Positions 1 to 64,000 of a DNA stretch of 64,000 bases are shown here, one piece after another. Each line of letters begins with the position of its first letter. Positions within the stretch are counted from its first letter, which is position 1. Both the position numbers and the translations under genes were made by a program. The stretch is from Magnetospira sp. QH-2. GTDB taxonomy: Bacteria > Pseudomonadota > Alphaproteobacteria > Rhodospirillales > Magnetospiraceae. The stretch covers positions 2,492,001-2,556,000 of the forward strand of contig NZ_FO538765.1 of assembly GCF_000968135.1 (NCBI RefSeq), in the 5' to 3' direction. Below the pieces are notes generated by a model. It made no database searches. It was not told the origin of the DNA and was given only the letters and a program-made list of their open reading frames with translations.

Positions 1-702
1 AGCCTGAAACGTCACGGCGGCGAGGTGATCTGTGATGCCAACGTCACCCAGGCCACCTGGGAAAAGGGGATTTGGACCATCAAAAGTTCCGCAGGAACCT
101 TTGAAGCACCGATCCTGGTCAATGCTGCTGGCGCCTGGGGGGATACGCTGGCCACCCTGGCCGGTGCAGCGCCGTCCGGCCTGACCCCGTTGCGCCGGAC
201 CATCGTGGTTTATGACCGGACTCCTCCGTCCGACGACCGTTGGGCGCTCTATATCGATATTGAGGAGTCGTTCTATATCAAGCCGGAATCCGGAGGCATC
301 CTGGCCTCGCCCTGTGACGAGACCCCATCGCCCCCTTGCGACGCCCAACCGGAAGAACTGGACGTGGCCCGTGCCGTGGCCCGCGCCGAGGAAGCCACCG
401 GGGTTCCCGTATCGCGTATTCGCCGCAAATGGGCTGGTCTTCGCACCTTTGCCCCGGACCGCTCGCCGGTGGTCGGTTTCGATCCCGATCAAAAAGGGTT
501 CTTCTGGTTGGCCGGACAGGGCGGCTTCGGCATCATGACATCACCCGCTCTGGGCAAGGCTGCCGCGGCTTTGCTCCGCGGCGCCCCCCTCCCTGATGAC
601 ATCGCCGCTTTGGGAGTCACGGCGGCTGATCTGGCCCCCGGACGCCCGGCCTTGGGACCTGCAATGGAAACGCCCCTTGGAGAATCCGGCCAGGGCCGTT
701 AA
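1..702 (+). CDS. FAD-dependent oxidoreductase, DAO family (5' truncated)
   Basis: The reading frame is open from the first base of the window, so this is the C-terminal part (about 233 residues) of a larger flavoprotein. It resembles the D-amino-acid oxidase / glycine oxidase family of FAD-dependent dehydrogenases. Visible signs are the segment LVNAAGAWGD, typical of the FAD-domain strand that follows the substrate domain, and the C-terminal GQGGFGIMTSPALGK, which closes over the flavin in this family. The N-terminal Rossmann GxGxxG motif must lie outside the window. The substrate (glycine, sarcosine, a D-amino acid or similar) cannot be decided from this part. The TerB-like gene starts 24 bases downstream on the same strand and may be cotranscribed. 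Confidence 0.85.
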   Translation, partial: SLKRHGGEVICDANVTQATWEKGIWTIKSSAGTFEAPILVNAAGAWGDTLATLAGAAPSGLTPLRRTIVVYDRTPPSDDRWALYIDIEESFYIKPESGGILASPCDETPSPPCDAQPEELDVARAVARAEEATGVPVSRIRRKWAGLRTFAPDRSPVVGFDPDQKGFFWLAGQGGFGIMTSPALGKAAAALLRGAPLPDDIAALGVTAADLAPGRPALGPAMETPLGESGQGR

Positions 703-726
703 CATGACCGCCAAAGGGGATGATCC

Positions 727-1143
727 ATGTTCTTAAACCTCCTGAGCGAGCAGCAGAAATCGTCTTTTCTGGCCATGGCCACCAAGGTCATTTTGGCCGA
801 CGGGATCATTAGTCCCGAGGAAGAAGCGGTCCTGGATCTGCGCATTGCGGAAATGGGCGGACACGTGCGGGCCCCTGCCGAGGAGATCTATGGGATTTCC
901 AATACCGATATTTTTGATACCCGCCAAGCCCGCGTCATCGTATTGCTCGAACTCTACGTATTGGTCATGTCCGACAGCAAGTACGCCCCTCAGGAACAGG
1001 AGGTAATGGCGCCATTGGCTGATGCCTGGAGCATGAACGAGGATGAAATTGAAAGCTTGAAGAATTGGTCTGAAAAAGCCGCGCCACTGAGCGTTAGCGG
1101 CTGGACCATGGTTATGACCGGGACCATCCCTGAAGATCTTTGA
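727..1143 (+). CDS. TerB-like domain protein
   Basis: This encodes 138 residues that look like a compact helical TerB / DjlA-N-terminal type domain. The first helix pair contains the acidic pattern ILADGIISPEEEAVLDLRI, and a further helix follows around residues 65-110. Proteins of this family are cytosolic and linked in a general way to tellurite resistance or membrane stress; the exact role is unknown. There is no signal peptide or membrane segment. It follows the oxidoreductase by 24 bases, with GGGATGATCC ahead of the ATG. Its 3' end overlaps the end of a small reverse-strand ORF by 32 bases. Family assignment is by pattern only. Confidence 0.65.
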   Translation: MFLNLLSEQQKSSFLAMATKVILADGIISPEEEAVLDLRIAEMGGHVRAPAEEIYGISNTDIFDTRQARVIVLLELYVLVMSDSKYAPQEQEVMAPLADAWSMNEDEIESLKNWSEKAAPLSVSGWTMVMTGTIPEDL

Positions 1144-1360
1144 TATCACCCCAATGGGCCGCAAAACGATCGCGATCCTCGCGAATCTGAAAGCCGACCC
1201 TTTCCAATTCCACTTGGAAGCCCCCCAGGCACAGTCTGCCACACCAGACCTCCATGTCGGCCAATACCTCGGCAAAATAGGTATGCCCGGCCCGGCTGGC
1301 CAAATGATGAACCACATAGGGCCAGGGCTCCCGCCCTCTTTCACCCGTGCGCATCAACAT
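1112..1360 (-). CDS. small hypothetical protein
   Basis: An 82-residue reverse-strand ORF in a stretch that otherwise has no gene. The predicted product has a balanced, protein-like composition, with an acidic and aromatic stretch such as YFAEVLADMEVWCGRL, and codon third positions are GC-rich as in neighbouring genes. A GGAGAAG sequence lies 7 bases upstream of the ATG, a good ribosome binding site. Its 3' end overlaps the TerB-like gene tail-to-tail by 32 bases. No family is recognised and no membrane segment is apparent. It could be a chance ORF; the binding site and composition favour a real gene. Confidence 0.45.
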   Translation of the reverse strand: MLMRTGERGREPWPYVVHHLASRAGHTYFAEVLADMEVWCGRLCLGGFQVELERVGFQIREDRDRFAAHWGDIKDLQGWSRS

Positions 1361-1527
1361 GCCTGGTCTTCTCCAATCCCTAGATTACGTCGTGATCGTT
1401 TCCAATAGGCGCGCGCGTTTCCTACGGGTCCGATTGGAACCGACACGCGCTGGACAATTGGCGCATGACAGTTCAATGTCATCGGGTAAACTACATCGGT
1501 TGACAGGATTAGTCGAGGTTGCACCGA
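1361..1527. other. intergenic region with degenerate 28-base repeat
   Basis: There is no convincing gene here. Bases 1418-1445 resemble the 34-base unit found three times in tandem at 17653-17754: both contain CCGATTGGA followed by CCGACA, preceded by CGGG. Both are imperfect palindromes. The copy lies about 80 bases upstream of the hemerythrin start, so it could be a regulatory site or a remnant of a repeat family. Confidence 0.4.
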
Positions 1528-1932
1528 ATGAGCCATCTTGAATGGGATAAGAATTGGGAAACCGGGCATCCCCTGATCGACTTTGATCACCGCACTTTGG
1601 TTGAACTGGCCAACCGACTGCGCGAGCTTTTGCACCAAGCGCCGGACCTTTCGGCCATTGATCATTTCATGGTGCGGCTCAGTGACCTGGTTCACAAGCA
1701 CTTACCTCGGGAAGAGGAGATCCTCCGACTTTCCAATTTTCCGGATTTGCTCGAGCATATGAAGGAACATCAGATAATCGCTGACCGGTTCCGCCATGTT
1801 TCCGACATCTGGCATCGCGACCCGGATAATCTTATCCTGGATCACGTGCTGGCCTTCGTCGATGACTGGCTAGAGCTGCATACCCGGCACGAATTCGGCC
1901 CGCTTTCCGAACATCTGGCAACACAGACATAA
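1528..1932 (+). CDS. bacteriohemerythrin-like protein
   Basis: A 134-residue cytosolic protein of the hemerythrin family, four-helix bundles that bind a di-iron centre and oxygen. Seen in sequence: the N-terminal EWDKNWETGH..IDFDH pattern, then HLPREEEIL giving an H-x3-E pair, then HMKEH giving H-x3-H. The last helix has WLELHTRHEF; the usual H-x4-D ends in F here, with Glu one residue earlier, so one iron ligand looks changed. The ATG at 1528 is preceded by GAGG at a spacing of 9, better than the TTG at 1519. It stands alone; O2 carriage or sensing is the usual inference. A second hemerythrin-like gene lies at 62270. Confidence 0.85.
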   Translation: MSHLEWDKNWETGHPLIDFDHRTLVELANRLRELLHQAPDLSAIDHFMVRLSDLVHKHLPREEEILRLSNFPDLLEHMKEHQIIADRFRHVSDIWHRDPDNLILDHVLAFVDDWLELHTRHEFGPLSEHLATQT

Positions 1933-1957
1933 AAAAGGGCGGGAATGATCCCGCCCT
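1930..1957 (-). terminator. rho-independent terminator of ilvC
   Basis: A perfect 8-bp stem (GGGCGGGA / TCCCGCCC at 1937-1944 and 1949-1956) with a four-base loop. On the minus strand it is followed by a run of six T residues, which places it as the terminator of the ilv operon. It also sits just after the hemerythrin stop on the other strand and may stop that transcript too. Confidence 0.9.
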
Positions 1958-1984
1958 CATCGTTCTTGCCGTTGCCGCCTGGGC

Positions 1985-3073
<1,089 letters not shown>

Positions 3074-3099
3074 TTAATGGTCGACCGGCTGGTATGAAC

Positions 3100-3184
3100 C
3101 GGCCCGCCTCGCCCTTCGACAAGCTCAGGGTGAGGCTGGATCGTTGGCTTGTATTCCTTCATGCTGAGCTTGTCGAAGCATGCC
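3100..3184. repeat. dispersed inverted-repeat element, copy A
   Basis: The two arms CTTCGACAAGCTCA (3114-3127) and TGAGCTTGTCGAAG (3165-3178) are exact inverted repeats about 37 bases apart. The flanks CGGCCCGCCTCGCC and the GGGTGAGGCT next to the left arm also occur at 17851-17888, but reversed. The loop sequence differs between copies, so arms and flanks are conserved, as in REP-like elements. It lies between ilvH and ilvC and may shape the ilv transcript by forming a hairpin. Confidence 0.8.
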
Positions 3185-3225
3185 TTGATACAAGTCCCTA
3201 AGATATTCGCTGAAACCCCTTCCTC

Positions 3226-3750
3226 TTACATGGCCTCGGCGCCGCGAGCGATGGCGGCCACGCCTGTGCGTGACACATCCACCAGCCCCAGGGGCTGCAT
3301 GAGGTCGATGAAGGCTTCGATCTTCGAGGTCTTGCCGACGATCTCGAATACGAACGACTCTTGGGTGCTGTCCACCGCCCGGGCACGGAAGATATCGGCG
3401 ATGCGCAGGGCTTCCACGCGCTTCTCACCGCTGCCCGCCACCTTGACCAATGCCAGCTCCCGTTCCACCGAGTCCCCTTCCTCGGTCAGATCAATCACCG
3501 TGCGCACCGGCACCAGCCGTTCCAATTGCGCCTTGATCTGTTCGAGAATCATACGGGTGCCAGAGGTCACCACTGTGATCTTCGAAAGGCTTTCCTCGGC
3601 GTCCACTTCGGCCACGGTCAGGCTTTCGATGTTATAGCCACGACCGGAAAACAGGCCGATGACCCGGGCCAGAACCCCGGCCTCGTTGTCGACCAGGACG
3701 GACATGGTATGGAACTCGATGGCGTCGGAATGATAGTCGGTGGAATGCAT
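3226..3750 (-). CDS. ilvH: acetolactate synthase small (regulatory) subunit
   Basis: A 174-residue regulatory subunit of acetohydroxyacid synthase. It carries an N-terminal ACT domain (residues about 12-85, with LVDNEAGVLARVIGLFSGRGYNI) that in this family binds valine and gives feedback inhibition, followed by the C-terminal ALS_ss_C domain with ELALVKV and FRARAVD. It partners the large subunit encoded 75 bases upstream on the same strand. Length and both domains are complete. The symbol ilvN is also used for this gene in alphaproteobacteria. Confidence 0.97.
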   Translation of the reverse strand: MHSTDYHSDAIEFHTMSVLVDNEAGVLARVIGLFSGRGYNIESLTVAEVDAEESLSKITVVTSGTRMILEQIKAQLERLVPVRTVIDLTEEGDSVERELALVKVAGSGEKRVEALRIADIFRARAVDSTQESFVFEIVGKTSKIEAFIDLMQPLGLVDVSRTGVAAIARGAEAM

Positions 3751-3825
3751 CGTTCTTGCTCCTGAAGCGCCCCCCGTTGGGAACGCCGGAAAAATTCATT
3801 GCAGGGTCATATAGGATTTCGCGGG

Positions 3826-5592
3826 TCAGGCCAAGACCATGCCGTTACCGCCGTTGGCCAATTCCGCCTCTTCCTCGTCCTCTGGGCCCAGGATCATCTC
3901 GTGATGAGCCGCACCGGCGGGAATCATGGGGAAGACGTTCTCTTCCTTGGTCACCACCATGTCCAATAGCACCGGCCCCTCGGTTTCAAGCATCTGCTTG
4001 ATGGCGCCATCCACCTCGTCGGGCTTGCTGGCGCGAATACCGGTCATGCCAAAGGCCTCGGCCAGGGCAACGAAGTCCGGCTGATGATCCATGTGGCTTT
4101 GGGAGTAGCGCTCGTCGTAGAACAGCTCCTGCCACTGCCGGACCATGCCCATGAAGCTGTTGTTGCACAGCAGGATCTTGACCGGCAGGTTGTGCTCGCG
4201 GATGGTCGCCAGCTCTTGCAGGTTCATCTGGAACGAACATTCCGACGTCACGCAGACCACCACCTTGTCCGGATGAGCAATCTGCACGCCCATGGCGGCG
4301 GGCAGGCCATAGCCCATGGTGCCCAGGCCACCCGAGGTCATCCAGCGGTTGGGCTTGTCGAACAGCATATATTGTGCGGCCCACATCTGATGCTGGCCCA
4401 CGTCGGTGGTCACATAGGCATCCTGATCCTTGATGGCTTCATATAGGTGCTCAATGGCATGCTGGGGCTTCACGCCATCCTTGGCCTTTTCATAGGCCAA
4501 GCTCTGGCGGCTGCGCCACCCTTCGATTTCCTTCCACCAGTTCTTCAGGGCCTTGTCGGAGACCTTGTACTGCTTGGATTTCCAGATCTTGATCATGTCT
4601 TCGAGGATCAGGCCCGCGTCACCGATGATCGGAATATCCACCGCCACGTTCTTGTTGATGGAGGATGGGTCGATATCGATATGGACCTTTTTGGAATTGG
4701 GCGCGAAGGCATCGGTGCGACCGGTCACCCGATCATCGAAGCGAGCGCCGACGTTGATCATCAGATCACAATCATGCATGGCCATGTTGGCCTCGTAGGT
4801 GCCGTGCATGCCGCACATGCCCAGGAATTGCTTGTCGGTCCCCGGATAGGCGCCAAGCCCCATCAGGGTCAGGGTGCAAGGAATGCCGGTTTCCTGAACA
4901 AACTGTGTCAGCAACTGTGACGCCGCCGGACCGGCATTGACCACCCCGCCACCGGCATAGAACAGGGGCTTTTTGGCCTTCGACAGCAGCTTCAACGCTT
5001 CTTCGATGGCCTTCTTGTCGCCTTTGGTTTTGGGGTTGTAGCGTTTCATATGCACCTTGCTCGGCGACATGTAATCGCCCAGGCCGGTGATCACGTCCTT
5101 GGGGATATCGACCACGACCGGACCCGGGCGCCCATGGGCCGCCACATAGAAAGCCTCGTGCATGACCCGCGCCAGATCATCCACGTCGGTGACCAGATAG
5201 TTGTGCTTGGTGCACTGACGGGTGATGCCGGTGGTATCGGCTTCCTGGAACGCGTCATTGCCGATCAGCGCCGTGGGCACCTGACCGCAAAGGCAGACCA
5301 GAGGAACTGAATCCATCATGGCATCGGTCAGGCCAGTCACCGTGTTGGTAGCGCCGGGACCCGACGTCACCAGAGCGACACCGACTTTGCCGGTGGAACG
5401 GGCATAGCCCTCGGCGGCATGCATGGCGCCTTGCTCGTGGCGCGGCAGATAGTGGCGCAGGAAGTTCTGCTTATAGATCTCGTCGTAGATGGGCAGGGTC
5501 ACACCGCCCGGATAGCCGAATACCACGTCCACGCCCTGATCCTTGAGGGCTTGTAAGACGATTGCTGCTCCGGTCATGGGCTGGCTGGACAT
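3826..5592 (-). CDS. ilvB: acetolactate synthase large (catalytic) subunit
   Basis: A 588-residue thiamine-diphosphate enzyme that condenses two pyruvates, or pyruvate with 2-oxobutyrate, in the first step of branched-chain amino acid synthesis. The N-terminal GYPGG and the catalytic Glu in RHEQGA are present, with the central FAD/regulatory domain and the C-terminal NNSFMGMVRQWQE. The ThDP motif usually written GDG(S/A) reads SECS here, so Asp is replaced by Glu and both glycines are lost. The start MSSQ is chosen because GAAGGAG lies 9 bases upstream; the in-frame ATG three codons earlier would have no spacing at all. First gene of the ilv operon. Confidence 0.97.
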   Translation of the reverse strand: MSSQPMTGAAIVLQALKDQGVDVVFGYPGGVTLPIYDEIYKQNFLRHYLPRHEQGAMHAAEGYARSTGKVGVALVTSGPGATNTVTGLTDAMMDSVPLVCLCGQVPTALIGNDAFQEADTTGITRQCTKHNYLVTDVDDLARVMHEAFYVAAHGRPGPVVVDIPKDVITGLGDYMSPSKVHMKRYNPKTKGDKKAIEEALKLLSKAKKPLFYAGGGVVNAGPAASQLLTQFVQETGIPCTLTLMGLGAYPGTDKQFLGMCGMHGTYEANMAMHDCDLMINVGARFDDRVTGRTDAFAPNSKKVHIDIDPSSINKNVAVDIPIIGDAGLILEDMIKIWKSKQYKVSDKALKNWWKEIEGWRSRQSLAYEKAKDGVKPQHAIEHLYEAIKDQDAYVTTDVGQHQMWAAQYMLFDKPNRWMTSGGLGTMGYGLPAAMGVQIAHPDKVVVCVTSECSFQMNLQELATIREHNLPVKILLCNNSFMGMVRQWQELFYDERYSQSHMDHQPDFVALAEAFGMTGIRASKPDEVDGAIKQMLETEGPVLLDMVVTKEENVFPMIPAGAAHHEMILGPEDEEEAELANGGNGMVLA

Positions 5593-5851
5593 AGCCTGCA
5601 TCTCCTTCGTAAAACGATGATCAGTAAAAAGGTTCGGTATTCCCAGGCTGGGCCTTGCCTAATAGCCGTCCCATGCCAAGAGCGCGCACCCTAGTCCCTT
5701 CGCTGTTACCGGTCAACGGTAAAGGGCGAAGAAACGGAAAGTTTTTTATCTACATTCGGTAATTATATTTCTCGATCGACCCGATCTATCGCCCCCGACG
5801 ATTCTCTGGAAGCTTCCAAAAGCCGTTGGGGTTTCCGATGCCAGAACCGCT
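5593..5851. promoter_or_regulatory. ilvB upstream region with stem-loop
   Basis: This 259-base region between the PAS kinase stop and ilvB should hold the ilv promoter on the minus strand. Bases 5698-5731 form a two-part stem: CTTCGC with GCGAAG outside, and TTACCG with CGGTAA inside, around a five-base loop. A T-run at 5742-5747 follows on the plus strand. No isoleucine/leucine/valine-rich leader peptide was found, so classical attenuation is not supported. The stem could be an operator or an RNA structure. Confidence 0.4.
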
Positions 5852-7912
5852 TCAGATCGGTTTGGCCATGGGCAGGCTGAACTTGAATGTGCTGCCCTCG
5901 TCGGGGACCGATTCCACCCAGATGCGTCCGCCATGGGTTTTGACGATTTTTTGGCAGACCGCCAAGCCGACACCGGTCCCGCCAAAGGCTTCTCGGGGGT
6001 GCAGCCGTTGGAACATACGGAAGATCCGGTCATGGAATTGCGGATCGATCCCCATGCCATTGTCCTTGATCATGAATACCACCATGCCCCGCTCCGCCCG
6101 GCAATCGATGTCAATTTCCAAGGGCCGTTTGGGTGAGCGGTATTTAATGGCGTTGCTGATCAGGTTGATGGCCAGCCGCTCCAATTCCAATCGATAGCCG
6201 CGCACGGACCGGATCCGCTCCCCTATCCGTACCTCGGCAGCGGATTCCTCGATGCCGGGCCGCAGCTGGATCATGGCCCGCTCGACCAATTGCCGCATAT
6301 CGATGTTCTCAAGGCGGGTTTCCCGGCGCCCCACTCGGGAGTATTCCAATACATCTTGAATCAGCGCATCCATGCGCTGGGCCCCATCGACGGCGAAGTC
6401 AAAGAATTCGCCTGTCTCTTCATCCAAGGATTCATTGATACGTTTTTTCAACAAGCTGAGGTAGTTGCTGATCATGCGCAGCGGTTCGCGCAGATCATGG
6501 GAGGTCACGTAGGCGAATTCCTCCAGTTCCGTATTGATCTCGCGCAGGCGCTGTTCGCTCTCCTTGATCCGGGTAATGTCCGAGAACACGGAAACAAAAT
6601 TGATGACCTTGCCCACCTCATCTCTCACCATGTTGATGGTGATCAGTTCGGGATAGATATGGCCGTCCTTGTTCTTATTCCATACCTCGCCGTGCCAGCC
6701 ACCGGACTCTTGCAGGGCTTTCCACATGTCACGATAGAAATCCCGGTCATGGCGCCCCGAAGACAACAACCGGGGCGTAAGACCGAGCACCTCGTCGACG
6801 CGATAGCCGGTGATGCGCGTGAAGGCATCGTTGACGAACAGAATACGTTCGTCCGGGTCGGTGATCATCACCGCTTCGCCGCTGTTCTTGATGACGTTGC
6901 TCAGCAGCTCCAGCTGGCGGTTGGCGGCCTTTTCCGCCGAGACATCCTGGGCCAGGGAAACCAACCGGGTCGGCAGCCCGTCGAAATCAAGCACCGGGAA
7001 AACCTGATGGCGAATATCTTTCAGTGACCCCGTATCCGATGAAATGCGGTACTCCATTTCAAATGTGTCCGTGGTTTTGCCTTGTTGTTCATAGGCTTCA
7101 CGGACTCTTTTGCGATCTTCCGCCACCACCCGGTCAATCCAGATCCGAGGATTGACGTCCAACTCGCTGACCGTTTCTTCCCAGATGGTCTCGAACAAAG
7201 GACTGGCATGAAGTAGCTGTCCGGTTTCCAGATCCGTCATCCACAGGGCTAAATCAATGTGGCCTGTAATCTCTTTGAGCCGTGCCTCGCTGTCGCGCTG
7301 GGCCAGTTCAAGTTCCTTGCGCCGGGTAATGTCAGTAACGGTGACATAGATATCCTCCAACCCGGTCAGGCCGTTGGGACCATGGTGGTGGAGTTGGTGG
7401 GTGCCTTCGATGAGCACATGGGTGTCCCGCCGCCCCTTGGTCATCAAACGAACTTCCAACTGCTTATCGGCGGGTTGTTTGTAGAATGCCCGATAGCGGT
7501 TTCGCATGCCGTCGCGATCGCGCGGATCGACGAAATCGAAGAAAGGATGATCCTGCACTTCGATCTCGGGGCGCCCGATCATGCCCAGCAGGGTCTGATT
7601 GATTTGGGTAATGAGCCCGGCATTATTGAGCGTGGCATAGCCCACCGGTGCGTCATGATAAAGATGATAGAACTTGCGATAGGCTTCTTCGGCCTTGGAT
7701 TTGGCGGCCTGGGACTGAAGTTGTGCTTCGCGCAGTTCCTCGTTTTGGATCTCCAATTCGATCTGCTGCACATGCATGTCATGGATCAGCTCGGTCAATT
7801 GAGCCCGGGGCAGTCTCTCCGCCCGATCCAATGACTTTTGCATGCGAGACTCGGCCTTGGTGCGCAACTCCTTGGCCCATGGCGTTTCCTCGAAGGATTT
7901 ACGCGCTGCCAT
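5852..7912 (-). CDS. multi-PAS sensor histidine kinase
   Basis: A 686-residue soluble sensor kinase. An N-terminal coiled-coil region (about 1-80) precedes three PAS domains (about 85-465; the third includes DPDERILFVNDAFTRITGY). Next come a HisKA domain with the phospho-acceptor in TSHDLREP and a HATPase domain with NLISNAIKY, DNGMGID and GGTGVGLAV. There is no membrane segment. The chosen ATG lies two bases after the stop of the CheB-CheR fusion gene, with AAGGGAAGGG just upstream, so the two are translationally linked. Partner and ligand are unknown; the HisKA type resembles phytochrome-like kinases that pair with Rcp1-like receivers, which also occur in this cluster. Confidence 0.92.
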   Translation of the reverse strand: MAARKSFEETPWAKELRTKAESRMQKSLDRAERLPRAQLTELIHDMHVQQIELEIQNEELREAQLQSQAAKSKAEEAYRKFYHLYHDAPVGYATLNNAGLITQINQTLLGMIGRPEIEVQDHPFFDFVDPRDRDGMRNRYRAFYKQPADKQLEVRLMTKGRRDTHVLIEGTHQLHHHGPNGLTGLEDIYVTVTDITRRKELELAQRDSEARLKEITGHIDLALWMTDLETGQLLHASPLFETIWEETVSELDVNPRIWIDRVVAEDRKRVREAYEQQGKTTDTFEMEYRISSDTGSLKDIRHQVFPVLDFDGLPTRLVSLAQDVSAEKAANRQLELLSNVIKNSGEAVMITDPDERILFVNDAFTRITGYRVDEVLGLTPRLLSSGRHDRDFYRDMWKALQESGGWHGEVWNKNKDGHIYPELITINMVRDEVGKVINFVSVFSDITRIKESEQRLREINTELEEFAYVTSHDLREPLRMISNYLSLLKKRINESLDEETGEFFDFAVDGAQRMDALIQDVLEYSRVGRRETRLENIDMRQLVERAMIQLRPGIEESAAEVRIGERIRSVRGYRLELERLAINLISNAIKYRSPKRPLEIDIDCRAERGMVVFMIKDNGMGIDPQFHDRIFRMFQRLHPREAFGGTGVGLAVCQKIVKTHGGRIWVESVPDEGSTFKFSLPMAKPI

Positions 7913-7914
7913 CG

Positions 7915-10900
7915 TTAAAGGCCCTTCCCTTCGATGCGCCGGGCAAAGGCGCAATTCATCGGCGTTCCGTCAATCATAATGATATTGGCGGCCACCTCCA
8001 CCGGGACCAGACTCCCATCCCGAGCTTTATGATGGGACTGGAATACCAAGGTCCCTTTTTCCGATAGATCCGCCCAATGCTTTTTCCAGGACTCTCCGGT
8101 CCATTCGGTCGAGCTGATATCGGCAACCTTGAGACCGATCAGTTCCTCGCGCTCATACCCCAGATTGCTGCTGGCCATTTCGTTGACATCAAGGATGGTT
8201 GAATCCTCGTCGATCAGGAAGAACGCCTCGGGCGCCCTTTCCATCGCCGCCCGAGAAATCTTCAAGGAATGCTCAAATTTGTGGCGCTCGGTCATATCGT
8301 CAATGACCTTGATGATCGACGAGGGCTCTCCGTGGTCATCACGGACCAGCGACACCGACACATCGGCCCAGATGATCGAGCCATCCTTTGTCAGATAGCG
8401 CTTCTCGGTTTCGTAATGGTCCCTTTCGCCACGTACCAGCTGATCAAAAGGATCCATGTCGTTTTCAAGGTCGTCTGGGTAGGTAATATCCCGGATGGCC
8501 AGGTGCGCCATTTCGTTGTCTGAATATCCCAATAGGCCCCGAAGCGTCCGATTGGTCAGGATGGGACGCCCTTCCATGTCCAACTGCAAGATGCCGATAG
8601 GCGATGAATCGAAGATGACCCGGAATCGGGCTTCGCTGGCCCGCAGGTTCTCTTCGGTCTGGCGCCGCTCGGTAACATCCCGGACCACACCGTACATTTT
8701 GAACGCATTGCCGTCTTCATCGCGGACCACCGCGCCGGTCTCAGACATCCAGCGAACTGTCTTGCCATCGGGATAAAGGATCCGATGTTCGATGTTGTAG
8801 TCTGAATTTCCCTTTACCGCACTGGCAACGGAGGATTGCACGAAGTTCCGATCCTCGGGATGGATGGTATTAAGAAAGGCGTCGTAGTTCCCTGGGAACT
8901 GGCCCTTCTTATAGCCAAACATGGTTTCGATGTTGGCCGACCAGTAAAGGTCGTTGTTCTCAACGTTCCATTCCCAAGCGCCGATGTTGGACGCGAGCTG
9001 AGCCAATTCGTACCGGCGGGTGGTCTCGCGCAGGGTGTTTTGGATTTTCTTCAGGTCATCAATCTCGTTGAGTACGATGACCACGCCCGCGCGCACGTGG
9101 TTGCTGATCTGATAAGGCAGCACCCGCAATTGGAACCATTCTTCGGTCTCGGTCATCACCTCGCGGGAGACCTGCTCTCCACCGTCGTTGACCCGCTGAG
9201 CGTATTCCAACAGATCGCAATCTCGCAGCCGATGAGACAAATGACCAAAGGGTCGTCCGGTATCCGTGTCCAAGACATTGATCACCCGGGAGGCGCTGGC
9301 GGTAAACCGGCGCACATCCAAGTTCTCGTCCAGGAAAATCGAGATAACCTTTGTACTATCGACAAAATTATCCAGATCACTGGTCAGTTCGCTGAGTTCG
9401 GTGATCTTGCTCTGATACTCGGCGTTGACCGTGATCAACTCTTCATTGACCGATTGCAGTTCCTCGTTGGTACTTTGCAGTTCCTCGTTGGAAGCGACCA
9501 GTTCTTCGTTGGTGGCCTGCAGTTCCTCGTTGGAGGTTTCCAGTTCCTCGATGGATGCCTGCAGGTTTTCCCGGGTGAACTGTAGTTCCTGTTCCAAATC
9601 GGCGATGCGTTGCTCGGCTTCACGGGACACGTCGTAGGTACTGGACTCGGCCTGTGGCAGGCGCGGGGTGGTATCCTTGGCTTCACTGAGCATAACCACC
9701 GCCAGACGGTCCTTGCCACGCTGTTCGGGCAAGGGCTTGACGCGCGCGTTGACAGTGACCTTTTCGCCAGCCGTATTGGTGATCCGCATGTTGGTGAACG
9801 AGACTTCCTTGCCCGAGTTGAAGCTCTTTGACAATCCGGTGGATAGCGGAATGGCCAACTCGCGCACCACGGCCTTGGTCACGTCATTGACCATCTTGCC
9901 GGATGGGAAAACCAGGAAGTGGCGGGTATCGCCGATGACATGAACGATTTCCTGGCGGTCATTGACCACGATCATGAACGGCAGGTCTTCTTCGGCCAAG
10001 GCTTCCAGCAATCGACCGAGCGTGCGTTCCTCCTCGTAAGCCTGTTGTGCCGACGAATGAGCGGTGGCGGGGCGTGGGAAGGATGGCGGACGGTATTGGC
10101 CGGTGATGCTGAACCGATCCGAAGAGATCAGAGATTTGCGGCTGCCTTTGGAGCGGAAGATTTTCCAGCGATTGCTCACCGGCTCGAAATAGATTTCAGC
10201 CTCGCCGATGGATTCACTGGTCCCGAGCACCAAAATACCATTGGGCTTGAGAGAAAAATTCATCGATTCCATGACTTTGTGCTGCAAGACCTGTTGCAAA
10301 TAGATGAGCAGGTTGCGGCAGCTGATGATATCGATGTTGGTGAACGGCGGGTCTTTGATCAGGTTATGCTTGGCAAACACCACCATCTCGCGGATCTGTC
10401 GCACGATGCGGTAGTCGTCACCTTTGCGGAAAAAATACTTGCTAAGCAACGCCGGGGGGATATCCGCCGAAACGCCTTCGGAAAACACCCCGGTGGACGC
10501 GCGCATGATGGCGTCTTGATCCACATCGGTGGCGAAGATCTTCACATCGACGGACTTGCCGATGTTCTCCATCACCTCGCGGAATGCGATGGCATAGGTA
10601 TAGGCCTCTTCGCCCGTGGAACAGCCAGCCACCCAGACCCGCAGTTCTCGCCCTTGGGCCTCTTCGAGCATCTCTGGCAGAAATTTCTCGCGCAACAGAT
10701 CGAACACATCCGGGTCGCGGAAGAAATTGGTCACGCCAATCAATAGTTCCTGATACAGCGCCCCTTGCTCGGTCTTGTTCAATTCCAAGAAGCGCACATA
10801 GTCGTCCAGGCTTTCAACCTGATTGACCGTCATGCGGCGTTCGATGCGGCGTACCACTGTATTGGGCTTGTAGAAAGTGAAGTCGATCTTCGAGCGTTCC

Positions 10901-11610
10901 CGCAACAGGGAAAAGATTCGGGTCAGTCCGGTTTTGTCTTCGAGCAGTCCACTGTCCCGGGCCTCGCGCGTCGAGATCGGGTGTTTGACATAGGCCATCA
11001 ACTGGCTCGGCATGTCTTCCGGCGGCAAAATGAAATCAGGCAGCCCTCCGGCGATGACGCTCTTGGGCATGCTGTCGAATTTGGCCGTGGCTTCGTCCTG
11101 GACCATGACCATGCCGCCCAGTTCCTTGATCATGCGGCAGCCCCGGGTTCCGTCACTGCCGGTCCCAGAGAGAATAATGGCGATGGCCTTGTTTTCCTGA
11201 TCTTCGGCCAAACTGTTGAGGAAGATGTCGATGGGCAGATTGACCGTGGTCGGACTGCGATCCTGATCCATCAGCAAAAGCTTGCCGTGGAAGATCTTCA
11301 GGTTCTTTTTCGGCGGAATCAGGTAAATGCAATTGGGCTCCACCGCCATCTCGTTTTCCGCCCTGTAGACGGGGATGGTGGTCATCTTGGCCACCAACTC
11401 GGCCATCAAGCTTTTGTAGTCCGGTGACAAGTGTTGCACGACGATAAAGGAAAGCCCCGAATCCGGGTCCATACCCTTGAACAGGCTTTGAATGGCTTCC
11501 AAACCACCAGCCGAGGCCCCAATCCCCACATAATGGGTTGGTTTCTGCTTCTCGGGCGTCGTGACGTCATCGGGTTGCGAGGATCCGACAACCTTTAGGT
11601 TGCGTACCAT
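7915..11610 (-). CDS. CheB-CheR-PAS fusion protein
   Basis: A 1231-residue fusion. The N-terminal CheB methylesterase domain (about 24-205) shows the catalytic Ser in GIGASAGG (Ser33), the His in VVQHLSP and the Asp in SGTGSDGT. A CheR methyltransferase domain follows (about 215-490) with [14 protein letters not shown] and [10 protein letters not shown] coiled coil at about 660-740 repeats SNEELQ-type heptads, then about four PAS domains run to the end. There is no kinase or receiver domain. Such fusions are known outside chemotaxis clusters and are thought to signal through PAS and partner kinases. Here no chemoreceptor or CheA is nearby, and a PAS kinase follows immediately. Confidence 0.95.
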
Positions 11611-11743
11611 AACTCAGTTTTCCTGCTGCTCTTGGAAACAGAGGGGATTGTAACGTATTTCTCACGAAATCTGCGATTTAATTTAACCGGCACTTTGGTA
11701 CCAAACCTCTGGCTTCACAAGCTTTTTTCCCATGAATACACCG

Positions 11744-12562
11744 TCAAAAATAGTTCAACCCGAGGGAAGTACGGAATTGACAGACATAATTCATGGAGTT
11801 GGTGGCGTCATCAATGATAGAGGCAACTTCCAGGTGAGCGGGCACCGTCTCGCCATTTTGCTTTTTCATCCAGATCTCCCCCTGCCATTTCCCGGTTTTC
11901 GCCACCGCCGACCAGATGGTTTCCCGGAACGCCGCATCGTCGTACATCAAGATGAATAGGTCCAAAGACCGCCCCAGACAGGATGCCTCGCCGTGGCCGC
12001 TGGAAAGGGTAAAGGCCCGGTTGACATAGCTTATGTGCAGATCGCTATCGGTGACCACCACGCTGAATCCGGAACGGTCCAGCACCTTGCCCAGAAGCTT
12101 CAGCTTGGCTTCATCGGCCTTGGCTGCCTCGCGGGCCTCGACCAACTCTCGCTCGGCCCTCTCCCGGTCACGAATCAGGTCTTGCCGTTCGAGGATTTTC
12201 TTGACGCTGGCGATCAACCGGTAAGCCACCTGACGGCTGGTTTTGACGAGATAGTCCGTGGCCCCCAGTTTCATGGCCGCGACGGCGGTGTCTTCGTTGC
12301 CCTGTCCGGTCATCATGATGATGGGGCAAAATTCCCGATCCGGGCGCGCGGCCAAGAGCTCCAGGACCGCCAACCCGTCGATCTCGGGCAAACGGTAATC
12401 CAGCAACGCACAGTCGAAGTCGTTATTGGCCAGGGCTTCCAATCCCGCGGTTCCATTGGTTTCCTCGCGGATCTCCAAGTCTTCCCAGTCGACAGATTCC
12501 AAGGCCCGGCGCAAGGATTCCCGGTCAACTTCGTCGTCGTCGATGATCAGAATTTTGGGCAT
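11744..12562 (-). CDS. response regulator with receiver and PAS domains
   Basis: A 272-residue protein. The receiver (about 1-120) has the acidic pair IIDDDEVD, the phospho-acceptor Asp in ALLDYRLP, and the conserved Lys in LVKTSR. After a short helical linker a PAS domain (about 150-265) contains VVVTDSDLHISYVNRAF. There is no DNA-binding, kinase or cyclase output, so it probably works by protein contact. It starts six bases after the end of the upstream receiver gene on the same strand. About 130 bases separate it from the CheB-CheR fusion. Confidence 0.92.
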   Translation of the reverse strand: MPKILIIDDDEVDRESLRRALESVDWEDLEIREETNGTAGLEALANNDFDCALLDYRLPEIDGLAVLELLAARPDREFCPIIMMTGQGNEDTAVAAMKLGATDYLVKTSRQVAYRLIASVKKILERQDLIRDRERAERELVEAREAAKADEAKLKLLGKVLDRSGFSVVVTDSDLHISYVNRAFTLSSGHGEASCLGRSLDLFILMYDDAAFRETIWSAVAKTGKWQGEIWMKKQNGETVPAHLEVASIIDDATNSMNYVCQFRTSLGLNYF

Positions 12563-12568
12563 GTGACG

Positions 12569-13000
12569 CTACTCGCAGGGCAATTCGACCACGCGCCAAT
12601 AATGGTCGAGCATGGTGACTGTTTCCAGAAATCCAATTCCGGCGCGGCTCTTGACGATATAGCCGGCGATATTCTGGTCGTAGGCCCGCGCCCTGTCCTC
12701 GTCGGTGGCAGAGGTGGTCAGCATGAAGACCACCGACTGCTTCAAGTCAGGATCGGCGCGCAGGGCCTCAAGGAACTCAAACCCGTTCATGCGCGGCATA
12801 TTGATGTCCAGCAGAATCAGATAGGGCCGATCCAACATCACTTGGCCGTTTGTCCCGCGCAGGATCTCTAGCCCTTCCACTCCATCGCGGGCGACGCGGA
12901 CCGGATTGGCGATCTTGTGTTCGGCAAAGGCCCTTTTGACCCCTTCCACGTCCACTTCGTCGTCGTCCACCAAGAGCACGGTTACCGTTGCGGGGATCAT
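12569..13000 (-). CDS. single-domain response regulator, Rcp1-like
   Basis: A 143-residue CheY-like receiver with LLVDDDEVDVEG, the phospho-acceptor in ILLDINMPRMNG, the Thr/Ser in MLTTSAT and Lys in IVKSR. The spacing and the C-terminal helix resemble Rcp1-type receivers that take phosphate from phytochrome-like kinases. The chosen ATG overlaps the stop of the upstream kinase in the sequence ATGA, with GGAG 9 bases upstream. A longer ORF reading into the kinase gene was rejected. It is the likely direct partner of that kinase. Confidence 0.93.
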   Translation of the reverse strand: MIPATVTVLLVDDDEVDVEGVKRAFAEHKIANPVRVARDGVEGLEILRGTNGQVMLDRPYLILLDINMPRMNGFEFLEALRADPDLKQSVVFMLTTSATDEDRARAYDQNIAGYIVKSRAGIGFLETVTMLDHYWRVVELPCE

Positions 13001-14316
13001 GCCTTTTTCTCCGGTTGTTTTGGCCATGTGAAACGGAATGTCGCCCCCCGCCTCACATCCGGGTCGGATTCCATCCAAACCCGGCCACCATGCAACTCCA
13101 CCGCTCTTTTGATCAAGGCCAAACCCATGCCACTGCCCTCCACTTCGTCGCGGGGCTTGAGAGTTTGGAAAATTTCGAACAGGCGGCCTTGGAATTCCCT
13201 TGGAATTCCCGGCCCATCGTCGGCCACCGAAAACTCGTAAAACCAGCCCGCATCCCGGACACCGATATGGATTTCGGCCTGTTCTTGGTCATGGTGCTTG
13301 AGCGCATTGCCGATCAGATTTCGAAACACCAATTCCAACGGCACCCGGGGGGTACGCAAGACCGGCATGGTTTCGTCCACCGTTACCGTTGTTCCGGTTG
13401 ATGGTAAGGCCATGTCGAGAAGTCCCCTGACCATTCGCCCCGTATCCACCACCTCGGGTTCCTGATGCTGGCGACCAACCCGGGAGTACTCGAGCAGACC
13501 TTCGAGCAAGGCCTCCATCCGATCCGTCCGCCCTTTCAGCATCTCCATATGACGCCGATTCTCGTCGTTCAGGGAGTCTTTCAGGTCCTCGGCAAGCCAA
13601 TTGACCAGATTCTCGATCCCGCGCAACGGCGCCTTGAGATCGTGGGATGCCACATAGGCGAATTGTTCAAGGTCACGATTGGATTGCGCCAGATCATGTT
13701 CCATCAGCGTTCGGGCCGCTTCATGCTGCAACAGAAAGCCGAGCACCGCCGTGCCGATGATATTTGCCGCATAGATCTGCGGCCACAAATTGACAACGGC
13801 GTACCAAGCTTTGCCCTCGGGCAGCAGAAAAACCACTGGCATGGAAATCAAGGTCGCCAGAATGGCAAGCGCAATCAACATACCCACGCTGGGCATGGGT
13901 TTCCCAATGCGGCCCCGTCGATGGTAGGTCAACCATCCAATCGCGCCGAATACAAAGATATAGATGACACCGCCCGACATGCCCGCGCCGCCCAGCGAAA
14001 AGCGGGTCGCGGCGGCGGCGAGGGTCGTTACCACGGCGGCTACCGGCCCTCCAATGACTCCGGATAGCAGGATCGGCGCGCCTCGGGTGTCGGCAAAGAT
14101 TCCTTGCTCCAACTTGAACGGCAGCAACATGAGCAAAGCGGCGGTGAGCCCGAAAACCAGACCAATGCCGAGCGCCCGGCGCAGCGGCACGCTCTCTTGC
14201 AGAAAGAACCGCCATCGTCCGAATATGGAGATCGTCCAGGCAAGCAGGGACAGCAGCCCAAGATTGGTGATCAAGGCAATATACGACTGCCCAATGCTCT
14301 CGGCGATCAGTGACAT
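12997..14316 (-). CDS. membrane sensor histidine kinase with 5TM (LytS-like) domain
   Basis: A 439-residue kinase. The first ~190 residues are very hydrophobic, with about six membrane segments, and contain a conserved-looking FADTRGAPILLSGVIGGP stretch typical of the 5TMR/LytS-type sensor domain. Then come a HisKA domain with His in VASHDLKAP (near residue 220) and a HATPase domain with NLIGNALKH, DDGPGIP and GSGMGLAL. The start at 14316 (MSLIAES) has AAAGGG upstream; a GTG five codons earlier is possible. It heads the minus-strand signalling cluster, and its stop overlaps the start of the Rcp1-like receiver. Confidence 0.92.
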   Translation of the reverse strand: MSLIAESIGQSYIALITNLGLLSLLAWTISIFGRWRFFLQESVPLRRALGIGLVFGLTAALLMLLPFKLEQGIFADTRGAPILLSGVIGGPVAAVVTTLAAAATRFSLGGAGMSGGVIYIFVFGAIGWLTYHRRGRIGKPMPSVGMLIALAILATLISMPVVFLLPEGKAWYAVVNLWPQIYAANIIGTAVLGFLLQHEAARTLMEHDLAQSNRDLEQFAYVASHDLKAPLRGIENLVNWLAEDLKDSLNDENRRHMEMLKGRTDRMEALLEGLLEYSRVGRQHQEPEVVDTGRMVRGLLDMALPSTGTTVTVDETMPVLRTPRVPLELVFRNLIGNALKHHDQEQAEIHIGVRDAGWFYEFSVADDGPGIPREFQGRLFEIFQTLKPRDEVEGSGMGLALIKRAVELHGGRVWMESDPDVRRGATFRFTWPKQPEKKA

Positions 14317-14440
14317 GGCATCCCTTTCCACGAGCGCGCGAGCCTCCCCTATTGGGTCGCCTCACTCATCCGTATGGAGACACTATCAGGTCTTCCAAAA
14401 AGCTGAACCGATTTCGTTGCCAAAGCGATCCTGATCGGAA

Positions 14441-14485
14441 AGAAAAAGCCGCCGTGAGTCGACCTTAGGTCCTGTCACGGCGGCT
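14441..14485 (-). terminator. rho-independent terminator of prpE
   Basis: A 10-bp perfect stem GCCGCCGTGA / TCACGGCGGC (14448-14457 and 14475-14484) with a 17-base loop. On the minus strand it is followed by TTTTTCTTT. It lies just beyond the propionyl-CoA synthetase stop. Confidence 0.85.
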
Positions 14486-14491
14486 CGTTAT

Positions 14492-16399
14492 TCAGCCATT
14501 GCGGGCTTTGGCATAGCCCACACCTTCCAGGCTTTCCTCAATCTCTTCGAGAATCACCGGGTCGTCGATGGTCGCCGGGATCTTGAACTCTTGGCAATCG
14601 GCAATCTTCTGCATGGTGCCACGCAATATCTTGCCCGACCGGGTCTTGGGCAGGCGCTTGACCACCGTGGCGGTCTTGAAGGCCGCTACCGGACCGATCT
14701 TCTCGCGGACCATGCGCACCACTTCCTTGACGATCTCTTCGTCCGGGCGATCCACGCCGGCCTTGAGTACCAAGAATCCCAGCGGTAGTTGGCCCTTGAG
14801 CTGATCCGCCACGCCGATGACCGCGCATTCGGCCACGTCCGGGTGATGGGCCAGCACTTCTTCCATGCCGCCGGTGGACAGCCGGTGTCCGGCCACGTTG
14901 ATGATGTCATCGGTGCGGGCCATGATGTAGACGTAGCCGTCCTCATCGATAAAACCCGCGTCGGCGGTCTTGTAATAGCCCGGGAAGTCTTCCAGATAGG
15001 CTTCCTTAAAACGCGCCTCGGCGTTCCAAAGAGTTGGCAAGGTGCCCGGGGGCAGTGGCAGCTTGACCACGATGGAGCCGATATCTCCCGGACCCACCGG
15101 ATTCAATTCGTCATCCAGTACCTGCACGTTCCAGCCCGGCACCGCCTTGGTGGGCGAGCCCGCCTTGACCGGGAATTCATGCAAGCCCATGCAGTTGGCG
15201 GCAATGGCCCAGCCGGTTTCGGTCTGCCACCAGTGATCGATTACCGGCACCTTCAGGGTATCGATGGCCCATTGCAGGGTATCAGGATCGGTCCGCTCAC
15301 CAGCCAGGAACAGGGTACGGAACCCGCTCATGTCGTACTGGCCGAGCAGTTCGGCGTTGGGATCGTCACGCTTGATGGCGCGGAAGGCCGTCGGCGCGGT
15401 GAACATCACCGAAACCTTGTGCTCGGCGATCACCCGCCAGAACACGCCCGCATCGGGGGTGCCCACGGGCTTGCCTTCAAACACCAAAGTCGTATTGCCA
15501 TTGAGCAGTGGCGCATAGCAGATATAGGAGTGACCAACCACCCAGCCCACATCGGAAGCGGCCCAATAGACTTCGCCCGGCTCCACGTTATAGACATTCT
15601 TCATGGTCCACTTGAGCGCCACGGCATGTCCGCCATTGTCGCGCACCACGCCCTTGGGCTGGCCGGTGGTCCCGGAAGTATAGAGGATATAAAGCGGGTC
15701 GGTGGCCGCCACCGGCACGCAGGCCGCCGGTTCCGCCGCCGCCGCCGCTTCGGCCCAATCGAAGTCCCGGCCTTCGATCAGATCGGCCACGGCTTGTTCC
15801 CGTTGCAAGATGAGTGTGGCGGAAGGTTTGCTGGTGGCCAGGCTGATCGCTTCGTCGAGCAGCGGCTTGTAGGCGATGACACGCCCCGGCTCGATGCCGC
15901 AGGAAGCGGAAACAATCGCCTTGGGTTGGGCATCATCAATGCGAACGGCCAGTTCATTGGCCGCGAAACCACCAAACACGACCGAATGCACCGCGCCCAG
16001 ACGGGCACAGGCCAACATGCCCACCAGGGCCTCGGGGACCATGGGCATATAGATCAACACCCGGTCGCCCTTGTTTACTCCGCGATCCCGCAAGGCACCC
16101 GCGAAGGCCGCCACTTGGTTTTGCAGTTCGGCATAAGTGATGGTGCGTTTGGTATCGGTGATGGGGCTGTCGTAAATGATCGCCGCCTGTTCGCCCCGAC
16201 CTTCCTCGACATGGCGATCGACAGCGTTGTAGCAGGTATTCATCTCACCGCCAGCGAACCAGCGGTACATCGGGGCATTGCTGTCATCGAGCACACGATC
16301 CCACTTCTTGGTCCAGACGATCTCTTCCGCCGCTTTACCCCAGAATCCTTCCGGGTCTTCCAGCGACTGTTGATAGGCCAGATCATAGGCGTTGCTCAT
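14492..16399 (-). CDS. prpE: propionyl-CoA synthetase (acyl-CoA ligase)
   Basis: A 635-residue AMP-forming acyl-CoA synthetase that activates propionate (and probably acetate) with ATP and CoA. The core motif YTSGTTGQPKGVVRD, the WWQTETG segment and the C-terminal catalytic Lys in KTRSGKILRGT are all present. Length and the early YQQSLEDPEGFWGKAA region fit PrpE better than acetyl-CoA synthetase, but substrate choice is inferred. It is a single-gene unit with its own terminator. No methylcitrate-cycle genes are in the window, so propionate may enter through another route elsewhere in the genome. Confidence 0.92.
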   Translation of the reverse strand: MSNAYDLAYQQSLEDPEGFWGKAAEEIVWTKKWDRVLDDSNAPMYRWFAGGEMNTCYNAVDRHVEEGRGEQAAIIYDSPITDTKRTITYAELQNQVAAFAGALRDRGVNKGDRVLIYMPMVPEALVGMLACARLGAVHSVVFGGFAANELAVRIDDAQPKAIVSASCGIEPGRVIAYKPLLDEAISLATSKPSATLILQREQAVADLIEGRDFDWAEAAAAAEPAACVPVAATDPLYILYTSGTTGQPKGVVRDNGGHAVALKWTMKNVYNVEPGEVYWAASDVGWVVGHSYICYAPLLNGNTTLVFEGKPVGTPDAGVFWRVIAEHKVSVMFTAPTAFRAIKRDDPNAELLGQYDMSGFRTLFLAGERTDPDTLQWAIDTLKVPVIDHWWQTETGWAIAANCMGLHEFPVKAGSPTKAVPGWNVQVLDDELNPVGPGDIGSIVVKLPLPPGTLPTLWNAEARFKEAYLEDFPGYYKTADAGFIDEDGYVYIMARTDDIINVAGHRLSTGGMEEVLAHHPDVAECAVIGVADQLKGQLPLGFLVLKAGVDRPDEEIVKEVVRMVREKIGPVAAFKTATVVKRLPKTRSGKILRGTMQKIADCQEFKIPATIDDPVILEEIEESLEGVGYAKARNG

Positions 16400-16593
16400 C
16401 AGTTCTCCCCTTTGTGTCTCGATTGATTCTACCTACTCCATTGGGCAGGATCCACCCTGCCCAAGGTGGGGAAGAATGCCCAAAAACGACCGATCATGCA
16501 AAGAAGATTTGTGACTCTTTTGTATTGCCACTGCGAAATCCATGGATTGGTATGTTATCCTGCGGCCTATTGGCGAGAGTCTTGGAGAATTTC

Positions 16594-17592
16594 ATGCGAT
16601 TGGTCTTTCTTTTCAGTCTGGTTGTGTTCGCTGGTGCGGCGAGCGTTGCGCAGGCCGAAGACGAGGCCGCTCTGGATGATCGCGGCACATTCACCATGGT
16701 CTTGGAAAACGATCTGTTCGGCGGCGGGACCGACCAGCATTACACCCATGGCACCCGCTTTGCCTGGCTATCCCCCGAAGGGGATGTGCCGCCAAAAGTG
16801 GAGGAATGGGCCAATCTGATGCCGCTGTTCGCCGAAGGAGGCAGCAAGCGCGTTTCCTATACCCTGGGACAAAACATCTATACCCCGAGCGATATCCGCA
16901 TTGCCCAGTTGATCCCCAATGAGCGCCCTTATGCGGGCTGGCTTTATGGCGGTGTCGGGCTGGCTTCGGACACCGGCAGGCGCCTGGACAACCTGCAACT
17001 GTCCATTGGCATGGTCGGACCGGCGGCCCTGGCCGGAGAGACTCAGGCTTTTGTGCATAACATTATCGATAGCCCCGATCCCAAGGGCTGGAGCCACCAG
17101 TTGCACAACGAACCGGGGATCGTGCTGACCTATGAGCGGCAATGGCGCAACTGGTACGAATTCGATTTCCTCGGATTGGAAGTGGATGCCACGCCCCGCG
17201 CCGGAGGCAGCTTGGGCAACATCTATACCCACGCCGAAGTCGGCCTAACCGCGCGTGTCGGCGATGATCTACCCTCGGACTACGGCCCGCCGCGGATCCG
17301 CCCCAGCCTGCCCGGATCCGACTTCTTCCTCCCCACCGAGGGTCTCGGCTGGTACTTATTCGCGGGAGTCGGTGGACGACTGGTGGGCCGCAACATTTTC
17401 CTGGATGGCAACAGCTTTCGCGGCAGCCATAGCGTCGACAAAGAACGCCTGGTTGGCGATCTGCAAGGGGGCTTGGCCGTCACCTGGGGCCGCGTGCGGG
17501 TCGCCTATACCCATATCATCCGGTCCAAGGAATACGTCGGCCAAGGGGCCATTGACCGCTTCGGGGCGTTGTCATTGTCGGTGCGCTTTTAG
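16594..17592 (+). CDS. LpxR-like outer-membrane lipid A deacylase (DUF2219)
   Basis: A 332-residue exported protein. It has an N-terminal signal peptide of about 21 residues ending AQA before EDEAAL. The mature N-terminus carries LENDLFGGGTDQHYTHG, the hallmark of the LpxR / DUF2219 outer-membrane beta-barrel family, and further on HQLHNEPGIVLTYERQW with the His and Glu region. The protein ends in LSLSVRF, a typical barrel C-terminus with final Phe. LpxR removes the 3'-acyloxyacyl chain from lipid A in Salmonella; the same activity is inferred. GGAG lies 7 bases ahead of the chosen ATG; the longer in-frame extension upstream lacks a signal peptide. Confidence 0.85.
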   Translation: MRLVFLFSLVVFAGAASVAQAEDEAALDDRGTFTMVLENDLFGGGTDQHYTHGTRFAWLSPEGDVPPKVEEWANLMPLFAEGGSKRVSYTLGQNIYTPSDIRIAQLIPNERPYAGWLYGGVGLASDTGRRLDNLQLSIGMVGPAALAGETQAFVHNIIDSPDPKGWSHQLHNEPGIVLTYERQWRNWYEFDFLGLEVDATPRAGGSLGNIYTHAEVGLTARVGDDLPSDYGPPRIRPSLPGSDFFLPTEGLGWYLFAGVGGRLVGRNIFLDGNSFRGSHSVDKERLVGDLQGGLAVTWGRVRVAYTHIIRSKEYVGQGAIDRFGALSLSVRF

Positions 17593-17652
17593 GCTTTCTG
17601 GCTATCGCCCAGCACCTTGAGGACAAGGATGATGGCTGATAAGCCTCGATTT

Positions 17653-17754
17653 TGTCATGTTTGTCCGGGCCCGATTGGACCCGACATGTCATGTTTGTCC
17701 GGGCCCGATTGGACCCGACATGTCATGTTTGTCCGGGCCCGATTGGACCCGACA
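17653..17754. repeat. three perfect tandem copies of a 34-bp palindromic unit
   Basis: The unit at 17653-17686, 17687-17720 and 17721-17754 is repeated without a single change. Each contains an imperfect hairpin, GGGCCC-GATT-GGACCC, followed by CGACATGTCATG. Perfect identity suggests recent expansion or homogenisation. A degenerate single copy lies at 1418-1445. Confidence 0.95.
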
Positions 17755-17802
17755 GGCGCCAACAGGCTGCTGAAAAAGTCCGATTTCGAGCCTGTGGCGA
17801 CA

Positions 17803-17888
17803 CATGCTTCGACAAGCTCAGCATGAGGACCTTTGAATTTTCAACATGTTAGCCTCACCCTGAGCTTGTCGAAGGGCGAGGCGGGCCG
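17803..17888. repeat. dispersed inverted-repeat element, copy B (inverted)
   Basis: Inverted arms CTTCGACAAGCTCA (17808-17821) and TGAGCTTGTCGAAG (17860-17873). The right flank GGGCGAGGCGGGCCG matches the left flank of the copy at 3100-3184 in reverse complement, so the two copies are in opposite orientation. The inner loop sequences differ. Confidence 0.8.
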
Positions 17889-17923
17889 TAGAACAACACT
17901 TTCTTAGCAGCCTGCGAAAAGCT

Positions 17924-19372
17924 TTAGTGCCAGCGAACGGTGTTGCGTCCATCTTGCTTTGCTTGGTAAAGGGCACCGTCGGCCCGACCCAGCAAGCGGT
18001 CGGCATTGTCGTCCTCGTGCACCTGAGTGACCCCCAGACTCGCCGTTATGGGCGCGCCATCCGGCAACTTCGCCAGGGAGGCCTGTTCAATGGCCAGCCT
18101 GATTTTCTCGGCCAGGGTTATGGCATTCTTCAAGGGGCAGTCGTGGGCCAGAACGATCAGTTCCTCCCCGCCCCAGCGGCACAGAACATCCGAACTGCGC
18201 ACATCCTTGTCTACGATTTCGGCAATTTCACGGATCACCCGGTCCCCTTCAAGATGGCCCAGCGTGTCATTGACCCGCTTGAAATGGTCAATATCCAGCA
18301 GCAGGATCGAAAACGGTTTGTTGTCCCGTTGATGGCGCTTCAGCGCCTGATCCATGGTCACGTCGAAAACTGCCCGGTTGCCAATACCCGTGAGACCATC
18401 GGTGGTCGCCATGGATTCCAGCCGATTGTGGAATCGGTTCACCGTATACATGACGATCAACAAAGTCAGGCCAACGACTCCTAGTCCGACGACGGTATTG
18501 GTCAAGAGGCTTTCGCGGATTCCCGCCAAGGCATCGGATTCCCGCTGCTCCACCACCACCCGCCATTTGAGTTCCGGGATATGGCGGGTGCTGACCAACA
18601 TGGTTTCGCCATCCCGGTCGTATTCGTAGAAACCTTGGTCGGTGGTCAGAATATCCTTGGCGATGGCCGCCATACCCGGCGCGGATAGCAGGGAATCCTC
18701 GACGACCACGGCGCCTTCTGAGCGCACCATAATGGCCCCTTCGTCATCGACGAAATACACATGCCGCCCAAAATGCTGTTTGTAGCGGTCGACAATCCGG
18801 GCCACCGTCCCGAACTCCAGCCCCACCCCCGTAGCGGCCAGATAGTTTCCTTCTCGGTCAAATACTTTGTGATTGATGAAAATGGTCAGAGCGTTTTCCT
18901 GCTCTTCATTGGAATCCACATTGAGTTCGTGATCTTCGCGCATATCCCGAACGCGGAAGAACCAGGCATCCTTGGGATCCGTCTCTGAAACCACCTGGGT
19001 GACACCGCTGAAGTGGTAGTAATTGCGCGTGGCATCGGAAATGAGAAAACTGGTGAACAGGTCGTAATTCCGCCGGATCTCGTCCAAATAGCGAATCAGT
19101 TTTTCCGGGTCTTTCTCGCCTGAGAGTAGCCAGTCCTGAACAAAGGTATCGGCCGCCATCAAGGAGGCGACGAATACCGGCCGCAACAGGTCGCGTTGTA
19201 TCTCGGAGTAGATATTATTGCTGGTGAGCGGCAATTCGTTGTCGATCAGGGCCAGACGCAGGCTGTTCTTGGACACATAATAGCTGGTCAGGTTGGTGGT
19301 TAGAAACCCGGCCACCAGAATCAGACTGATGACCGCAACCAACGGCCCGCGTACGGAAAAGACACTTTTCAT
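17924..19372 (-). CDS. diguanylate cyclase with periplasmic sensor domain
   Basis: A 482-residue membrane protein. A transmembrane helix (about 8-30) and a second one (about 292-315) flank a ~260-residue periplasmic double-Cache-like domain. The cytosolic GGDEF domain (about 325-482) has the active-site RWGGEELI and, five residues earlier, RSSD, the c-di-GMP inhibitory I-site. It should make c-di-GMP from GTP and be product-inhibited. The start is the second codon of a TTG-ATG pair; ATG is preferred. It is a single gene, with the repeat region beyond its 3' end. Confidence 0.93.
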   Translation of the reverse strand: MKSVFSVRGPLVAVISLILVAGFLTTNLTSYYVSKNSLRLALIDNELPLTSNNIYSEIQRDLLRPVFVASLMAADTFVQDWLLSGEKDPEKLIRYLDEIRRNYDLFTSFLISDATRNYYHFSGVTQVVSETDPKDAWFFRVRDMREDHELNVDSNEEQENALTIFINHKVFDREGNYLAATGVGLEFGTVARIVDRYKQHFGRHVYFVDDEGAIMVRSEGAVVVEDSLLSAPGMAAIAKDILTTDQGFYEYDRDGETMLVSTRHIPELKWRVVVEQRESDALAGIRESLLTNTVVGLGVVGLTLLIVMYTVNRFHNRLESMATTDGLTGIGNRAVFDVTMDQALKRHQRDNKPFSILLLDIDHFKRVNDTLGHLEGDRVIREIAEIVDKDVRSSDVLCRWGGEELIVLAHDCPLKNAITLAEKIRLAIEQASLAKLPDGAPITASLGVTQVHEDDNADRLLGRADGALYQAKQDGRNTVRWH

Positions 19373-19489
19373 CAAGACCCTGTGGCATCGCCAATTCGTT
19401 CAACTCAAACCGGCATGACTATCAGGGTTTAGGCAGGCCGAATGCAAGCGGCTTATGTTCAGTGGCGGGAATAATACCCGGGACCGCGT

Positions 19490-19909
19490 TTACTTCTCCA
19501 CCGGATAACTCTTGCGCTTCCAGGCAGATACCCCGCCGGAGACCACCTTTAGGTTGGCAAATCCCGCCTTCTTGAGCGCGCGCGCGGCGTTGGCGGAGCG
19601 GTTGTCGGTACGGCAGATGGCATAGACCGGATGAGTCTTGTAGTCGTCCAGGGCCCCACCGAGTTGGTTGAGCTTTGCGGAAATGTCACCCAGAGGAAGG
19701 TTCACCGAGCCGGGCACGCGCCCTTCGGCAAACTCGGAATTCGTTCGCACATCGATCACCACCAAGTCTTCGCCCGCATCCATCTTACCCTTTAACTCAT
19801 CCACCGGCACAAAAGGCACGCCGGCCATGATCCGCGGTATATAGCGCATGGACAAAAACGCCAAGGCGATGACCAAGGCGGTGACAAGAAGATTGCTATC
19901 GAGTTCCAT
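19490..19909 (-). CDS. membrane-anchored rhodanese-like protein
   Basis: A 139-residue protein with one N-terminal membrane helix (about 5-25, LLVTALVIALAFLSM) followed by a rhodanese domain. The domain has VVIDVRTNSEFAEGRVPGS and an active-site loop CRTDNR with the catalytic Cys, then VVSGGVSAW. It may handle sulfane sulfur at the membrane; the substrate is unknown. The ATG chosen follows GGGGAAG at a good spacing and gives the usual short N-terminus. It is divergent from trmFO. Confidence 0.88.
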   Translation of the reverse strand: MELDSNLLVTALVIALAFLSMRYIPRIMAGVPFVPVDELKGKMDAGEDLVVIDVRTNSEFAEGRVPGSVNLPLGDISAKLNQLGGALDDYKTHPVYAICRTDNRSANAARALKKAGFANLKVVSGGVSAWKRKSYPVEK

Positions 19910-20012
19910 GGTCGGCTTCCCCCGTTCCGAATGAGGGCGCATGAAAGAGTTTCCAGACCGCGCTTGTCAAGTGGTGCGTGACTTTTCAGCCCGGGACCGA
20001 TAAAGAACCGCC

Positions 20013-21389
20013 ATGAATGATCCATCATCCCCTCCCAAGCCGGTCCATGTGATCGGCGGTGGTCTGGCGGGCAGCGAAGCCGCTTGGCAGTTGGCCTCTG
20101 CCGGGGTCCCGGTGATCCTGCACGAGATGCGGCCCCAGCGGACCACCGACGCCCATGCCACCGACGGACTGGCCGAATTGGTCTGTTCCAATTCCCTGCG
20201 CTCCGATGACCGGACCAGCAGCGCCGTGGGCCTACTGCACGAGGAAATGCGCCGCTGTGGCTCGTTGATCCTGCAAAGCGCCGATACCCATCGGGTCCCC
20301 GCCGGTGGGGCACTGGCGGTGGACCGCGAAGCCTTCTCCCAGGCTGTCCAAAAGGCATTGGAAGAACACCCCCTGGTCACCCTGGCCCGCGAGGAAGTGG
20401 TTGGCCTGCCGCCGGAAGACTGGGACAGCGTCATCATTGCCACCGGACCGCTGACCTCCCCTGCCATGGCGGCGGCGATTACCGAGGAAACCGGCGAAGA
20501 CTCCCTGGCCTTTTTTGATGCCATCGCGCCGATCATTCATAAAGACAGCATCGACTTCGAAAAGGCTTGGTTTCAATCCCGCTACGACAAGGGCGATGGC
20601 GCCGACTACATCAACTGCGCCATGGACGACGCGCAATACCATGCCTTCATCGATGCCTTGCTGAATGGCGAGAAAACCGAGTTCAAGGACTGGGAGCGCA
20701 ACACCCCCTATTTCGAGGGCTGCCTGCCTATCGAGGTCATGGCCTCGCGTGGCCCGGAAACACTGGCCCATGGCCCCATGAAACCGGTGGGGCTGACCAA
20801 CCCCCGCGCACCGGACAGACGGTCTTATGCCGTCGTCCAGTTGCGCCAGGACAATGCCCTGGGCACGCTCTACAACATGGTCGGTTTTCAGACCAAGCTG
20901 ACCTATGGGGAGCAAAAACGGGTTTTTCGGATGATCCCTGGCCTGGAGAATGCCGAATTCGCTCGCCTCGGCGGCCTGCACCGCAATACCTTCCTCAACG
21001 CCCCCCGACTGCTGGATGCTCGACTACGGCTGAAATCCCGCCCGGCGCTGCGCTTTGCCGGGCAAATCACCGGCTGCGAGGGCTATGTGGAGAGCGCCGC
21101 CGTGGGCTTGCTGGCCGGGCAGTTCGCCGCCGCCGACCGGCTTGATGTAACGCCGCCGCCGCCGCCCGCCACCACCGCTCTGGGCGCCCTGCTTGACCAC
21201 ATAACCCGCGGTGCCGACGCCGCCACCTATCAGCCCATGAACGTCAACTTCGGCCTGCTGCCCGAACTCACCGAGCGCAACGCCAAGGGCCGCCCTCTGA
21301 AAGGCCGTGATCGAAAAGCCGCCTATGGCCGCCGGGCATTGGCCGATCTGGACGACTGGCTGAGAAACGGTGGTCGGTTGATCGCATAA
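20013..21389 (+). CDS. trmFO: methylenetetrahydrofolate-tRNA-(uracil-5-)-methyltransferase
   Basis: A 458-residue FAD enzyme that methylates U54 in the T-loop of tRNA using 5,10-methylenetetrahydrofolate. The N-terminal FAD motif [16 protein letters not shown], then HEMRP and [11 protein letters not shown], are diagnostic of the TrmFO/Gid family. [11 protein letters not shown]-like residues appear as [16 protein letters not shown] near residue 345, and MNVNFGLLP near the end. Length is complete. This folate-type enzyme is usual in alphaproteobacteria and Gram-positives. It is divergent from the rhodanese gene by about 100 bases. Confidence 0.97.
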
Positions 21390-21486
21390 ATCGCTTCAGC
21401 CCGCCGGTCCGGTTGGGTAAACTCTTCTCCGGTCGCAAAAAGACCAACCGATTCAACGATTGGAGCCCCTCGGATTCGTCACCGCC

Positions 21487-22032
21487 ATGTGGAACGACCT
21501 TCCCGCCTATGACCTGTCCCATCTGACTTTTTTGATCGTGGACAGCAACAAGCACATGCGGACCATCGTCCGGCAGGTGCTAAAGGCGCTGGGCGCCCGA
21601 TCCGTCTTCGAGACCAAAGAGGGCGCCGAGGCCTATCAGGCCATGAAAGCCATGAATCCGGATATTGTCATGTCCGCCATGATGATGGACCCGGTCAACG
21701 GGTTGGAGCTTTCGACCATGATCCGGACGTCCGTGGACAGCCCGAATCCCTATGTGCCCATCATCATGGTCAGCGGCCATACCGAGGAACATCACATCTA
21801 CAACGCCCGAGACGCCGGGGTGGATGAATTCCTGGCCAAGCCTGTCTCGGCCCATACCATCTATTCACGGGTGGTTGAGGTGATTCGTCACCGGCGCCCG
21901 TTCGTCAAGTCGCGCAGCTATTTCGGTCCTGACCGGCGGCGCCGGGAAGACCCCAACTATACCGGGGCCCGCCGCCGCATTACCGACCAGGATGATAGCG
22001 ATGAGAACATCACCATCCTCGCCGACGGGTAG
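21487..22032 (+). CDS. degenerate (pseudo-)receiver protein
   Basis: A 181-residue protein with a CheY-like fold: LTFLIVDSNKHMRTIVRQVL, IIMVSGHTEE and the conserved Lys in FLAKPVS are present. At the place of the phospho-acceptor Asp the sequence reads DIVMSAMMMDPVNG, so Ala replaces Asp, and the acidic pair is reduced to one Asp. The C-terminal ~50 residues include FGPDRRRRED, an Arg-rich tail seen in other alphaproteobacterial receiver proteins. It is probably not phosphorylated in the normal way. The ATG at 21487 is chosen, although the GGAG at 21462-21465 could serve an upstream TTG at 21460. Confidence 0.85.
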   Translation: MWNDLPAYDLSHLTFLIVDSNKHMRTIVRQVLKALGARSVFETKEGAEAYQAMKAMNPDIVMSAMMMDPVNGLELSTMIRTSVDSPNPYVPIIMVSGHTEEHHIYNARDAGVDEFLAKPVSAHTIYSRVVEVIRHRRPFVKSRSYFGPDRRRREDPNYTGARRRITDQDDSDENITILADG

Positions 22033-22926
22033 TCAGGGCGCGCCGCCGATGAACTCGGCAACCAAGTCGGCCAGATCCTCCGCATAGAGGTCGGGATAGA
22101 AATGCCCGGCGCCTTCGAACAGCTCCAGCCGGGTGTCTGGGTCATTCACGCTCTTAACCGATTCGGCCAGTTGTGGGACAACTTTGTCATCGTCTGAGAC
22201 CACAATCAGCTTCGGTGCTTTGATTTTCTCCAACAGGGCGGGCGTGTCCTTGCGCCGGTCGCCGTGGTAGTACTCGATGAAACTGCTCGGCGCCACATCG
22301 GCCTCGGCGCAATGCAGAAAGGGGATGCCCTTCATCAACTTGCCGCCGTGTCCGCCGTCCTGATAGCGCATGGCCTCGTCCATGCCCGCCAGCAATTCCT
22401 TGCCGAACTGTTTGCGGTAGGCCTTGGCCTCGGCGACGATCCCATAGGTCATGGGGGCGACCATAACCACATGGGTGATTTCCTTACCCGCCTCGGTGGC
22501 GGCGTACCAGGCCACCTGGTTGCCGCCCCGGGAATGACCATACAACGAGATGGGGCCAGCCTTTTGTTCCTTTAGCCAATCGATCCAGTTGCCGATCTCG
22601 TCGATGGCATCCTCGTGGCGGTGCTTGTGGGGTGTTGTGCAGTCATACATACCCTTGCGATTGTCCAGGCCCAGGCTGAGATTGATCGCCAGGCTGTTGA
22701 ACCCCCGCTCGGCCATCAGTTCCTGCATGCCGCCGATGATTTCCATGTCCTTGTGACCCAGCGTGCCGTGAAGCATCAGCAAGACCCCATCGGCCAGGGT
22801 TTTTCCTTCGGCCACCACCAAATCGGCGTTCCAGGTCAGGTCTTTTGGCTTGATGGTCACTTCCTCGGCCGTGGCGGGAAAGGCCAGCAGCAAAGCGAAC
22901 AGAACGGCGAGCAGTCTCGGGGTCAT
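22033..22926 (-). CDS. periplasmic alpha/beta hydrolase
   Basis: A 297-residue exported protein with a signal peptide (first ~20 residues, ending PATA before EEVTIK). The alpha/beta hydrolase fold shows LLMLHGTLGH (oxyanion region), the nucleophile elbow GHSRGG, an Asp region VVSDDDKVV and the likely catalytic His in GAGHFYPD. The substrate is unknown; a carboxylesterase or lipase-like role is inferred. GGGAGGG lies just upstream of the chosen ATG. It follows the phytoene-synthase-like gene by 38 bases, so the two are probably cotranscribed. Its stop directly abuts the receiver stop on the other strand. Confidence 0.82.
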   Translation of the reverse strand: MTPRLLAVLFALLLAFPATAEEVTIKPKDLTWNADLVVAEGKTLADGVLLMLHGTLGHKDMEIIGGMQELMAERGFNSLAINLSLGLDNRKGMYDCTTPHKHRHEDAIDEIGNWIDWLKEQKAGPISLYGHSRGGNQVAWYAATEAGKEITHVVMVAPMTYGIVAEAKAYRKQFGKELLAGMDEAMRYQDGGHGGKLMKGIPFLHCAEADVAPSSFIEYYHGDRRKDTPALLEKIKAPKLIVVSDDDKVVPQLAESVKSVNDPDTRLELFEGAGHFYPDLYAEDLADLVAEFIGGAP

Positions 22927-22964
22927 GCATCCCTCCCAATGGATTCTTTTGATTCGCCGGGAAT

Positions 22965-23750
22965 TCAATACCGTCCCAGCCAACCATGCAAGAGCAGAGA
23001 CAAACGCTTGCGCCCCTTTCTCATCAAGGCCGGGTTCTCCGGGTCGTACCCTGCCCCCTGAAGCGTGGCCAGATGGTCATCGACCAACAGGGCAGGCAGC
23101 AACAGGGGGTGCGCGGCCTTGGCGACTTGTTTGCGCAGGGCCCGCGCGCGGTTCAGATGCAAGCGGGCGCGGACGGTTACTCCCACCACGACCGCACTAT
23201 CCCCGGCGGGTGGGTCCGGGAGAGGCAACAACCTTCGTCCCATGGAGCGGTGAAAGGGGACCGCGCGCACCAGTCCGATCAAGGCCCAGGCCAGCGCCAC
23301 TTTCTCCACCGCCTCGCGGGTTTCATCGCGATCAATTCCAAGAATGGTCAGGGCCGCCCGCGCCAGGGGGGTCGATGTCTCGCGGGCATAGGCCTCCAAG
23401 GCATTGAGGTCGGCACAGGGGTCGCTCTCCATATCCCGCTCCCGGGCATCGATCAGGTCCTGCAAATGCTTCAGGGGCCAGATCCCCTGCTCCCGCAGGG
23501 CCGCCAACTCAATCAGCAGTTCGTGATCCCGCCGTTGTCCCTGGTCCAGGGCTTCCAGGGCCTCGCGCCACCATTGCAGCCTTATGCGGCCCAGCATCGG
23601 TTCCGATACCCGCTCACGAATGCCGGCAATCTCCAGATTGAAAGCCAGCAGGGCCATCACCGCCCGGCGCGGCTCGGCAGGCAGGAACAAAGCACAATAA
23701 AAGCGGTCGGGGTCCTGGCTTCGGACCTGTGTCAGGCAATAATCTTCCAT
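22965..23750 (-). CDS. squalene/phytoene synthase-like protein (NDUFAF6-like)
   Basis: A 261-residue all-helical protein of the squalene/phytoene synthase superfamily, recognised by LLAFNLEIAGIRERVSEPML and IRLQWWREAL. The two Asp-rich DxxxD motifs that bind prenyl diphosphates in true synthases are not seen; the first position reads NLEIAG. That fits the NDUFAF6 type, linked to respiratory complex I assembly in mitochondria, rather than a carotenoid enzyme. Function here is inferred. The start MEDYCLTQ matches the family start, but its ribosome binding site is weak; an ATG 25 codons upstream gives a longer form. It is upstream of the periplasmic hydrolase in the same direction. Confidence 0.82.
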   Translation of the reverse strand: MEDYCLTQVRSQDPDRFYCALFLPAEPRRAVMALLAFNLEIAGIRERVSEPMLGRIRLQWWREALEALDQGQRRDHELLIELAALREQGIWPLKHLQDLIDARERDMESDPCADLNALEAYARETSTPLARAALTILGIDRDETREAVEKVALAWALIGLVRAVPFHRSMGRRLLPLPDPPAGDSAVVVGVTVRARLHLNRARALRKQVAKAAHPLLLPALLVDDHLATLQGAGYDPENPALMRKGRKRLSLLLHGWLGRY

Positions 23751-23895
23751 GTGGATCAATATGCTTCGACGGAAGCCTGGAAGCGATTGAAAAATTCTCT
23801 TGCCAGTTCCCTTTTGCCCCTTCAAAACCCTCTCCGGACCCCCTATGTGAGGGGGGCTTCAAAATTTCTTTGGCCCTTTTAAGGAGGATTTCCCC

Positions 23896-24495
23896 ATGGC
23901 ATTTGAATTGCCCGCCCTGCCTTTCGCCCAGGACGCCCTCGAGCCGCATATGTGCGCCGAGACCTTGGACTATCACCACGGCAAGCACCACAACACCTAT
24001 GTGGTCAACCTGAACAACCTGACCAAGGACAGCCCCATGGCGGGTCAGTCCCTGGAGGAAATCATCTCGGCCACCGCCGGTGACGCGGGCAAGGCGGGCA
24101 TCTTCAACAATGCCGCCCAGGTTTGGAATCACACCTTTTTCTGGAACTGCCTGTCCGCCAATGGGGGCGGCGCCCCGACCGGTGACCTGGCCGCCAAGAT
24201 CGATGCCGCCTTCGGCTCATTGGACGGTTTCAAGGAACAGTTCACTCAGGCTGCCTTGACTCAGTTCGGCTCCGGCTGGGCCTGGCTGGTGGTTGAAGGC
24301 GGTGAACTCAAGATCACCAAGACCGCCAATGCCGATACCCCCATCGCCCACGGCCAGACCCCGCTGCTGTGCATCGACGTGTGGGAGCATGCCTATTATA
24401 TCGATCACCGCAACGCGCGGCCGAAGTTCGTCGAGACATTCCTCGGCAACCTGGCCAACTGGGACTTCGCGGCGGCCAATCTGGCCAACGCCTGA
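23896..24495 (+). CDS. sodB: superoxide dismutase [Fe]
   Basis: A 199-residue cytosolic Fe-type superoxide dismutase that converts superoxide to O2 and H2O2. Metal ligands are seen in order: His in the HHGKHH segment, His in VWNHTFFWN, and Asp and His in DVWEHAYYID. The AAQVWNHTFFWNCL segment is typical of the Fe form. An excellent AAGGAGG sits 8 bases upstream of the ATG, pointing to strong translation. It is a single gene with a strong terminator. Confidence 0.97.
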   Translation: MAFELPALPFAQDALEPHMCAETLDYHHGKHHNTYVVNLNNLTKDSPMAGQSLEEIISATAGDAGKAGIFNNAAQVWNHTFFWNCLSANGGGAPTGDLAAKIDAAFGSLDGFKEQFTQAALTQFGSGWAWLVVEGGELKITKTANADTPIAHGQTPLLCIDVWEHAYYIDHRNARPKFVETFLGNLANWDFAAANLANA

Positions 24496-24514
24496 TCCGA
24501 CGCATGCCAATGCA

Positions 24515-24546
24515 AAGGGCCCGACCGGTTGGTCGGGCCCTTTTTA
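24515..24546 (+). terminator. rho-independent terminator of sodB
   Basis: A 12-bp perfect stem AAGGGCCCGACC / GGTCGGGCCCTT with loop GGTT, followed by a T-rich tract on the plus strand. It sits 20 bases past the sodB stop and also faces the end of rne on the minus strand. Confidence 0.93.
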
Positions 24547-24567
24547 TATGGAATAGGTGTTCAAGCT

Positions 24568-26982
24568 CTAATCGAGCAGACGCGACCACCAGCCTTTTCG
24601 GCGGGACTCCGACTGAACCGCATCCACATCGATGACTTCGGTCCCCGCCAGTGCCGGCGCCTCTTCCGGTTCCGGCTCGGGCTCGGGCTCGGGCTTGGGC
24701 TTGGGCTCCGGTTGTGCCTCGACGACTGGCTCCGGGGCGGCTTCCACCGGTGCCTCGGCGGCGACGGCTTCCTTCTTCTTACGCGGCGCGCGTCGACGAG
24801 CGGGTTTCTTGGGCTTCTCCTCTGGCTCGGCAGCTTCAGTGGTCTCGGTGGTTTCGGCTTCCGATACAGGAGCCGCTTGCTCCGTGTAGGCCTCTTGTTC
24901 TGGCTGCTCGCTGCCTTCGGATTCCGTGGACGGAGCCTGTTCGCCGGTTTCAGCGGGCGCGGCGCTGGCGGCACTCGCCTCTTCACCGTTTTCCGAACCA
25001 TTTTCCTCGCCCTCGGGACGGCGCCGACGACGGCCTCCCCGGCGACCCCGGCGACGACGTTTCTTGGGGGCTTCTTCGTCACCATCTTCGTTGGTGGTAG
25101 ATGCCGTGGCGCCCTCGGTGCCTTCAGTGCCTTCGGTGCCTTCGGATTCGCCTTCTTCACTCTTGGCGTCGCGTGACTCGGCGTCCATGGTCTCGCCCTC
25201 TTCGGGGCGCTTGCCACGACGGCGACGGCGGCGCTTGCGACGTTTGCTGCCGTCCTCGCCAGTGCCTTCCTCGTCATCCACGGGCTCGACCACCACGGGC
25301 AGCGCCTCGATCACCGGATCGTCGGCGCTCCGCGCCCGCAGACGCTCGATACGATGGTCTGGCGGAATCAGCGAGTCATCCCCCATCAACATAACCGAGA
25401 AGCCATAACGACTTTCGATATCGGCCAGGGCATCGCGCTTATAGTTGAGGATATACAGCGCCACGGAGGTTGCCACATGCACGGCAATCTCGGCCGCGCG
25501 GCCACGCAGGCCTTCTTCCTCTATGGCCCGCAATACATGCAGGGCGGTGGATTCTGTCGAGCGGATCACTCCCGTCCCGGCGCAATGGGGGCAGGATTCG
25601 AAGCTGGTCTCGATCAAACTCGGACGCAGCCGTTGTCGTGACAACTCCATCAGACCAAAAGGACTGATACGACCAATCTGGATCCGGGCCCGGTCAATCC
25701 GCATCGCTTCCTTGAGCCGCCGTTCCACATTGGTCTGATAGCGCGACACCTCCATATCGATGAAGTCGATAACGATCAGACCAGCCAAATCGCGCAACCG
25801 AAGCTGCCGGGCGATCTCGTCCGCTGCTTCCAGATTGGTCCGATAGGCGGTCTCTTCAATGTTGCGTTCTTTGGTGGAGCGTCCCGAGTTGACGTCGATG
25901 GACACCAAGGCCTCGGTGGGATTGATGACGATATAGCCCCCCGATTTGAGCTGTACGTCAGGCCCGTGCATGGCATCCAACTGACTTTCCACCTGATAAC
26001 GGTGGAACAACGGCACCACGATGTCTTTGTAAGGTTGGACCTTTTTCGCATGCGACGGGATCAACATTTTCATGAAGTCCTTGGCGGTGCGATAGCCATC
26101 GTCGCCCTCGACCACCACTTCATCAATGTCCTTGTCGTATAGATCGCGGATGGAGCGCTTGATCAGGTTGCCTTCCTCGTGGATCAGGCACGGTGCCGCA
26201 CTCTCCAGCGTCTGAGTACGAATGGTGTCCCAAACCCGCAGCAAGTAGTCGTAGTCGCGCTTAATCTCGGCCTTGGAGCGTTGCGCCCCCGCCGTGCGCA
26301 CGATGACGGCCATGCCTTCGGGGATCGATAGGTCGCCGAGCACCGATTTCAGCCGCTTGCGGTCATTGGCGCTGGAAATCTTGCGGGAGATGCCGCCCGC
26401 CCGGGTGGTGTTGGGCATCAACACGCAATAGCGACCGGCCAAGGACAGATAGGTGGTCAGCGCGGCGCCCTTGTTGCCCCGTTCTTCCTTGACCACTTGA
26501 ACCAGCAGCACCTGGCGCCGCTTGATGACTTCTTGAATTTTGTAGTTGCGATAGGAGTGGTATGGGCGTCGGGCCTCGGTTTCCTCGGCCACATCATCGC
26601 CGCCCAAAACCTCCAGGCTGGCGCCTTCGCCCTCGCCCTCTTCGCCGCCGTTGGTTTCGGCGGGTTCATCGACCTCGCCGTTAGCGGACTCGTCGTCGGG
26701 GGTTTCGGCGATCAGTGCTTCCCGATCGGCGACCGGGATTTGGTAATAGTCAGGGTGGATTTCACTAAAGGCCAGAAAGCCATGACGATTGCCGCCATAT
26801 TCGACGAAGGCCGCCTGCAAGGACGGTTCGACGCGGGTTACTTTAGCGAGATAGACGTTACCCTTGAGCTGTTTGCGGGATGCGACCTCGACGTCAAAGT
26901 CTTCTAGTCGGTTCCCCATGGCCACCACGACCCGAGTCTCTTCGGCGTGGGTGGCATCGATCAACATACGCTTGGTTGCCAT
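24568..26982 (-). CDS. rne: ribonuclease E
   Basis: An 804-residue endoribonuclease that degrades mRNA and processes rRNA and tRNA, and scaffolds the degradosome. The N-terminal S1 RNA-binding domain is split by an acidic insert (about 90-140), usual in alphaproteobacteria. The catalytic domain has DFIDM (catalytic Asp, near residue 404) and the Zn-link CPHC near residue 465. The C-terminal ~230 residues are low-complexity, with Arg-rich blocks (KRRKRRRRRRGK), Pro-Glu repeats and a final WWSRLLD, likely RNA and partner binding sites. MATKRMLID is taken as start; an in-frame GTG seven codons upstream contains the GGAG. It is divergent from the amidase gene. Confidence 0.97.
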   Translation of the reverse strand: MATKRMLIDATHAEETRVVVAMGNRLEDFDVEVASRKQLKGNVYLAKVTRVEPSLQAAFVEYGGNRHGFLAFSEIHPDYYQIPVADREALIAETPDDESANGEVDEPAETNGGEEGEGEGASLEVLGGDDVAEETEARRPYHSYRNYKIQEVIKRRQVLLVQVVKEERGNKGAALTTYLSLAGRYCVLMPNTTRAGGISRKISSANDRKRLKSVLGDLSIPEGMAVIVRTAGAQRSKAEIKRDYDYLLRVWDTIRTQTLESAAPCLIHEEGNLIKRSIRDLYDKDIDEVVVEGDDGYRTAKDFMKMLIPSHAKKVQPYKDIVVPLFHRYQVESQLDAMHGPDVQLKSGGYIVINPTEALVSIDVNSGRSTKERNIEETAYRTNLEAADEIARQLRLRDLAGLIVIDFIDMEVSRYQTNVERRLKEAMRIDRARIQIGRISPFGLMELSRQRLRPSLIETSFESCPHCAGTGVIRSTESTALHVLRAIEEEGLRGRAAEIAVHVATSVALYILNYKRDALADIESRYGFSVMLMGDDSLIPPDHRIERLRARSADDPVIEALPVVVEPVDDEEGTGEDGSKRRKRRRRRRGKRPEEGETMDAESRDAKSEEGESEGTEGTEGTEGATASTTNEDGDEEAPKKRRRRGRRGGRRRRRPEGEENGSENGEEASAASAAPAETGEQAPSTESEGSEQPEQEAYTEQAAPVSEAETTETTEAAEPEEKPKKPARRRAPRKKKEAVAAEAPVEAAPEPVVEAQPEPKPKPEPEPEPEPEEAPALAGTEVIDVDAVQSESRRKGWWSRLLD

Positions 26983-27476
26983 TGAATTCGGTACTCCAGA
27001 CACCCGCCGACGACCCGGGGTTGCCCCTTGGTTCGGATCGGGTGAAGTTGAGAAATGCTCCGGCGACGCGCGCAGACCGGTCCAGAGGGCTATAAGAGCC
27101 GAATATCTGGGGAACGGTTTTCAACTGGCGGTCCTCTCCGGGAGCAAAGAATATTGCGTTTTACGGCATTGGAACAAGCGGCCCCATCGGGCTGGGAGCA
27201 AGCGACCCTTTATCCTGTGGGTGAAGCGAAGATCCGCGCCCTTTTTCAGGGGGTCCGCGAATCGACCCGGCACCCAGCCGAACCGAGCGACCGACGCCAA
27301 TGCACTGTTAACATAACGGTAGGGATATCATTCGACAATGGTGTTAATGAGAGTTTTTAGCCTCGGCACCATACGGAGTCGGGTGAGGCTTGCTCCGTAC
27401 TTCCATCGGGGTATGATGGCGAGCTCGCCCTTTCATCATACGGCGCGGGGGACGGGTCAACCGGAAATATTTGGCC
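26983..27476. promoter_or_regulatory. divergent rne / amidase intergenic region
   Basis: These 494 bases separate the starts of rne and the amidase and must hold both promoters. A long untranslated leader is usual for rne, which in other bacteria autoregulates its own mRNA. A 101-codon plus-strand ORF at 27055-27360 has an unconvincing composition and no good ribosome binding site. No clear hairpin or gene was found. Confidence 0.5.
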
Positions 27477-28811
27477 ATGGGCATGGACGAACCGAAAGAA
27501 ACAAGAAAATCACGTAGCCGGATCCCGGTGGCGATCCTATTGCTGTTGGCTTGGTTCGCGGCCATCGGGGCGGCGCGCGCGGAAACATCCGGCGTCCCTT
27601 CGGTCCTCGACCTGCGGCTCGGCACCCATCCCGGGTATACCCGGTTCGTGTTGGAGCTCGATTCCCCCCTGGCCTTTCAGGTCTATGCCCTGCCCAATCC
27701 CTATCGGGTGGTCATCGACATGCCCGAAGTGGGTTGGCAACTGCCCAAGGAGACCCAATCCCACCGCGCAGGCTCCATCAGCGGGTTCCGCTATGGACTG
27801 TTCCGCCCCGGACAATCGCGGGTGGTGCTTGACGCCATCGCCCCAGTGGGTATCCGCAAGGCCTTGGTGCTGCCGCCGGGCAAAGGACTGGGCTATCGCT
27901 TTGTGCTAGATATGGAAACCGTCTCCGAGCAGGCCTTCAGAAAAGGCGTGGGGCAGGCCTCGGCCCGTGCCGTGGTTGCCGCCGCGCCCAAGGGCCGGCC
28001 TCCGGCCCCTCTCGCAGCCGAATCCGCCAAGCCGGCCGTGCACCACAATCTCCCCGATGATGTCATCTTGTTGGCCCGCCTCGGTCCGCCCAAGACCAAG
28101 CCCTTGGACCGCCTTCGCAAGCGAGTGGTGGTGCTGGACCCGGGACATGGCGGCATTGATCCCGGCGCCATCGGTGTCAGCGGCATCCATGAAAAGAACA
28201 TCACCTTGGCCATGGCCCGGGAAGTGCGGCAGCGACTGGAGAAAACGGGTCGCTACAAGGTCATTCTCACGCGCAACCGGGATGTGTTCATCCGCTTGCG
28301 CGACAGGGTCAGCTACGCCCGGGACAAAGGCGGGGAAATCTTTGTTTCCTTGCATGCGGATACCATCCGCAACAAGCGTATTCGCGGCCTGTCGGTTTAC
28401 ACCCTGTCGGAAAAGGCCTCGGATAAAGAAGCCGCCCTGCTGGCCGACAAGGAAAACAAGGCGGACCTGATCGCAGGGGTGGACCTGACCCATGAATCCG
28501 ATGAAGTCACCAATATCCTGATCGACCTGGCGCAACGGGAAACCATGAATCAGTCGGTGCAGTTTGCCGCCCAATTGGTCCGTGAACTCAAGCGGGAAAC
28601 CAAGCTGCTGCGCAACACCCACCGCTTCGCCGGGTTTGCGGTACTCAAGGCCCCGGATATTCCGTCTGTGTTGGTGGAATTGGGCTTCTTGTCCAACCGC
28701 AAGGATGAAGCGGCGCTGCGTGATTCCCAATATCGCAGCAAGCTGGCCCGTGCCATTGCCAAGGGCATCGACGGCTATTTCGTACAGGTTGAGGAAGCCA
28801 TTCGGCGCTGA
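27477..28811 (+). CDS. N-acetylmuramoyl-L-alanine amidase (AMIN + Amidase_3)
   Basis: A 444-residue periplasmic zinc amidase that cuts the amide bond between MurNAc and the stem peptide, used in cell separation. A signal peptide of about 36 residues ends in ARA before ETSGVP. An AMIN domain (about 45-140, with YTRFVLELDSPLAF) targets it to the division site. The Amidase_3 domain (about 215-435) has VVLDPGHGGIDPGA (His), the Glu and His in VSLHAD, and VELGFLSN near the end. It is AmiC/AmiA-like. It precedes PBP1a by about 100 bases in the usual alphaproteobacterial order. Start choice among nearby ATG and TTG codons is uncertain by a few residues. Confidence 0.94.
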   Translation: MGMDEPKETRKSRSRIPVAILLLLAWFAAIGAARAETSGVPSVLDLRLGTHPGYTRFVLELDSPLAFQVYALPNPYRVVIDMPEVGWQLPKETQSHRAGSISGFRYGLFRPGQSRVVLDAIAPVGIRKALVLPPGKGLGYRFVLDMETVSEQAFRKGVGQASARAVVAAAPKGRPPAPLAAESAKPAVHHNLPDDVILLARLGPPKTKPLDRLRKRVVVLDPGHGGIDPGAIGVSGIHEKNITLAMAREVRQRLEKTGRYKVILTRNRDVFIRLRDRVSYARDKGGEIFVSLHADTIRNKRIRGLSVYTLSEKASDKEAALLADKENKADLIAGVDLTHESDEVTNILIDLAQRETMNQSVQFAAQLVRELKRETKLLRNTHRFAGFAVLKAPDIPSVLVELGFLSNRKDEAALRDSQYRSKLARAIAKGIDGYFVQVEEAIRR

Positions 28812-28912
28812 TCACCGTTTGACCACAAGCGGGTCACGAAATCGTCCTTTTTTCCGCTTAGTCTCTTTGCATCGGTCCATGTATATAAAGGGGCCGAAAA
28901 AGAGGTCTTACC

Positions 28913-31372
28913 ATGGTGTTGCGTTTATTGGGGGTATTTACCGCTCTGTTTTTGCTGCTGAGCCTCATCGGCGCGGGCGGGGTGATGTATGTATTTTATA
29001 CCTTTGGCAGTGGTCTCCCCGACTATCATCAGCTGAACGATTACGAACCCCCCGTGATGACCAGGATCCATGCGGGCGACGGTCGTCTGCTGGCCGAGTA
29101 TGCCATCGAGAAACGCGTCTTCGTGCCGATCACCGCCATCCCCCGCCGGGTGGCACGCGCCTTTCTGGCAGCGGAAGACCAACATTTCTATGACCACATG
29201 GGCGTTGATCCCATAGGTGTGGCCCGGGCCATGGTCACCAACCTGCGCAATATCGGTTCCGGACGACGGCTACAGGGCGCTTCGACCATCACCCAACAGG
29301 TGGCGAAGAACTTCCTGCTGACCAACGAAGTCTCCTATCGCCGCAAGATCCAGGAGGCCATCCTCGCCCTGCGTATCGAGAAAGTGCTGACCAAGGACCG
29401 TATTCTCGAGCTTTACCTCAATGAGATCTACCTGGGCTATGGCTCTTACGGTGTCGCCGCGGCCTCTTTGAATTACTTCAACAAATCCCTGGGCGAATTA
29501 ACCGTGGCCGAGGCCGCCTATTTGGCCGCCCTACCTAAAGCGCCCAACAACTACGATCCGATTCGCAAACGGGATGCCGCCGTCGAACGCCGCAACTGGG
29601 TGATCGGCCGCATGTTCGAAGAAGGCTTCGTTGATGCCGTCCAACGGGACCAGGCTTTGTCTGAACCGTTGATTGTCCGCGAACGCTCGGAAACGGAATT
29701 CGTCACTGCGGAATACTTCGCAGAGGAAGTGCGCCGCGAGTTGGCCGACCGCTACGGCGAGGACGGACTCTATAAGGGGGGCCTGTCGGTGCGCACCACC
29801 ATTGACCCCAATCTTCAAAACATGGCGCAAAAGAGTCTGCGTGACGGGCTGATTGCCTATGATCGGCGCCATGGCTATCGGGGGCCGGTGGCCCGCATCG
29901 CCGCCGATGGCGCTCAATCGCTTCCTGCCGACTGGCTTGCCAAGCTGCGCGAGACCGCCGTCCCCAAAGGCCTGCCCAAGACCTGGTTCCTCGCTGCCGT
30001 CGACAAGGCAAGCAATGACAGCGCCGAGATCCTGTTCAGCGATGCCAGCAAGGGAACCATCCCCCTGGCCGAACTGCGCTGGGCCCGCGAAGCGTTGAAG
30101 GATCAGAAACGAGGACCATCCATAAAACGGGCCCGTGATGTATTGAAAGCCGGTGACGTGGTGTTGGTGGAAGCCGTCACCGAGCGCAAGAATTCCAAAG
30201 GCGAGGCAACCTCTTATCCCGAAGGCACCTATGCCTTGCGCCAGATGCCTGAAATTCAGGGCTCCCTGGTGGCCTTGGATCCGCATACCGGGCGGGTGCT
30301 AGCCATGGTCGGGGGGTTCTCGTATCAACAAAGTGAGTTCAATCGCGCCACCCAAGCCAAACGGCAACCGGGCTCGGCGTTCAAGCCCTTTGTCTACCTG
30401 GCGGGCATGGACCAAGGCTTCACGCCGTCGTCCATCGTGCTGGATGCTCCCTTTGTCATCGACCAAGGGCCGGGCCTGCCCAAATGGCGCCCGGCCAACT
30501 ACACCAAGAAATTCTATGGCCCCAGCACCTTGCGGCTGGGCATCGAAAAATCACGCAATCTCATGACGGTCCGGCTGGCTCAGGAACTGGGTATGGAACG
30601 CATCGCGGACTATTCCGGTCGATTGGGGATCTATGACCGTTTACCGGAGCGCCTGGCCATGTCCCTGGGCGCCGGGGAAACCACCTTGCTACGGCTGACC
30701 ACGGCCTACGCCATGCTGGTCAATGGCGGCAAGACCATTCGCCCCAGCCTGATCGACCGCATCCAGGATCGCAACGGTCGCACCGTCTTCCGCCATGACG
30801 ACCGCCCCTGCCCCGATTGCGATGCCATGCGTTGGACCCGTCAGGCCGTGCCACGCGTCCCCGACACCCGCACGCCGGTGACCAGTCCGGCCAGCGCCTA
30901 TCAGGTGGTTTCCATGCTCGAAGGCGTGGTGAAGCGGGGAACCGGGCGGCGAATTGCCTCTCTCAACCGGCCTTTGGCGGGTAAGACCGGCACCACCAAC
31001 AGCAGCCTGGATACCTGGTTTGTCGGCTTTTCACCTGATCTGGCGGTAGGGGTTTTCATGGGGTTCGACGAACCGCGCAGCCTGGGCCGCAAGGAAACCG
31101 GGTCCAGTGTCGCCGCGCCGGTGTTCAAGTCTTTCATGGGCGCCGCCTTGAAAGATCAACCGACCATTCCTTTCCGTATTCCCGATGGTATCCGGCTGGT
31201 GCGCATCAATGCCCGTACCGGCAAGCTGGCGCGGGACTCAGACAGCAACGTCATCCTGGAAGCCTTCAAACCAGGAACCGTCCCCACCGCGCAATCGGAG
31301 GCGGAAGAAATGGATAGCCGCACATACGGCGGCAGCGGCGCGCCGGCACTGGGAACGGGTGGTCTCTACTGA
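28913..31372 (+). CDS. mrcA: penicillin-binding protein 1A
   Basis: An 819-residue class A bifunctional PBP that polymerises and cross-links peptidoglycan. One N-terminal membrane anchor (about 5-28) is followed by the GT51 glycosyltransferase domain with AEDQHFYDHMGVD, GASTITQQVAKN and LYLNEIYLG. The transpeptidase domain has the SxxK Ser in GSAFKPF (near residue 488), an SRN motif in EKSRNL and KTGTT (near residue 690). An inserted OB-like region lies between the domains, as in PBP1A. AGAGG is 7 bases before the ATG. It is flanked by the cell-wall amidase and, after an inserted receiver gene, prfB. Confidence 0.97.
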   Translation: MVLRLLGVFTALFLLLSLIGAGGVMYVFYTFGSGLPDYHQLNDYEPPVMTRIHAGDGRLLAEYAIEKRVFVPITAIPRRVARAFLAAEDQHFYDHMGVDPIGVARAMVTNLRNIGSGRRLQGASTITQQVAKNFLLTNEVSYRRKIQEAILALRIEKVLTKDRILELYLNEIYLGYGSYGVAAASLNYFNKSLGELTVAEAAYLAALPKAPNNYDPIRKRDAAVERRNWVIGRMFEEGFVDAVQRDQALSEPLIVRERSETEFVTAEYFAEEVRRELADRYGEDGLYKGGLSVRTTIDPNLQNMAQKSLRDGLIAYDRRHGYRGPVARIAADGAQSLPADWLAKLRETAVPKGLPKTWFLAAVDKASNDSAEILFSDASKGTIPLAELRWAREALKDQKRGPSIKRARDVLKAGDVVLVEAVTERKNSKGEATSYPEGTYALRQMPEIQGSLVALDPHTGRVLAMVGGFSYQQSEFNRATQAKRQPGSAFKPFVYLAGMDQGFTPSSIVLDAPFVIDQGPGLPKWRPANYTKKFYGPSTLRLGIEKSRNLMTVRLAQELGMERIADYSGRLGIYDRLPERLAMSLGAGETTLLRLTTAYAMLVNGGKTIRPSLIDRIQDRNGRTVFRHDDRPCPDCDAMRWTRQAVPRVPDTRTPVTSPASAYQVVSMLEGVVKRGTGRRIASLNRPLAGKTGTTNSSLDTWFVGFSPDLAVGVFMGFDEPRSLGRKETGSSVAAPVFKSFMGAALKDQPTIPFRIPDGIRLVRINARTGKLARDSDSNVILEAFKPGTVPTAQSEAEEMDSRTYGGSGAPALGTGGLY

Positions 31373-31379
31373 TCGAAAG

Positions 31380-31829
31380 TCAGATGGCGACGAATTCCGG
31401 TAAGCTCGCGGTGCCGAACCAGAAAGCTTCCAAGGCCCGTACCTTCTCGATGAAAGAGTTAAATTCAGGCGGCTTGACCACATAGGCATTGGCGCCATTG
31501 CGATAGCAGGCCTCGATATCCTCCGGCGCCGACGAGGTGGTCAGGGCGATAACCGGAATATCTTTGAGTTCGGCATCGTTCGACATGGCGGCCAAGACTT
31601 CTCGCCCATCCATGCGGGGCATATTCAGGTCCAACAACACCATGTGCGGCTTTTTCCGGTCGCCGTAAGAACCCTCGCGACGCAAAAAGGCCATGGCTTC
31701 TTCGCCGTTGACCACATGGTCCACCTCACAAGGCACTTTGCCGGCACGGAACGCTTCCTTGGTCAGGCGCGCGTCCCCCGGATTATCCTCGACAAGGAGA
31801 ATACGTACGGAATGGTCTGAGGTGGTCAC
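31380..31829 (-). CDS. single-domain response regulator, Rcp1-like
   Basis: A 149-residue receiver with LLVEDNPGDARLTKEAF, the phospho-acceptor Asp in VLLDLNMPRMDG, ALTTSSAPED and the Lys in VVKPPEF. The pattern GDARL and the long loop before the acceptor mark the Rcp1-like group that works with phytochrome-type histidine kinases. The GTG start at 31829 is chosen because GGGAG lies 8 bases upstream; upstream in-frame codons would read through the tandem-repeat region. It is an orphan, inserted between mrcA and prfB on the opposite strand. Confidence 0.92.
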   Translation of the reverse strand: MTTSDHSVRILLVEDNPGDARLTKEAFRAGKVPCEVDHVVNGEEAMAFLRREGSYGDRKKPHMVLLDLNMPRMDGREVLAAMSNDAELKDIPVIALTTSSAPEDIEACYRNGANAYVVKPPEFNSFIEKVRALEAFWFGTASLPEFVAI

Positions 31830-31912
31830 TTGTCCATCTCCCGGGTCAATTGGTCTCCTCACCCAGCCACATGCCAAGTGTATTGTGCCGACCCTAACGA
31901 CTTCGATCCCCC

Positions 31913-31964
31913 AGAGCGCCCATCTAGAGCGCCCATCTAGAGCGCCCATCTAGAGCGCCCATCT
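31913..31964. repeat. four tandem copies of a 13-bp unit
   Basis: AGAGCGCCCATCT is repeated four times without change, just upstream of the Rcp1-like receiver start and about 120 bases before prfB. The period is not a helical-turn multiple, and the unit is not palindromic. It may be a slippage-prone tract. Confidence 0.95.
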
Positions 31965-32085
31965 AACGACGCCCCTTGTCCGCGACCCCATTACCGGCTA
32001 CACCGAAGCCGGTATTCGCGCTCTGGCACTTGTTCCGCCGGAACCCGGATTATAGACTGTTATTACATCGCATACAACAGAGGCC

Positions 32086-33199
32086 ATGATGCGCGCTGAA
32101 GTGGAAAACATTGTCCAGGAAATCAAGCAGTCGGTGGAACTGCTGAGGAGGCATCTTTGACTACGATCAAGCCTGCCTAAGACTGGAAGAACTCAACGCT
32201 CTCTCTGAATCCCCGGACCTGTGGAATGACGCCGCCAAGGCGCAAGCCCTGATGCGTGAGCGCAATCAGCTTGAATCCGGCCTTGGCGCCATCAACTCCC
32301 TAGAGCAAGACCTCACCGACAACTTGGAGTTGATCGAGATGGGGGAAGACGAGGACGATTCCGAGGTCGTCGAGGAGGCTGAAAACGCCATCAAGGGCAT
32401 GCTTGACCGAGCCGCAAAGGCTCGTCTGGAAACCCTGTTGTCGGGCGAAGCCGACGCCAACAACTGCTTTGTCGAAATCCATGCGGGCGCGGGCGGCACC
32501 GAAGCTCAGGACTGGGCCGAGATGATGCTGCGCATGTACACCCGCTGGGCCGAGGCCCATGGCTACAAGCTCGATTGGATCGAAGAGAGCGCCGGGGAAG
32601 AAGCTGGAATCAAATCGACCACCATCAAGGTATCCGGCCACAATGCCTATGGCTGGCTGAAGACCGAAAGCGGTGTGCACCGATTGGTACGCATCTCGCC
32701 CTATGACTCCAGTGCCCGCCGTCATACCAGTTTCTCGTCGGTCTGGGTGTTTCCGGAAATCGATGACAATATCGAGGTCGAAATCCTGGACAAGGATCTA
32801 CGGGTGGATACCTACCGCGCATCGGGAGCGGGCGGCCAGCACGTCAATAAGACCGATAGCGCCATCCGCCTGACCCACATCCCGACCAATATCGTGGTCC
32901 AATGCCAAAATGACCGCTCTCAGCATAAGAATCGCGCCACCGCCATGAGCATGATGAAAGCGCGTCTTTATGAACTGGAGCTTCAAAAACGCGAGGAAGC
33001 GGCCCAGGCGGAACATGAAGCTAAGACCGACATCGGTTGGGGCCACCAGATCCGCTCTTACGTGTTGCAGCCATACCAGATGGTCAAGGATCTACGCACC
33101 AATGTGGAGACCAGCAATACCCAAGGTGTTTTGGATGGGGACCTGGATGCCTTTATGGCGGCGGCCCTGGCGGCGCGGGTCGGAGGTGACGGCGATTAA
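32086..33199 (+). CDS. prfB: peptide chain release factor 2, with programmed +1 frameshift
   Basis: RF2 recognises UGA and UAA stop codons and releases the chain. The first 24 codons ([11 protein letters not shown]...) run to an in-frame TGA at 32158. The ribosome must shift +1 at CTT-TGA-C to continue in the second frame from 32159, giving about 370 residues. The GGQ motif is in [15 protein letters not shown]. The tripeptide that reads the stop codon is SPY ([14 protein letters not shown]), not SPF as in E. coli. A single-frame prediction would miss the true N-terminus and start near 32252. It belongs to the usual amidase - PBP1a - prfB run. Confidence 0.95.
32146..32160 (+). promoter_or_regulatory. 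prfB: prfB programmed +1 frameshift site
   Basis: An internal Shine-Dalgarno-like AGGAGG (32146-32151) is followed three bases later by CTT TGA C, the classic RF2 autoregulatory slip site. When RF2 is scarce, slow termination at the TGA lets the ribosome shift +1 and make more RF2. Confidence 0.95.
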
Positions 33200-35279
33200 G
33201 GCGGTAGCCCGCTTCCTGATCCTGACATTCTTGCTGCTGGCGGGCTTGCTGCTGGCGGGCGGCCCGGTTTCCGCTGTCCCCATCGATGGTCGCGACAGTC
33301 CCTATTTGGCCCTGCACCAAAACGATTTGGTAATTTGGCACGCTTGGAACGCGGAAACCCTGGCCTTGGCCCGGCGCGAAGGCAAACCGATTTTCCTTTC
33401 CATTGGTTATCTCGCCTGCCACTGGTGCCATGTGATGCAAGACGAGCATTTCCGCGATCCGGAAACCGCCGCGCTGATCAATCGGCTGTTCGTGCCGGTG
33501 CTGGTGGACCGGGAACAGCAACCGGATGTGGACGCGTTCTACATGGCCGCCGCCGCCAATCTGGGCCTGCCCACCGGATGGCCGCTCAATCTATTTCTCA
33601 ATGGCGACGGCACCCCGTTTTTCGGCGGTGTCTATTTTCCGCCCGAACCGCGCAGCGGCATGCCCTCCTTCCGGCAAATCCTCGAGCGGGTCTCGCAAAC
33701 CCATGCCCAGATGGACAGCGAGATCCGCGATCAAGGTCTGAGCCTCTACGCCACCTTGCGCAAAGCCAATCATGTTCCCTCGCCTGTCCCCGGCTTGGAC
33801 CAGACCGCCGATCACTTGCTGGAACAGGTGGATAGCTTCGCCGGTGGGTTTGGCGTGGCCCCCAAATTCCCTTACATACCGGCCTTGGACCTGCTTTGGC
33901 GGGCCCACCTCCGATACGGGAAGGATCGCTATCGGGACGCGGTGATCGCCAGCCTGTCGCATATGATCCGGGGTGGCCTGCACGATCATGTGGGTGGCGG
34001 CTTTTACCGCTATTGCGTCGATGCCCAATGGCGGGAACCGCATTTCGAGAAGATGCTCGACGTCAATGCCCAGATGCTGGCGCTGATGACACGGGTATGG
34101 AAGGAAACCCGCGACCCGGTTCTCGAACGAACGATCCGCACCACGGTCCGTTTCCTGCTCGAGGATCTCCGACTGGAAAACGGCGGATTCGCTTCGGCCT
34201 TGGACGCCGACAGCCGCTCGCCGCGCACCGGGCGCATGACCGAAGGGGCCTATTATGTCTGGCGGGATCAGGATATCCGCCGGATTTTGGGCAAGGAAGG
34301 GGCGGACTTCCTTACCGTCTATGGCCTGGAAAACATGGAAGCCGGAGGGGTGTTGTTTACCCTCGACGACAGTCATCGCCCCGCAGCCCTGGAGCGCCTG
34401 CGCGAGGCCCGGGCCAAGCGTCCTCCGCCCCGCCGTGACGACAAGGTTCTGTTCGACTGGAATGCCATGGCCGCGGCCGCTTTGGCGGAAGCGGGCGCCG
34501 CATTTGCCGAGCCGTCCTGGATCGAGGCGGCGGAACAAGTTCTCGCGCTGCTGGCTAACAAACTGGTGACGCCCAGCGGCATCCCCGCCCATGTCCTGTA
34601 TGGGGGCAAGGCCGCTCCCATCGCGGTCCTGGATGACCTGGCGCAGGGGGCCCTGGCCTCTCTGACTCTCTATGAGGTGACGGGCAGGAAAAGCTATTTG
34701 ACGACGACGCGCGCTTGGCTCGACCGCGCTCGTTCGGCCCACGAGGATACGGAATTGGGTGGGTATTTTGCCTCGCCCCATGATGGCGCGCCGCTGCCCG
34801 TGCGCCTCAAGCCCATGCTGGATCACCCCAATCCCTCAGGCAACGCTTTGATGGTCGAAGCCCTGGCCCGGCTGTACTACCTGAGTGGCGATACAGAGCT
34901 GCGACAATCGGCCGATCGCATACTGGAGACTTTTTCCGGAAGCCTGGACGACTCCTTGGTCCATGCCGCCATGGTTGGCGCGGCGGATACATTGGCCGAG
35001 GCCCTGCAACTAGTCTTGGTGGGCAAGCGATCCGCACCGGATATGGCTCCGCTTCTGAATCGGGTGCTGAGGACCGATCTGCCGGGGCGGATCCTGCTGG
35101 TCAAGGCGCCCGAGTCCCGTCTCCCGAAAGGGCATCCCGCCCGGGACAAACCGCAATTGGAGGATCGGGCCACGGCCTATGTCTGTCGTGGGCAGGTCTG
35201 TTCCTTGCCTGTCACGACGTCCCAAGAGCTTTCCGACGTACTCCGCGACATGCGCCGGTTTCAAACCAGCGGTAAATAG
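33186..35279 (+). CDS. DUF255 / YyaL-type thioredoxin-domain protein
   Basis: A 697-residue protein of the YyaL/SSP411 family. An N-terminal hydrophobic segment (about 5-30, [17 protein letters not shown]) looks like a signal peptide or anchor, unusual for the family. The thioredoxin-like DUF255 domain has [14 protein letters not shown] with the CxxC-like CHWC, and the rest is an alpha/alpha barrel with [18 protein letters not shown] and [11 protein letters not shown]. Function is not established; some members are annotated as thioredoxin or as glycosidase-like. The GTG start at 33186 overlaps the end of prfB; other in-frame starts are possible. Confidence 0.85.
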
Positions 35280-36064
35280 TAGTCCCCCGTCAACCCGGCT
35301 CGATTTCGCGCAGGCTCATTGAATGGCGGCTTGATGCGCCCGCGAAATCGGGAACGCACCAGATGCTGATAGGCCTCGCTGGGTGTCTGATCGCGGTCCG
35401 CGCATGCCACGCCGAACCAGCGTACCCCGGCTGCCACATGGCTTTCCTCTTCTTCGCCGATCAGGGCCAGAATATCGGCACTTTCCCTGTCTCCGTTGCG
35501 GAGCAACCGGGCGACCGTCGGCGGTGTGGTATCCAACCCGCGTGCTTCCAACAGCATGGGCACAAGGGCCAACCGGGCCATAAGATCATCTTGGGTCGCT
35601 TCCGCCGCCTCCCATAAACCATCATGGGCCGGTAAATCGCCATAGACGGAACCAAGATCCAATAGACGTTGGTGCAACAACTCAAAATGGCGTGCTTCGT
35701 CTTCGGCGACCGCGACCCAGTCGTCAAAGAATGGCCGCGGGTGATCCATCCGCCCGAACCGCACGATCAGATCCCAGGCCAGGTCGATGGCATTCAGCTC
35801 GATATGGGCGATGGCATGCAGCAGGGCTACCCGCCCCGCCAAACCGCTTTTGGATCGTCGGGGCATATGGCGCGGGGCCCGTAGTTCCGGCATCCGCGGT
35901 CGCGCAGGCCGATCCGGCGCAGAGAATGACCCGGCCCCGATCTCGGTCACATCCCCGGCACGCCAAGCCCGGGCCAGATCGAAACTCCCCGCCACCTTGT
36001 CCAAGGGGTCGGGGGTTGTGAGGATATCCCGCGCAGCGGCACATAAAGAGAGCCGCTTTGTCAC
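35261..36064 (-). CDS. DUF455 ferritin-like protein
   Basis: A 267-residue protein with the DUF455 signature: HAIAHIELNAIDLAWDLIVR and, later, WVAVAEDEARHFELLHQRL, whose spaced Glu and His residues look like a ferritin-type di-iron site. The family role is unknown, though relation to oxidases has been suggested. The GTG start at 36064 overlaps the stop of the hybrid kinase in GTGA, with a GGGG sequence seven bases upstream, implying translational coupling. Its 3' end overlaps that of the DUF255 gene by 19 bases. Confidence 0.88.
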   Translation of the reverse strand: MTKRLSLCAAARDILTTPDPLDKVAGSFDLARAWRAGDVTEIGAGSFSAPDRPARPRMPELRAPRHMPRRSKSGLAGRVALLHAIAHIELNAIDLAWDLIVRFGRMDHPRPFFDDWVAVAEDEARHFELLHQRLLDLGSVYGDLPAHDGLWEAAEATQDDLMARLALVPMLLEARGLDTTPPTVARLLRNGDRESADILALIGEEEESHVAAGVRWFGVACADRDQTPSEAYQHLVRSRFRGRIKPPFNEPARNRAGLTGDYYLPLV

Positions 36065-38358
36065 TCGGCGGCCCCATGCAGACAACGGTCGATTGTCTCT
36101 AGCAGATGGATGATATCCACCGGCTTGGTGAGGAATGCGTGGAATCCGCCCAGCTCGACTCGCGGATCTTTGCCCAACGCCGCGTCGGCACTGAGCGCGA
36201 TCACCGGAATGTCACGGGTTTCGTCCCTGGCCCGCAATTGCTTCAAGGCCTCAATACCATCCATCCCGGGCAGGTTGATATCCATGAGGATCAGATCGGG
36301 TTTACGGGACAAGGCCAGTTCGATGCCCAATTCGGCGGTATGAGTGGAAACCATTTCAAGGTCCGCCCGCTCATCGATGATCTCTTCCATCAGCGCCAAG
36401 TTGGATGGGTTATCTTCCACATACAACAAGGTTCGTTTCGGTTGGTCGTTTTGGTGAATCTGCTTGTCGGTGTCTTTGCCCTCCAGCTTGGGGCGAAGCG
36501 GCCCCTGGTGAGCCGAGAGAGGCAGATCGACCCAGAATGTCGTCCCTTCGCCCTCCACGCTCTTGAAGCCGATCGCGCCCCCCATGTGCTCTACCAGCCT
36601 CTTGGTGATGCTTAATCCTACACCGCTGCCTTCCACATGGCTGTTTTCCGCGCCCAATCGTTCGAATGGCAGGAACAAAGACTGCTGGCGCTCCTCGGGG
36701 ATTCCGCGTCCGGTATCGGAGACCTGGATTCGCACCCATTCCTCATCAAGGACCGAGACCGAAAAGATCACGCGCCCCTCTTCCACATTGTATTTGACCG
36801 CATTGGACAGCAGGTTCAACAGCACTTGCTTGAGGCGCGTATAGTCGGCCTCAATCACCGGCAAGGGGCTCACACAGGTCTGGTCTTCCAGCGTCACCTT
36901 GTGACGAACCGCCATATCGGCCACCAAGGCCAATGTGTCTTCGATCAGTTCCTTGGGATCGAAAGCTTCCACCGACAATGCCAGCTTGCCCGCCTCGATA
37001 CGGGCCAAATCCAACACCTCGTTGATCAACTCCAGCAAGTGTTGGCCGCTTTTAACAATATGGGAGACGTGGGACTTCTGCTTGTCGGACAGCGGTTCCC
37101 TTTTGCTGCTCTCCAACAATCGAGCAAACCCCAGTACGGCGTTCATGGGTGTGCGCAGTTCGTGGCTCATACTGGACAGGAAATCGGTCTTGGCGGCGTT
37201 GGCCTTGTCGGCAGCTTCCTTGGCTTCCATCAATGACCGCGCCGCCTGTTGGCGTTCGGTGATATCGGAGACAATGCCGGTGAAGATATGACCGTCGGGG
37301 GTCTCGATTTCGCTCACCGACAACTCCACGGGAAACTCCGTGCCATCCGCATGACACCCCGTGACTTCCCGTCGCCTGCCGATAACGCTGGCCTTTCCCG
37401 TCCGTTGATAGGCGGCCAGGTATTCGTCATGCCGGGACCGGTCTGGTTCCGGCATCAACAGAGAAACATTCTGCCCGACCAGATCTTTGAGTTCATAGCC
37501 GAACATGGACGCCGAAGCGGAATTAGCCGCTAGGATCGTGCCTTTCTCATCAATAGTGACAATGGCATCGGCGGCGGCTTCAAAAATCATCCGCAGCCTT
37601 TGTTCCTTCTCCTTCAGTTCCTCGGTGCGCTGGCGGACGCGATACTCCAAATCAGCATTGAGTCGGTTCAGATCCTCATAGGACTCATGGAGCTTGGACC
37701 GCATGGTATTCAGGGCGGATACCAGATCGGTCAGTTCGTCGTTGCGATTCGGATTCCGTCGCTTCAATCGGAAAGGGGTATCCAGGTCCTCTAATGTAGA
37801 GGCCCTGGCCTGATCGGCCAACTGAGCCACCGGACGGGTTACCAGGCGATAGACCAGGAAAAAGACGAACCCGGCGGTCAACAAAATCTTCAAGGCGGTA
37901 TCGAGAAATACTAAAAGTGCCTCGTCCATCACCCTGGAAAAAACCTGATCCACCCTGGCCACCACGGTCAGTTCCCCGATCCTCGTGATACTGCCCCGAT
38001 AGTCGTAGGTGAGAACAAAGGTTCGGCTCAGATCCCCGGGCCTTTTGGCCTTGCCGGAACTGGCCAGAATCTCGCCTTTTTCATTGTGGACCGCGGCCAT
38101 GCGAAAATCGGGAAGCCGCAGGATTCCATCCAGCAGCACGCCAAGCCCCGGCCTGTCCACCACCCAAACCGCTTCCGCTACCGCCCCAAGATAGCTTTGG
38201 CGGACCGCGTCAAAGCGCTCTTCAACCCGCGTCATGTCGCGGCGATAAACAGAGATCAGTTCCTGCGCCGTCACCACCACGGTCAGCACCACGGTGAACA
38301 GGGCCAACCATCCGATCAGCCGAAAGGCAAGACTACGCTTGGAAAGGTGACTGAACAC
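36061..38358 (-). CDS. membrane hybrid histidine kinase / response regulator
   Basis: A 765-residue sensor. A membrane helix (about 12-35), a short periplasmic domain, a second helix near 155-175 and a HAMP domain are followed by a coiled coil and a PAS domain (about 255-375, IVTIDEKGTILAANSASASM). HisKA has SSMSHELRTPMNAVLG; HATPase has NLLSNAVKY and GSGVGLSIT. A C-terminal receiver has VEDNPSNLALM, the Asp in LILMDINLPGMDG and Lys in FLTKPVD. Signal and output are unknown. The start at 38358 has GAGG at 9-10 bases; a GTG 25 codons upstream is an alternative. It is coupled to the DUF455 gene. Confidence 0.9.
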   Translation of the reverse strand: MFSHLSKRSLAFRLIGWLALFTVVLTVVVTAQELISVYRRDMTRVEERFDAVRQSYLGAVAEAVWVVDRPGLGVLLDGILRLPDFRMAAVHNEKGEILASSGKAKRPGDLSRTFVLTYDYRGSITRIGELTVVARVDQVFSRVMDEALLVFLDTALKILLTAGFVFFLVYRLVTRPVAQLADQARASTLEDLDTPFRLKRRNPNRNDELTDLVSALNTMRSKLHESYEDLNRLNADLEYRVRQRTEELKEKEQRLRMIFEAAADAIVTIDEKGTILAANSASASMFGYELKDLVGQNVSLLMPEPDRSRHDEYLAAYQRTGKASVIGRRREVTGCHADGTEFPVELSVSEIETPDGHIFTGIVSDITERQQAARSLMEAKEAADKANAAKTDFLSSMSHELRTPMNAVLGFARLLESSKREPLSDKQKSHVSHIVKSGQHLLELINEVLDLARIEAGKLALSVEAFDPKELIEDTLALVADMAVRHKVTLEDQTCVSPLPVIEADYTRLKQVLLNLLSNAVKYNVEEGRVIFSVSVLDEEWVRIQVSDTGRGIPEERQQSLFLPFERLGAENSHVEGSGVGLSITKRLVEHMGGAIGFKSVEGEGTTFWVDLPLSAHQGPLRPKLEGKDTDKQIHQNDQPKRTLLYVEDNPSNLALMEEIIDERADLEMVSTHTAELGIELALSRKPDLILMDINLPGMDGIEALKQLRARDETRDIPVIALSADAALGKDPRVELGGFHAFLTKPVDIIHLLETIDRCLHGAAE

Positions 38359-38470
38359 CGGTAATAGCCTCGAAAATAGCGGAGCGAAATTCAGATGACG
38401 ATGATATTCGTTACCAGGGCGAAATACTACCACACTCTCAAAGGGAGATATTCCAGATTTTTATAGCCAC

Positions 38471-38506
38471 CAAAAACAAAACCCCCTGGTTTCCCAAGGG
38501 GTTTTG
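38471..38506 (-). terminator. terminator of tRNA-Val
   Basis: On the minus strand the sequence AACCCCTTGG, a GAAA loop and CCAGGGGGTT form a stem followed by TTGTTTTTGG. It sits immediately after the tRNA-Val 3' end. Confidence 0.85.
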
Positions 38507-38507
38507 A

Positions 38508-38582
38508 TGGTGGGCGTAGCTGGGATTGAACCAGCGACCCCTGCGATGTCAACACAGTGCTCTCCCGCTGAGCTATACGCCC
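38508..38582 (-). tRNA. tRNA-Val (GAC)
   Basis: A 75-base tRNA with the CCA encoded. The acceptor stem GGGCGTA pairs with TACGCCC. The D arm is GCTCAGCGGGAGAGC, the anticodon loop TTGACAT gives anticodon GAC, and the T arm contains GGTTCAATCC. A hairpin terminator follows. Confidence 0.95.
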
Positions 38583-38794
38583 TTGTCGTGCCTGTCTCCG
38601 GAAGTCGGGGTAACCGGAGACCGGCCTTTTAGCGCCATTCGCCCGGCCATGCAACAGTTCAATCGCGCATTTTTGCCGCCGCCGCTTGCACGCATGGAAG
38701 AGAACAGCTAATTCCTAGCCCAACGCGCCACCGTTTGACCGGAGCCTTTTCCTTGACCGACCCGGGATCGCATATATCTCCCCTGGGAGATCCG

Positions 38795-39661
38795 ATGATC
38801 GACCCTGCCTTTACGCTGATCGAACCGGCGCATCGGGCGGGGCCTTTGGTATTGTCGTCTCCCCACAGCGGGCGTGCCTATCCGCCGGCTTTCGTGGCGG
38901 CATCGCGGCTCGACCCTTTGACCCTGCGCCGTTCCGAGGATGCCTTTGTGGAGGAGCTGTTTGCCTGGGCGCCGGAAAAAGGCATCCCGTTTCTCATGGC
39001 CCATTTCCCCCGCGCCTATTTGGACCCCAACCGGGAGGCCTGGGAGTTGGACCCGGTCATGTATGCCGATCGCCTGCCCGACTATGTCAATATCGCCTCG
39101 CCCCGGGTGGCGGCGGGCTTGGGCACCGTGGCGCGCATGGTCACCGATGGCGCCGAAATATATGATCGCAAGATCCCCTTCGCCGAGGCTCAGTGGCGGG
39201 TCCGCCAGTATTATGAGCCTTACCACGCCGCCCTGCTCGGACTGATCGAACGGACGAAATCTCAGTTCGGCACCTGTTTATTGGTGGATTGCCACTCCAT
39301 GCCCTCGGTGGGCGGCCCCATGGACCCGGATCCGGGACGACGCCGGGCCGATTTCGTGCTGGGCGATTGCTACGGCGATTCCTGTACCGGGCTTGTCATT
39401 CGCACCGTCGAGGCGGCGCTGATTGATCTCGGCTACCGCACGGTCCGCAACAAGCCCTATTCCGGCGGCCATACCACTCGCCATTACGGGCGCCCGAGCA
39501 AAAATGTGCATGTGCTTCAGATCGAGATCAATCGCGACCTGTACATGGACGAGTCAAGCATTGAGCGAATCGAGGATATGCAGCGCCTGTCCACCCATCT
39601 GGCCGAGGCCATGGCGGCCCTGGCGGAACTGAGCGCCGACCGCCTCGGCAATGGGCGATAG
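38795..39661 (+). CDS. N-formylglutamate amidohydrolase family protein
   Basis: A 288-residue member of the N-formylglutamate amidohydrolase family (HutG-like), which hydrolyses N-formyl-L-glutamate to formate and glutamate. Seen: VLSSPHSGRAYPPAF near the start, LLVDCHSMPS with metal-type Asp and His, NKPYSGGHTTRHYG and EINRDLYMDE. The ATG at 38795 is chosen because GGGAG lies 6 bases upstream; a TTG 20 codons earlier gives a longer form. No hut genes are nearby, so its exact substrate is open. About 70 bases separate it from hisG. Confidence 0.88.
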   Translation: MIDPAFTLIEPAHRAGPLVLSSPHSGRAYPPAFVAASRLDPLTLRRSEDAFVEELFAWAPEKGIPFLMAHFPRAYLDPNREAWELDPVMYADRLPDYVNIASPRVAAGLGTVARMVTDGAEIYDRKIPFAEAQWRVRQYYEPYHAALLGLIERTKSQFGTCLLVDCHSMPSVGGPMDPDPGRRRADFVLGDCYGDSCTGLVIRTVEAALIDLGYRTVRNKPYSGGHTTRHYGRPSKNVHVLQIEINRDLYMDESSIERIEDMQRLSTHLAEAMAALAELSADRLGNGR

Positions 39662-39733
39662 ATCACAGCACTTTCCCTGGAATCCCGCCCCTATCCGGGC
39701 TATGAAAGGGCCCCATCAAGGAGTTTTTGACCC

Positions 39734-40402
39734 GTGCCTGACACCGACAATTTGGTTCTTGCCTTGCCCAAGGGCCGCATTCTGAAAGAAGTCATGCCCA
39801 TCGTGCGCGGCGCCGGGATTGAACCGGAGCCCGCTTTCGACGATCCCAAGTCACGAGCCCTGCGCTTCAAGACCAACATCGCCAACCTTGATATCGTGCG
39901 GGTACGCAGCTTCGATGTGGCCACTTTTGTCGCCTTTGGCGCCGCCCATTTGGGCGTGGCGGGCAACGACGTGCTGATGGAATTCGATTTCCCCGAGATC
40001 TATGCCCCCCTCGACCTGGGGATCGGTTATTGCCGCATGGCGGTGGCCGAGCCGGTGGAACTGAGCGCCGAGGACGATCCGTCGCGCTGGAGCCACGTTC
40101 GCGTGGCCACCAAGTATCCGGCCATCACCGCCCGCCATTTTGCCGCCCGCGGTGTGCAGGCCGAATGCATCAAGCTCAACGGAGCCATGGAGTTGGCACC
40201 GAAGCTGGGACTTTGCCGCCGTATCGTCGATCTGGTCTCCACCGGAGACACCCTGCGCGCCAATGGTCTGGTGGAAGTGGAACAGATCGCCGAGATCACC
40301 TCCCGCCTGGCCGTCAATCGGGCCGCCCTGAAAACCCGGCCCGAAGAGATCACCCATTGGATCGACCGCTTCCGGGAGGTGCTCGATGCCCGTCCGTCTT
40401 GA
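39734..40402 (+). CDS. hisG: ATP phosphoribosyltransferase, short form
   Basis: A 222-residue HisG that catalyses the first step of histidine synthesis, joining ATP and PRPP. It has [22 protein letters not shown] and the PRPP-binding region [14 protein letters not shown]. It lacks the C-terminal regulatory domain of the long form, so by family rule it needs HisZ, which is not in this window. The GTG start has AAGGAG 10 bases upstream. Its end overlaps hisD by 17 bases. Confidence 0.95.
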
Positions 40403-41690
40403 TGCCAACGCCACCGATTTCGAGGCGGCTTTTGCCGAGGTGCTGGCCGCCCAGCGGGAATCCGATTCCGATGTCAACGATACGGTCGCGGCCATCCTCA
40501 AGGATGTGAAGGCACGCGGAAACGCCGCGGTCATCGACTATACCGCCCGCTTCGACAAGCTGGACCTGACGCCCGAGGCCCTGCGCATCTCGACCTCCGA
40601 AATCGAGGCCGCCACCGCCCAATGCGCGCCGGGAACTCTGGAAGCCCTGGATCTGGCGGCCAAGCGTATCGAGGCGTTCCATGCCAAACAGGTGCCCGAG
40701 GGCCTGGACTATACCGACGAGGCCGGTGTTCGCCTGGGCCTGCGCTGGAGCGCCATGGCGGCGGTGGGGCTCTATGTGCCCGGCGGGCTGGCGGCCTATC
40801 CCTCCTCAGTGCTGATGAATGCCTTACCGGCCAAGGTCGCCGGTGTCGATCGCGTGGCCATGGTTGTGCCGACCCCGGGCGGCGTGCTCAATCCCCTGGT
40901 GCTGGCGGCGGCCAAGATTTGCGGCATCGACGAGGTCTATCGCATTGGCGGGGCTCAGGCGGTGGGCGCCCTGGCCTATGGAACCGAAACCATCGCTCCG
41001 GTGGACAAAATCGTCGGGCCAGGCAATGCCTATGTGGCGGCCGCCAAGCGCCAAGTGTTCGGCACCGTTGGCATCGACATGATCGCCGGACCGTCGGAGA
41101 TCCTGGTGGTCGCCGATGGGGAAAACGATCCCGGCTGGATCGCCATGGATCTGATGTCCCAGGCCGAGCACGACCCCAGCGCCCAATCCATCTTGATCAC
41201 CGACGATGCGGCCTTTGCCGACGCGGTGGAGAAAGCTGTACAGGGCCACCTAAAACGGCTGCCCAAATCGGAGATCGCCGGGGCCAGCTGGGCTGACCAC
41301 GGAGCGGTGATTGTCGTCCCGGACATGGACCGCGCGGTCTCGCTCGTGGACCGCATCGCGCCAGAGCACTTGGAACTGGCCGTCGCCGATCCGCAGGCCT
41401 TGGCCTCCAAAATCCGCCACGCCGGGGCTATGTTCCTCGGTCGCTTCACGCCCGAGGCGGTGGGCGATTATGTGGCCGGCCCCAACCATGTGCTGCCCAC
41501 GTCCCGTTCGGCCCGTTTTTCTTCCGGGCTGGGGGTTCCTGATTTTCTTAAGCGCACCACCTTCATTCAATGCGATAGTGACTCTCTGAGCCGCATAGGA
41601 CCGGCGGCGGTGACTCTGGCCCGGGCGGAAGGGTTGGATGCTCACGGAGATTCGGTGGCTTTGCGGCTCAACATGCCGACGGGAGACTGA
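40386..41690 (+). CDS. hisD: histidinol dehydrogenase
   Basis: A 434-residue zinc enzyme that oxidises histidinol to histidine in two NAD-dependent steps, the last of the pathway. Signature segments are [35 protein letters not shown] and [13 protein letters not shown], and the zinc/catalytic region [17 protein letters not shown] precedes the ATG, inside the end of hisG. It is followed one base later by the UPF0262 gene, forming an operon. Confidence 0.97.
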
Positions 41691-41691
41691 C

Positions 41692-42168
41692 ATGAACAGC
41701 GAGGAGACGGCCCGTATCATCCAGGTCACCCTCGACGAAAAGACCGTTGTCCGGCGCAGCCCGCAGGTGGAACACGAACGCGCCGTCGCCATCTATGACC
41801 TGCTGGAAGAAAACCTGTTCGATGTGGTCGATGAACAGGGCCCGTTCATCCTCAAACTAGGCATTCAAGACAACCGCCTGGTCTTCGACCTGCATTCCGA
41901 GGCCGGGGATCCGTTGCGCAAGTTCACCCTGCCTACCTCGCCGTTCCGGACCATCATCAAAGACTATTTCATGGTCTGCGAGACCTATTATACAGCCATC
42001 AAGAGCGCCGGAACCCAACAGATTGAAGCCATCGACATGGGACGCCGCGGCCTGCACAACGATGGTGCGGAGGTGCTCAAGGAACGCCTAGCCGAGTACG
42101 CCGAGATCGACGACAACACCGCTCGGCGGCTGTTCACGCTGATTTGCGTCTTGCACATCAGGGGTTAG
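41692..42168 (+). CDS. UPF0262 family protein
   Basis: A 158-residue protein of the UPF0262 family, found beside hisD in many alphaproteobacteria. Conserved-looking segments are ERAVAIYDLLEEN, FDLHSEAGDPL and GRRGLHNDGAEVL. No membrane segment or known active site is seen, and its role is unknown. The ATG is two bases after the hisD stop, with GGGAG upstream. Cotranscription with hisD and the phosphatase is likely. Confidence 0.92.
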   Translation: MNSEETARIIQVTLDEKTVVRRSPQVEHERAVAIYDLLEENLFDVVDEQGPFILKLGIQDNRLVFDLHSEAGDPLRKFTLPTSPFRTIIKDYFMVCETYYTAIKSAGTQQIEAIDMGRRGLHNDGAEVLKERLAEYAEIDDNTARRLFTLICVLHIRG

Positions 42169-42175
42169 ACGCGGA

Positions 42176-42601
42176 ATGGAGCCCCTCCCCTCGGCCGTGC
42201 TGTTTTGCTGCACCATGAATGCCATCCGCTCCCCCATGGCCGAGGCGATCCTCAAGTACTTGTTCCCCAAGTCCATCTTTGTCGATTCGGCGGGGGTACG
42301 GCCCGGTGAAGCGGATGGTTTCGCCATCGAGGTGATGGACGAAATCGGCCTGGACATCACCAAGCACCGCTCCAAGAGCTTCGAAGACCTGGAAGACAGC
42401 TCCTTCGACCTGATCATCTCTCTGTCTCCAGAAGCGCAGCACAAGGCCGTGGACCTGACCCGCTACATGGCCTGCGAGGTGGAATTCTGGAATACCCTCG
42501 ACCCCTCTATCATTGAAGGCAGCCGCGATACCCGGCTCGAAGTCTATCGCCAAGTGCGAGATCAATTGATGGCGCGCATCCGTGAACGTTTTCCACGTTA
42601 A
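42176..42601 (+). CDS. low-molecular-weight protein-tyrosine-phosphatase family protein
   Basis: A 141-residue LMW-PTP / ArsC-like protein. The active-site loop C-x5-R is CTMNAIRS at residues 12-18, and the later acid is in NTLDPS. This fold serves protein tyrosine phosphatases and thioredoxin-type arsenate reductases; the extra Cys residues of ArsC are not evident, so phosphatase is favoured. It follows UPF0262 by 7 bases, the order often seen in alphaproteobacteria. Confidence 0.88.
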   Translation: MEPLPSAVLFCCTMNAIRSPMAEAILKYLFPKSIFVDSAGVRPGEADGFAIEVMDEIGLDITKHRSKSFEDLEDSSFDLIISLSPEAQHKAVDLTRYMACEVEFWNTLDPSIIEGSRDTRLEVYRQVRDQLMARIRERFPR

Positions 42602-42710
42602 ATTCCCCATATGAAATTCAACCTCTTAGAAGCCGTTTGCCCTACCGAAAAACGCGCCCGAGTGGTAGAATGGATATGAGGTAACGAGGACAAATGGAAG
42701 GGGAATACCC

Positions 42711-43403
42711 ATGACTTTCAACGTCCAAGGTGTCATACAAGCCATGGTCCGGTCTCAGGACCTGGAGCCCGAAGAGGGACAAGGCCGCAAGCCGGTCATC
42801 ACTATATCCCGCACCATGGGATCCGGCGGCAATGAAATCGCCGAAATGCTGGCCAAACGCCTCGGCGTGGATTGTTTCAGCCGCGAGATTCTCGATGCCA
42901 TTGCCAAACAGACTCAAACCAACAGCAGCCTGATGAACAAGCTGCACGAGTCGGTTTCCAGTGCCAGCGATGCCTGGCTCTATTCACTGCTGACCGGCAA
43001 GAAGGTCTCGCGCGACGACTATCACCGCCATCTGGTGACCGCCACCCGGGCTTTGTACAAGGTCGGCGGCGTGATCCTCGGTCGCGGCGCCCATATCATC
43101 CTCGCCGGTCGCGATGTGTTGCGGGTCCGCATAACCGGCAGCCCGGAGGTCTGTGCCAAACGCATCGCCATGCAGGAAGACATGCCGCTAGAGCGTGCCG
43201 AAAAGATGGTCAAGGAAAGCAACAAGAAGCGCGGCAATTTCATCAAAGAGCAGTTCGCACACAAGGCCAACGATCCCCTGGACTACGATTTGGAGATCAA
43301 TACCGACCACTTTGCATCCTACGACCAAGTGGTGGATCTGCTCGAACAGGCGGTCAATAGCCTGTGCAAAACAGGCGAAGTGACGGGCACCAACAGGAAA
43401 TAG
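42711..43403 (+). CDS. cytidylate kinase-like family protein
   Basis: A 230-residue P-loop NTPase of the cytidylate kinase-like family. The nucleotide-binding loop is SRTMGSGGNEIAEMLAKRLG (about residues 33-52). Later GRGAHIILAG and RVRITGSPEVCAKRIA fit the kinase fold, and a helical insertion with KKRGNFIKEQFAH may form the lid. True substrate is unknown. AGGGGA precedes the ATG. It sits between the phosphatase and infA, interrupting the usual order, and is not obviously part of the histidine operon. Confidence 0.85.
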   Translation: MTFNVQGVIQAMVRSQDLEPEEGQGRKPVITISRTMGSGGNEIAEMLAKRLGVDCFSREILDAIAKQTQTNSSLMNKLHESVSSASDAWLYSLLTGKKVSRDDYHRHLVTATRALYKVGGVILGRGAHIILAGRDVLRVRITGSPEVCAKRIAMQEDMPLERAEKMVKESNKKRGNFIKEQFAHKANDPLDYDLEINTDHFASYDQVVDLLEQAVNSLCKTGEVTGTNRK

Positions 43404-43506
43404 TCGTTTTATTGGGTCGACAGGGTCTCTTTTCGGGGAAAAGACTTGACCGGAGGGGTGCGGATGCGCACCTTACGCCGCACGTTTAATGACCCCAGAG
43501 GACCAG

Positions 43507-43725
43507 ATGGCCAAAGAAGACCTAATCGAATTCAGCGGCACCGTGACCGAACTGCTGCCCAATGCCATGTTCCGTGTCAAGCTGGACAACGACCACGAGA
43601 TTCTCGCCCATACGTCCGGCAAGATGCGTAAGAACCGCATCCGGGTGTTGGCCGGTGACCGGGTCAATGTTGAAATGACCCCCTACGACCTGACCAAGGG
43701 TCGGATCACCTTCCGCTTTAAATAA
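43507..43725 (+). CDS. infA: translation initiation factor IF-1
   Basis: A 72-residue OB-fold protein that binds the ribosomal A site with IF-2 and IF-3. [20 protein letters not shown] and [16 protein letters not shown] are standard. The start is the ATG at 43507, six codons inside a longer ORF, because the family begins MAKED. GAGG lies five bases upstream. A short inverted repeat TCTTTTC / GAAAAGA upstream (43428-43444) may affect its transcript. maf follows 25 bases later. Confidence 0.98.
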
Positions 43726-43750
43726 GCCCGCGCGATCCGGATCGACCCTC

Positions 43751-44338
43751 ATGCCGCAGGCCGGATCCCTCCCCCTTATACTTGCATCCGCATCGCCCCG
43801 GCGCCTGGATCTGTTGGCCCAGGTGGGCGTGACACCGGATTCCGTTCATCCCGCCCATGTGGATGAATCTCCGCTGAAGGATGAACAACCCGCCCATCTG
43901 GCAGAGCGCCTCGCCGTGGCCAAAGCCACCGCCGTGGCCGAAGAGCATCCGCAATCCCTGGTGTTAGGGGCCGATACGGTGGTCGCCGTCGGCCGCCGCT
44001 GCCTGGGCAAGCCCGATGGCGAGGCCGACGCCCGGCGCATGCTCAAATTGCTGTCTGGGCGCCGTCACAAGGTCATCGGCGGGCTATGTCTGGTCACCCC
44101 GGAAGGCCGCCCCCTGGCCAGGCGCATTACCACATCAGTGGCCTTCAAGGTGCTGCACCCGGACGAAATCGAAACCTATATCTCTAGCGGCGAGTGGGAC
44201 GGCAAGGCCGGTGCCTATGCCATCCAGGGCCGCGCCGGGGCCTTTGTGCGGCAAATCGTCGGCTCCTATACCAATGTGGTCGGGCTGTCGCTGCCGGAGA
44301 CGGTAGGATTGCTGCGCGGCCAAGGCTATGGGGTCTAA
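43751..44338 (+). CDS. maf: Maf-type nucleoside triphosphate pyrophosphatase
   Basis: A 195-residue Maf protein, a house-cleaning enzyme that hydrolyses non-canonical or canonical nucleoside triphosphates and affects septation in some bacteria. Motifs are LILASASPRRLDLL at the N-terminus, GADTVVAVGRR with the catalytic Asp, LLSGRRHKVIGG, and GKAGAYAIQG. Length is typical. It lies in the infA - maf - rng - yacG run, overlapping or abutting rng. Confidence 0.95.
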   Translation: MPQAGSLPLILASASPRRLDLLAQVGVTPDSVHPAHVDESPLKDEQPAHLAERLAVAKATAVAEEHPQSLVLGADTVVAVGRRCLGKPDGEADARRMLKLLSGRRHKVIGGLCLVTPEGRPLARRITTSVAFKVLHPDEIETYISSGEWDGKAGAYAIQGRAGAFVRQIVGSYTNVVGLSLPETVGLLRGQGYGV

Positions 44339-44342
44339 CCCG

Positions 44343-45710
44343 ATGCGGCGCCTCCTGGTCAGCCGCCTGCCTGGCGAGACACGCAGCGCTCTGCTGGATG
44401 GAGATCACTTGATCGATATGCGAATCGACCGAGATCGCCGGCCCAGTCTGGTCGGCGGCATCTACCGTGGGCGAGTGACCGCCGTTTCCACGGCGGGCGC
44501 CTTTGTGTCCATCAATCGCGGACCCGATGGCTTTCTGCCGCTGCGCAAGGATGACCGAATCACAGAGGGGCAATCGCTGATCGTGACGGTGACCCGCGAC
44601 GCCGAAGGCGCCAAGGGCCCCAAGCTGAACCGGGAACCACGCCTTGAAGGGCGCTTCATGGTGCTGCTGCCCCTTGGCAAGAACGCCAAGGTTTCTCGCT
44701 CCCTGACGGACAAAGCCCGCCGGGACGCCTTGATCGATTGGGCCGCTTCCAAGACCATGGGCTTGATCGTCCGTCGTACCGCCGCCGGGGCGCCCGGGGA
44801 CCTTCTGGATCAGGAGTACAACGCCCTGACCAAGGTTTGGGAGAAGGCGGAAAACAAGAGGGATGGCGCGCCCTGCCGACTGGTTCCCTCGCCCGATGGC
44901 CTTGCCGAGTTGCTGACCCAGGCCGGGCATCTGGACGAAATTATTGCCGATGAGGCCGAAATCCTGGGCCGCCTGCGCGACTTCTGCACCGAACGAGCAC
45001 CGGATCTGGCGGTACGCATCGTGCCCCATGGGGAGGCTGAACCGCTGTTCGAGACCTTTGACCTGGAAGAACGCCTGGAGGCTCTGCAAGAACCCGTGGT
45101 GGCCTTGCCATCCGGTGGAAGGCTGATCATCGAGGCAACCGCCGCGCTGACCGCCATGGACGTGGATACAGGCGCCACCCCGGCACGGGGCAAGGGGGGG
45201 GCTCCTCATCAAGCCAACCTGGAAGCGGCGACGGCCATTCCCGAACAGATACGCCTGCGCAATATCGGTGGCGCCATTGCGGTGGATTTTGCCGGAGATT
45301 CCAAAAGCAATCGACGACGAGAACTGGAAGATCGACTCCGCGAGGGATTGGACACGGATCCCGTTCCTTGTCACGTAACCGGCTGGGGACCCAACGGCTG
45401 GCTGGAATTGATCCGTGAACGGCGGCGCCCGTCGGTGGACGAGATCATGCTTGCCCCAGGAAGCCGACAACCCAATACCGAAACCCTGGCCTTCCAGATT
45501 CTGCGGCGGTTGCTGGCTGAATCCCGACAGGCGCCTCGGGGGACCTTGGTCCTGCGTTTGCATTCTTCCATGGTGGCGTGTCTCGAGGGCCAACACCGGG
45601 AAGCCTTGGATCAGACCCGGCGACGCCTGGGATGTCCCCTGCGGCTGACCCCCGATGACCGCCTGGCCGTCGACCAAATCAATCTCGGCCCCGATAACGA
45701 TCAAGAGTAG
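44343..45710 (+). CDS. rng: ribonuclease G / E family protein
   Basis: A 455-residue RNase E/G family protein, shorter than RNase G of E. coli. An S1-like start ([17 protein letters not shown]) precedes the catalytic region with two likely metal Asp residues, in AVDFAGDS and GLDTDP. The Zn-link CPxC motif of RNase E is absent, so dimer assembly may differ. The rest is divergent, with no long C-terminal tail. The start at 44343 has GGGG 9 bases upstream; an ATG at 44328 overlaps maf. This maf-rng-yacG order is common in alphaproteobacteria. Confidence 0.88.
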
Positions 45711-45714
45711 CGCC

Positions 45715-45921
45715 ATGACCGACAAAGCCTCCGCTTCCGCCGATGATGTGCCCATGGCCGGACGCCGCTGCCTCCAATGCGGCAAACCGGCGCTGTATGC
45801 CTATCGTCCTTTCTGTTCCAAGCGTTGCGCCGACCTGGACCTGGGCAAATGGTTCGCCGAGGACTATCGCGTTCCCAGCGACGAAGAGCCTGGAGACGAC
45901 CGCGCCGAAGAGGATCCTTAA
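45715..45921 (+). CDS. yacG: DNA gyrase inhibitor YacG (zinc-binding)
   Basis: A 68-residue zinc protein. CLQCGKP and [11 protein letters not shown] give the four Cys ligands of a small zinc ribbon, and [13 protein letters not shown] is the family signature. YacG binds gyrase B and blocks supercoiling in E. coli. The ATG at 45715 is chosen to match the family, a few bases after the rng stop. tRNA-Phe follows 92 bases later. Confidence 0.95.
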
Positions 45922-46013
45922 GCGGTCATGATTCCGTCATCCTGGAGGCTGGACAGCACCCTGGAATTCCTCTATACACCCCTCCGGTCGCCGCGCCATG
46001 GGCACGGCTTCCC

Positions 46014-46089
46014 GCCCGGGTAGCTCAGTTGGTAGAGCAGCGGATTGAAAATCCGCGTGTCGGTGGTTCGAGTCCGCCCCCGGGCACCA
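46014..46089 (+). tRNA. tRNA-Phe (GAA)
   Basis: A 76-base tRNA with encoded CCA. The acceptor stem GCCCGGG pairs with CCCGGGC, the anticodon loop TTGAAAA gives GAA, and the T arm holds GGTTCGAGTCC. Downstream DNA differs in character and contains a transposase remnant, so this could be an integration site, but no att repeat was found. Confidence 0.96.
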
Positions 46090-46746
46090 TTTTCCCTAAA
46101 TCATGCAAATTCAATTAGTTACAATGCCATACAGGGGCAAACGCACTCCCTGTAAGTACTCCCTCACAACAACCTAAAAATCGGCCCCCGCGAATCCCAC
46201 GGAAGTGGACACCGCAGGAGCCATGTTGTTGCCACTATCGCCCTTCCTTCAGTCTCTCCCAGAGTTGGAACGCGTTACCCCATAAGGGGGGGGAAAGTTG
46301 TGACGACTGATGGACGTATACCTGCTCAAATATCTGACCCTAGATTAGGCCTCCGTCAACCACGCTTAGGTGCCAATTCGTGCACCATCTCGGTGACCCG
46401 AATACACCTAACCCCCTCTTTGTTACAGACGTATGGTATTCGCTTGGGACTGTTCGGGTTCTCCTCGGTAACGCCCCGTAATTGCTTCGGCTTCCTCACA
46501 CCAATCGAGGCCTTCACCAAATCAATCGGTGTTGCGCTTGAATTTTGAATGCAGCGCACTATCAGCACCCAATGAGACTCCCCGACAGAAGGAAAACTCT
46601 ATATAATCTTCACGATACATTTTGCCAAAAGCCGCGAGTGAACGATTTAGGAGACCGTTCCATTCCTATTTCGTTTCCTTCCCCATGTGAGACTCGATCG
46701 TTTCCAGCGGTCTCAACAAGAGCCGCAAATAGAAGGAGAATTGGTT
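46090..46746. other. gene-poor region after tRNA-Phe
   Basis: These 657 bases hold no intact gene. They are less GC-rich than the flanks and contain the tail of an IS30-like transposase near 46441-46548. Short ORFs on both strands overlap and have no good ribosome binding sites. The last ~20 bases hold the ribosome binding site of tctC. Confidence 0.6.
46441..46548 (+). pseudogene. IS30-family transposase C-terminal remnant
   Basis: The plus-strand frame ends with TPRNCFGFLTPIEAF and GVALEF before the stop at 46546. This resembles the conserved C-terminus of IS30-type transposases (RPRKCLGF.TP.E.F ... VAL). Nothing upstream in this or other frames reads as the rest of the enzyme, so only a fragment remains. 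No inverted repeats were identified. The match is short, and the call is tentative. Confidence 0.45.
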
Positions 46747-47730
46747 ATGTTGGTGTTTTTTAGCCGCCTTACGGTTGGCTTTATGGCTGCTTCGTTTTTG
46801 CTGGTTGGATTCGCCGCCAGCGCGGTGGCCGCGTTCCCGGAAAAACCGATTACCATCATTGTTTACGTTAAACCTGGTGGTGGTGTGGATGTAGATGCCC
46901 GCAAGCTTGCGGCCATTGGCGAACGCCTAACGGGTGCGACCTTTGTGGTTCAGAACAAGACAGGCGCCGGCGGCATTGTCGCCATGAAATATATCCAGGA
47001 AAAAGCGGCTGACGGCTACACCTTGTTCGCCACCACAAAATCCGTGGTCTACAAAACGGTCATCGCCAAGAGTGATATCGACTTGGGTTCTTTTGAATGG
47101 ACAGCAATGACCCAGTCCGATCCGGAAGCCATCATCACCAACAAGGAAATGCCGGTTAACACATGGGAACAAATCGTTGCCGATGCAAAAGCCAAGGGTG
47201 CCGCAGGTAAGCGTCAGATCTGGGTGGGACCGGCAGCCGGTGGCCTTGACCACGTGATGGCGATGAAGACTTGGAAAGCCGCTGGAATCGATCCCAAATG
47301 GGTCAAATACGTTCCGTTTAAGGGTGGCAAGAACGCGATGATTGAGCTTCTTGCTGGACGCGGTGCGGTCTACGTCGGCAATCCCCGCGACATTTTGGGT
47401 CAGCCTAAGTTCAAGATTGCCGCTCTTTCGCGCTCGTCCCGGCTTGCCGACTTCCCCGACACCCCAACATTTGGTGAATTGGGTATTTCGGGCCTGGACA
47501 ACGAGATTATGTGGCGTGGTTTCGCCGTTAAAAAAGGCATCCCCGATGACGCCGCGAAGTTCTACGCCGACTTGTTCAACCGTCTTCAGAATGATCCCGA
47601 ATGGGTTGAACATGTTGCCAGAATGAACATTGACCCTGTCTACAAGGGCCCCACAGAATTCTACAAGGTTATTGAAGGCGACAAAGCCGAAGTGACCTCG
47701 TGGGCCACCGATGCAGGGTTGCTGAAATAA
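46747..47730 (+). CDS. tctC: tripartite tricarboxylate transporter substrate-binding protein
   Basis: A 327-residue periplasmic receptor of the TctC/Bug family that captures a carboxylate for the TctAB permease. A signal peptide of about 28 residues ends AVAA before FPEKPI. Then follow the family pattern FPEKPITIIVYVKPGGGVDVDAR and VQNKTGAGGIVAMKYI. The usual ligand loop PxGPGGxxD reads KPGGGVDVD, a variant. GGAG lies 8 bases upstream of the ATG at 46747. Its substrate is not predictable. A strong hairpin separates it from tctB. Confidence 0.93.
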   Translation: MLVFFSRLTVGFMAASFLLVGFAASAVAAFPEKPITIIVYVKPGGGVDVDARKLAAIGERLTGATFVVQNKTGAGGIVAMKYIQEKAADGYTLFATTKSVVYKTVIAKSDIDLGSFEWTAMTQSDPEAIITNKEMPVNTWEQIVADAKAKGAAGKRQIWVGPAAGGLDHVMAMKTWKAAGIDPKWVKYVPFKGGKNAMIELLAGRGAVYVGNPRDILGQPKFKIAALSRSSRLADFPDTPTFGELGISGLDNEIMWRGFAVKKGIPDDAAKFYADLFNRLQNDPEWVEHVARMNIDPVYKGPTEFYKVIEGDKAEVTSWATDAGLLK

Positions 47731-47750
47731 TCTGGCATCAAGCGTTTAGG

Positions 47751-47788
47751 TGCCGGGCGCAGCGCCAAGAGCTGTGCCCGGTATTTTC
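47751..47788 (+). terminator. tctC-tctB intergenic hairpin (partial terminator)
   Basis: A 13-base stem, TGCCGGGCGCAGC with GCTGTGCCCGGTA (two G-U pairs), a seven-base loop and a TTTTCT tail. Its position between receptor and permease genes suggests transcript attenuation or protection that yields more receptor than permease. Confidence 0.7.
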
Positions 47789-47822
47789 TGATCTGGGGCT
47801 TTTCTGATCCGGGGTACGGGTG

Positions 47823-48305
47823 ATGACACAAAATACAAATGATCAGAACAATCGACGTTATGTCGGCAACTTGATGCTACCTTTGGTTCTGCTGATGATG
47901 TGCGGCGTCTTGTTCGCCCAGGCCTTGGAATTTCCGGCCTCGGAAGACGTCGGGTCCGCTGCCGTTCCGTTTATGTGGATGGGCTTTGCGGTTGCATTTA
48001 GCCTGATGTTGGTGTTTCAAGCGATCCGCCAACGTGGAAAACCCGATCCCATTCCCGGACGGATTGGGTTTGTGATCCTGTTTGCACTGTGGCTGTTTGC
48101 CTATTTGGCGGCGGTTGAACCGATTGGATATTTCACAAGTACCTTTGCTTTCCTCATGGGCTCTATGTTCGCCATGGGATATCGGCGGCTTGGGGTGATG
48201 GTGGTGGTCAGTATTGGCTGGTTGGTCTTTAGCTACTTTATCTTTCTCAAGCTGCTCTACATCTCATTGCCGATCGGCCCGCTGCTAGCGCCACTCTTAG
48301 AATAA
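47823..48305 (+). CDS. tctB: tripartite tricarboxylate transporter small membrane subunit
   Basis: A 160-residue membrane protein with four likely transmembrane helices (about 15-35, 50-70, 82-100 and 115-150), matching the TctB family. The segment GRIGFVILFALWLFAYLAAV and the first-helix LMLPLVLLMM are typical. It forms the permease with TctA. The ATG is preferred over an adjacent GTG. It lies 92 bases after tctC and 26 bases before tctA. Confidence 0.9.
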   Translation: MTQNTNDQNNRRYVGNLMLPLVLLMMCGVLFAQALEFPASEDVGSAAVPFMWMGFAVAFSLMLVFQAIRQRGKPDPIPGRIGFVILFALWLFAYLAAVEPIGYFTSTFAFLMGSMFAMGYRRLGVMVVVSIGWLVFSYFIFLKLLYISLPIGPLLAPLLE

Positions 48306-48331
48306 ACAACAACAGGCAGAGCTCAAATCAC

Positions 48332-49810
48332 ATGGAACTTCTCGACAGTCTTGCATTTGGCTTCAGCACCTTGATGGGTTGGAAGCCTATTTTGATTATT
48401 GTCGTTGGTGTCAGCATCGGCATCATGGTCGGTGCCATGCCCGGACTTTCGCCTTCGACCGGCGTGGCCCTGTTGGTTCCGTTTAGCTACACCATGTCCC
48501 CTGCATTGGCCATTATCTTACTGGTTTCAATTTATATATCGTCCAACTTCGGTGGCTCCATCACGGCTGTTTTGATCAACACCCCGGGCACGCCTGCGGC
48601 GGCGGCAACGGCCCTTGACGGTTATCCCATGACGCAAAAGGGACAGGCCGGAAAAGGTTTAGGCATGTCGCTCATTGCCTCGACCATTGGCGGTGTATTC
48701 GGCGTTTTCATTCTCATCGCGTTTGCCGTGCCGTTGGCGAAACTGGCCATTGGTTTTCATCCTGCCGACTATTTCGCCCTGGCGATTTTCGGCCTGACGA
48801 CGGTCGGCTCCCTGGGCGGCGGCAATGTCGCCAAAGCCATGGTTGCTGTGCTGTTCGGCCTGATTATCAACACCGTCGGCATCGATCCTTTGTCGGGCGT
48901 GTCGCGGTTTACCTTTGGCGTCGAGGCGCTGTACGATGGCTTCTCGCTGATTCCGGCTTTGATCGGATTGTTCGCCCTCAGTGTCGTTTTCACAGACCTG
49001 GAAAAAGGTGGCTTGGGTAAGCGGGCACTGGATATGGTATCGGGGGCCTTGCCGACCTTTCGAGAGAGCTGGAAGGTCAAGTGGACCATCACCCGATCTT
49101 CCGTTCTAGGTACGATCATCGGCATTTTCCCAGGCGCAGGGGCGACCATCGCATCGTTCATCAGCTATAACATCGCCCAGAAAACCAGCAAAGAACCTGA
49201 AACGTTCGGCAAGGGTGCCATGGAAGGTGTGGCAGCATCGGAAGCCGCCAACAGCAGTTCAGTGGGCGGTGCCTTGATTCCCCTGTTGGCGCTAGGTATT
49301 CCGGGGAGCGCCACCGACGCAGTGTTGATCGGCGCGTTGCAACTTCACGACATCACGCCCGGACCGCTGTTGTTCGAAACCAATCCAGAAATCGTCTATG
49401 GAATTTTTGCATCTTTGATCATCGCCAATATAGTGATGCTGGGTCTGGGGCTTTTTGGTGTGCGCTACTTCGCCAAAGTGATTGAGGTGCCGGTCAGTAT
49501 TCTTCATCCCATGATCCTGGCCATCGCCTTGATCGGCAGTTATTCCGTGCGCGGATCTCTATTTGATGTCGGGGCTTGCTTTGGATTCGGTGTGATCGGC
49601 TGGTTGTTCAAGCGCTATGGCTTCCCGGTCGCCCCGGTGGTCTTGGGCATCGTTTTGGGCAGCTTGCTTGAAGAAAACTTCCGCCGCGCCATCATGATGG
49701 ACGGACCCATGGTGTTTTTCACCGAGCCCCTGTCGGCAACCATGCTGGCGGTCGCTCTGGGTCTCTTCGCTTGGCCCATTTACAAATCAATGAAAGCCCG
49801 CAAAGCCTAA
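48332..49810 (+). CDS. tctA: tripartite tricarboxylate transporter large membrane subunit
   Basis: A 492-residue permease subunit with about twelve membrane helices. It has the TctA hallmark [20 protein letters not shown] near the start, and in the second half [18 protein letters not shown] and [18 protein letters not shown], which mirror the first. It imports the ligand using an ion gradient. It completes tctC-tctB-tctA. Its stop codon touches the left end of a palindromic element. Confidence 0.95.
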
Positions 49811-49975
49811 GAGGCGGATTTAAAAGTATCCTTTAGATATCAAGGCAGTAGATTTTTGATCTGGCCAGGAAAGGCCGACGATACGGGGCGGCGCCCCGTT
49901 AGGAGGTCTTGACGCCGCCAGAGCGGAAATATACGCCCTCGAGATCAAAGGAATACTTTTGAATCCGCCTCTAAG
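49809..49975. repeat. long palindromic element (MITE-like)
   Basis: The first ~65 bases and the reverse complement of the last ~65 align with few changes: AGAGGCGGATT(T/C)AAAAGTAT, CCTTT, GAT, then ATTT and TCTGGC. The centre contains GGGGCGGCGCCCC. Total length is about 167 bases with no coding capacity. This fits a miniature inverted-repeat element or a large RNA hairpin after tctA. Confidence 0.75.
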
Positions 49976-49983
49976 CAATTGCG

Positions 49984-50022
49984 AAAAAAAATCCCTCGAT
50001 CACGGAACCGCGATCGAAGGAT
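49984..50022 (-). terminator. rho-independent terminator of the CYTH operon
   Basis: On the minus strand the stem ATCCTTCGATCGCGG / GTGATCGAGGGAT-type arms with a TTCC-containing loop is followed by eight T residues. It lies 13 bases beyond the CYTH gene stop. Confidence 0.88.
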
Positions 50023-50035
50023 TAGCTGTTGGAGA

Positions 50036-50500
50036 TCACCAAGTGGTGTAGGGATTAGCGATCAGGTTGGAGTTAAAATACCTCGGATCGCCGCTGACTT
50101 CATCGCCCACCCAATCGGGTTTGGCGAATGCTTGGTCTTCTGATTGCAGTTCGATTTCAGCGACAATCAGACCTTCGTTGACACCGCCAAATTCATCGAT
50201 TTCCCAAACGAAGCCATCGAGAGCTACTTTGTAGCGAACCTTGTCAATGATCGGTTGCTCGCACAGATTGTCGAGCATTTCATTGGCATCGGTGGCGGGG
50301 ATTTCATATTCGTATTCGACCCGCGTCGCACCGATGGTGATGCCCTTCACGGTCATGAAGCCCTTGTCATCGATGGTGCGCACCCGCACGGTGCGTTCCT
50401 TCACTGTCGACAGATACCCTTGGCGGTAATGTGTTCCCTTGGTCAAGGCGCGCCAGGCATCGCCCGTGATCAGGAATTTGCGTTCAATTTCTTTTGCCAT
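50036..50500 (-). CDS. CYTH domain protein (triphosphate tunnel enzyme)
   Basis: A 154-residue single-domain CYTH protein. The signature EIERKF opens it (residues 4-9), followed by tunnel strands VRVRTIDDKGFMTVKG, YEYEIPATD, KVRYKV, FVWEIDEF and IVAEIEL, whose paired acidic and basic residues bind metal and triphosphate. Members hydrolyse inorganic or thiamine triphosphate, or cyclise ATP; the short stand-alone form most often acts as an inorganic triphosphatase, but this is inferred. It is the second gene of a two-gene minus operon, 14 bases after its partner. Confidence 0.93.
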   Translation of the reverse strand: MAKEIERKFLITGDAWRALTKGTHYRQGYLSTVKERTVRVRTIDDKGFMTVKGITIGATRVEYEYEIPATDANEMLDNLCEQPIIDKVRYKVALDGFVWEIDEFGGVNEGLIVAEIELQSEDQAFAKPDWVGDEVSGDPRYFNSNLIANPYTTW

Positions 50501-50514
50501 TTTGCTTGTCCTAT

Positions 50515-51117
50515 TTATGCGGGCAACGGCTCCATGCCGATGACGCGCTTGATGGCCCGCAGGTAGTTGACGTTCTCATATTCGTCCAAGGACAACATCT
50601 GCTTGGCCCTGAGAATACCCTCAATGTCCACTGATTCCACGGCCACGGTCTGCAACCATGCACCGTTGAAGCTGATCTCCCCAATTTCACAGATACAGTC
50701 GTTGATGGTAAAGGCAAAGCGGCGCTTGAATACATTTACGGCCGCCAATTGCGGATGGGGGCGAATGACCTCATCGAGATACTGCCCGAGAGTGTACTCG
50801 TCGCGCTCCAGCGCGGGCATCTCAACGCCGAAAGCCGGAAAAACATCACTGACCAGGGCGGACGCTTGCATCGGGAACTCGCCCTTCATGCGCGGGTTCC
50901 ATTGCTCCAATCCCTGCTTTTCCTGTACGAACACTTTGATGTCCATTTTCTTATCGCGAACTTTGGTGTTGTTCTCGTTGTTCGCAGCAGAAATGATATA
51001 AATCTCGGCGCTTTCGCGGATACCTTCGCATTTGGAAAGACGGCGCATTTTCTCTTCGACCAAGCCAAAACTTTGGGCCCAGGTCCGAAACTCAAACCGC
51101 GGCTTTATCTCGCTCAT
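50515..51117 (-). CDS. CYTH-like protein, divergent
   Basis: A 200-residue cytosolic protein not assigned to a family with certainty. The order of charged strands mirrors the CYTH protein next to it: FEFRTW, AEIYIIS, TKVRDKKMDIKVFV, ERDEY, FKRRFAFTI, CICEIGEI and VAVESVD. That suggests a divergent triphosphate-tunnel fold, perhaps with altered substrate, or a partner subunit. There is no membrane segment. The ATG at 51117 follows a GTG; both are possible starts. It is 14 bases upstream of the CYTH gene, so both are probably made from one mRNA. Confidence 0.75.
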   Translation of the reverse strand: MSEIKPRFEFRTWAQSFGLVEEKMRRLSKCEGIRESAEIYIISAANNENNTKVRDKKMDIKVFVQEKQGLEQWNPRMKGEFPMQASALVSDVFPAFGVEMPALERDEYTLGQYLDEVIRPHPQLAAVNVFKRRFAFTINDCICEIGEISFNGAWLQTVAVESVDIEGILRAKQMLSLDEYENVNYLRAIKRVIGMEPLPA

Positions 51118-51403
51118 CACTTTTCACCATGTGTTTAACAGGCCCTTGAAAAGCCGTCGCATTTTGCGGCACGCTGCCCTCATCCGGGCCTGATGATTTA
51201 AGGTGATAAATTATAGAATTATTCCCTATGCGAGTCACGGAAACAACGCTGCGGCGGCCCGTTGGAGAGCGAAGAGTTTGGGCTCAGGACCCAAAAAAGG
51301 GACTCCCAATACAGGCGGCGGCAGCTTCTTTGAGCGGGCTTTTTCGTCTTCCAAGGACTTTAGCCGTTTTTCATCAGACTTGGTTTATCGACCAAGTCTC
51401 TGT

Positions 51404-52483
51404 TTATGTTCGAAAGCGTGACCGGATGGCGTATCGGGCCGGTTTTTCGATCCACCGGTTGGTCATCATCGCCGCAATCAGGATCGCCCCAAAGACAACC
51501 CCGAGCATGGCCATGATCTCCGCATCCGTCCGCATCGCTCCAAACAGGCGTTCTTTGACCAAAAGGGGGATGAAATGCAGCATGTAGATGGAATAGCTGA
51601 TGTTGCCGATCCCGATCAGCCCGCGCTCGATCGGGCCGCTCTTCAGCCTCACACGGGCCATCAGTAGAATCAGAAACGGGGTGAGAAACAAGGAAATCAG
51701 CCACCCTGTCTCCCACAGCATCAAGGGAAGAAAATACAAGGACAACAGGACAAGCAAAGCCCCCAAGCCCTGGTCCGATGAGGGGAGAGACCGCGAGGCC
51801 TGAAAAACGAACATACCGCCGGCAAATCCGCAAAGCCCCCGGATCACCCCGAGGTCTTGGCTGACATCCAGGCTCGGTTGGTCAAATCCCCCCAAGATAA
51901 CCAATGGGGGAACGACCATGAGAGCCAGGGCGGCGGCAACGGCGAATGCCCCTCGGCTCCACATCCTGCAAACGGCTCGAACGCCCATAAACAGCAGCGG
52001 GAAAAGAAGGTAACACAGGAACTCGACGCTGATGGACCAGGCGGGTGTGTTCCAAGAGTTGGTTTCGGCCCATCCCCAGGCATGGAACAGTCCCAAATGC
52101 GCAACGAAATAGATCATGGACAGGTTGTCGCCGAGATCAAACAAAGACACATAGGAACGATCGAAAAAGGCAAATGAGATTAGAACCAGGGCCAATACCA
52201 CCAGCAGCGAGAAAACATGCAGCGGATAGATCCTCGCGATCCTCGAAACCATAAAATGGCGATACTTGGTCCCAAGCCCGCCTTTGAAATCCCCTTCATA
52301 GACATAAGAGAGGATAAAGCCGCTCAGCACGAAAAAAGCATCAACCGCCAGATAGCCATCCCGAAGAAAGGCCGGATCGCTCACGAACGATAGGTCTTGG
52401 ATAATGGTTCGATAGTTGTGCAGCATCACCCAAAGGCAGAACAGGCCCCTCAACACAGTCAGGGAATCCAGGTAAGGTTTCAA
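51404..52483 (-). CDS. membrane acyltransferase family 3 (OafA/YrhL-like)
   Basis: A 359-residue protein with about ten membrane helices. The N-terminus has LTVLRGLFCLWVMLHNY with the catalytic-type His and Arg, then FFVLSGFILSYVYEG and SRIARIYPLH. NTPAWSISVEFLCYLLFPLL is the fourth family block. Such enzymes O-acetylate or otherwise acylate surface sugars or lipids; the substrate is not evident. No polysaccharide genes are adjacent. It is upstream of the CYTH pair by about 290 bases on the same strand, with no sign of cotranscription. Confidence 0.92.
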   Translation of the reverse strand: MKPYLDSLTVLRGLFCLWVMLHNYRTIIQDLSFVSDPAFLRDGYLAVDAFFVLSGFILSYVYEGDFKGGLGTKYRHFMVSRIARIYPLHVFSLLVVLALVLISFAFFDRSYVSLFDLGDNLSMIYFVAHLGLFHAWGWAETNSWNTPAWSISVEFLCYLLFPLLFMGVRAVCRMWSRGAFAVAAALALMVVPPLVILGGFDQPSLDVSQDLGVIRGLCGFAGGMFVFQASRSLPSSDQGLGALLVLLSLYFLPLMLWETGWLISLFLTPFLILLMARVRLKSGPIERGLIGIGNISYSIYMLHFIPLLVKERLFGAMRTDAEIMAMLGVVFGAILIAAMMTNRWIEKPARYAIRSRFRT

Positions 52484-52740
52484 AGCCTCTCCTTATGGAG
52501 CCTTTTGCAGTGATCGAATGCTGTTTGGCCATTCTTGATTCGATTTCTACAAATGAGTATATGAAAATAGATAGAAGTTTAACAACTCCGTCATGATAAA
52601 CTTTGATAATTGACAAAAAATCGATGCCTGTGACCCCGGTCACTGCCCAAACGGTTCCGCCTTCGTTATAATCTTAGACAGTACCTAATTGCGATCCCGG
52701 CATGGGGCCGGGACTCGGGATCAACGGATCGGACGAAACT
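52484..52740. promoter_or_regulatory. AT-rich intergenic region upstream of the FecR-domain gene
   Basis: These 257 bases separate two divergent genes and are clearly AT-rich. A TATAAT at 52667-52672 and a TTGACA at 52610-52615 occur but are 51 bases apart, so they do not form one promoter. The promoter is probably here, but no exact pair can be named. Confidence 0.35.
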
Positions 52741-55700
52741 ATGAGCACTTTTGGAACGACCACCCCTCCGGAAGCCGGCGCCACCACCAGCCTCACCCTT
52801 GAGCCTGGCCAGGAGAACGTTGAATTCCCTGCGGGTTTCGACATTGCCTCGGCCGAATATGGCCGCGAGGGCGCTGACTTGGTCGTCTCCGACGGCGATG
52901 GCGGAAGCGTTGTCGTCCAAGATTATTTCGCCCAATCCGAACCGCCGACTCTGTCCACCCCCGAAGGGGCCGAAATCGATGGCAGCGTGGCCACGAAGTT
53001 GGCCGGGCCCATGGCACCGGGTCAGGTGGCCGAGGTCGGCAGCGCCTCTCTCGGCGAACCGATTGGTCAGGTGGATACGGTCGATGGCAGCGTAACCGTC
53101 ACACATGCCGATGGCTCTACCAGCGAACTGAGCAAGGGCGACCCGGTTTTTGAGGGCGATATCCTGCAAACCGGCGACGGCAGCGGCGTCGGCGTCGTCC
53201 TGGCCGACTCCAGCGTGTTCTCGCTCGGTGAGAGCGGCCGCATGGTCCTTGACGAGATGGTTTATGATCCGGGCGCCGAAGAAGGGGCCGCCTCGTTTGC
53301 CCTGTTGACCGGCGCAGCGACTTTCGTATCAGGTCAGATCGCCAAACTTGGCCAGGACGCCATGATGGTGAAAACCCCCGTGGCCACCATCGGCATTCGC
53401 GGCACCAAGGTCTATTTGGAGACAGACGGCGAATCCATCGAGGCCGTCAACCTTCCTGAAAACACCCTCAAGGGTGAGAGCGTCGGTGAAATCGTGCTGA
53501 TGACCCCCGACGGCGAAATGCTCGGCACGATCAATCATGTGGGTGGCGGCTGGCAATGGTCCCCCTCCCAGTCGTCGGGTCCGTCCACCTTGCAAATCAG
53601 TGACTCCCAAGTGCAGGCCATTGTGCAAGAAACATCGATCCATCTGCCTCAGACCCTTGAAGAAAGGGCCTTGGAAGTCATGGAGCGTCTGGACGAGATT
53701 CGCACAGAGGCCGCCCTGGCGCGCGAGGAAGGTGATGTGCAGCGGGCTGAAGAGTTAGAGCTGCAAGCCAACGAAATGGAAGTGCGGGTGGACGAAGTAT
53801 TGCGCGAAATCGAGGACAGCCTCGGCTATCGCATCGATTTCTTCAAGGACGAAGGCAACGGCGAAGAAGATTTCACCATGGATCTGGAGAACTTCGATAC
53901 CGCCTCCGGCCCGGAAGCCCCGCCGCCGGGCTCCAACAACAATAACGACCCGGAAAATCCGTTCGAAGACCTGTTCAATCAAAACAACGACCCGAACGTG
54001 CCCAATCCGAATGATGTGCCTCCCGCACCGCCTGGCCCGCAGGGCCCGCAGGGGCAATCCGAGGATGATCGTCCGGTCGAGGGCAACATCGCCCAAAACA
54101 CCGACCCTGCCGATCCCAACTACTACGAAGGCGTCGTGGTGGACGGCTACGTGGAAGATGCACTGGTTTATGTGGATGCCAATAACGACGGCGAGTTCAA
54201 TCACAATGAAGACTTGAACGGCAACGGCATTCTCGACGAAGGCGAAGACATCGATCAGGACGGCGTCCTGGACCAGTACGACGGCCCGGACGAAGCCTAT
54301 ACTTTCAGCGATGAAAACGGTGAATTCGATATCACCACCTTCCAAAGTGGTCCGTTGCGCGCCGTTCTCGGCACCGACGTGACCACCGGCCTGGACCTGT
54401 ACGGCGCCATGGCCGCGCCGGACGGTTCGACGGTTATTTCACCCCTGACCACCCTGGTCAATTTCCAGATGCAGAGCGGCATTGATCAAGAGACCGCCGA
54501 GGGCAATATCGTCGATGCCTTGGGCCTGCCGCCGGGAACCGATCTACTGAACACCGATCCGCAGGCCGCTGCCGAGAGCGGCGATGTGGGCCTGATGGCG
54601 AAATCGGTCATGGTCGCCTCCACCCTGTCGCAGATGTCTGCGGCCCTGGAAGCGGCGGGTCTGGACGGGGCCGACGCCATGCAATTGGCCATCGGCGCCA
54701 TCGGCGACGCGGCGGATGGAGGGGCCATCGACTTGACCGACGCGGACCAACTGGGCGATATGCTCAATGGCGCCGTCGAGACCTTCAACGCACAACAGCC
54801 CGAAGGGGCCCCCACGCTGTCAACCATCGACCCGAAGATCATCAACGGCATGTCGGCGGCGAACAGCCAGATGGAATCCCTGCTTGAAAACTTCCAGCCG
54901 GGCGACGATGCGGGAGCCTTCCTCACCTCTCTGGCCGACAACGCCACTTTCGCGCAGGGAGCCATGGTTGACGCCATCCGCGCCGACAACCTGGATCAGT
55001 TACCCCAGAGTCAGGACGCCTTTGCTTATGCCACCGACCCCGACGCCCCTTGGTCTTGGGCCGAAGGCATGGCACCGCAGGCGGAAAGCCTGCCGCAGGA
55101 GGTGCGCGAGCGCGAACCGAACCATATCGACGAGCCGCAGGAAGTGGATCGCAGCGCCTTTGGCATGGGCGATGGCCCCGACGAGGCCGTGGTCACCGTC
55201 ACCGGTCGCCTGGGCACCTACAACACCGGCAATCATCAGGAATATAACGACGCCTTTACCTTCGAAGTGAAGGAAGGCGAAAGCCTGAGCCTGGACGTGG
55301 ACAATCCCAACGTTGAAATGCGCATCTACGAGGCCGATACCGTTGCCGACGGCTACGATCACCTCAATCCGCCCGCGTCCTTGGACGCCTCGGGCCTGGC
55401 CGCAGGGACTTATGTGGTCATGGTTTTGACCGAAGAATCGCGCACCCAGGACTTCGAGCTCACCGGGACCCTGGACGTTACAGACGCCTCCGTGGCCGAC
55501 CGTTTTGCCCTGTTCGCCAACCAACTCCCCGAGCAGGAACAAAACTACCTGGAGACCGACGGGACCCTGGTTGCCTTTGATCTTGATCGTGGAGACTTCG
55601 GTGCCGTGACCCAGGACGTGGCGGGCATCACCATCACCGGCAGTCTGGCCGACAACAATCGCAATGAAGACCGTTACAATGACGCCTTCCAGTTCGATCT

Positions 55701-56955
55701 GGCGCCTGGCGAATGGCTTAACGTCTCCCATGGAGATGGCGCGGAAGCCAACATGCGCTTCCAGGTGTTCGAGATGGAAGGAGATGGGGTCAATACCCGC
55801 CTGCGCCCTGTCGATGAAGGCCTGTCCCCCGAGGATGGCTCTTTCTCCGCCTTCTCCGGCGACGGTGGAAGCTATGTGGTCCGCATCTGGAGCGATGGTC
55901 AATCCCAGGATATGTCCTACGATGTCAACATCGCCGTGGGTGGCGAGCGTGGACTGACCGAATTGGCAGGCGGCGAACCGCTGACCGACGGCCTGTATTG
56001 GGATCCGGCGGACGCCTCGCTGGCAGACCTGTTCCGCATCTATGCCAACGAGTTCGTCGAGGACGAATCCAACTTTATGAAGACCGATGGCACCCTGCGC
56101 ACCAACGAAATCGCCCGCGAAGATTTTGGTGACGTGGCCGAGGGTATTGATGGCGTCATGATTACCGGCAGTCTGGCCAATTACAACAGCAACAACAATA
56201 CTCACAACGACGCCTTTGAGTTCACCTTGGACGCCGGGGAATGGGTGGCCATCACCTATCCCGAAGATGCCCCCGACAGCATGCGCTTCCAGCTCTACGC
56301 CATGGAAGACGGTGTGGTTGATACGGAAAGCCGCCCCATCGAAGGTTTCGGCCCTGACCAAGGCACCTTTGCCACCCATGCCGAGGACGGCGGGACCTAT
56401 GTGCTGCGCGTCTGGAGCGAAGGCAGCTCGGTCTCGCATTATGAAGTGGACGTGGCCATCGGCTCCGACGAAGCCCTGGCGGAACTGACCGGCACCGACC
56501 TTACCGACGGCCTGGCGCCTTCGGAAGCGGTCACCCTGGGGCGGGATGTGGATCTTGATGGGCAATTCAATATCGAATCCCTGATCGGCGAGGACTTCGG
56601 TGACCTGATCATTGACGGTCTGGGCGATGACATTCTGACCGGCGGTGACGGCATGGACATGTTCGTTTTCGACATGGACGGCGACACCGATGTGATCACC
56701 GACTTTGATATGGATGACGTGTTGCAGCTCATCGGCGAAGACCTAGAAGTCAACGTGGAAGCCACCGAAGAAGGCGCCATGCTGGTGGTGACCTCCGGGG
56801 AACAGGAGCAGCCGACCCGGGTCATCCTCAATGGTGTCGACGCCGAAGAAGTACAGGCCGCACTGGCAGGCGACCCACAATCTGGCTACTCGGTCTCCGA
56901 GGATCCCAGCGAAGGCGTGATCATAGCAGGCAACGTCCCCACACTGGACGCCTGA
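52741..56955 (+). CDS. large FecR-domain / RTX-like exported protein
   Basis: A 1404-residue acidic protein with no signal peptide. In order: a Thr/Ser-rich N-terminus; a FecR-like domain (about 110-230, VDGSVTVTHADGSTSELSKG and KTPVATIGIRGTKVYLE); a coiled coil (about 306-365); a collagen-like PPGPQGPQGQ tract; an Asp/Asn-rich calcium-binding region (about 464-515, DANNDGEFNHNEDLNGNGI); an alpha-helical part; three related ~150-residue pre-peptidase-like beta modules from about 810, 957 and 1134; and an RTX-like C-terminus (DGLGDDILTGGDGMDMFVF). This layout fits type I secretion to the surface, perhaps an adhesin or protease-like factor. No secretion genes are adjacent. Confidence 0.82.
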   Translation: MSTFGTTTPPEAGATTSLTLEPGQENVEFPAGFDIASAEYGREGADLVVSDGDGGSVVVQDYFAQSEPPTLSTPEGAEIDGSVATKLAGPMAPGQVAEVGSASLGEPIGQVDTVDGSVTVTHADGSTSELSKGDPVFEGDILQTGDGSGVGVVLADSSVFSLGESGRMVLDEMVYDPGAEEGAASFALLTGAATFVSGQIAKLGQDAMMVKTPVATIGIRGTKVYLETDGESIEAVNLPENTLKGESVGEIVLMTPDGEMLGTINHVGGGWQWSPSQSSGPSTLQISDSQVQAIVQETSIHLPQTLEERALEVMERLDEIRTEAALAREEGDVQRAEELELQANEMEVRVDEVLREIEDSLGYRIDFFKDEGNGEEDFTMDLENFDTASGPEAPPPGSNNNNDPENPFEDLFNQNNDPNVPNPNDVPPAPPGPQGPQGQSEDDRPVEGNIAQNTDPADPNYYEGVVVDGYVEDALVYVDANNDGEFNHNEDLNGNGILDEGEDIDQDGVLDQYDGPDEAYTFSDENGEFDITTFQSGPLRAVLGTDVTTGLDLYGAMAAPDGSTVISPLTTLVNFQMQSGIDQETAEGNIVDALGLPPGTDLLNTDPQAAAESGDVGLMAKSVMVASTLSQMSAALEAAGLDGADAMQLAIGAIGDAADGGAIDLTDADQLGDMLNGAVETFNAQQPEGAPTLSTIDPKIINGMSAANSQMESLLENFQPGDDAGAFLTSLADNATFAQGAMVDAIRADNLDQLPQSQDAFAYATDPDAPWSWAEGMAPQAESLPQEVREREPNHIDEPQEVDRSAFGMGDGPDEAVVTVTGRLGTYNTGNHQEYNDAFTFEVKEGESLSLDVDNPNVEMRIYEADTVADGYDHLNPPASLDASGLAAGTYVVMVLTEESRTQDFELTGTLDVTDASVADRFALFANQLPEQEQNYLETDGTLVAFDLDRGDFGAVTQDVAGITITGSLADNNRNEDRYNDAFQFDLAPGEWLNVSHGDGAEANMRFQVFEMEGDGVNTRLRPVDEGLSPEDGSFSAFSGDGGSYVVRIWSDGQSQDMSYDVNIAVGGERGLTELAGGEPLTDGLYWDPADASLADLFRIYANEFVEDESNFMKTDGTLRTNEIAREDFGDVAEGIDGVMITGSLANYNSNNNTHNDAFEFTLDAGEWVAITYPEDAPDSMRFQLYAMEDGVVDTESRPIEGFGPDQGTFATHAEDGGTYVLRVWSEGSSVSHYEVDVAIGSDEALAELTGTDLTDGLAPSEAVTLGRDVDLDGQFNIESLIGEDFGDLIIDGLGDDILTGGDGMDMFVFDMDGDTDVITDFDMDDVLQLIGEDLEVNVEATEEGAMLVVTSGEQEQPTRVILNGVDAEEVQAALAGDPQSGYSVSEDPSEGVIIAGNVPTLDA

Positions 56956-57043
56956 CGGCAATACTGATCATTGCTTGCGGTAACCGGGGTGACCCGGTTA
57001 TCGTGTTTTCAACTTTATGCGTATGGGATTGGGAGTCGGGCGG

Positions 57044-57409
57044 ATGGACAAAGCAGACAAGGTCGAGCAGCTGAAGGTCATAGCCGACCTTTGGAAATCC
57101 TACATGAACATCGAGTACTCGCCGTCGGACGTGGCCGCCATGCTGACCATGCTCAAAGTCGCCCGCGCCCGGTACGAACGAGACGCCGGTGCGGCTTCCA
57201 AGAACGGCAACGGCACAGACGTGTTCAACGAAAAGGGTGGCGATTTCCATGAGATTCTGGAATCCCTCGATCGGCCCATGATCCGCGCCTATGAGGATGC
57301 CTTCTCCCAGTTGATGGACAAAGGTGTGCTGGATATGGATGCCCTGCCCGCCGGAGCCAGGGAAAAATTCGAAAAACGGCAGGCACTGCGTCGCCAAGGC
57401 AAAAAGTAA
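57044..57409 (+). CDS. DUF6378-like small protein
   Basis: A 121-residue protein whose N-terminal half, IADLWKSYMNIEYSPSDVAAMLTMLKVAR, resembles DUF6378, a domain mostly found in phage proteins. The C-terminal half, with an FHEILESLDRPMIRAYEDAF helix, is not recognised. There is no membrane segment. The ATG at 57044 has GGGAG 9-10 bases upstream. It lies between the large FecR-domain gene and the quinone oxidoreductase, with no other phage genes in sight. Confidence 0.6.
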   Translation: MDKADKVEQLKVIADLWKSYMNIEYSPSDVAAMLTMLKVARARYERDAGAASKNGNGTDVFNEKGGDFHEILESLDRPMIRAYEDAFSQLMDKGVLDMDALPAGAREKFEKRQALRRQGKK

Positions 57410-57488
57410 CCCTGCCGGTTAAGACTCTTTTCACGCGACTCGACCCTATATGGACTCGCCTTGCGACCATTGGAGAATCGAGCGCGCC

Positions 57489-58502
57489 ATGACCCTATCC
57501 CTTCCCGACCAGATGACCTGTATGGAAATCACCGAACCCGGTGATGCCGATGTTTTGCGTCTTGCCACCCGCCCCCTGCCCAAGCCCGGCCCGGGCGACG
57601 TGCTGATCCAAGTGGCCGCGGCAGGAATCAATCGCCCCGATGTCTTGCAGCGTATGGGCCGCTATGCGCCGCCCGCCGATGCCTCCGACCTACCGGGCCT
57701 TGAAGTCTCCGGTCGTGTGGTGGCCCTGGGCGAAGCCGCGCTGGGCATCCGCCCGGGCAGCGAAGTCTGCGCCTTGGCCCCCGGTGGCGGCTATGCGGAG
57801 TACTGCGTGGTTCCAGCGGACCATTGCCTTCCGGTACCAGAGAAGCTGGACTTGATACAGGCCGCCGCTTTGCCGGAAACCTTCTTTACCGTCTGGAGCA
57901 ATGTCTTCGAGCGCGGCAATTTGACCCCCAACGAACACTTCTTGATTCATGGGGGCTCCAGCGGCATCGGCACCACGGCCATTCAGTTGGCCAGCCGCCT
58001 GGGCGCGAAGGTCATGGCCACCGCGGGATCAGACGAAAAGTGCCAAGCCTGTCTCGATTTGGGCGCCGAGCGGGCGATCAATTACCACCAGAGCGACTTT
58101 GTGGCCGCCGCCAAGGAATGGACCGACAAGAAAGGCGTCGACGTCATCCTCGACATGGTCGGGGGTGATTACGTGTCCCGCAACCTCAAGGCCCTGGGTG
58201 TCGAAGGCCGTTTGATCCATATTGCCTTTCTCGGCGGTTCGAAGGTCGAATTGGATCTGATGCCGATGATGCTGAAGCGTCAAACCATCACCGGCTCGAC
58301 CCTGCGGCCACAATCCGTGGAGCGTAAGGCGGAGATCGCGGAATCCCTGCGCAAGACGGTCTGGCCGCTGATCGAGGCCGGTGAGGTGAAACCAGTCATC
58401 CATGCCACATTCCCGTTGTCCCAGGCCGCCGAGGCCCATCGCTTGATGGAGTCCAACCAGCATATTGGCAAGATTGTCCTGACCATGGATCAGGCGATTT
58501 GA
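57489..58502 (+). CDS. NAD(P)H:quinone oxidoreductase, zinc-free MDR family
   Basis: A 337-residue medium-chain dehydrogenase of the quinone reductase / crotonase-side group. GINRPDVLQRMGRY near residue 45, the NAD(P)-binding GGSSGIGTTAIQLA near 158 and GSDEKCQACLDLGAERAINY support this; no catalytic zinc Cys set is seen. It would reduce quinones or enones with NAD(P)H. The start at 57489 keeps the family N-terminus; an ATG 13 codons upstream is possible. The TrcR gene follows about 100 bases later, a common pairing in alphaproteobacteria. Confidence 0.92.
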   Translation: MTLSLPDQMTCMEITEPGDADVLRLATRPLPKPGPGDVLIQVAAAGINRPDVLQRMGRYAPPADASDLPGLEVSGRVVALGEAALGIRPGSEVCALAPGGGYAEYCVVPADHCLPVPEKLDLIQAAALPETFFTVWSNVFERGNLTPNEHFLIHGGSSGIGTTAIQLASRLGAKVMATAGSDEKCQACLDLGAERAINYHQSDFVAAAKEWTDKKGVDVILDMVGGDYVSRNLKALGVEGRLIHIAFLGGSKVELDLMPMMLKRQTITGSTLRPQSVERKAEIAESLRKTVWPLIEAGEVKPVIHATFPLSQAAEAHRLMESNQHIGKIVLTMDQAI

Positions 58503-58604
58503 CCCGGTGGTCCTTCCCCCCTATATTCGGGGCGAATCGTCGATGGATGCTCCTTCGGAGTGTTCCTTGACGCCATTCAACCAACAACAAAAAGGGTATG
58601 CCCC

Positions 58605-59273
58605 ATGACGCTGCCTCTGATGCCCAAGGCAACGGCGGTCTGGCTCGTTGACAACACCGCCTTGTCGTTTGATCAGATTGCCGAATTCTGCGGCTTGCAC
58701 GAGCTGGAAATCCAGGCCATTGCCGACGGCGATGTGGCCGGTGGAATGCAAGGCCTCGACCCGGTGGCCAACGGTCAGTTGCTGATGGACGAGATCCGGC
58801 GCTGCGAAGCCGATACATCGGCCAAGCTTGAACTGATTAAGAAGGATCTTCCGGAAGCCAAAAAGCGTTCCAAGGGTGCGCGCTATACACCGGTCTCCAA
58901 GCGGGGCGACCGCCCGGACGCCATTGCCTGGCTGCTCAAGTACCATCCGGAATTGACCGACGCACAGATCAGCAAGCTGATCGGCACGACCAAGCCGACC
59001 ATCAACGCGGTGCGCGAAAAGTCGCACTGGAATACGCCCAATATCAAGGCACGCAATCCCGTACACCTGGGCCTTTGCACCTTGCCGGAGTTGGAAAAGG
59101 TCGTGCAGATCGCCCGCGCCGCCACCGGCACCGTCCATGCCCCGGTAATCCTCAGGGACGACGATCACGAAGAAATGGAGCCGGAGCCCCTGGCCCCGCC
59201 CAAGCAGGAAGAGCCGGTGGATCCGTTCGCCAACTTTCCCAAGAGCGCGCCGGAAGAGCCTGCCGAGGGTTAA
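58605..59273 (+). CDS. trcR: cell-cycle transcriptional regulator TrcR (DUF1013)
   Basis: A 222-residue DUF1013 protein, named TrcR from Caulobacter cell-cycle work. It has VWLVDNTALSFDQIAEFCGLH at the start, a likely helix-turn-helix region, then LTDAQISKLIGTTKPTINAVR and SHWNTPNIKARNPVHLGLC. The C-terminus is acidic and Pro-rich. The ATG at 58605 has AAGGG 8 bases upstream. Its 3' end overlaps the next reverse gene by four bases. Its control targets here are unknown. Confidence 0.9.
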   Translation: MTLPLMPKATAVWLVDNTALSFDQIAEFCGLHELEIQAIADGDVAGGMQGLDPVANGQLLMDEIRRCEADTSAKLELIKKDLPEAKKRSKGARYTPVSKRGDRPDAIAWLLKYHPELTDAQISKLIGTTKPTINAVREKSHWNTPNIKARNPVHLGLCTLPELEKVVQIARAATGTVHAPVILRDDDHEEMEPEPLAPPKQEEPVDPFANFPKSAPEEPAEG

Positions 59274-59563
59274 TCAGCGCTTTTCGGATGATCCAGAGTT
59301 ACCGGAGCCGCCGCCCCAAACGGCGGCTCTCCCATTTCCAGACGCAATTCATTGACTTGAACCAGTTCCCCGGCCAGATCGGGGTCGATCTCGAACTGGA
59401 CACCGCGATCGCCGGGCAAGGGTTCGTTATGGGGATGGCCGTCGGAAAAAATTTCGTCGGGGATTTCCGCATAGGCCTTGCAATCGCCTTCGGCCTCCCA
59501 CGCTTCATCATCGTGGTTGAAATGCCGACAAAACATACATGCGGGCGGCAACAGACAGGGCAT
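59270..59563 (-). CDS. small Cys-rich protein
   Basis: A 97-residue protein beginning with CMFCRHF and a further Cys in GDCKAY, then PDEIFSDGHPHNEPLPGDRG. This pattern of CxxC, a third Cys, and an IPDEI...H...PGD core matches a small family of uncharacterised bacterial proteins that may bind a metal. AAGG precedes the ATG at a proper spacing. No function is known. Its stop overlaps that of trcR. Confidence 0.75.
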   Translation of the reverse strand: MPCLLPPACMFCRHFNHDDEAWEAEGDCKAYAEIPDEIFSDGHPHNEPLPGDRGVQFEIDPDLAGELVQVNELRLEMGEPPFGAAAPVTLDHPKSAD

Positions 59564-59637
59564 GGCCAGACCTTGGTCCCGATTCCAGTATTCTTTTTCG
59601 CTAATATGATGGACCAGTGTGCTGGCGACCGCAAGCG

Positions 59638-60084
59638 TTAGCTTGCCGCCGATACCTGCGGTTCGCCGATCAGTCGGCTCAGATCAACCACGTCCGTATG
59701 GGCGTGGGCCAAGCGACCATAGAAGTCATGGACGCTCAAATTCGAAGATTGGACGTTCAGTTGGATCGGCCAGATCCCCTTGGCACCCAGCCAGTCTTCG
59801 GCATGGCGCACCAGGCGGCGGCCCAGTCCGGCACAACCGCAAGAGGGATCCACCGCCAAATAGTGCAGCGCCCCGTGCCCCTGCTCATATCCCGCCATCA
59901 CCGAACCGACCAAACCCTTGTGGTGATCGAAGGCGACAAACAGATCAGCCGAACCGGATGTGAATGCCCTATCACGAGGATAGGGATCGTAATGGGCGGT
60001 GAGGTTACATCGGTCCCAAAGGCGGTCGATGTCTTCATATTCGGCCGCGCGGGCGACCCTTATTCGAATTGTGTCTTCCGTCAT
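59638..60084 (-). CDS. GNAT family N-acetyltransferase
   Basis: A 148-residue acetyl-CoA-dependent N-acetyltransferase. The N-terminal strand IRIRVARAAEYEDIDRLWDRC, the acetyl-CoA loop LAVDPSCGCAGLGRRLVRHAE and the late NVQSSNLSVHDFY match the fold, close to the YpeA-like group. At the pyrophosphate loop the usual Gln/Arg is replaced by Cys. Substrate is unknown. MTEDTIR is taken as start because the ORF extends far upstream without a binding site. Confidence 0.85.
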   Translation of the reverse strand: MTEDTIRIRVARAAEYEDIDRLWDRCNLTAHYDPYPRDRAFTSGSADLFVAFDHHKGLVGSVMAGYEQGHGALHYLAVDPSCGCAGLGRRLVRHAEDWLGAKGIWPIQLNVQSSNLSVHDFYGRLAHAHTDVVDLSRLIGEPQVSAAS

Positions 60085-60299
60085 GTCAGGATCTTTCGTC
60101 CCTTGGAATAGTGGTATGCCTATGCGAATCCTAGTGGATCGCCGTTGTTCTACCGATAAAATGTGACCGGAATGTGCACGACCGGTTAAAAATCCGTGAT
60201 GGCACATGGAAAGGGCGTTATCCGCCTATTTGTTGCGATTGGCAAGCCGATAGGCCACACTCTATATCAGAAACAACGAATATTCGGAGGAACCGTTCC

Positions 60300-60974
60300 A
60301 TGCGCTTACACATTAAGGGCCTGCTATCACCGCAGGAACTCAACCATATCGACAGCATTTTGATGAATGGGACCTTCGTTGACGGCGGTGCTACCGCCGA
60401 CACCGGGGCTCGGGCGGTCAAAAGCAATCTGGAATTGGATGCCAAGGAAAGCGAAGGCGCCGATGAGGCCGCCGCCCTGGTCTATACCAAGCTGGCCACC
60501 GACTCCCAGATCAGCGACAACGCCCTACCGTTGCGTTTCTCCCGACCGATTTTCTCACGCTATGAGCCCGGTATGTCCTATGGCCGCCATGTGGATAATC
60601 CGTTGCTCGGAGATAGCGGCATGCGCACCGATATCTCCTGCACGGTGTTTCTCAGCGACCCCGATGACTACGATGGCGGTGAATTGGCCTTGCTCAACGA
60701 CGATGGATCGGAATCCATGATCAAGTTGGCGCGGGGGGATGCCTATGTCTATCCCACCGGCACGCCGCACCGGGTCAACGAAGTGACGCGCGGCGCCCGG
60801 GTGGCGGCCATCGTCTTCATGCAAAGCGTGGTCGCCGACCCGCATCGGCGCAAGATCCTCTCCACCTTTCACCGGGTCCATCACTCCATGGTCGAGAAGT
60901 ATCCGGACGCCGATGAAACAGCGGAATTCAACGAGGCCTACTACTATCTATTCAGGCTCTGGGCCCAAGTCTGA
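60300..60974 (+). CDS. Fe(II)/2-oxoglutarate dioxygenase, PiuC/YbiX-like
   Basis: A 224-residue PKHD-type dioxygenase. The iron triad H-x-D...H is seen in GRHVDNP (near residue 97) and PTGTPHRV (near residue 157), and the 2-oxoglutarate Arg should lie in VTRGARVAAIVF. SRYEPGMSYGRHVD is typical of the family. PiuC is linked to iron-uptake gene clusters in other bacteria, but no TonB receptor is nearby. GGAGG lies 9 bases before the ATG. Its stop is 1 base from the aminotransferase stop on the other strand. Confidence 0.93.
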   Translation: MRLHIKGLLSPQELNHIDSILMNGTFVDGGATADTGARAVKSNLELDAKESEGADEAAALVYTKLATDSQISDNALPLRFSRPIFSRYEPGMSYGRHVDNPLLGDSGMRTDISCTVFLSDPDDYDGGELALLNDDGSESMIKLARGDAYVYPTGTPHRVNEVTRGARVAAIVFMQSVVADPHRRKILSTFHRVHHSMVEKYPDADETAEFNEAYYYLFRLWAQV

Positions 60975-60975
60975 C

Positions 60976-62094
60976 TCAAAGACCGTCCTTCAAAGCCCGC
61001 AGGCAGAGCGCGATATTGCGTTCGTTGGCGCTTTGGCCCATGAGGCCGATGCGCCAGACCTTGCCGGCCAAAGCCCCGAGACCGGCGCCGATCTCCAGGC
61101 CGTAGGCGTTCAAGGCGTGGGAACGGACCGCGGCCTCATCGACCCCGTCAGGCACGTTGACGGCATTGAGTTGCGGCAGCCGATGGGCTTCATCCACCAG
61201 GAACGACAGCCCCAGCTCTTCCAGCCCTTGCTTCAAAGTGGCATGCATGGCCGCATGGCGAGCCCAGGAATTCTCCAGGCCTTCGTCGAGGATCATCTTC
61301 AGGCTCTCGTGCAAGCCATATAGAGCGTTGACCGGGGCGGTATGGTGATAGGCACGCTTGCCGCCACCGCCTTCCCAGTAGCCCATGACCAGTCCCAGAT
61401 CCAGGAACCAGGACACCGCCGGCGTGGTGCGCGCCTTGACCGCCTCGGCGGCACGGGGCGAGAAAGTCACCGGCGACAGGCCCGGCGGGCAGCTCAGGCA
61501 CTTCTGGGTACCCGAATAGACCGCGTCGGCGCCCCAGCCATCCACTTCGACCGGGATCCCGCCCAAGGAGGTCACTGTATCAACAATGGACAGGGCTCCA
61601 TGATCGCTGGCCAGTTTACACAGGGCCGCCGCGTCCGACTGGACACCGGTGGAGGTCTCCGCATGGACAAAGGCCACCACTTTGGTGCCCGGCTGAGCTT
61701 TCAGGGCGTCTTCGAGCTTCTGCGGATCGACGGGAGTTCCCCAGGCATCATCAAGCACTGTGACCTCGCCGCCACAGCGCTTGGCGATGTCTTGCATGCG
61801 ATCACCGAACACACCGTTGCGGCAGACGATGACCTTGTCTCCCGGTTCCACCAGATTGACGAAGCAGCTTTCCATACCGGTCATGCCCGGTCCGGAAATG
61901 GGGAAAGTCAGCGCGTTGTCGGTGCGGAACAGCTGCCGAAGCATGCCCTTGACCTCTTCCATCATGGCGGAGAAAGCCGGATCCAGATGTCCCACGGTGG
62001 GCCGCGCCAGGGCAGACAGAACGCGCGGATGCACGTCCGACGGGCCAGGCCCCATGAGGATACGTTGGGGCGGGTTGAAGGTCTCGCTGTTCAT
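60976..62094 (-). CDS. alanine-glyoxylate / serine-pyruvate aminotransferase
   Basis: A 372-residue PLP class V aminotransferase. Seen: LMGPGPSDVHPRVL, GPGMTGMESCFVNL, AETSTGVQSD, DTVTSLGG, and the PLP Lys in SGTQKCLSCPPG (near residue 198). It moves an amino group from alanine or serine to glyoxylate, or the reverse, in glycine/serine and photorespiration-like metabolism. Which pair is used here is inferred. It is a lone gene, convergent with the dioxygenase. Confidence 0.93.
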   Translation of the reverse strand: MNSETFNPPQRILMGPGPSDVHPRVLSALARPTVGHLDPAFSAMMEEVKGMLRQLFRTDNALTFPISGPGMTGMESCFVNLVEPGDKVIVCRNGVFGDRMQDIAKRCGGEVTVLDDAWGTPVDPQKLEDALKAQPGTKVVAFVHAETSTGVQSDAAALCKLASDHGALSIVDTVTSLGGIPVEVDGWGADAVYSGTQKCLSCPPGLSPVTFSPRAAEAVKARTTPAVSWFLDLGLVMGYWEGGGGKRAYHHTAPVNALYGLHESLKMILDEGLENSWARHAAMHATLKQGLEELGLSFLVDEAHRLPQLNAVNVPDGVDEAAVRSHALNAYGLEIGAGLGALAGKVWRIGLMGQSANERNIALCLRALKDGL

Positions 62095-62269
62095 GGATGG
62101 CCTCCTAGCAACATCAAAATGAAAGGGATTGGAACCAATGGCTTCTCCGCAACATAGGAAGCCAGATGGCTATCAACAAGGGGAAAGACATCGACAATGT
62201 GGCCGGAAAAAACATATAATGCGGCGCACAATAAAAAAACGAATCTCCCGTGCTCTCAAGGCGCCAACC

Positions 62270-62725
62270 ATGAATTCAACTTCCTCGCAAGACTATGTCC
62301 CGCTTGGCGACGAGCAGTTGGACCGCGAGCACCGAGAACTCCTCGATCAAATCCTCGAAATCGACCGGTTGATCGGTGACGAATTCGACCCTGAAGACAT
62401 GAGATCCCGCATCAAAAACGTCATCACCTTGTTTCGGGACCATATCCCCTACGAGGAAAAAATCATGGAATCCTTTGAACATGGGCCGGCGTTGCTGCAC
62501 AAGGTCACTCACAATTCCCACCACGAAACCTTTCTGATTGGGTTGGAGTTCCTTCTAGACAGTGTAGAGGGCCGCCACAATCGAACTTTTCTCACCAAAG
62601 TGAGCCGCGAGAAGGTCAATCGGGTCTTTCTGGAATTGATGGAATATGACCAGGAAATGATGCGGCTTCATCATGGATCGGGGTCACTTGAAATCGGTAA
62701 CCCTGCCGCCCCCAAACAAGCATAG
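62270..62725 (+). CDS. hemerythrin-like protein
   Basis: A 151-residue helical protein related to bacteriohemerythrin. DREHRELLDQILEIDRL gives a His and acids; HIPYEEKIM gives H-x3-E; and HKVTHNSHHETF supplies more His. The last helix, ELMEYDQEMMRL, lacks the usual H-x4-D ligand pair, so iron binding may be incomplete or altered. ATG at 62270 is preferred (AAGG 8 bases upstream); an ATG at 62219 would add 17 basic residues. The EAL-protein gene follows about 110 bases later. Confidence 0.75.
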   Translation: MNSTSSQDYVPLGDEQLDREHRELLDQILEIDRLIGDEFDPEDMRSRIKNVITLFRDHIPYEEKIMESFEHGPALLHKVTHNSHHETFLIGLEFLLDSVEGRHNRTFLTKVSREKVNRVFLELMEYDQEMMRLHHGSGSLEIGNPAAPKQA

Positions 62726-62836
62726 GCACGGCGATTCCAGCACACTGGACCCTAAGCCCCTGATTGCGGTATGCTTTGAACAATTCCAATCCGCGGGGCG
62801 TGGGGGCGTGACGCGGCAGAAGGTGCGGGACCACGA

Positions 62837-64000
62837 ATGACCGATACGTCGCAAAAGGAAAAGCACAGGCGATTCGTCGCCTTCGCCTTTGCTTTGTCTG
62901 ATCTCCTGATCGAGATCGATACCGATTTCAAAATCCATTTTGCCGAAGGGTCCATTGCCGGCTTGCATTGGCCGGGCATTGAGCATCTACAGGATCTTGT
63001 GGGTAAGGATTTCCGATCCTGCGTGGTCAAAAAGGACCGCGCGCTGATGGAATCGTCCATCGACAATATGAAGCGCAGCGGGAGACTCTCGCCAATCTCC
63101 ATCAATTTGGCCACCCAAGGCAAAGATTCGCCGGTGATCCTTGGGGGCTTTTTCCTGCCCAGCAAGGAGATTCGCTTCAATCTCTCCATGACCTTGAACA
63201 ACAAGCTGTATTGTCAGGAAAGCCCGGCTCTGGCTCGTGACGAAACCTCCGGCCTGTTGGAGGCCGACACCTTTACCGCCAAGGCCAAGGAGCGCGCCGT
63301 CACCGGCAAGATGAACGAGTCCGAGTTGGAAATGGGCATGGTCGTGGTGGCCGGCCTGAAGGAGCTCAAGGAATCCGGCGATCCGGCCAAGGTGGAGGAA
63401 TTCCTGCACAAGCTGGGATCCATGTTGCGGGCCTGGAGCCTTGGCGGCGATACCGCCGGTCTGGTTGGCGACGAGAAATTCTCTTTTGTCGGCGAGGAAG
63501 GCCTGGACGCCCAGAAGATGGCCGCCATTCAGGAAGAAGCCGATGCCATCCTTGGTGCGGACGCGGCCAAGTTGTCGATCAATTCGGTCACGGCCAATCT
63601 GGATACCACCAACCTGAGCGAGGAAGACGCCTCCAAGGCCTTGGTCCATTGCCTGCAACAGTTCGCCAAGAGCGAACCCGGCACCTTCAACATCAAGTCC
63701 CTGTCCGAAGGGGTGACCGACTACCTCGACGGCACCATGGGCCGTATCAAGCAGATCCGAGAGCTCATTGAGTCACGGAACTTCAACATCGCGTTCCAGC
63801 CCATTGTCGACCTGAAAACCCGGGCGGTGGATCATTACGAAGTGCTGTCGCGATTCGAGGGCGAGATGAGTCCGCTGGAGCTGATCCAGTTCGCGGAATC
63901 GGTGGACATGATTCATGACCTGGATCTGGTCATTGTGCAGCAAACCTACAGCACTCTGGTGCAACGGGAGAAAAAGGAAGGCTGGCGGCCGCGGGTTTCC
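62837..64000 (+). CDS. EAL-domain protein (3' truncated by window end)
   Basis: The frame is open for 388 codons to the last base, so the C-terminus is missing. A ~310-residue N-terminal region precedes the start of an EAL phosphodiesterase domain: FNIAFQPIVDL, then YEVLSRFEG, where EVL stands at the EAL site. The EAL domain breaks c-di-GMP to pGpG if the later metal residues, outside the window, are intact. The N-terminal part opens PAS-like (FAFALSDLLIEIDTDFKIHF) and then becomes helical and acidic. It lies downstream of the hemerythrin-like gene in the same direction, which hints at a common unit. Confidence 0.85.
   Translation, partial: MTDTSQKEKHRRFVAFAFALSDLLIEIDTDFKIHFAEGSIAGLHWPGIEHLQDLVGKDFRSCVVKKDRALMESSIDNMKRSGRLSPISINLATQGKDSPVILGGFFLPSKEIRFNLSMTLNNKLYCQESPALARDETSGLLEADTFTAKAKERAVTGKMNESELEMGMVVVAGLKELKESGDPAKVEEFLHKLGSMLRAWSLGGDTAGLVGDEKFSFVGEEGLDAQKMAAIQEEADAILGADAAKLSINSVTANLDTTNLSEEDASKALVHCLQQFAKSEPGTFNIKSLSEGVTDYLDGTMGRIKQIRELIESRNFNIAFQPIVDLKTRAVDHYEVLSRFEGEMSPLELIQFAESVDMIHDLDLVIVQQTYSTLVQREKKEGWRPRVS

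Follow-up and report, generated by a model that had tools for sequence, protein, structure and literature searches.

A triplicated hairpin arm in Magnetospira sp. QH-2 probably belongs to an old copy of a two-hairpin element flanked by TA

The window analyzed here, a stretch of 64,000 nucleotides from Magnetospira sp. QH-2 (contig NZ_FO538765.1, positions 2,492,001 to 2,556,000), contains three 34-bp units in direct succession at 17653-17754. A first-pass annotation of the sequence called them identical, and there are indeed no differences among them. Such an array raises the question of whether it is a local accident, a cluster of functional sites, or a visible part of something mobile. The features needed to answer it are as follows.

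1380-1453, + strand: second copy of the element in the window, shortened by loss of the inner part of hairpin 1, with CTAG as left end and CTGG as right end (covariance E 1.3e-11)
16414-17592, + strand: LpxR family gene, left neighbor, directed at the array (open reading frame; Pfam PF09982, E 1.2e-110, match reaching the last profile position)
17653-17754, + strand: array of three identical 34-bp units (TGTCATGTT plus the second-hairpin arm of the element; direct sequence comparison)
17755-17762, + strand: right end of an old copy of the element, GGCGCCAA (alignment with the array collapsed)
17763-17914, no strand assigned: repeat with 17-bp inverted ends, CAGGCTGCTGAAAAAGT / ACTTTCTTAGCAGCCTG, abutting the right end of the element (inverted-repeat pair I5)
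17924-19375, - strand: GGDEF gene with dCache_1, right neighbor, directed at the array (open reading frame; Pfam PF00990, E 8e-45)

The array and the family behind it

The array lies between the convergent LpxR family and GGDEF-dCache_1 genes. The bases flanking it do not continue the repeat, giving exactly 3.0 copies, and the breakpoints of the triplication share zero bases, so the first duplication took place without junction homology. The region matches the covariance model of a repeat family, described below, at 17674-17762 (E 2.2e-4). Immediately right of the third unit, GGCGCCAA is similar to GGCGCTAA, the right end of other copies of the element, and has apparently decayed from GGCG-CTAA, a right end present in other copies. 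No resemblance to the beginning of the element could be detected in the left part of the array, where the score falls below the shuffled mean. The mobile unit is a 101-bp element with two hairpins, and the array is not that unit but a section of a single old copy, triplicated in place. Recent expansion, proposed in the first-pass annotation, is plausible for the array from the identity of its units, but what has moved is the element and not the array. Each unit had also been described as containing a hairpin. A single unit folds no better than its shuffles (z -0.87); folding appears with two units (z -3.0) and with the whole array and its flanks (z -4.8). The stem of the unit is mismatched where the GGGTCC of the family is GGGCCC in the array.

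Several observations on the neighborhood and the rest of the window stand beside these. The repeat that abuts the array (17763-17914), which has ends CAGGCTGCTGAAAAAG and contains inverted repeats of CTTCGACAAGCTCA, is present elsewhere in the genome, and an IS110-type insertion sequence (IS) seems to be inserted in copies of it, with CTTTTTCAG at the left end of the IS. At gathering thresholds, Rfam finds two tRNAs in the window and nothing else. A search with the LpxR protein in a collection of genome contigs gave no confirmed relatives. Near the start of a response-regulator-like reading frame, window positions 31913-31965 hold a perfect 13-bp tandem repeat of 4.1 copies (AGAGCGCCCATCT), the unit length of which is not a multiple of three, and positions 9454-9590 hold imperfect 21/42/63-bp repeats within a 1231-residue reading frame, a repetitive stretch of the EELQ/NEEL type.

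The first-pass annotation had suggested a family of sites or a mobile repeat, and had held that an absence of further copies, together with absence of the array from sister strains, would point to slippage. Further copies are abundant. In the 4,021,307 + 31,063 bases searched (4.05 Mb), the 21-base core with up to three mismatches has 93 matches at 92 places, one match, at 1129858, being an opposite-strand view; the reversed-pattern control has 0. Within the window the core pattern has four occurrences, whereas shuffling predicts 0.01. Repetition at 34-bp spacing is seen at the array alone among the 92 places. A near-full-length element of 101 bp, consisting of two hairpins and a linker, is present at 61 of the 92; two more located by their left ends bring these copies to 63, of which 50 are distinct. 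With the 107-base consensus, BLAST gives at least 48 matches covering at least 97 of the 107 positions (a lower bound, from 40 of 131 candidates scored), and 11 of these are identical copies, hence the element has spread recently. These identical copies, together with clean empty sites, bear out the suggestion of a mobile repeat. The distant copy reported at 1418-1445 also exists, but is larger, extending over 1380-1453, and the hemerythrin gene said to lie downstream of it was not confirmed, a 55-residue piece giving no Pfam match.

The intact element has a tip G, hairpin 1, a linker with ATCGATTCCAATA, hairpin 2, and a tip C. Shorter forms either lack the inner part of hairpin 1 or have both arms fused at the shared GATT loop. 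In the copies at L258, G000:C1:2335185-2335291, and L180, the tip of the left arm looks like that of the right arm or has given way to it, an arrangement that an exchange of the two arms would give. Every neighboring pair of elements seen is head-to-tail. Six such pairs compared base by base differ at 0, 1, 3, 4, 4, and 13 positions, and a seventh differs in length, so the pairs are not all recent duplications. Their uniformity counts against insertion in random orientation unless long palindromes are lost, and loss of long inverted palindromes could explain it. A separate observation concerns the second contig, where 95 bases at L264:1471-1565 are 84% identical to two Sphingomonas plasmids that have no annotated gene there; the stretch is possibly a transfer origin or a repeat.

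Target site, structure, and relatives in other genomes

The insertion rule can be read from paralogous sites within a host repeat. Empty sites have the sequence TTTTGC-CTAA-GGGG at five places (L167-L170 and L177, the last two diverging further right), while four filled sites have TTTTGC-CTA-(101 bp)-TAA-GGGG; a fifth has CTAT on the right. The net insertion is thus 103 bp, with TA duplicated on both sides of the element, and the target is TA, mostly within YTAR and usually CTAG. The outer border bases vary, the left being mostly C and sometimes T, and the right mostly G and sometimes A or T; the inner border bases are constantly G and C in young copies, with one exception (576785). Variable outer bases and fixed inner bases fit duplication of TA at YTAR and not duplication of four bases. 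A four-base CTAG duplication was rejected because the filled sites have CTAG on the left and CTAA on the right, and the empty sites CTAA. In agreement with duplication of TA, the paralogous copies at 314869 and 3243377 interrupt a reading frame that in another paralogue, without the element, is continuous across the site.

Other repeats and ISs meet the element in several ways. Several copies of a larger repeat, whose long inverted ends read about CGCGTTTAATATGACCCATTGTGA, host the element (family at L011, L020, L027, L167-L169). An IS1380-family IS lies at the border of the element at one place (L203), and an IS5-family IS at the left border at three. In an IS of the RNA-guided IS110 family, the element lies in the non-coding DNA upstream; copies containing it are at G000:C1:258970, 934006, 996483, 2105640, and 3941287. 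In two other copies (L206 and L207) an IS5-type IS occupies the same CTAG.

The consensus folds as RNA into two hairpins with 35 pairs at -56.2 kcal/mol. In 17 copies chosen by the authors for diversity, which also served for the covariance model, changes on both sides of a pair occupy 14 cells against 5.1 +/- 1.8 in shuffled alignments, and the covariation score is 0.126 against 0.088; none of 500 shuffles was as high on either measure. Two other measures on the same copies were not significant: the number of pairs with both-sided changes (5 versus 3.3 shuffled, 64/500 as high) and the number of pair types (20 versus 19.4, 227/500 as high). In the set of 50 distinct copies, pairing holds in 96.3% of cells, and double changes occupy 18 cells where slid controls have 2-11; they are spread over 6 pairs, a number inside the slid-control range of 2 to 10. 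Compensatory change has maintained the hairpins, which may be retained because the arms are needed for transposition, or because transcribed hairpins are tolerated or useful at 3' ends. The sequence GANTC is found in the loop of arm 1 in 43 of the 50 distinct copies and in the linker in 46, the density across the whole window being 3.17 per kb. Imperfect terminal inverted repeats are demonstrated statistically over many lineages and are weak in this genome: with one representative per genome (13 of 19 genomes, the other 6 having none), 94 of 182 positions match against a control of 0.25, with 7/14 in this genome and a minimum of 1/14 in the representative of G393.

The element first appeared to be restricted to the genus. 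Plain BLAST over 60 related genomes, which include no other member of the same genus, yielded, beyond this genome itself, a single match of 21 bases in G042, and the exact 21-mer core had 0 matches in collections of genome contigs and viral contigs, from which near records are possibly excluded. Restriction to the genus was overturned by the covariance search, in which the G042 place proved to be a real relative. The model matches in 9 of 99 other relatives (E down to 3.6e-14) and in 9 of 388 other genomes of the class (E down to 2.2e-17), both counts being lower bounds, with at most 39 and at most 10 candidates, respectively, scored per genome under strict filters. The architecture is common to these 18 other genomes; the stem sequences differ but pair. 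Most aligned distant copies have CTAG or TTAG at the left end and GATCA or AGCA at the foot of arm 1, and the linker TGATCGATTCCAATA is partly common to most of them. Of 38 distant copies, 34 contain GANTC at least once (45 matches gave 39 loci, of which L259, at a contig end, was left out). Since the model joins species-specific repeats of 19 genomes by structure, elements described under separate names may be one family; a surface-level search of the literature, mostly outside subscription papers, found no class-wide account of such elements.

Mobilization and placement at stop codons

At a probability of roughly 0.78, the array is best explained as what is left of one decayed copy of a mobile element that is non-autonomous, the second hairpin arm of which was locally triplicated, and which had inserted at TA/YTAR, likely moved in trans by a TA-duplicating DDE transposase. 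The old copy would have inserted at a TA within YTAR, leaving TA on both sides; the array would then have arisen by a duplication without junction homology followed by slippage between the 34-bp repeats. At 101 bp the element is too short to encode a transposase, hence movement in trans is most likely, and TA on both sides, the YTAR/CTAG preference, and the terminal repeats together point to a DDE enzyme. Left-end matches offered no such enzyme: among the 24 places read that had no listed right core (from 100 of 113 left-end matches listed), no transposase with the left end of the element was recognized, and at the 12 of them without a clear right part none was recognized by eye within up to 1.4 kb.

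As the mobilizing enzyme, an IS630-type transposase is favored but unproven. According to the accessible part of PMC2170065, IS630-family transposition duplicates TA, and a title cited there gives the preference as TA within CTAG. The genome has one IS630-type match. Of the 14 positions that follow the first G, its tips share 9 with the element; the chance of 0.004 applies to one comparison, and three IS families were compared. The corresponding agreement is 6/14 for the IS1380 type and 2/14 for the IS5 type, and no set of ends is a clear match. By end sequence, the resident IS630-type enzyme may be the best candidate driver, the evidence being weak.

Mobilization by an IS5-family transposase (IS5_3, IS427-like), which would parallel the pairing of IS711 with Bru-RS in Brucella, is unlikely. 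That IS is itself found in YTAR sites flanked by TA, including the three places at the left border of the element, and in the accessible parts of PMC2266754 and PMC3163539 IS711 is reported to prefer Bru-RS repeats. However, its tips are those that agree least with the element, and a shared choice of target would explain the presence of the IS in the border without shared mobilization.

Rather improbable is a REPIN-type origin, in which two REP-like hairpins are moved as single-stranded DNA by a RAYT tyrosine transposase, with CTAG in place of GTAG. The element does have inverted, bulged hairpins with a fixed tetranucleotide at both ends and stem sequences that are species-specific in a conserved structure, and its flanking TA can be taken for an invariant end sequence. 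The genome also has three Y1 transposase genes; one scores 80.4 bits, past the RAYT cut-off of 80, and two element copies lie as a pair about 2.4 kb away from it. However, by eye there is no element within about 700 bases either side of any of the three genes, the outermost border bases change from target to target, and, according to PMC8266576, replacing GTAG by CTAG lowers cleavage by one RAYT. Orientation is likewise independent of the direction of replication (34 versus 31 of 65 independent copies, p 0.80, with origin and terminus taken from sampled GC skew, 17 copies inside other repeats or duplicated segments left out, and the array members collapsed to one). A run of plus-strand copies at 0.35-1.9 Mb had by eye suggested lagging-strand insertion, yet the full count shows no link to replication; 41 of the 65 copies are on the plus strand overall (p 0.046).

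Less probable again is a functional role for the array, in which hairpins that bind a protein or terminate transcription would have been selected as a set of three between convergent genes. Its position in a convergent gap, a placement that copies of the family favor, and its strong structure as a set (z -4.8) agree with such a function. Against this, its repetition at 34-bp spacing has no parallel among the 92 places, there are 0 terminator-like sites, the unit stem is mismatched, and the zero homology at the breakpoints points to accident. Plain local slippage unrelated to any family agrees with the exact identity and the number of the units, but accounts for the triplication and not for the sequence, the unit holding the 21-base core found at 92 places, and as the whole explanation it is refuted.

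Gene calls around the copies were the authors' own, based on codon usage and not on annotation, and would miss a gene interrupted by the element. Of 68 independent copies 16 could not be placed; the other 52 are in 26 convergent, 21 tandem, and 5 divergent gaps, against 71 convergent, 195 tandem, and 65 divergent among 331 gaps of the same sampled DNA (element gaps included). A border coincides with the stop codon of a called gene in 25 of 78 copies, excluding those carried by other repeats, compared with 15 of 297 CTAG sites and 125 of 1727 YTAR sites. Fourteen copies inside other repeats or duplicated segments were left out of the gene-context and stop-codon counts, and the array members were collapsed to one in the former but not in the latter. 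A cruder measure, which asks whether an open frame of 100 codons or more terminates at the border, gives for this genome (own copies with a recognized left end) one border in 32 of 65 against 411 of 1542 control YTAR sites and both borders in 4/65 against 26/1542; for the distant genomes the values are 22 of 38 against 34 of 217 and 6/38 against 2/217, respectively.

Of seven scanned proteins that end at a border, two are uninformative and five have a domain lacking no more than two positions of its profile (response regulator 110/111, MoeA_C 71/72, aldose epimerase 298/299, cytochrome c' 121/121, and ThiF 236/238). It follows from the sequence that a YTAR target has a stop on either strand before insertion and that the G and C tips recreate a stop afterwards. 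With TAG or TAA recreated on both sides, insertion into a stop codon leaves proteins intact, and the overrepresentation of copies at stop codons and in convergent gaps agrees with this. Such an overrepresentation could arise from a real preference or equally from selection against harmful sites. A wider reading is put forward tentatively, with the odds somewhat against it: a class-wide two-hairpin family suited to docking at stop codons would settle at the shared end of convergent genes with the proteins unchanged, and its arms would serve as two-way RNA hairpins at 3' ends, under selection. Docking of this kind would be a simple and testable reason why such elements multiply in gene-dense genomes.

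Comparison with known systems

The following comparisons rest on published descriptions, as far as the accessible parts of the papers give them, and not on sequence. The closest in kind are the CcrM-associated intergenic repeats (CIR) of Caulobacter, described in PMC2229807 as about 110 bp with two arms, a linker, GANTC in the terminal loop, and TA ends. The element here is 101 bp plus TA, has two long arms of 35 pairs and a linker, carries GANTC in both terminal loop (43/50) and linker (46/50), and has TA at both termini. In the same source CIR are reported to be absent from inside genes, whereas the copies at 314869 and 3243377 are intragenic.

The Bru-RS repeats of Brucella are 103-106 bp, and IS711 inserts into them at YTAR with TA duplicated (PMC2266754, PMC3163539, PMC10800456, and PMC2267715, each in part). 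The 103-bp net insertion is of the same size, and an IS5-type IS of YTAR sites flanked by TA likewise lies at its border in three places. Bru-RS repeats are palindromic and serve as landing sites of an IS; so does the element, including for the IS1380-type IS at another border. The two differ in host organism, and placement at stop codons is not mentioned in the accessible Bru-RS descriptions.

RUP of Streptococcus pneumoniae is given in PMC2229807 as about 107 bp with a TA target and proposed mobilization by IS630-Spn1. Size, target, the proposed IS630-family mobilization, and high identity among copies are shared; the element differs in that its ends match the resident IS630-type IS only partly (9/14) and in having two independent arms instead of end-to-end pairing. 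REPINs are described in PMC3116915, and GTAG/CGTC REPs with the requirements of RAYTs in PMC3733652 and PMC8266576; the element does not fit the latter. REPINs and BIMEs share with the element an inverted pair of hairpins and a fixed terminal tetranucleotide, but the element has CTAG/YTAR and not GTAG, is inserted with flanking TA, and has neither a directly flanking RAYT gene nor a replication-strand bias. As a MITE with TA duplication, it shows a target-site duplication in five empty versus four filled sites and terminal inverted repeats at 94 of 182 positions.

The array is tied to a mobile family, and the paralogous empty sites of that family give the insertion rule, TA within YTAR, for an element of 101 bp. 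A surface-level search of the literature, again mostly outside subscription papers, found no report of stop-codon placement for elements of this sort. In size, two arms, TA ends, loop GANTC, and service as a landing site for a YTAR-targeting IS, the element resembles CIR and Bru-RS in kind, and the excess of its borders at stop codons over control YTAR sites is new relative to both.
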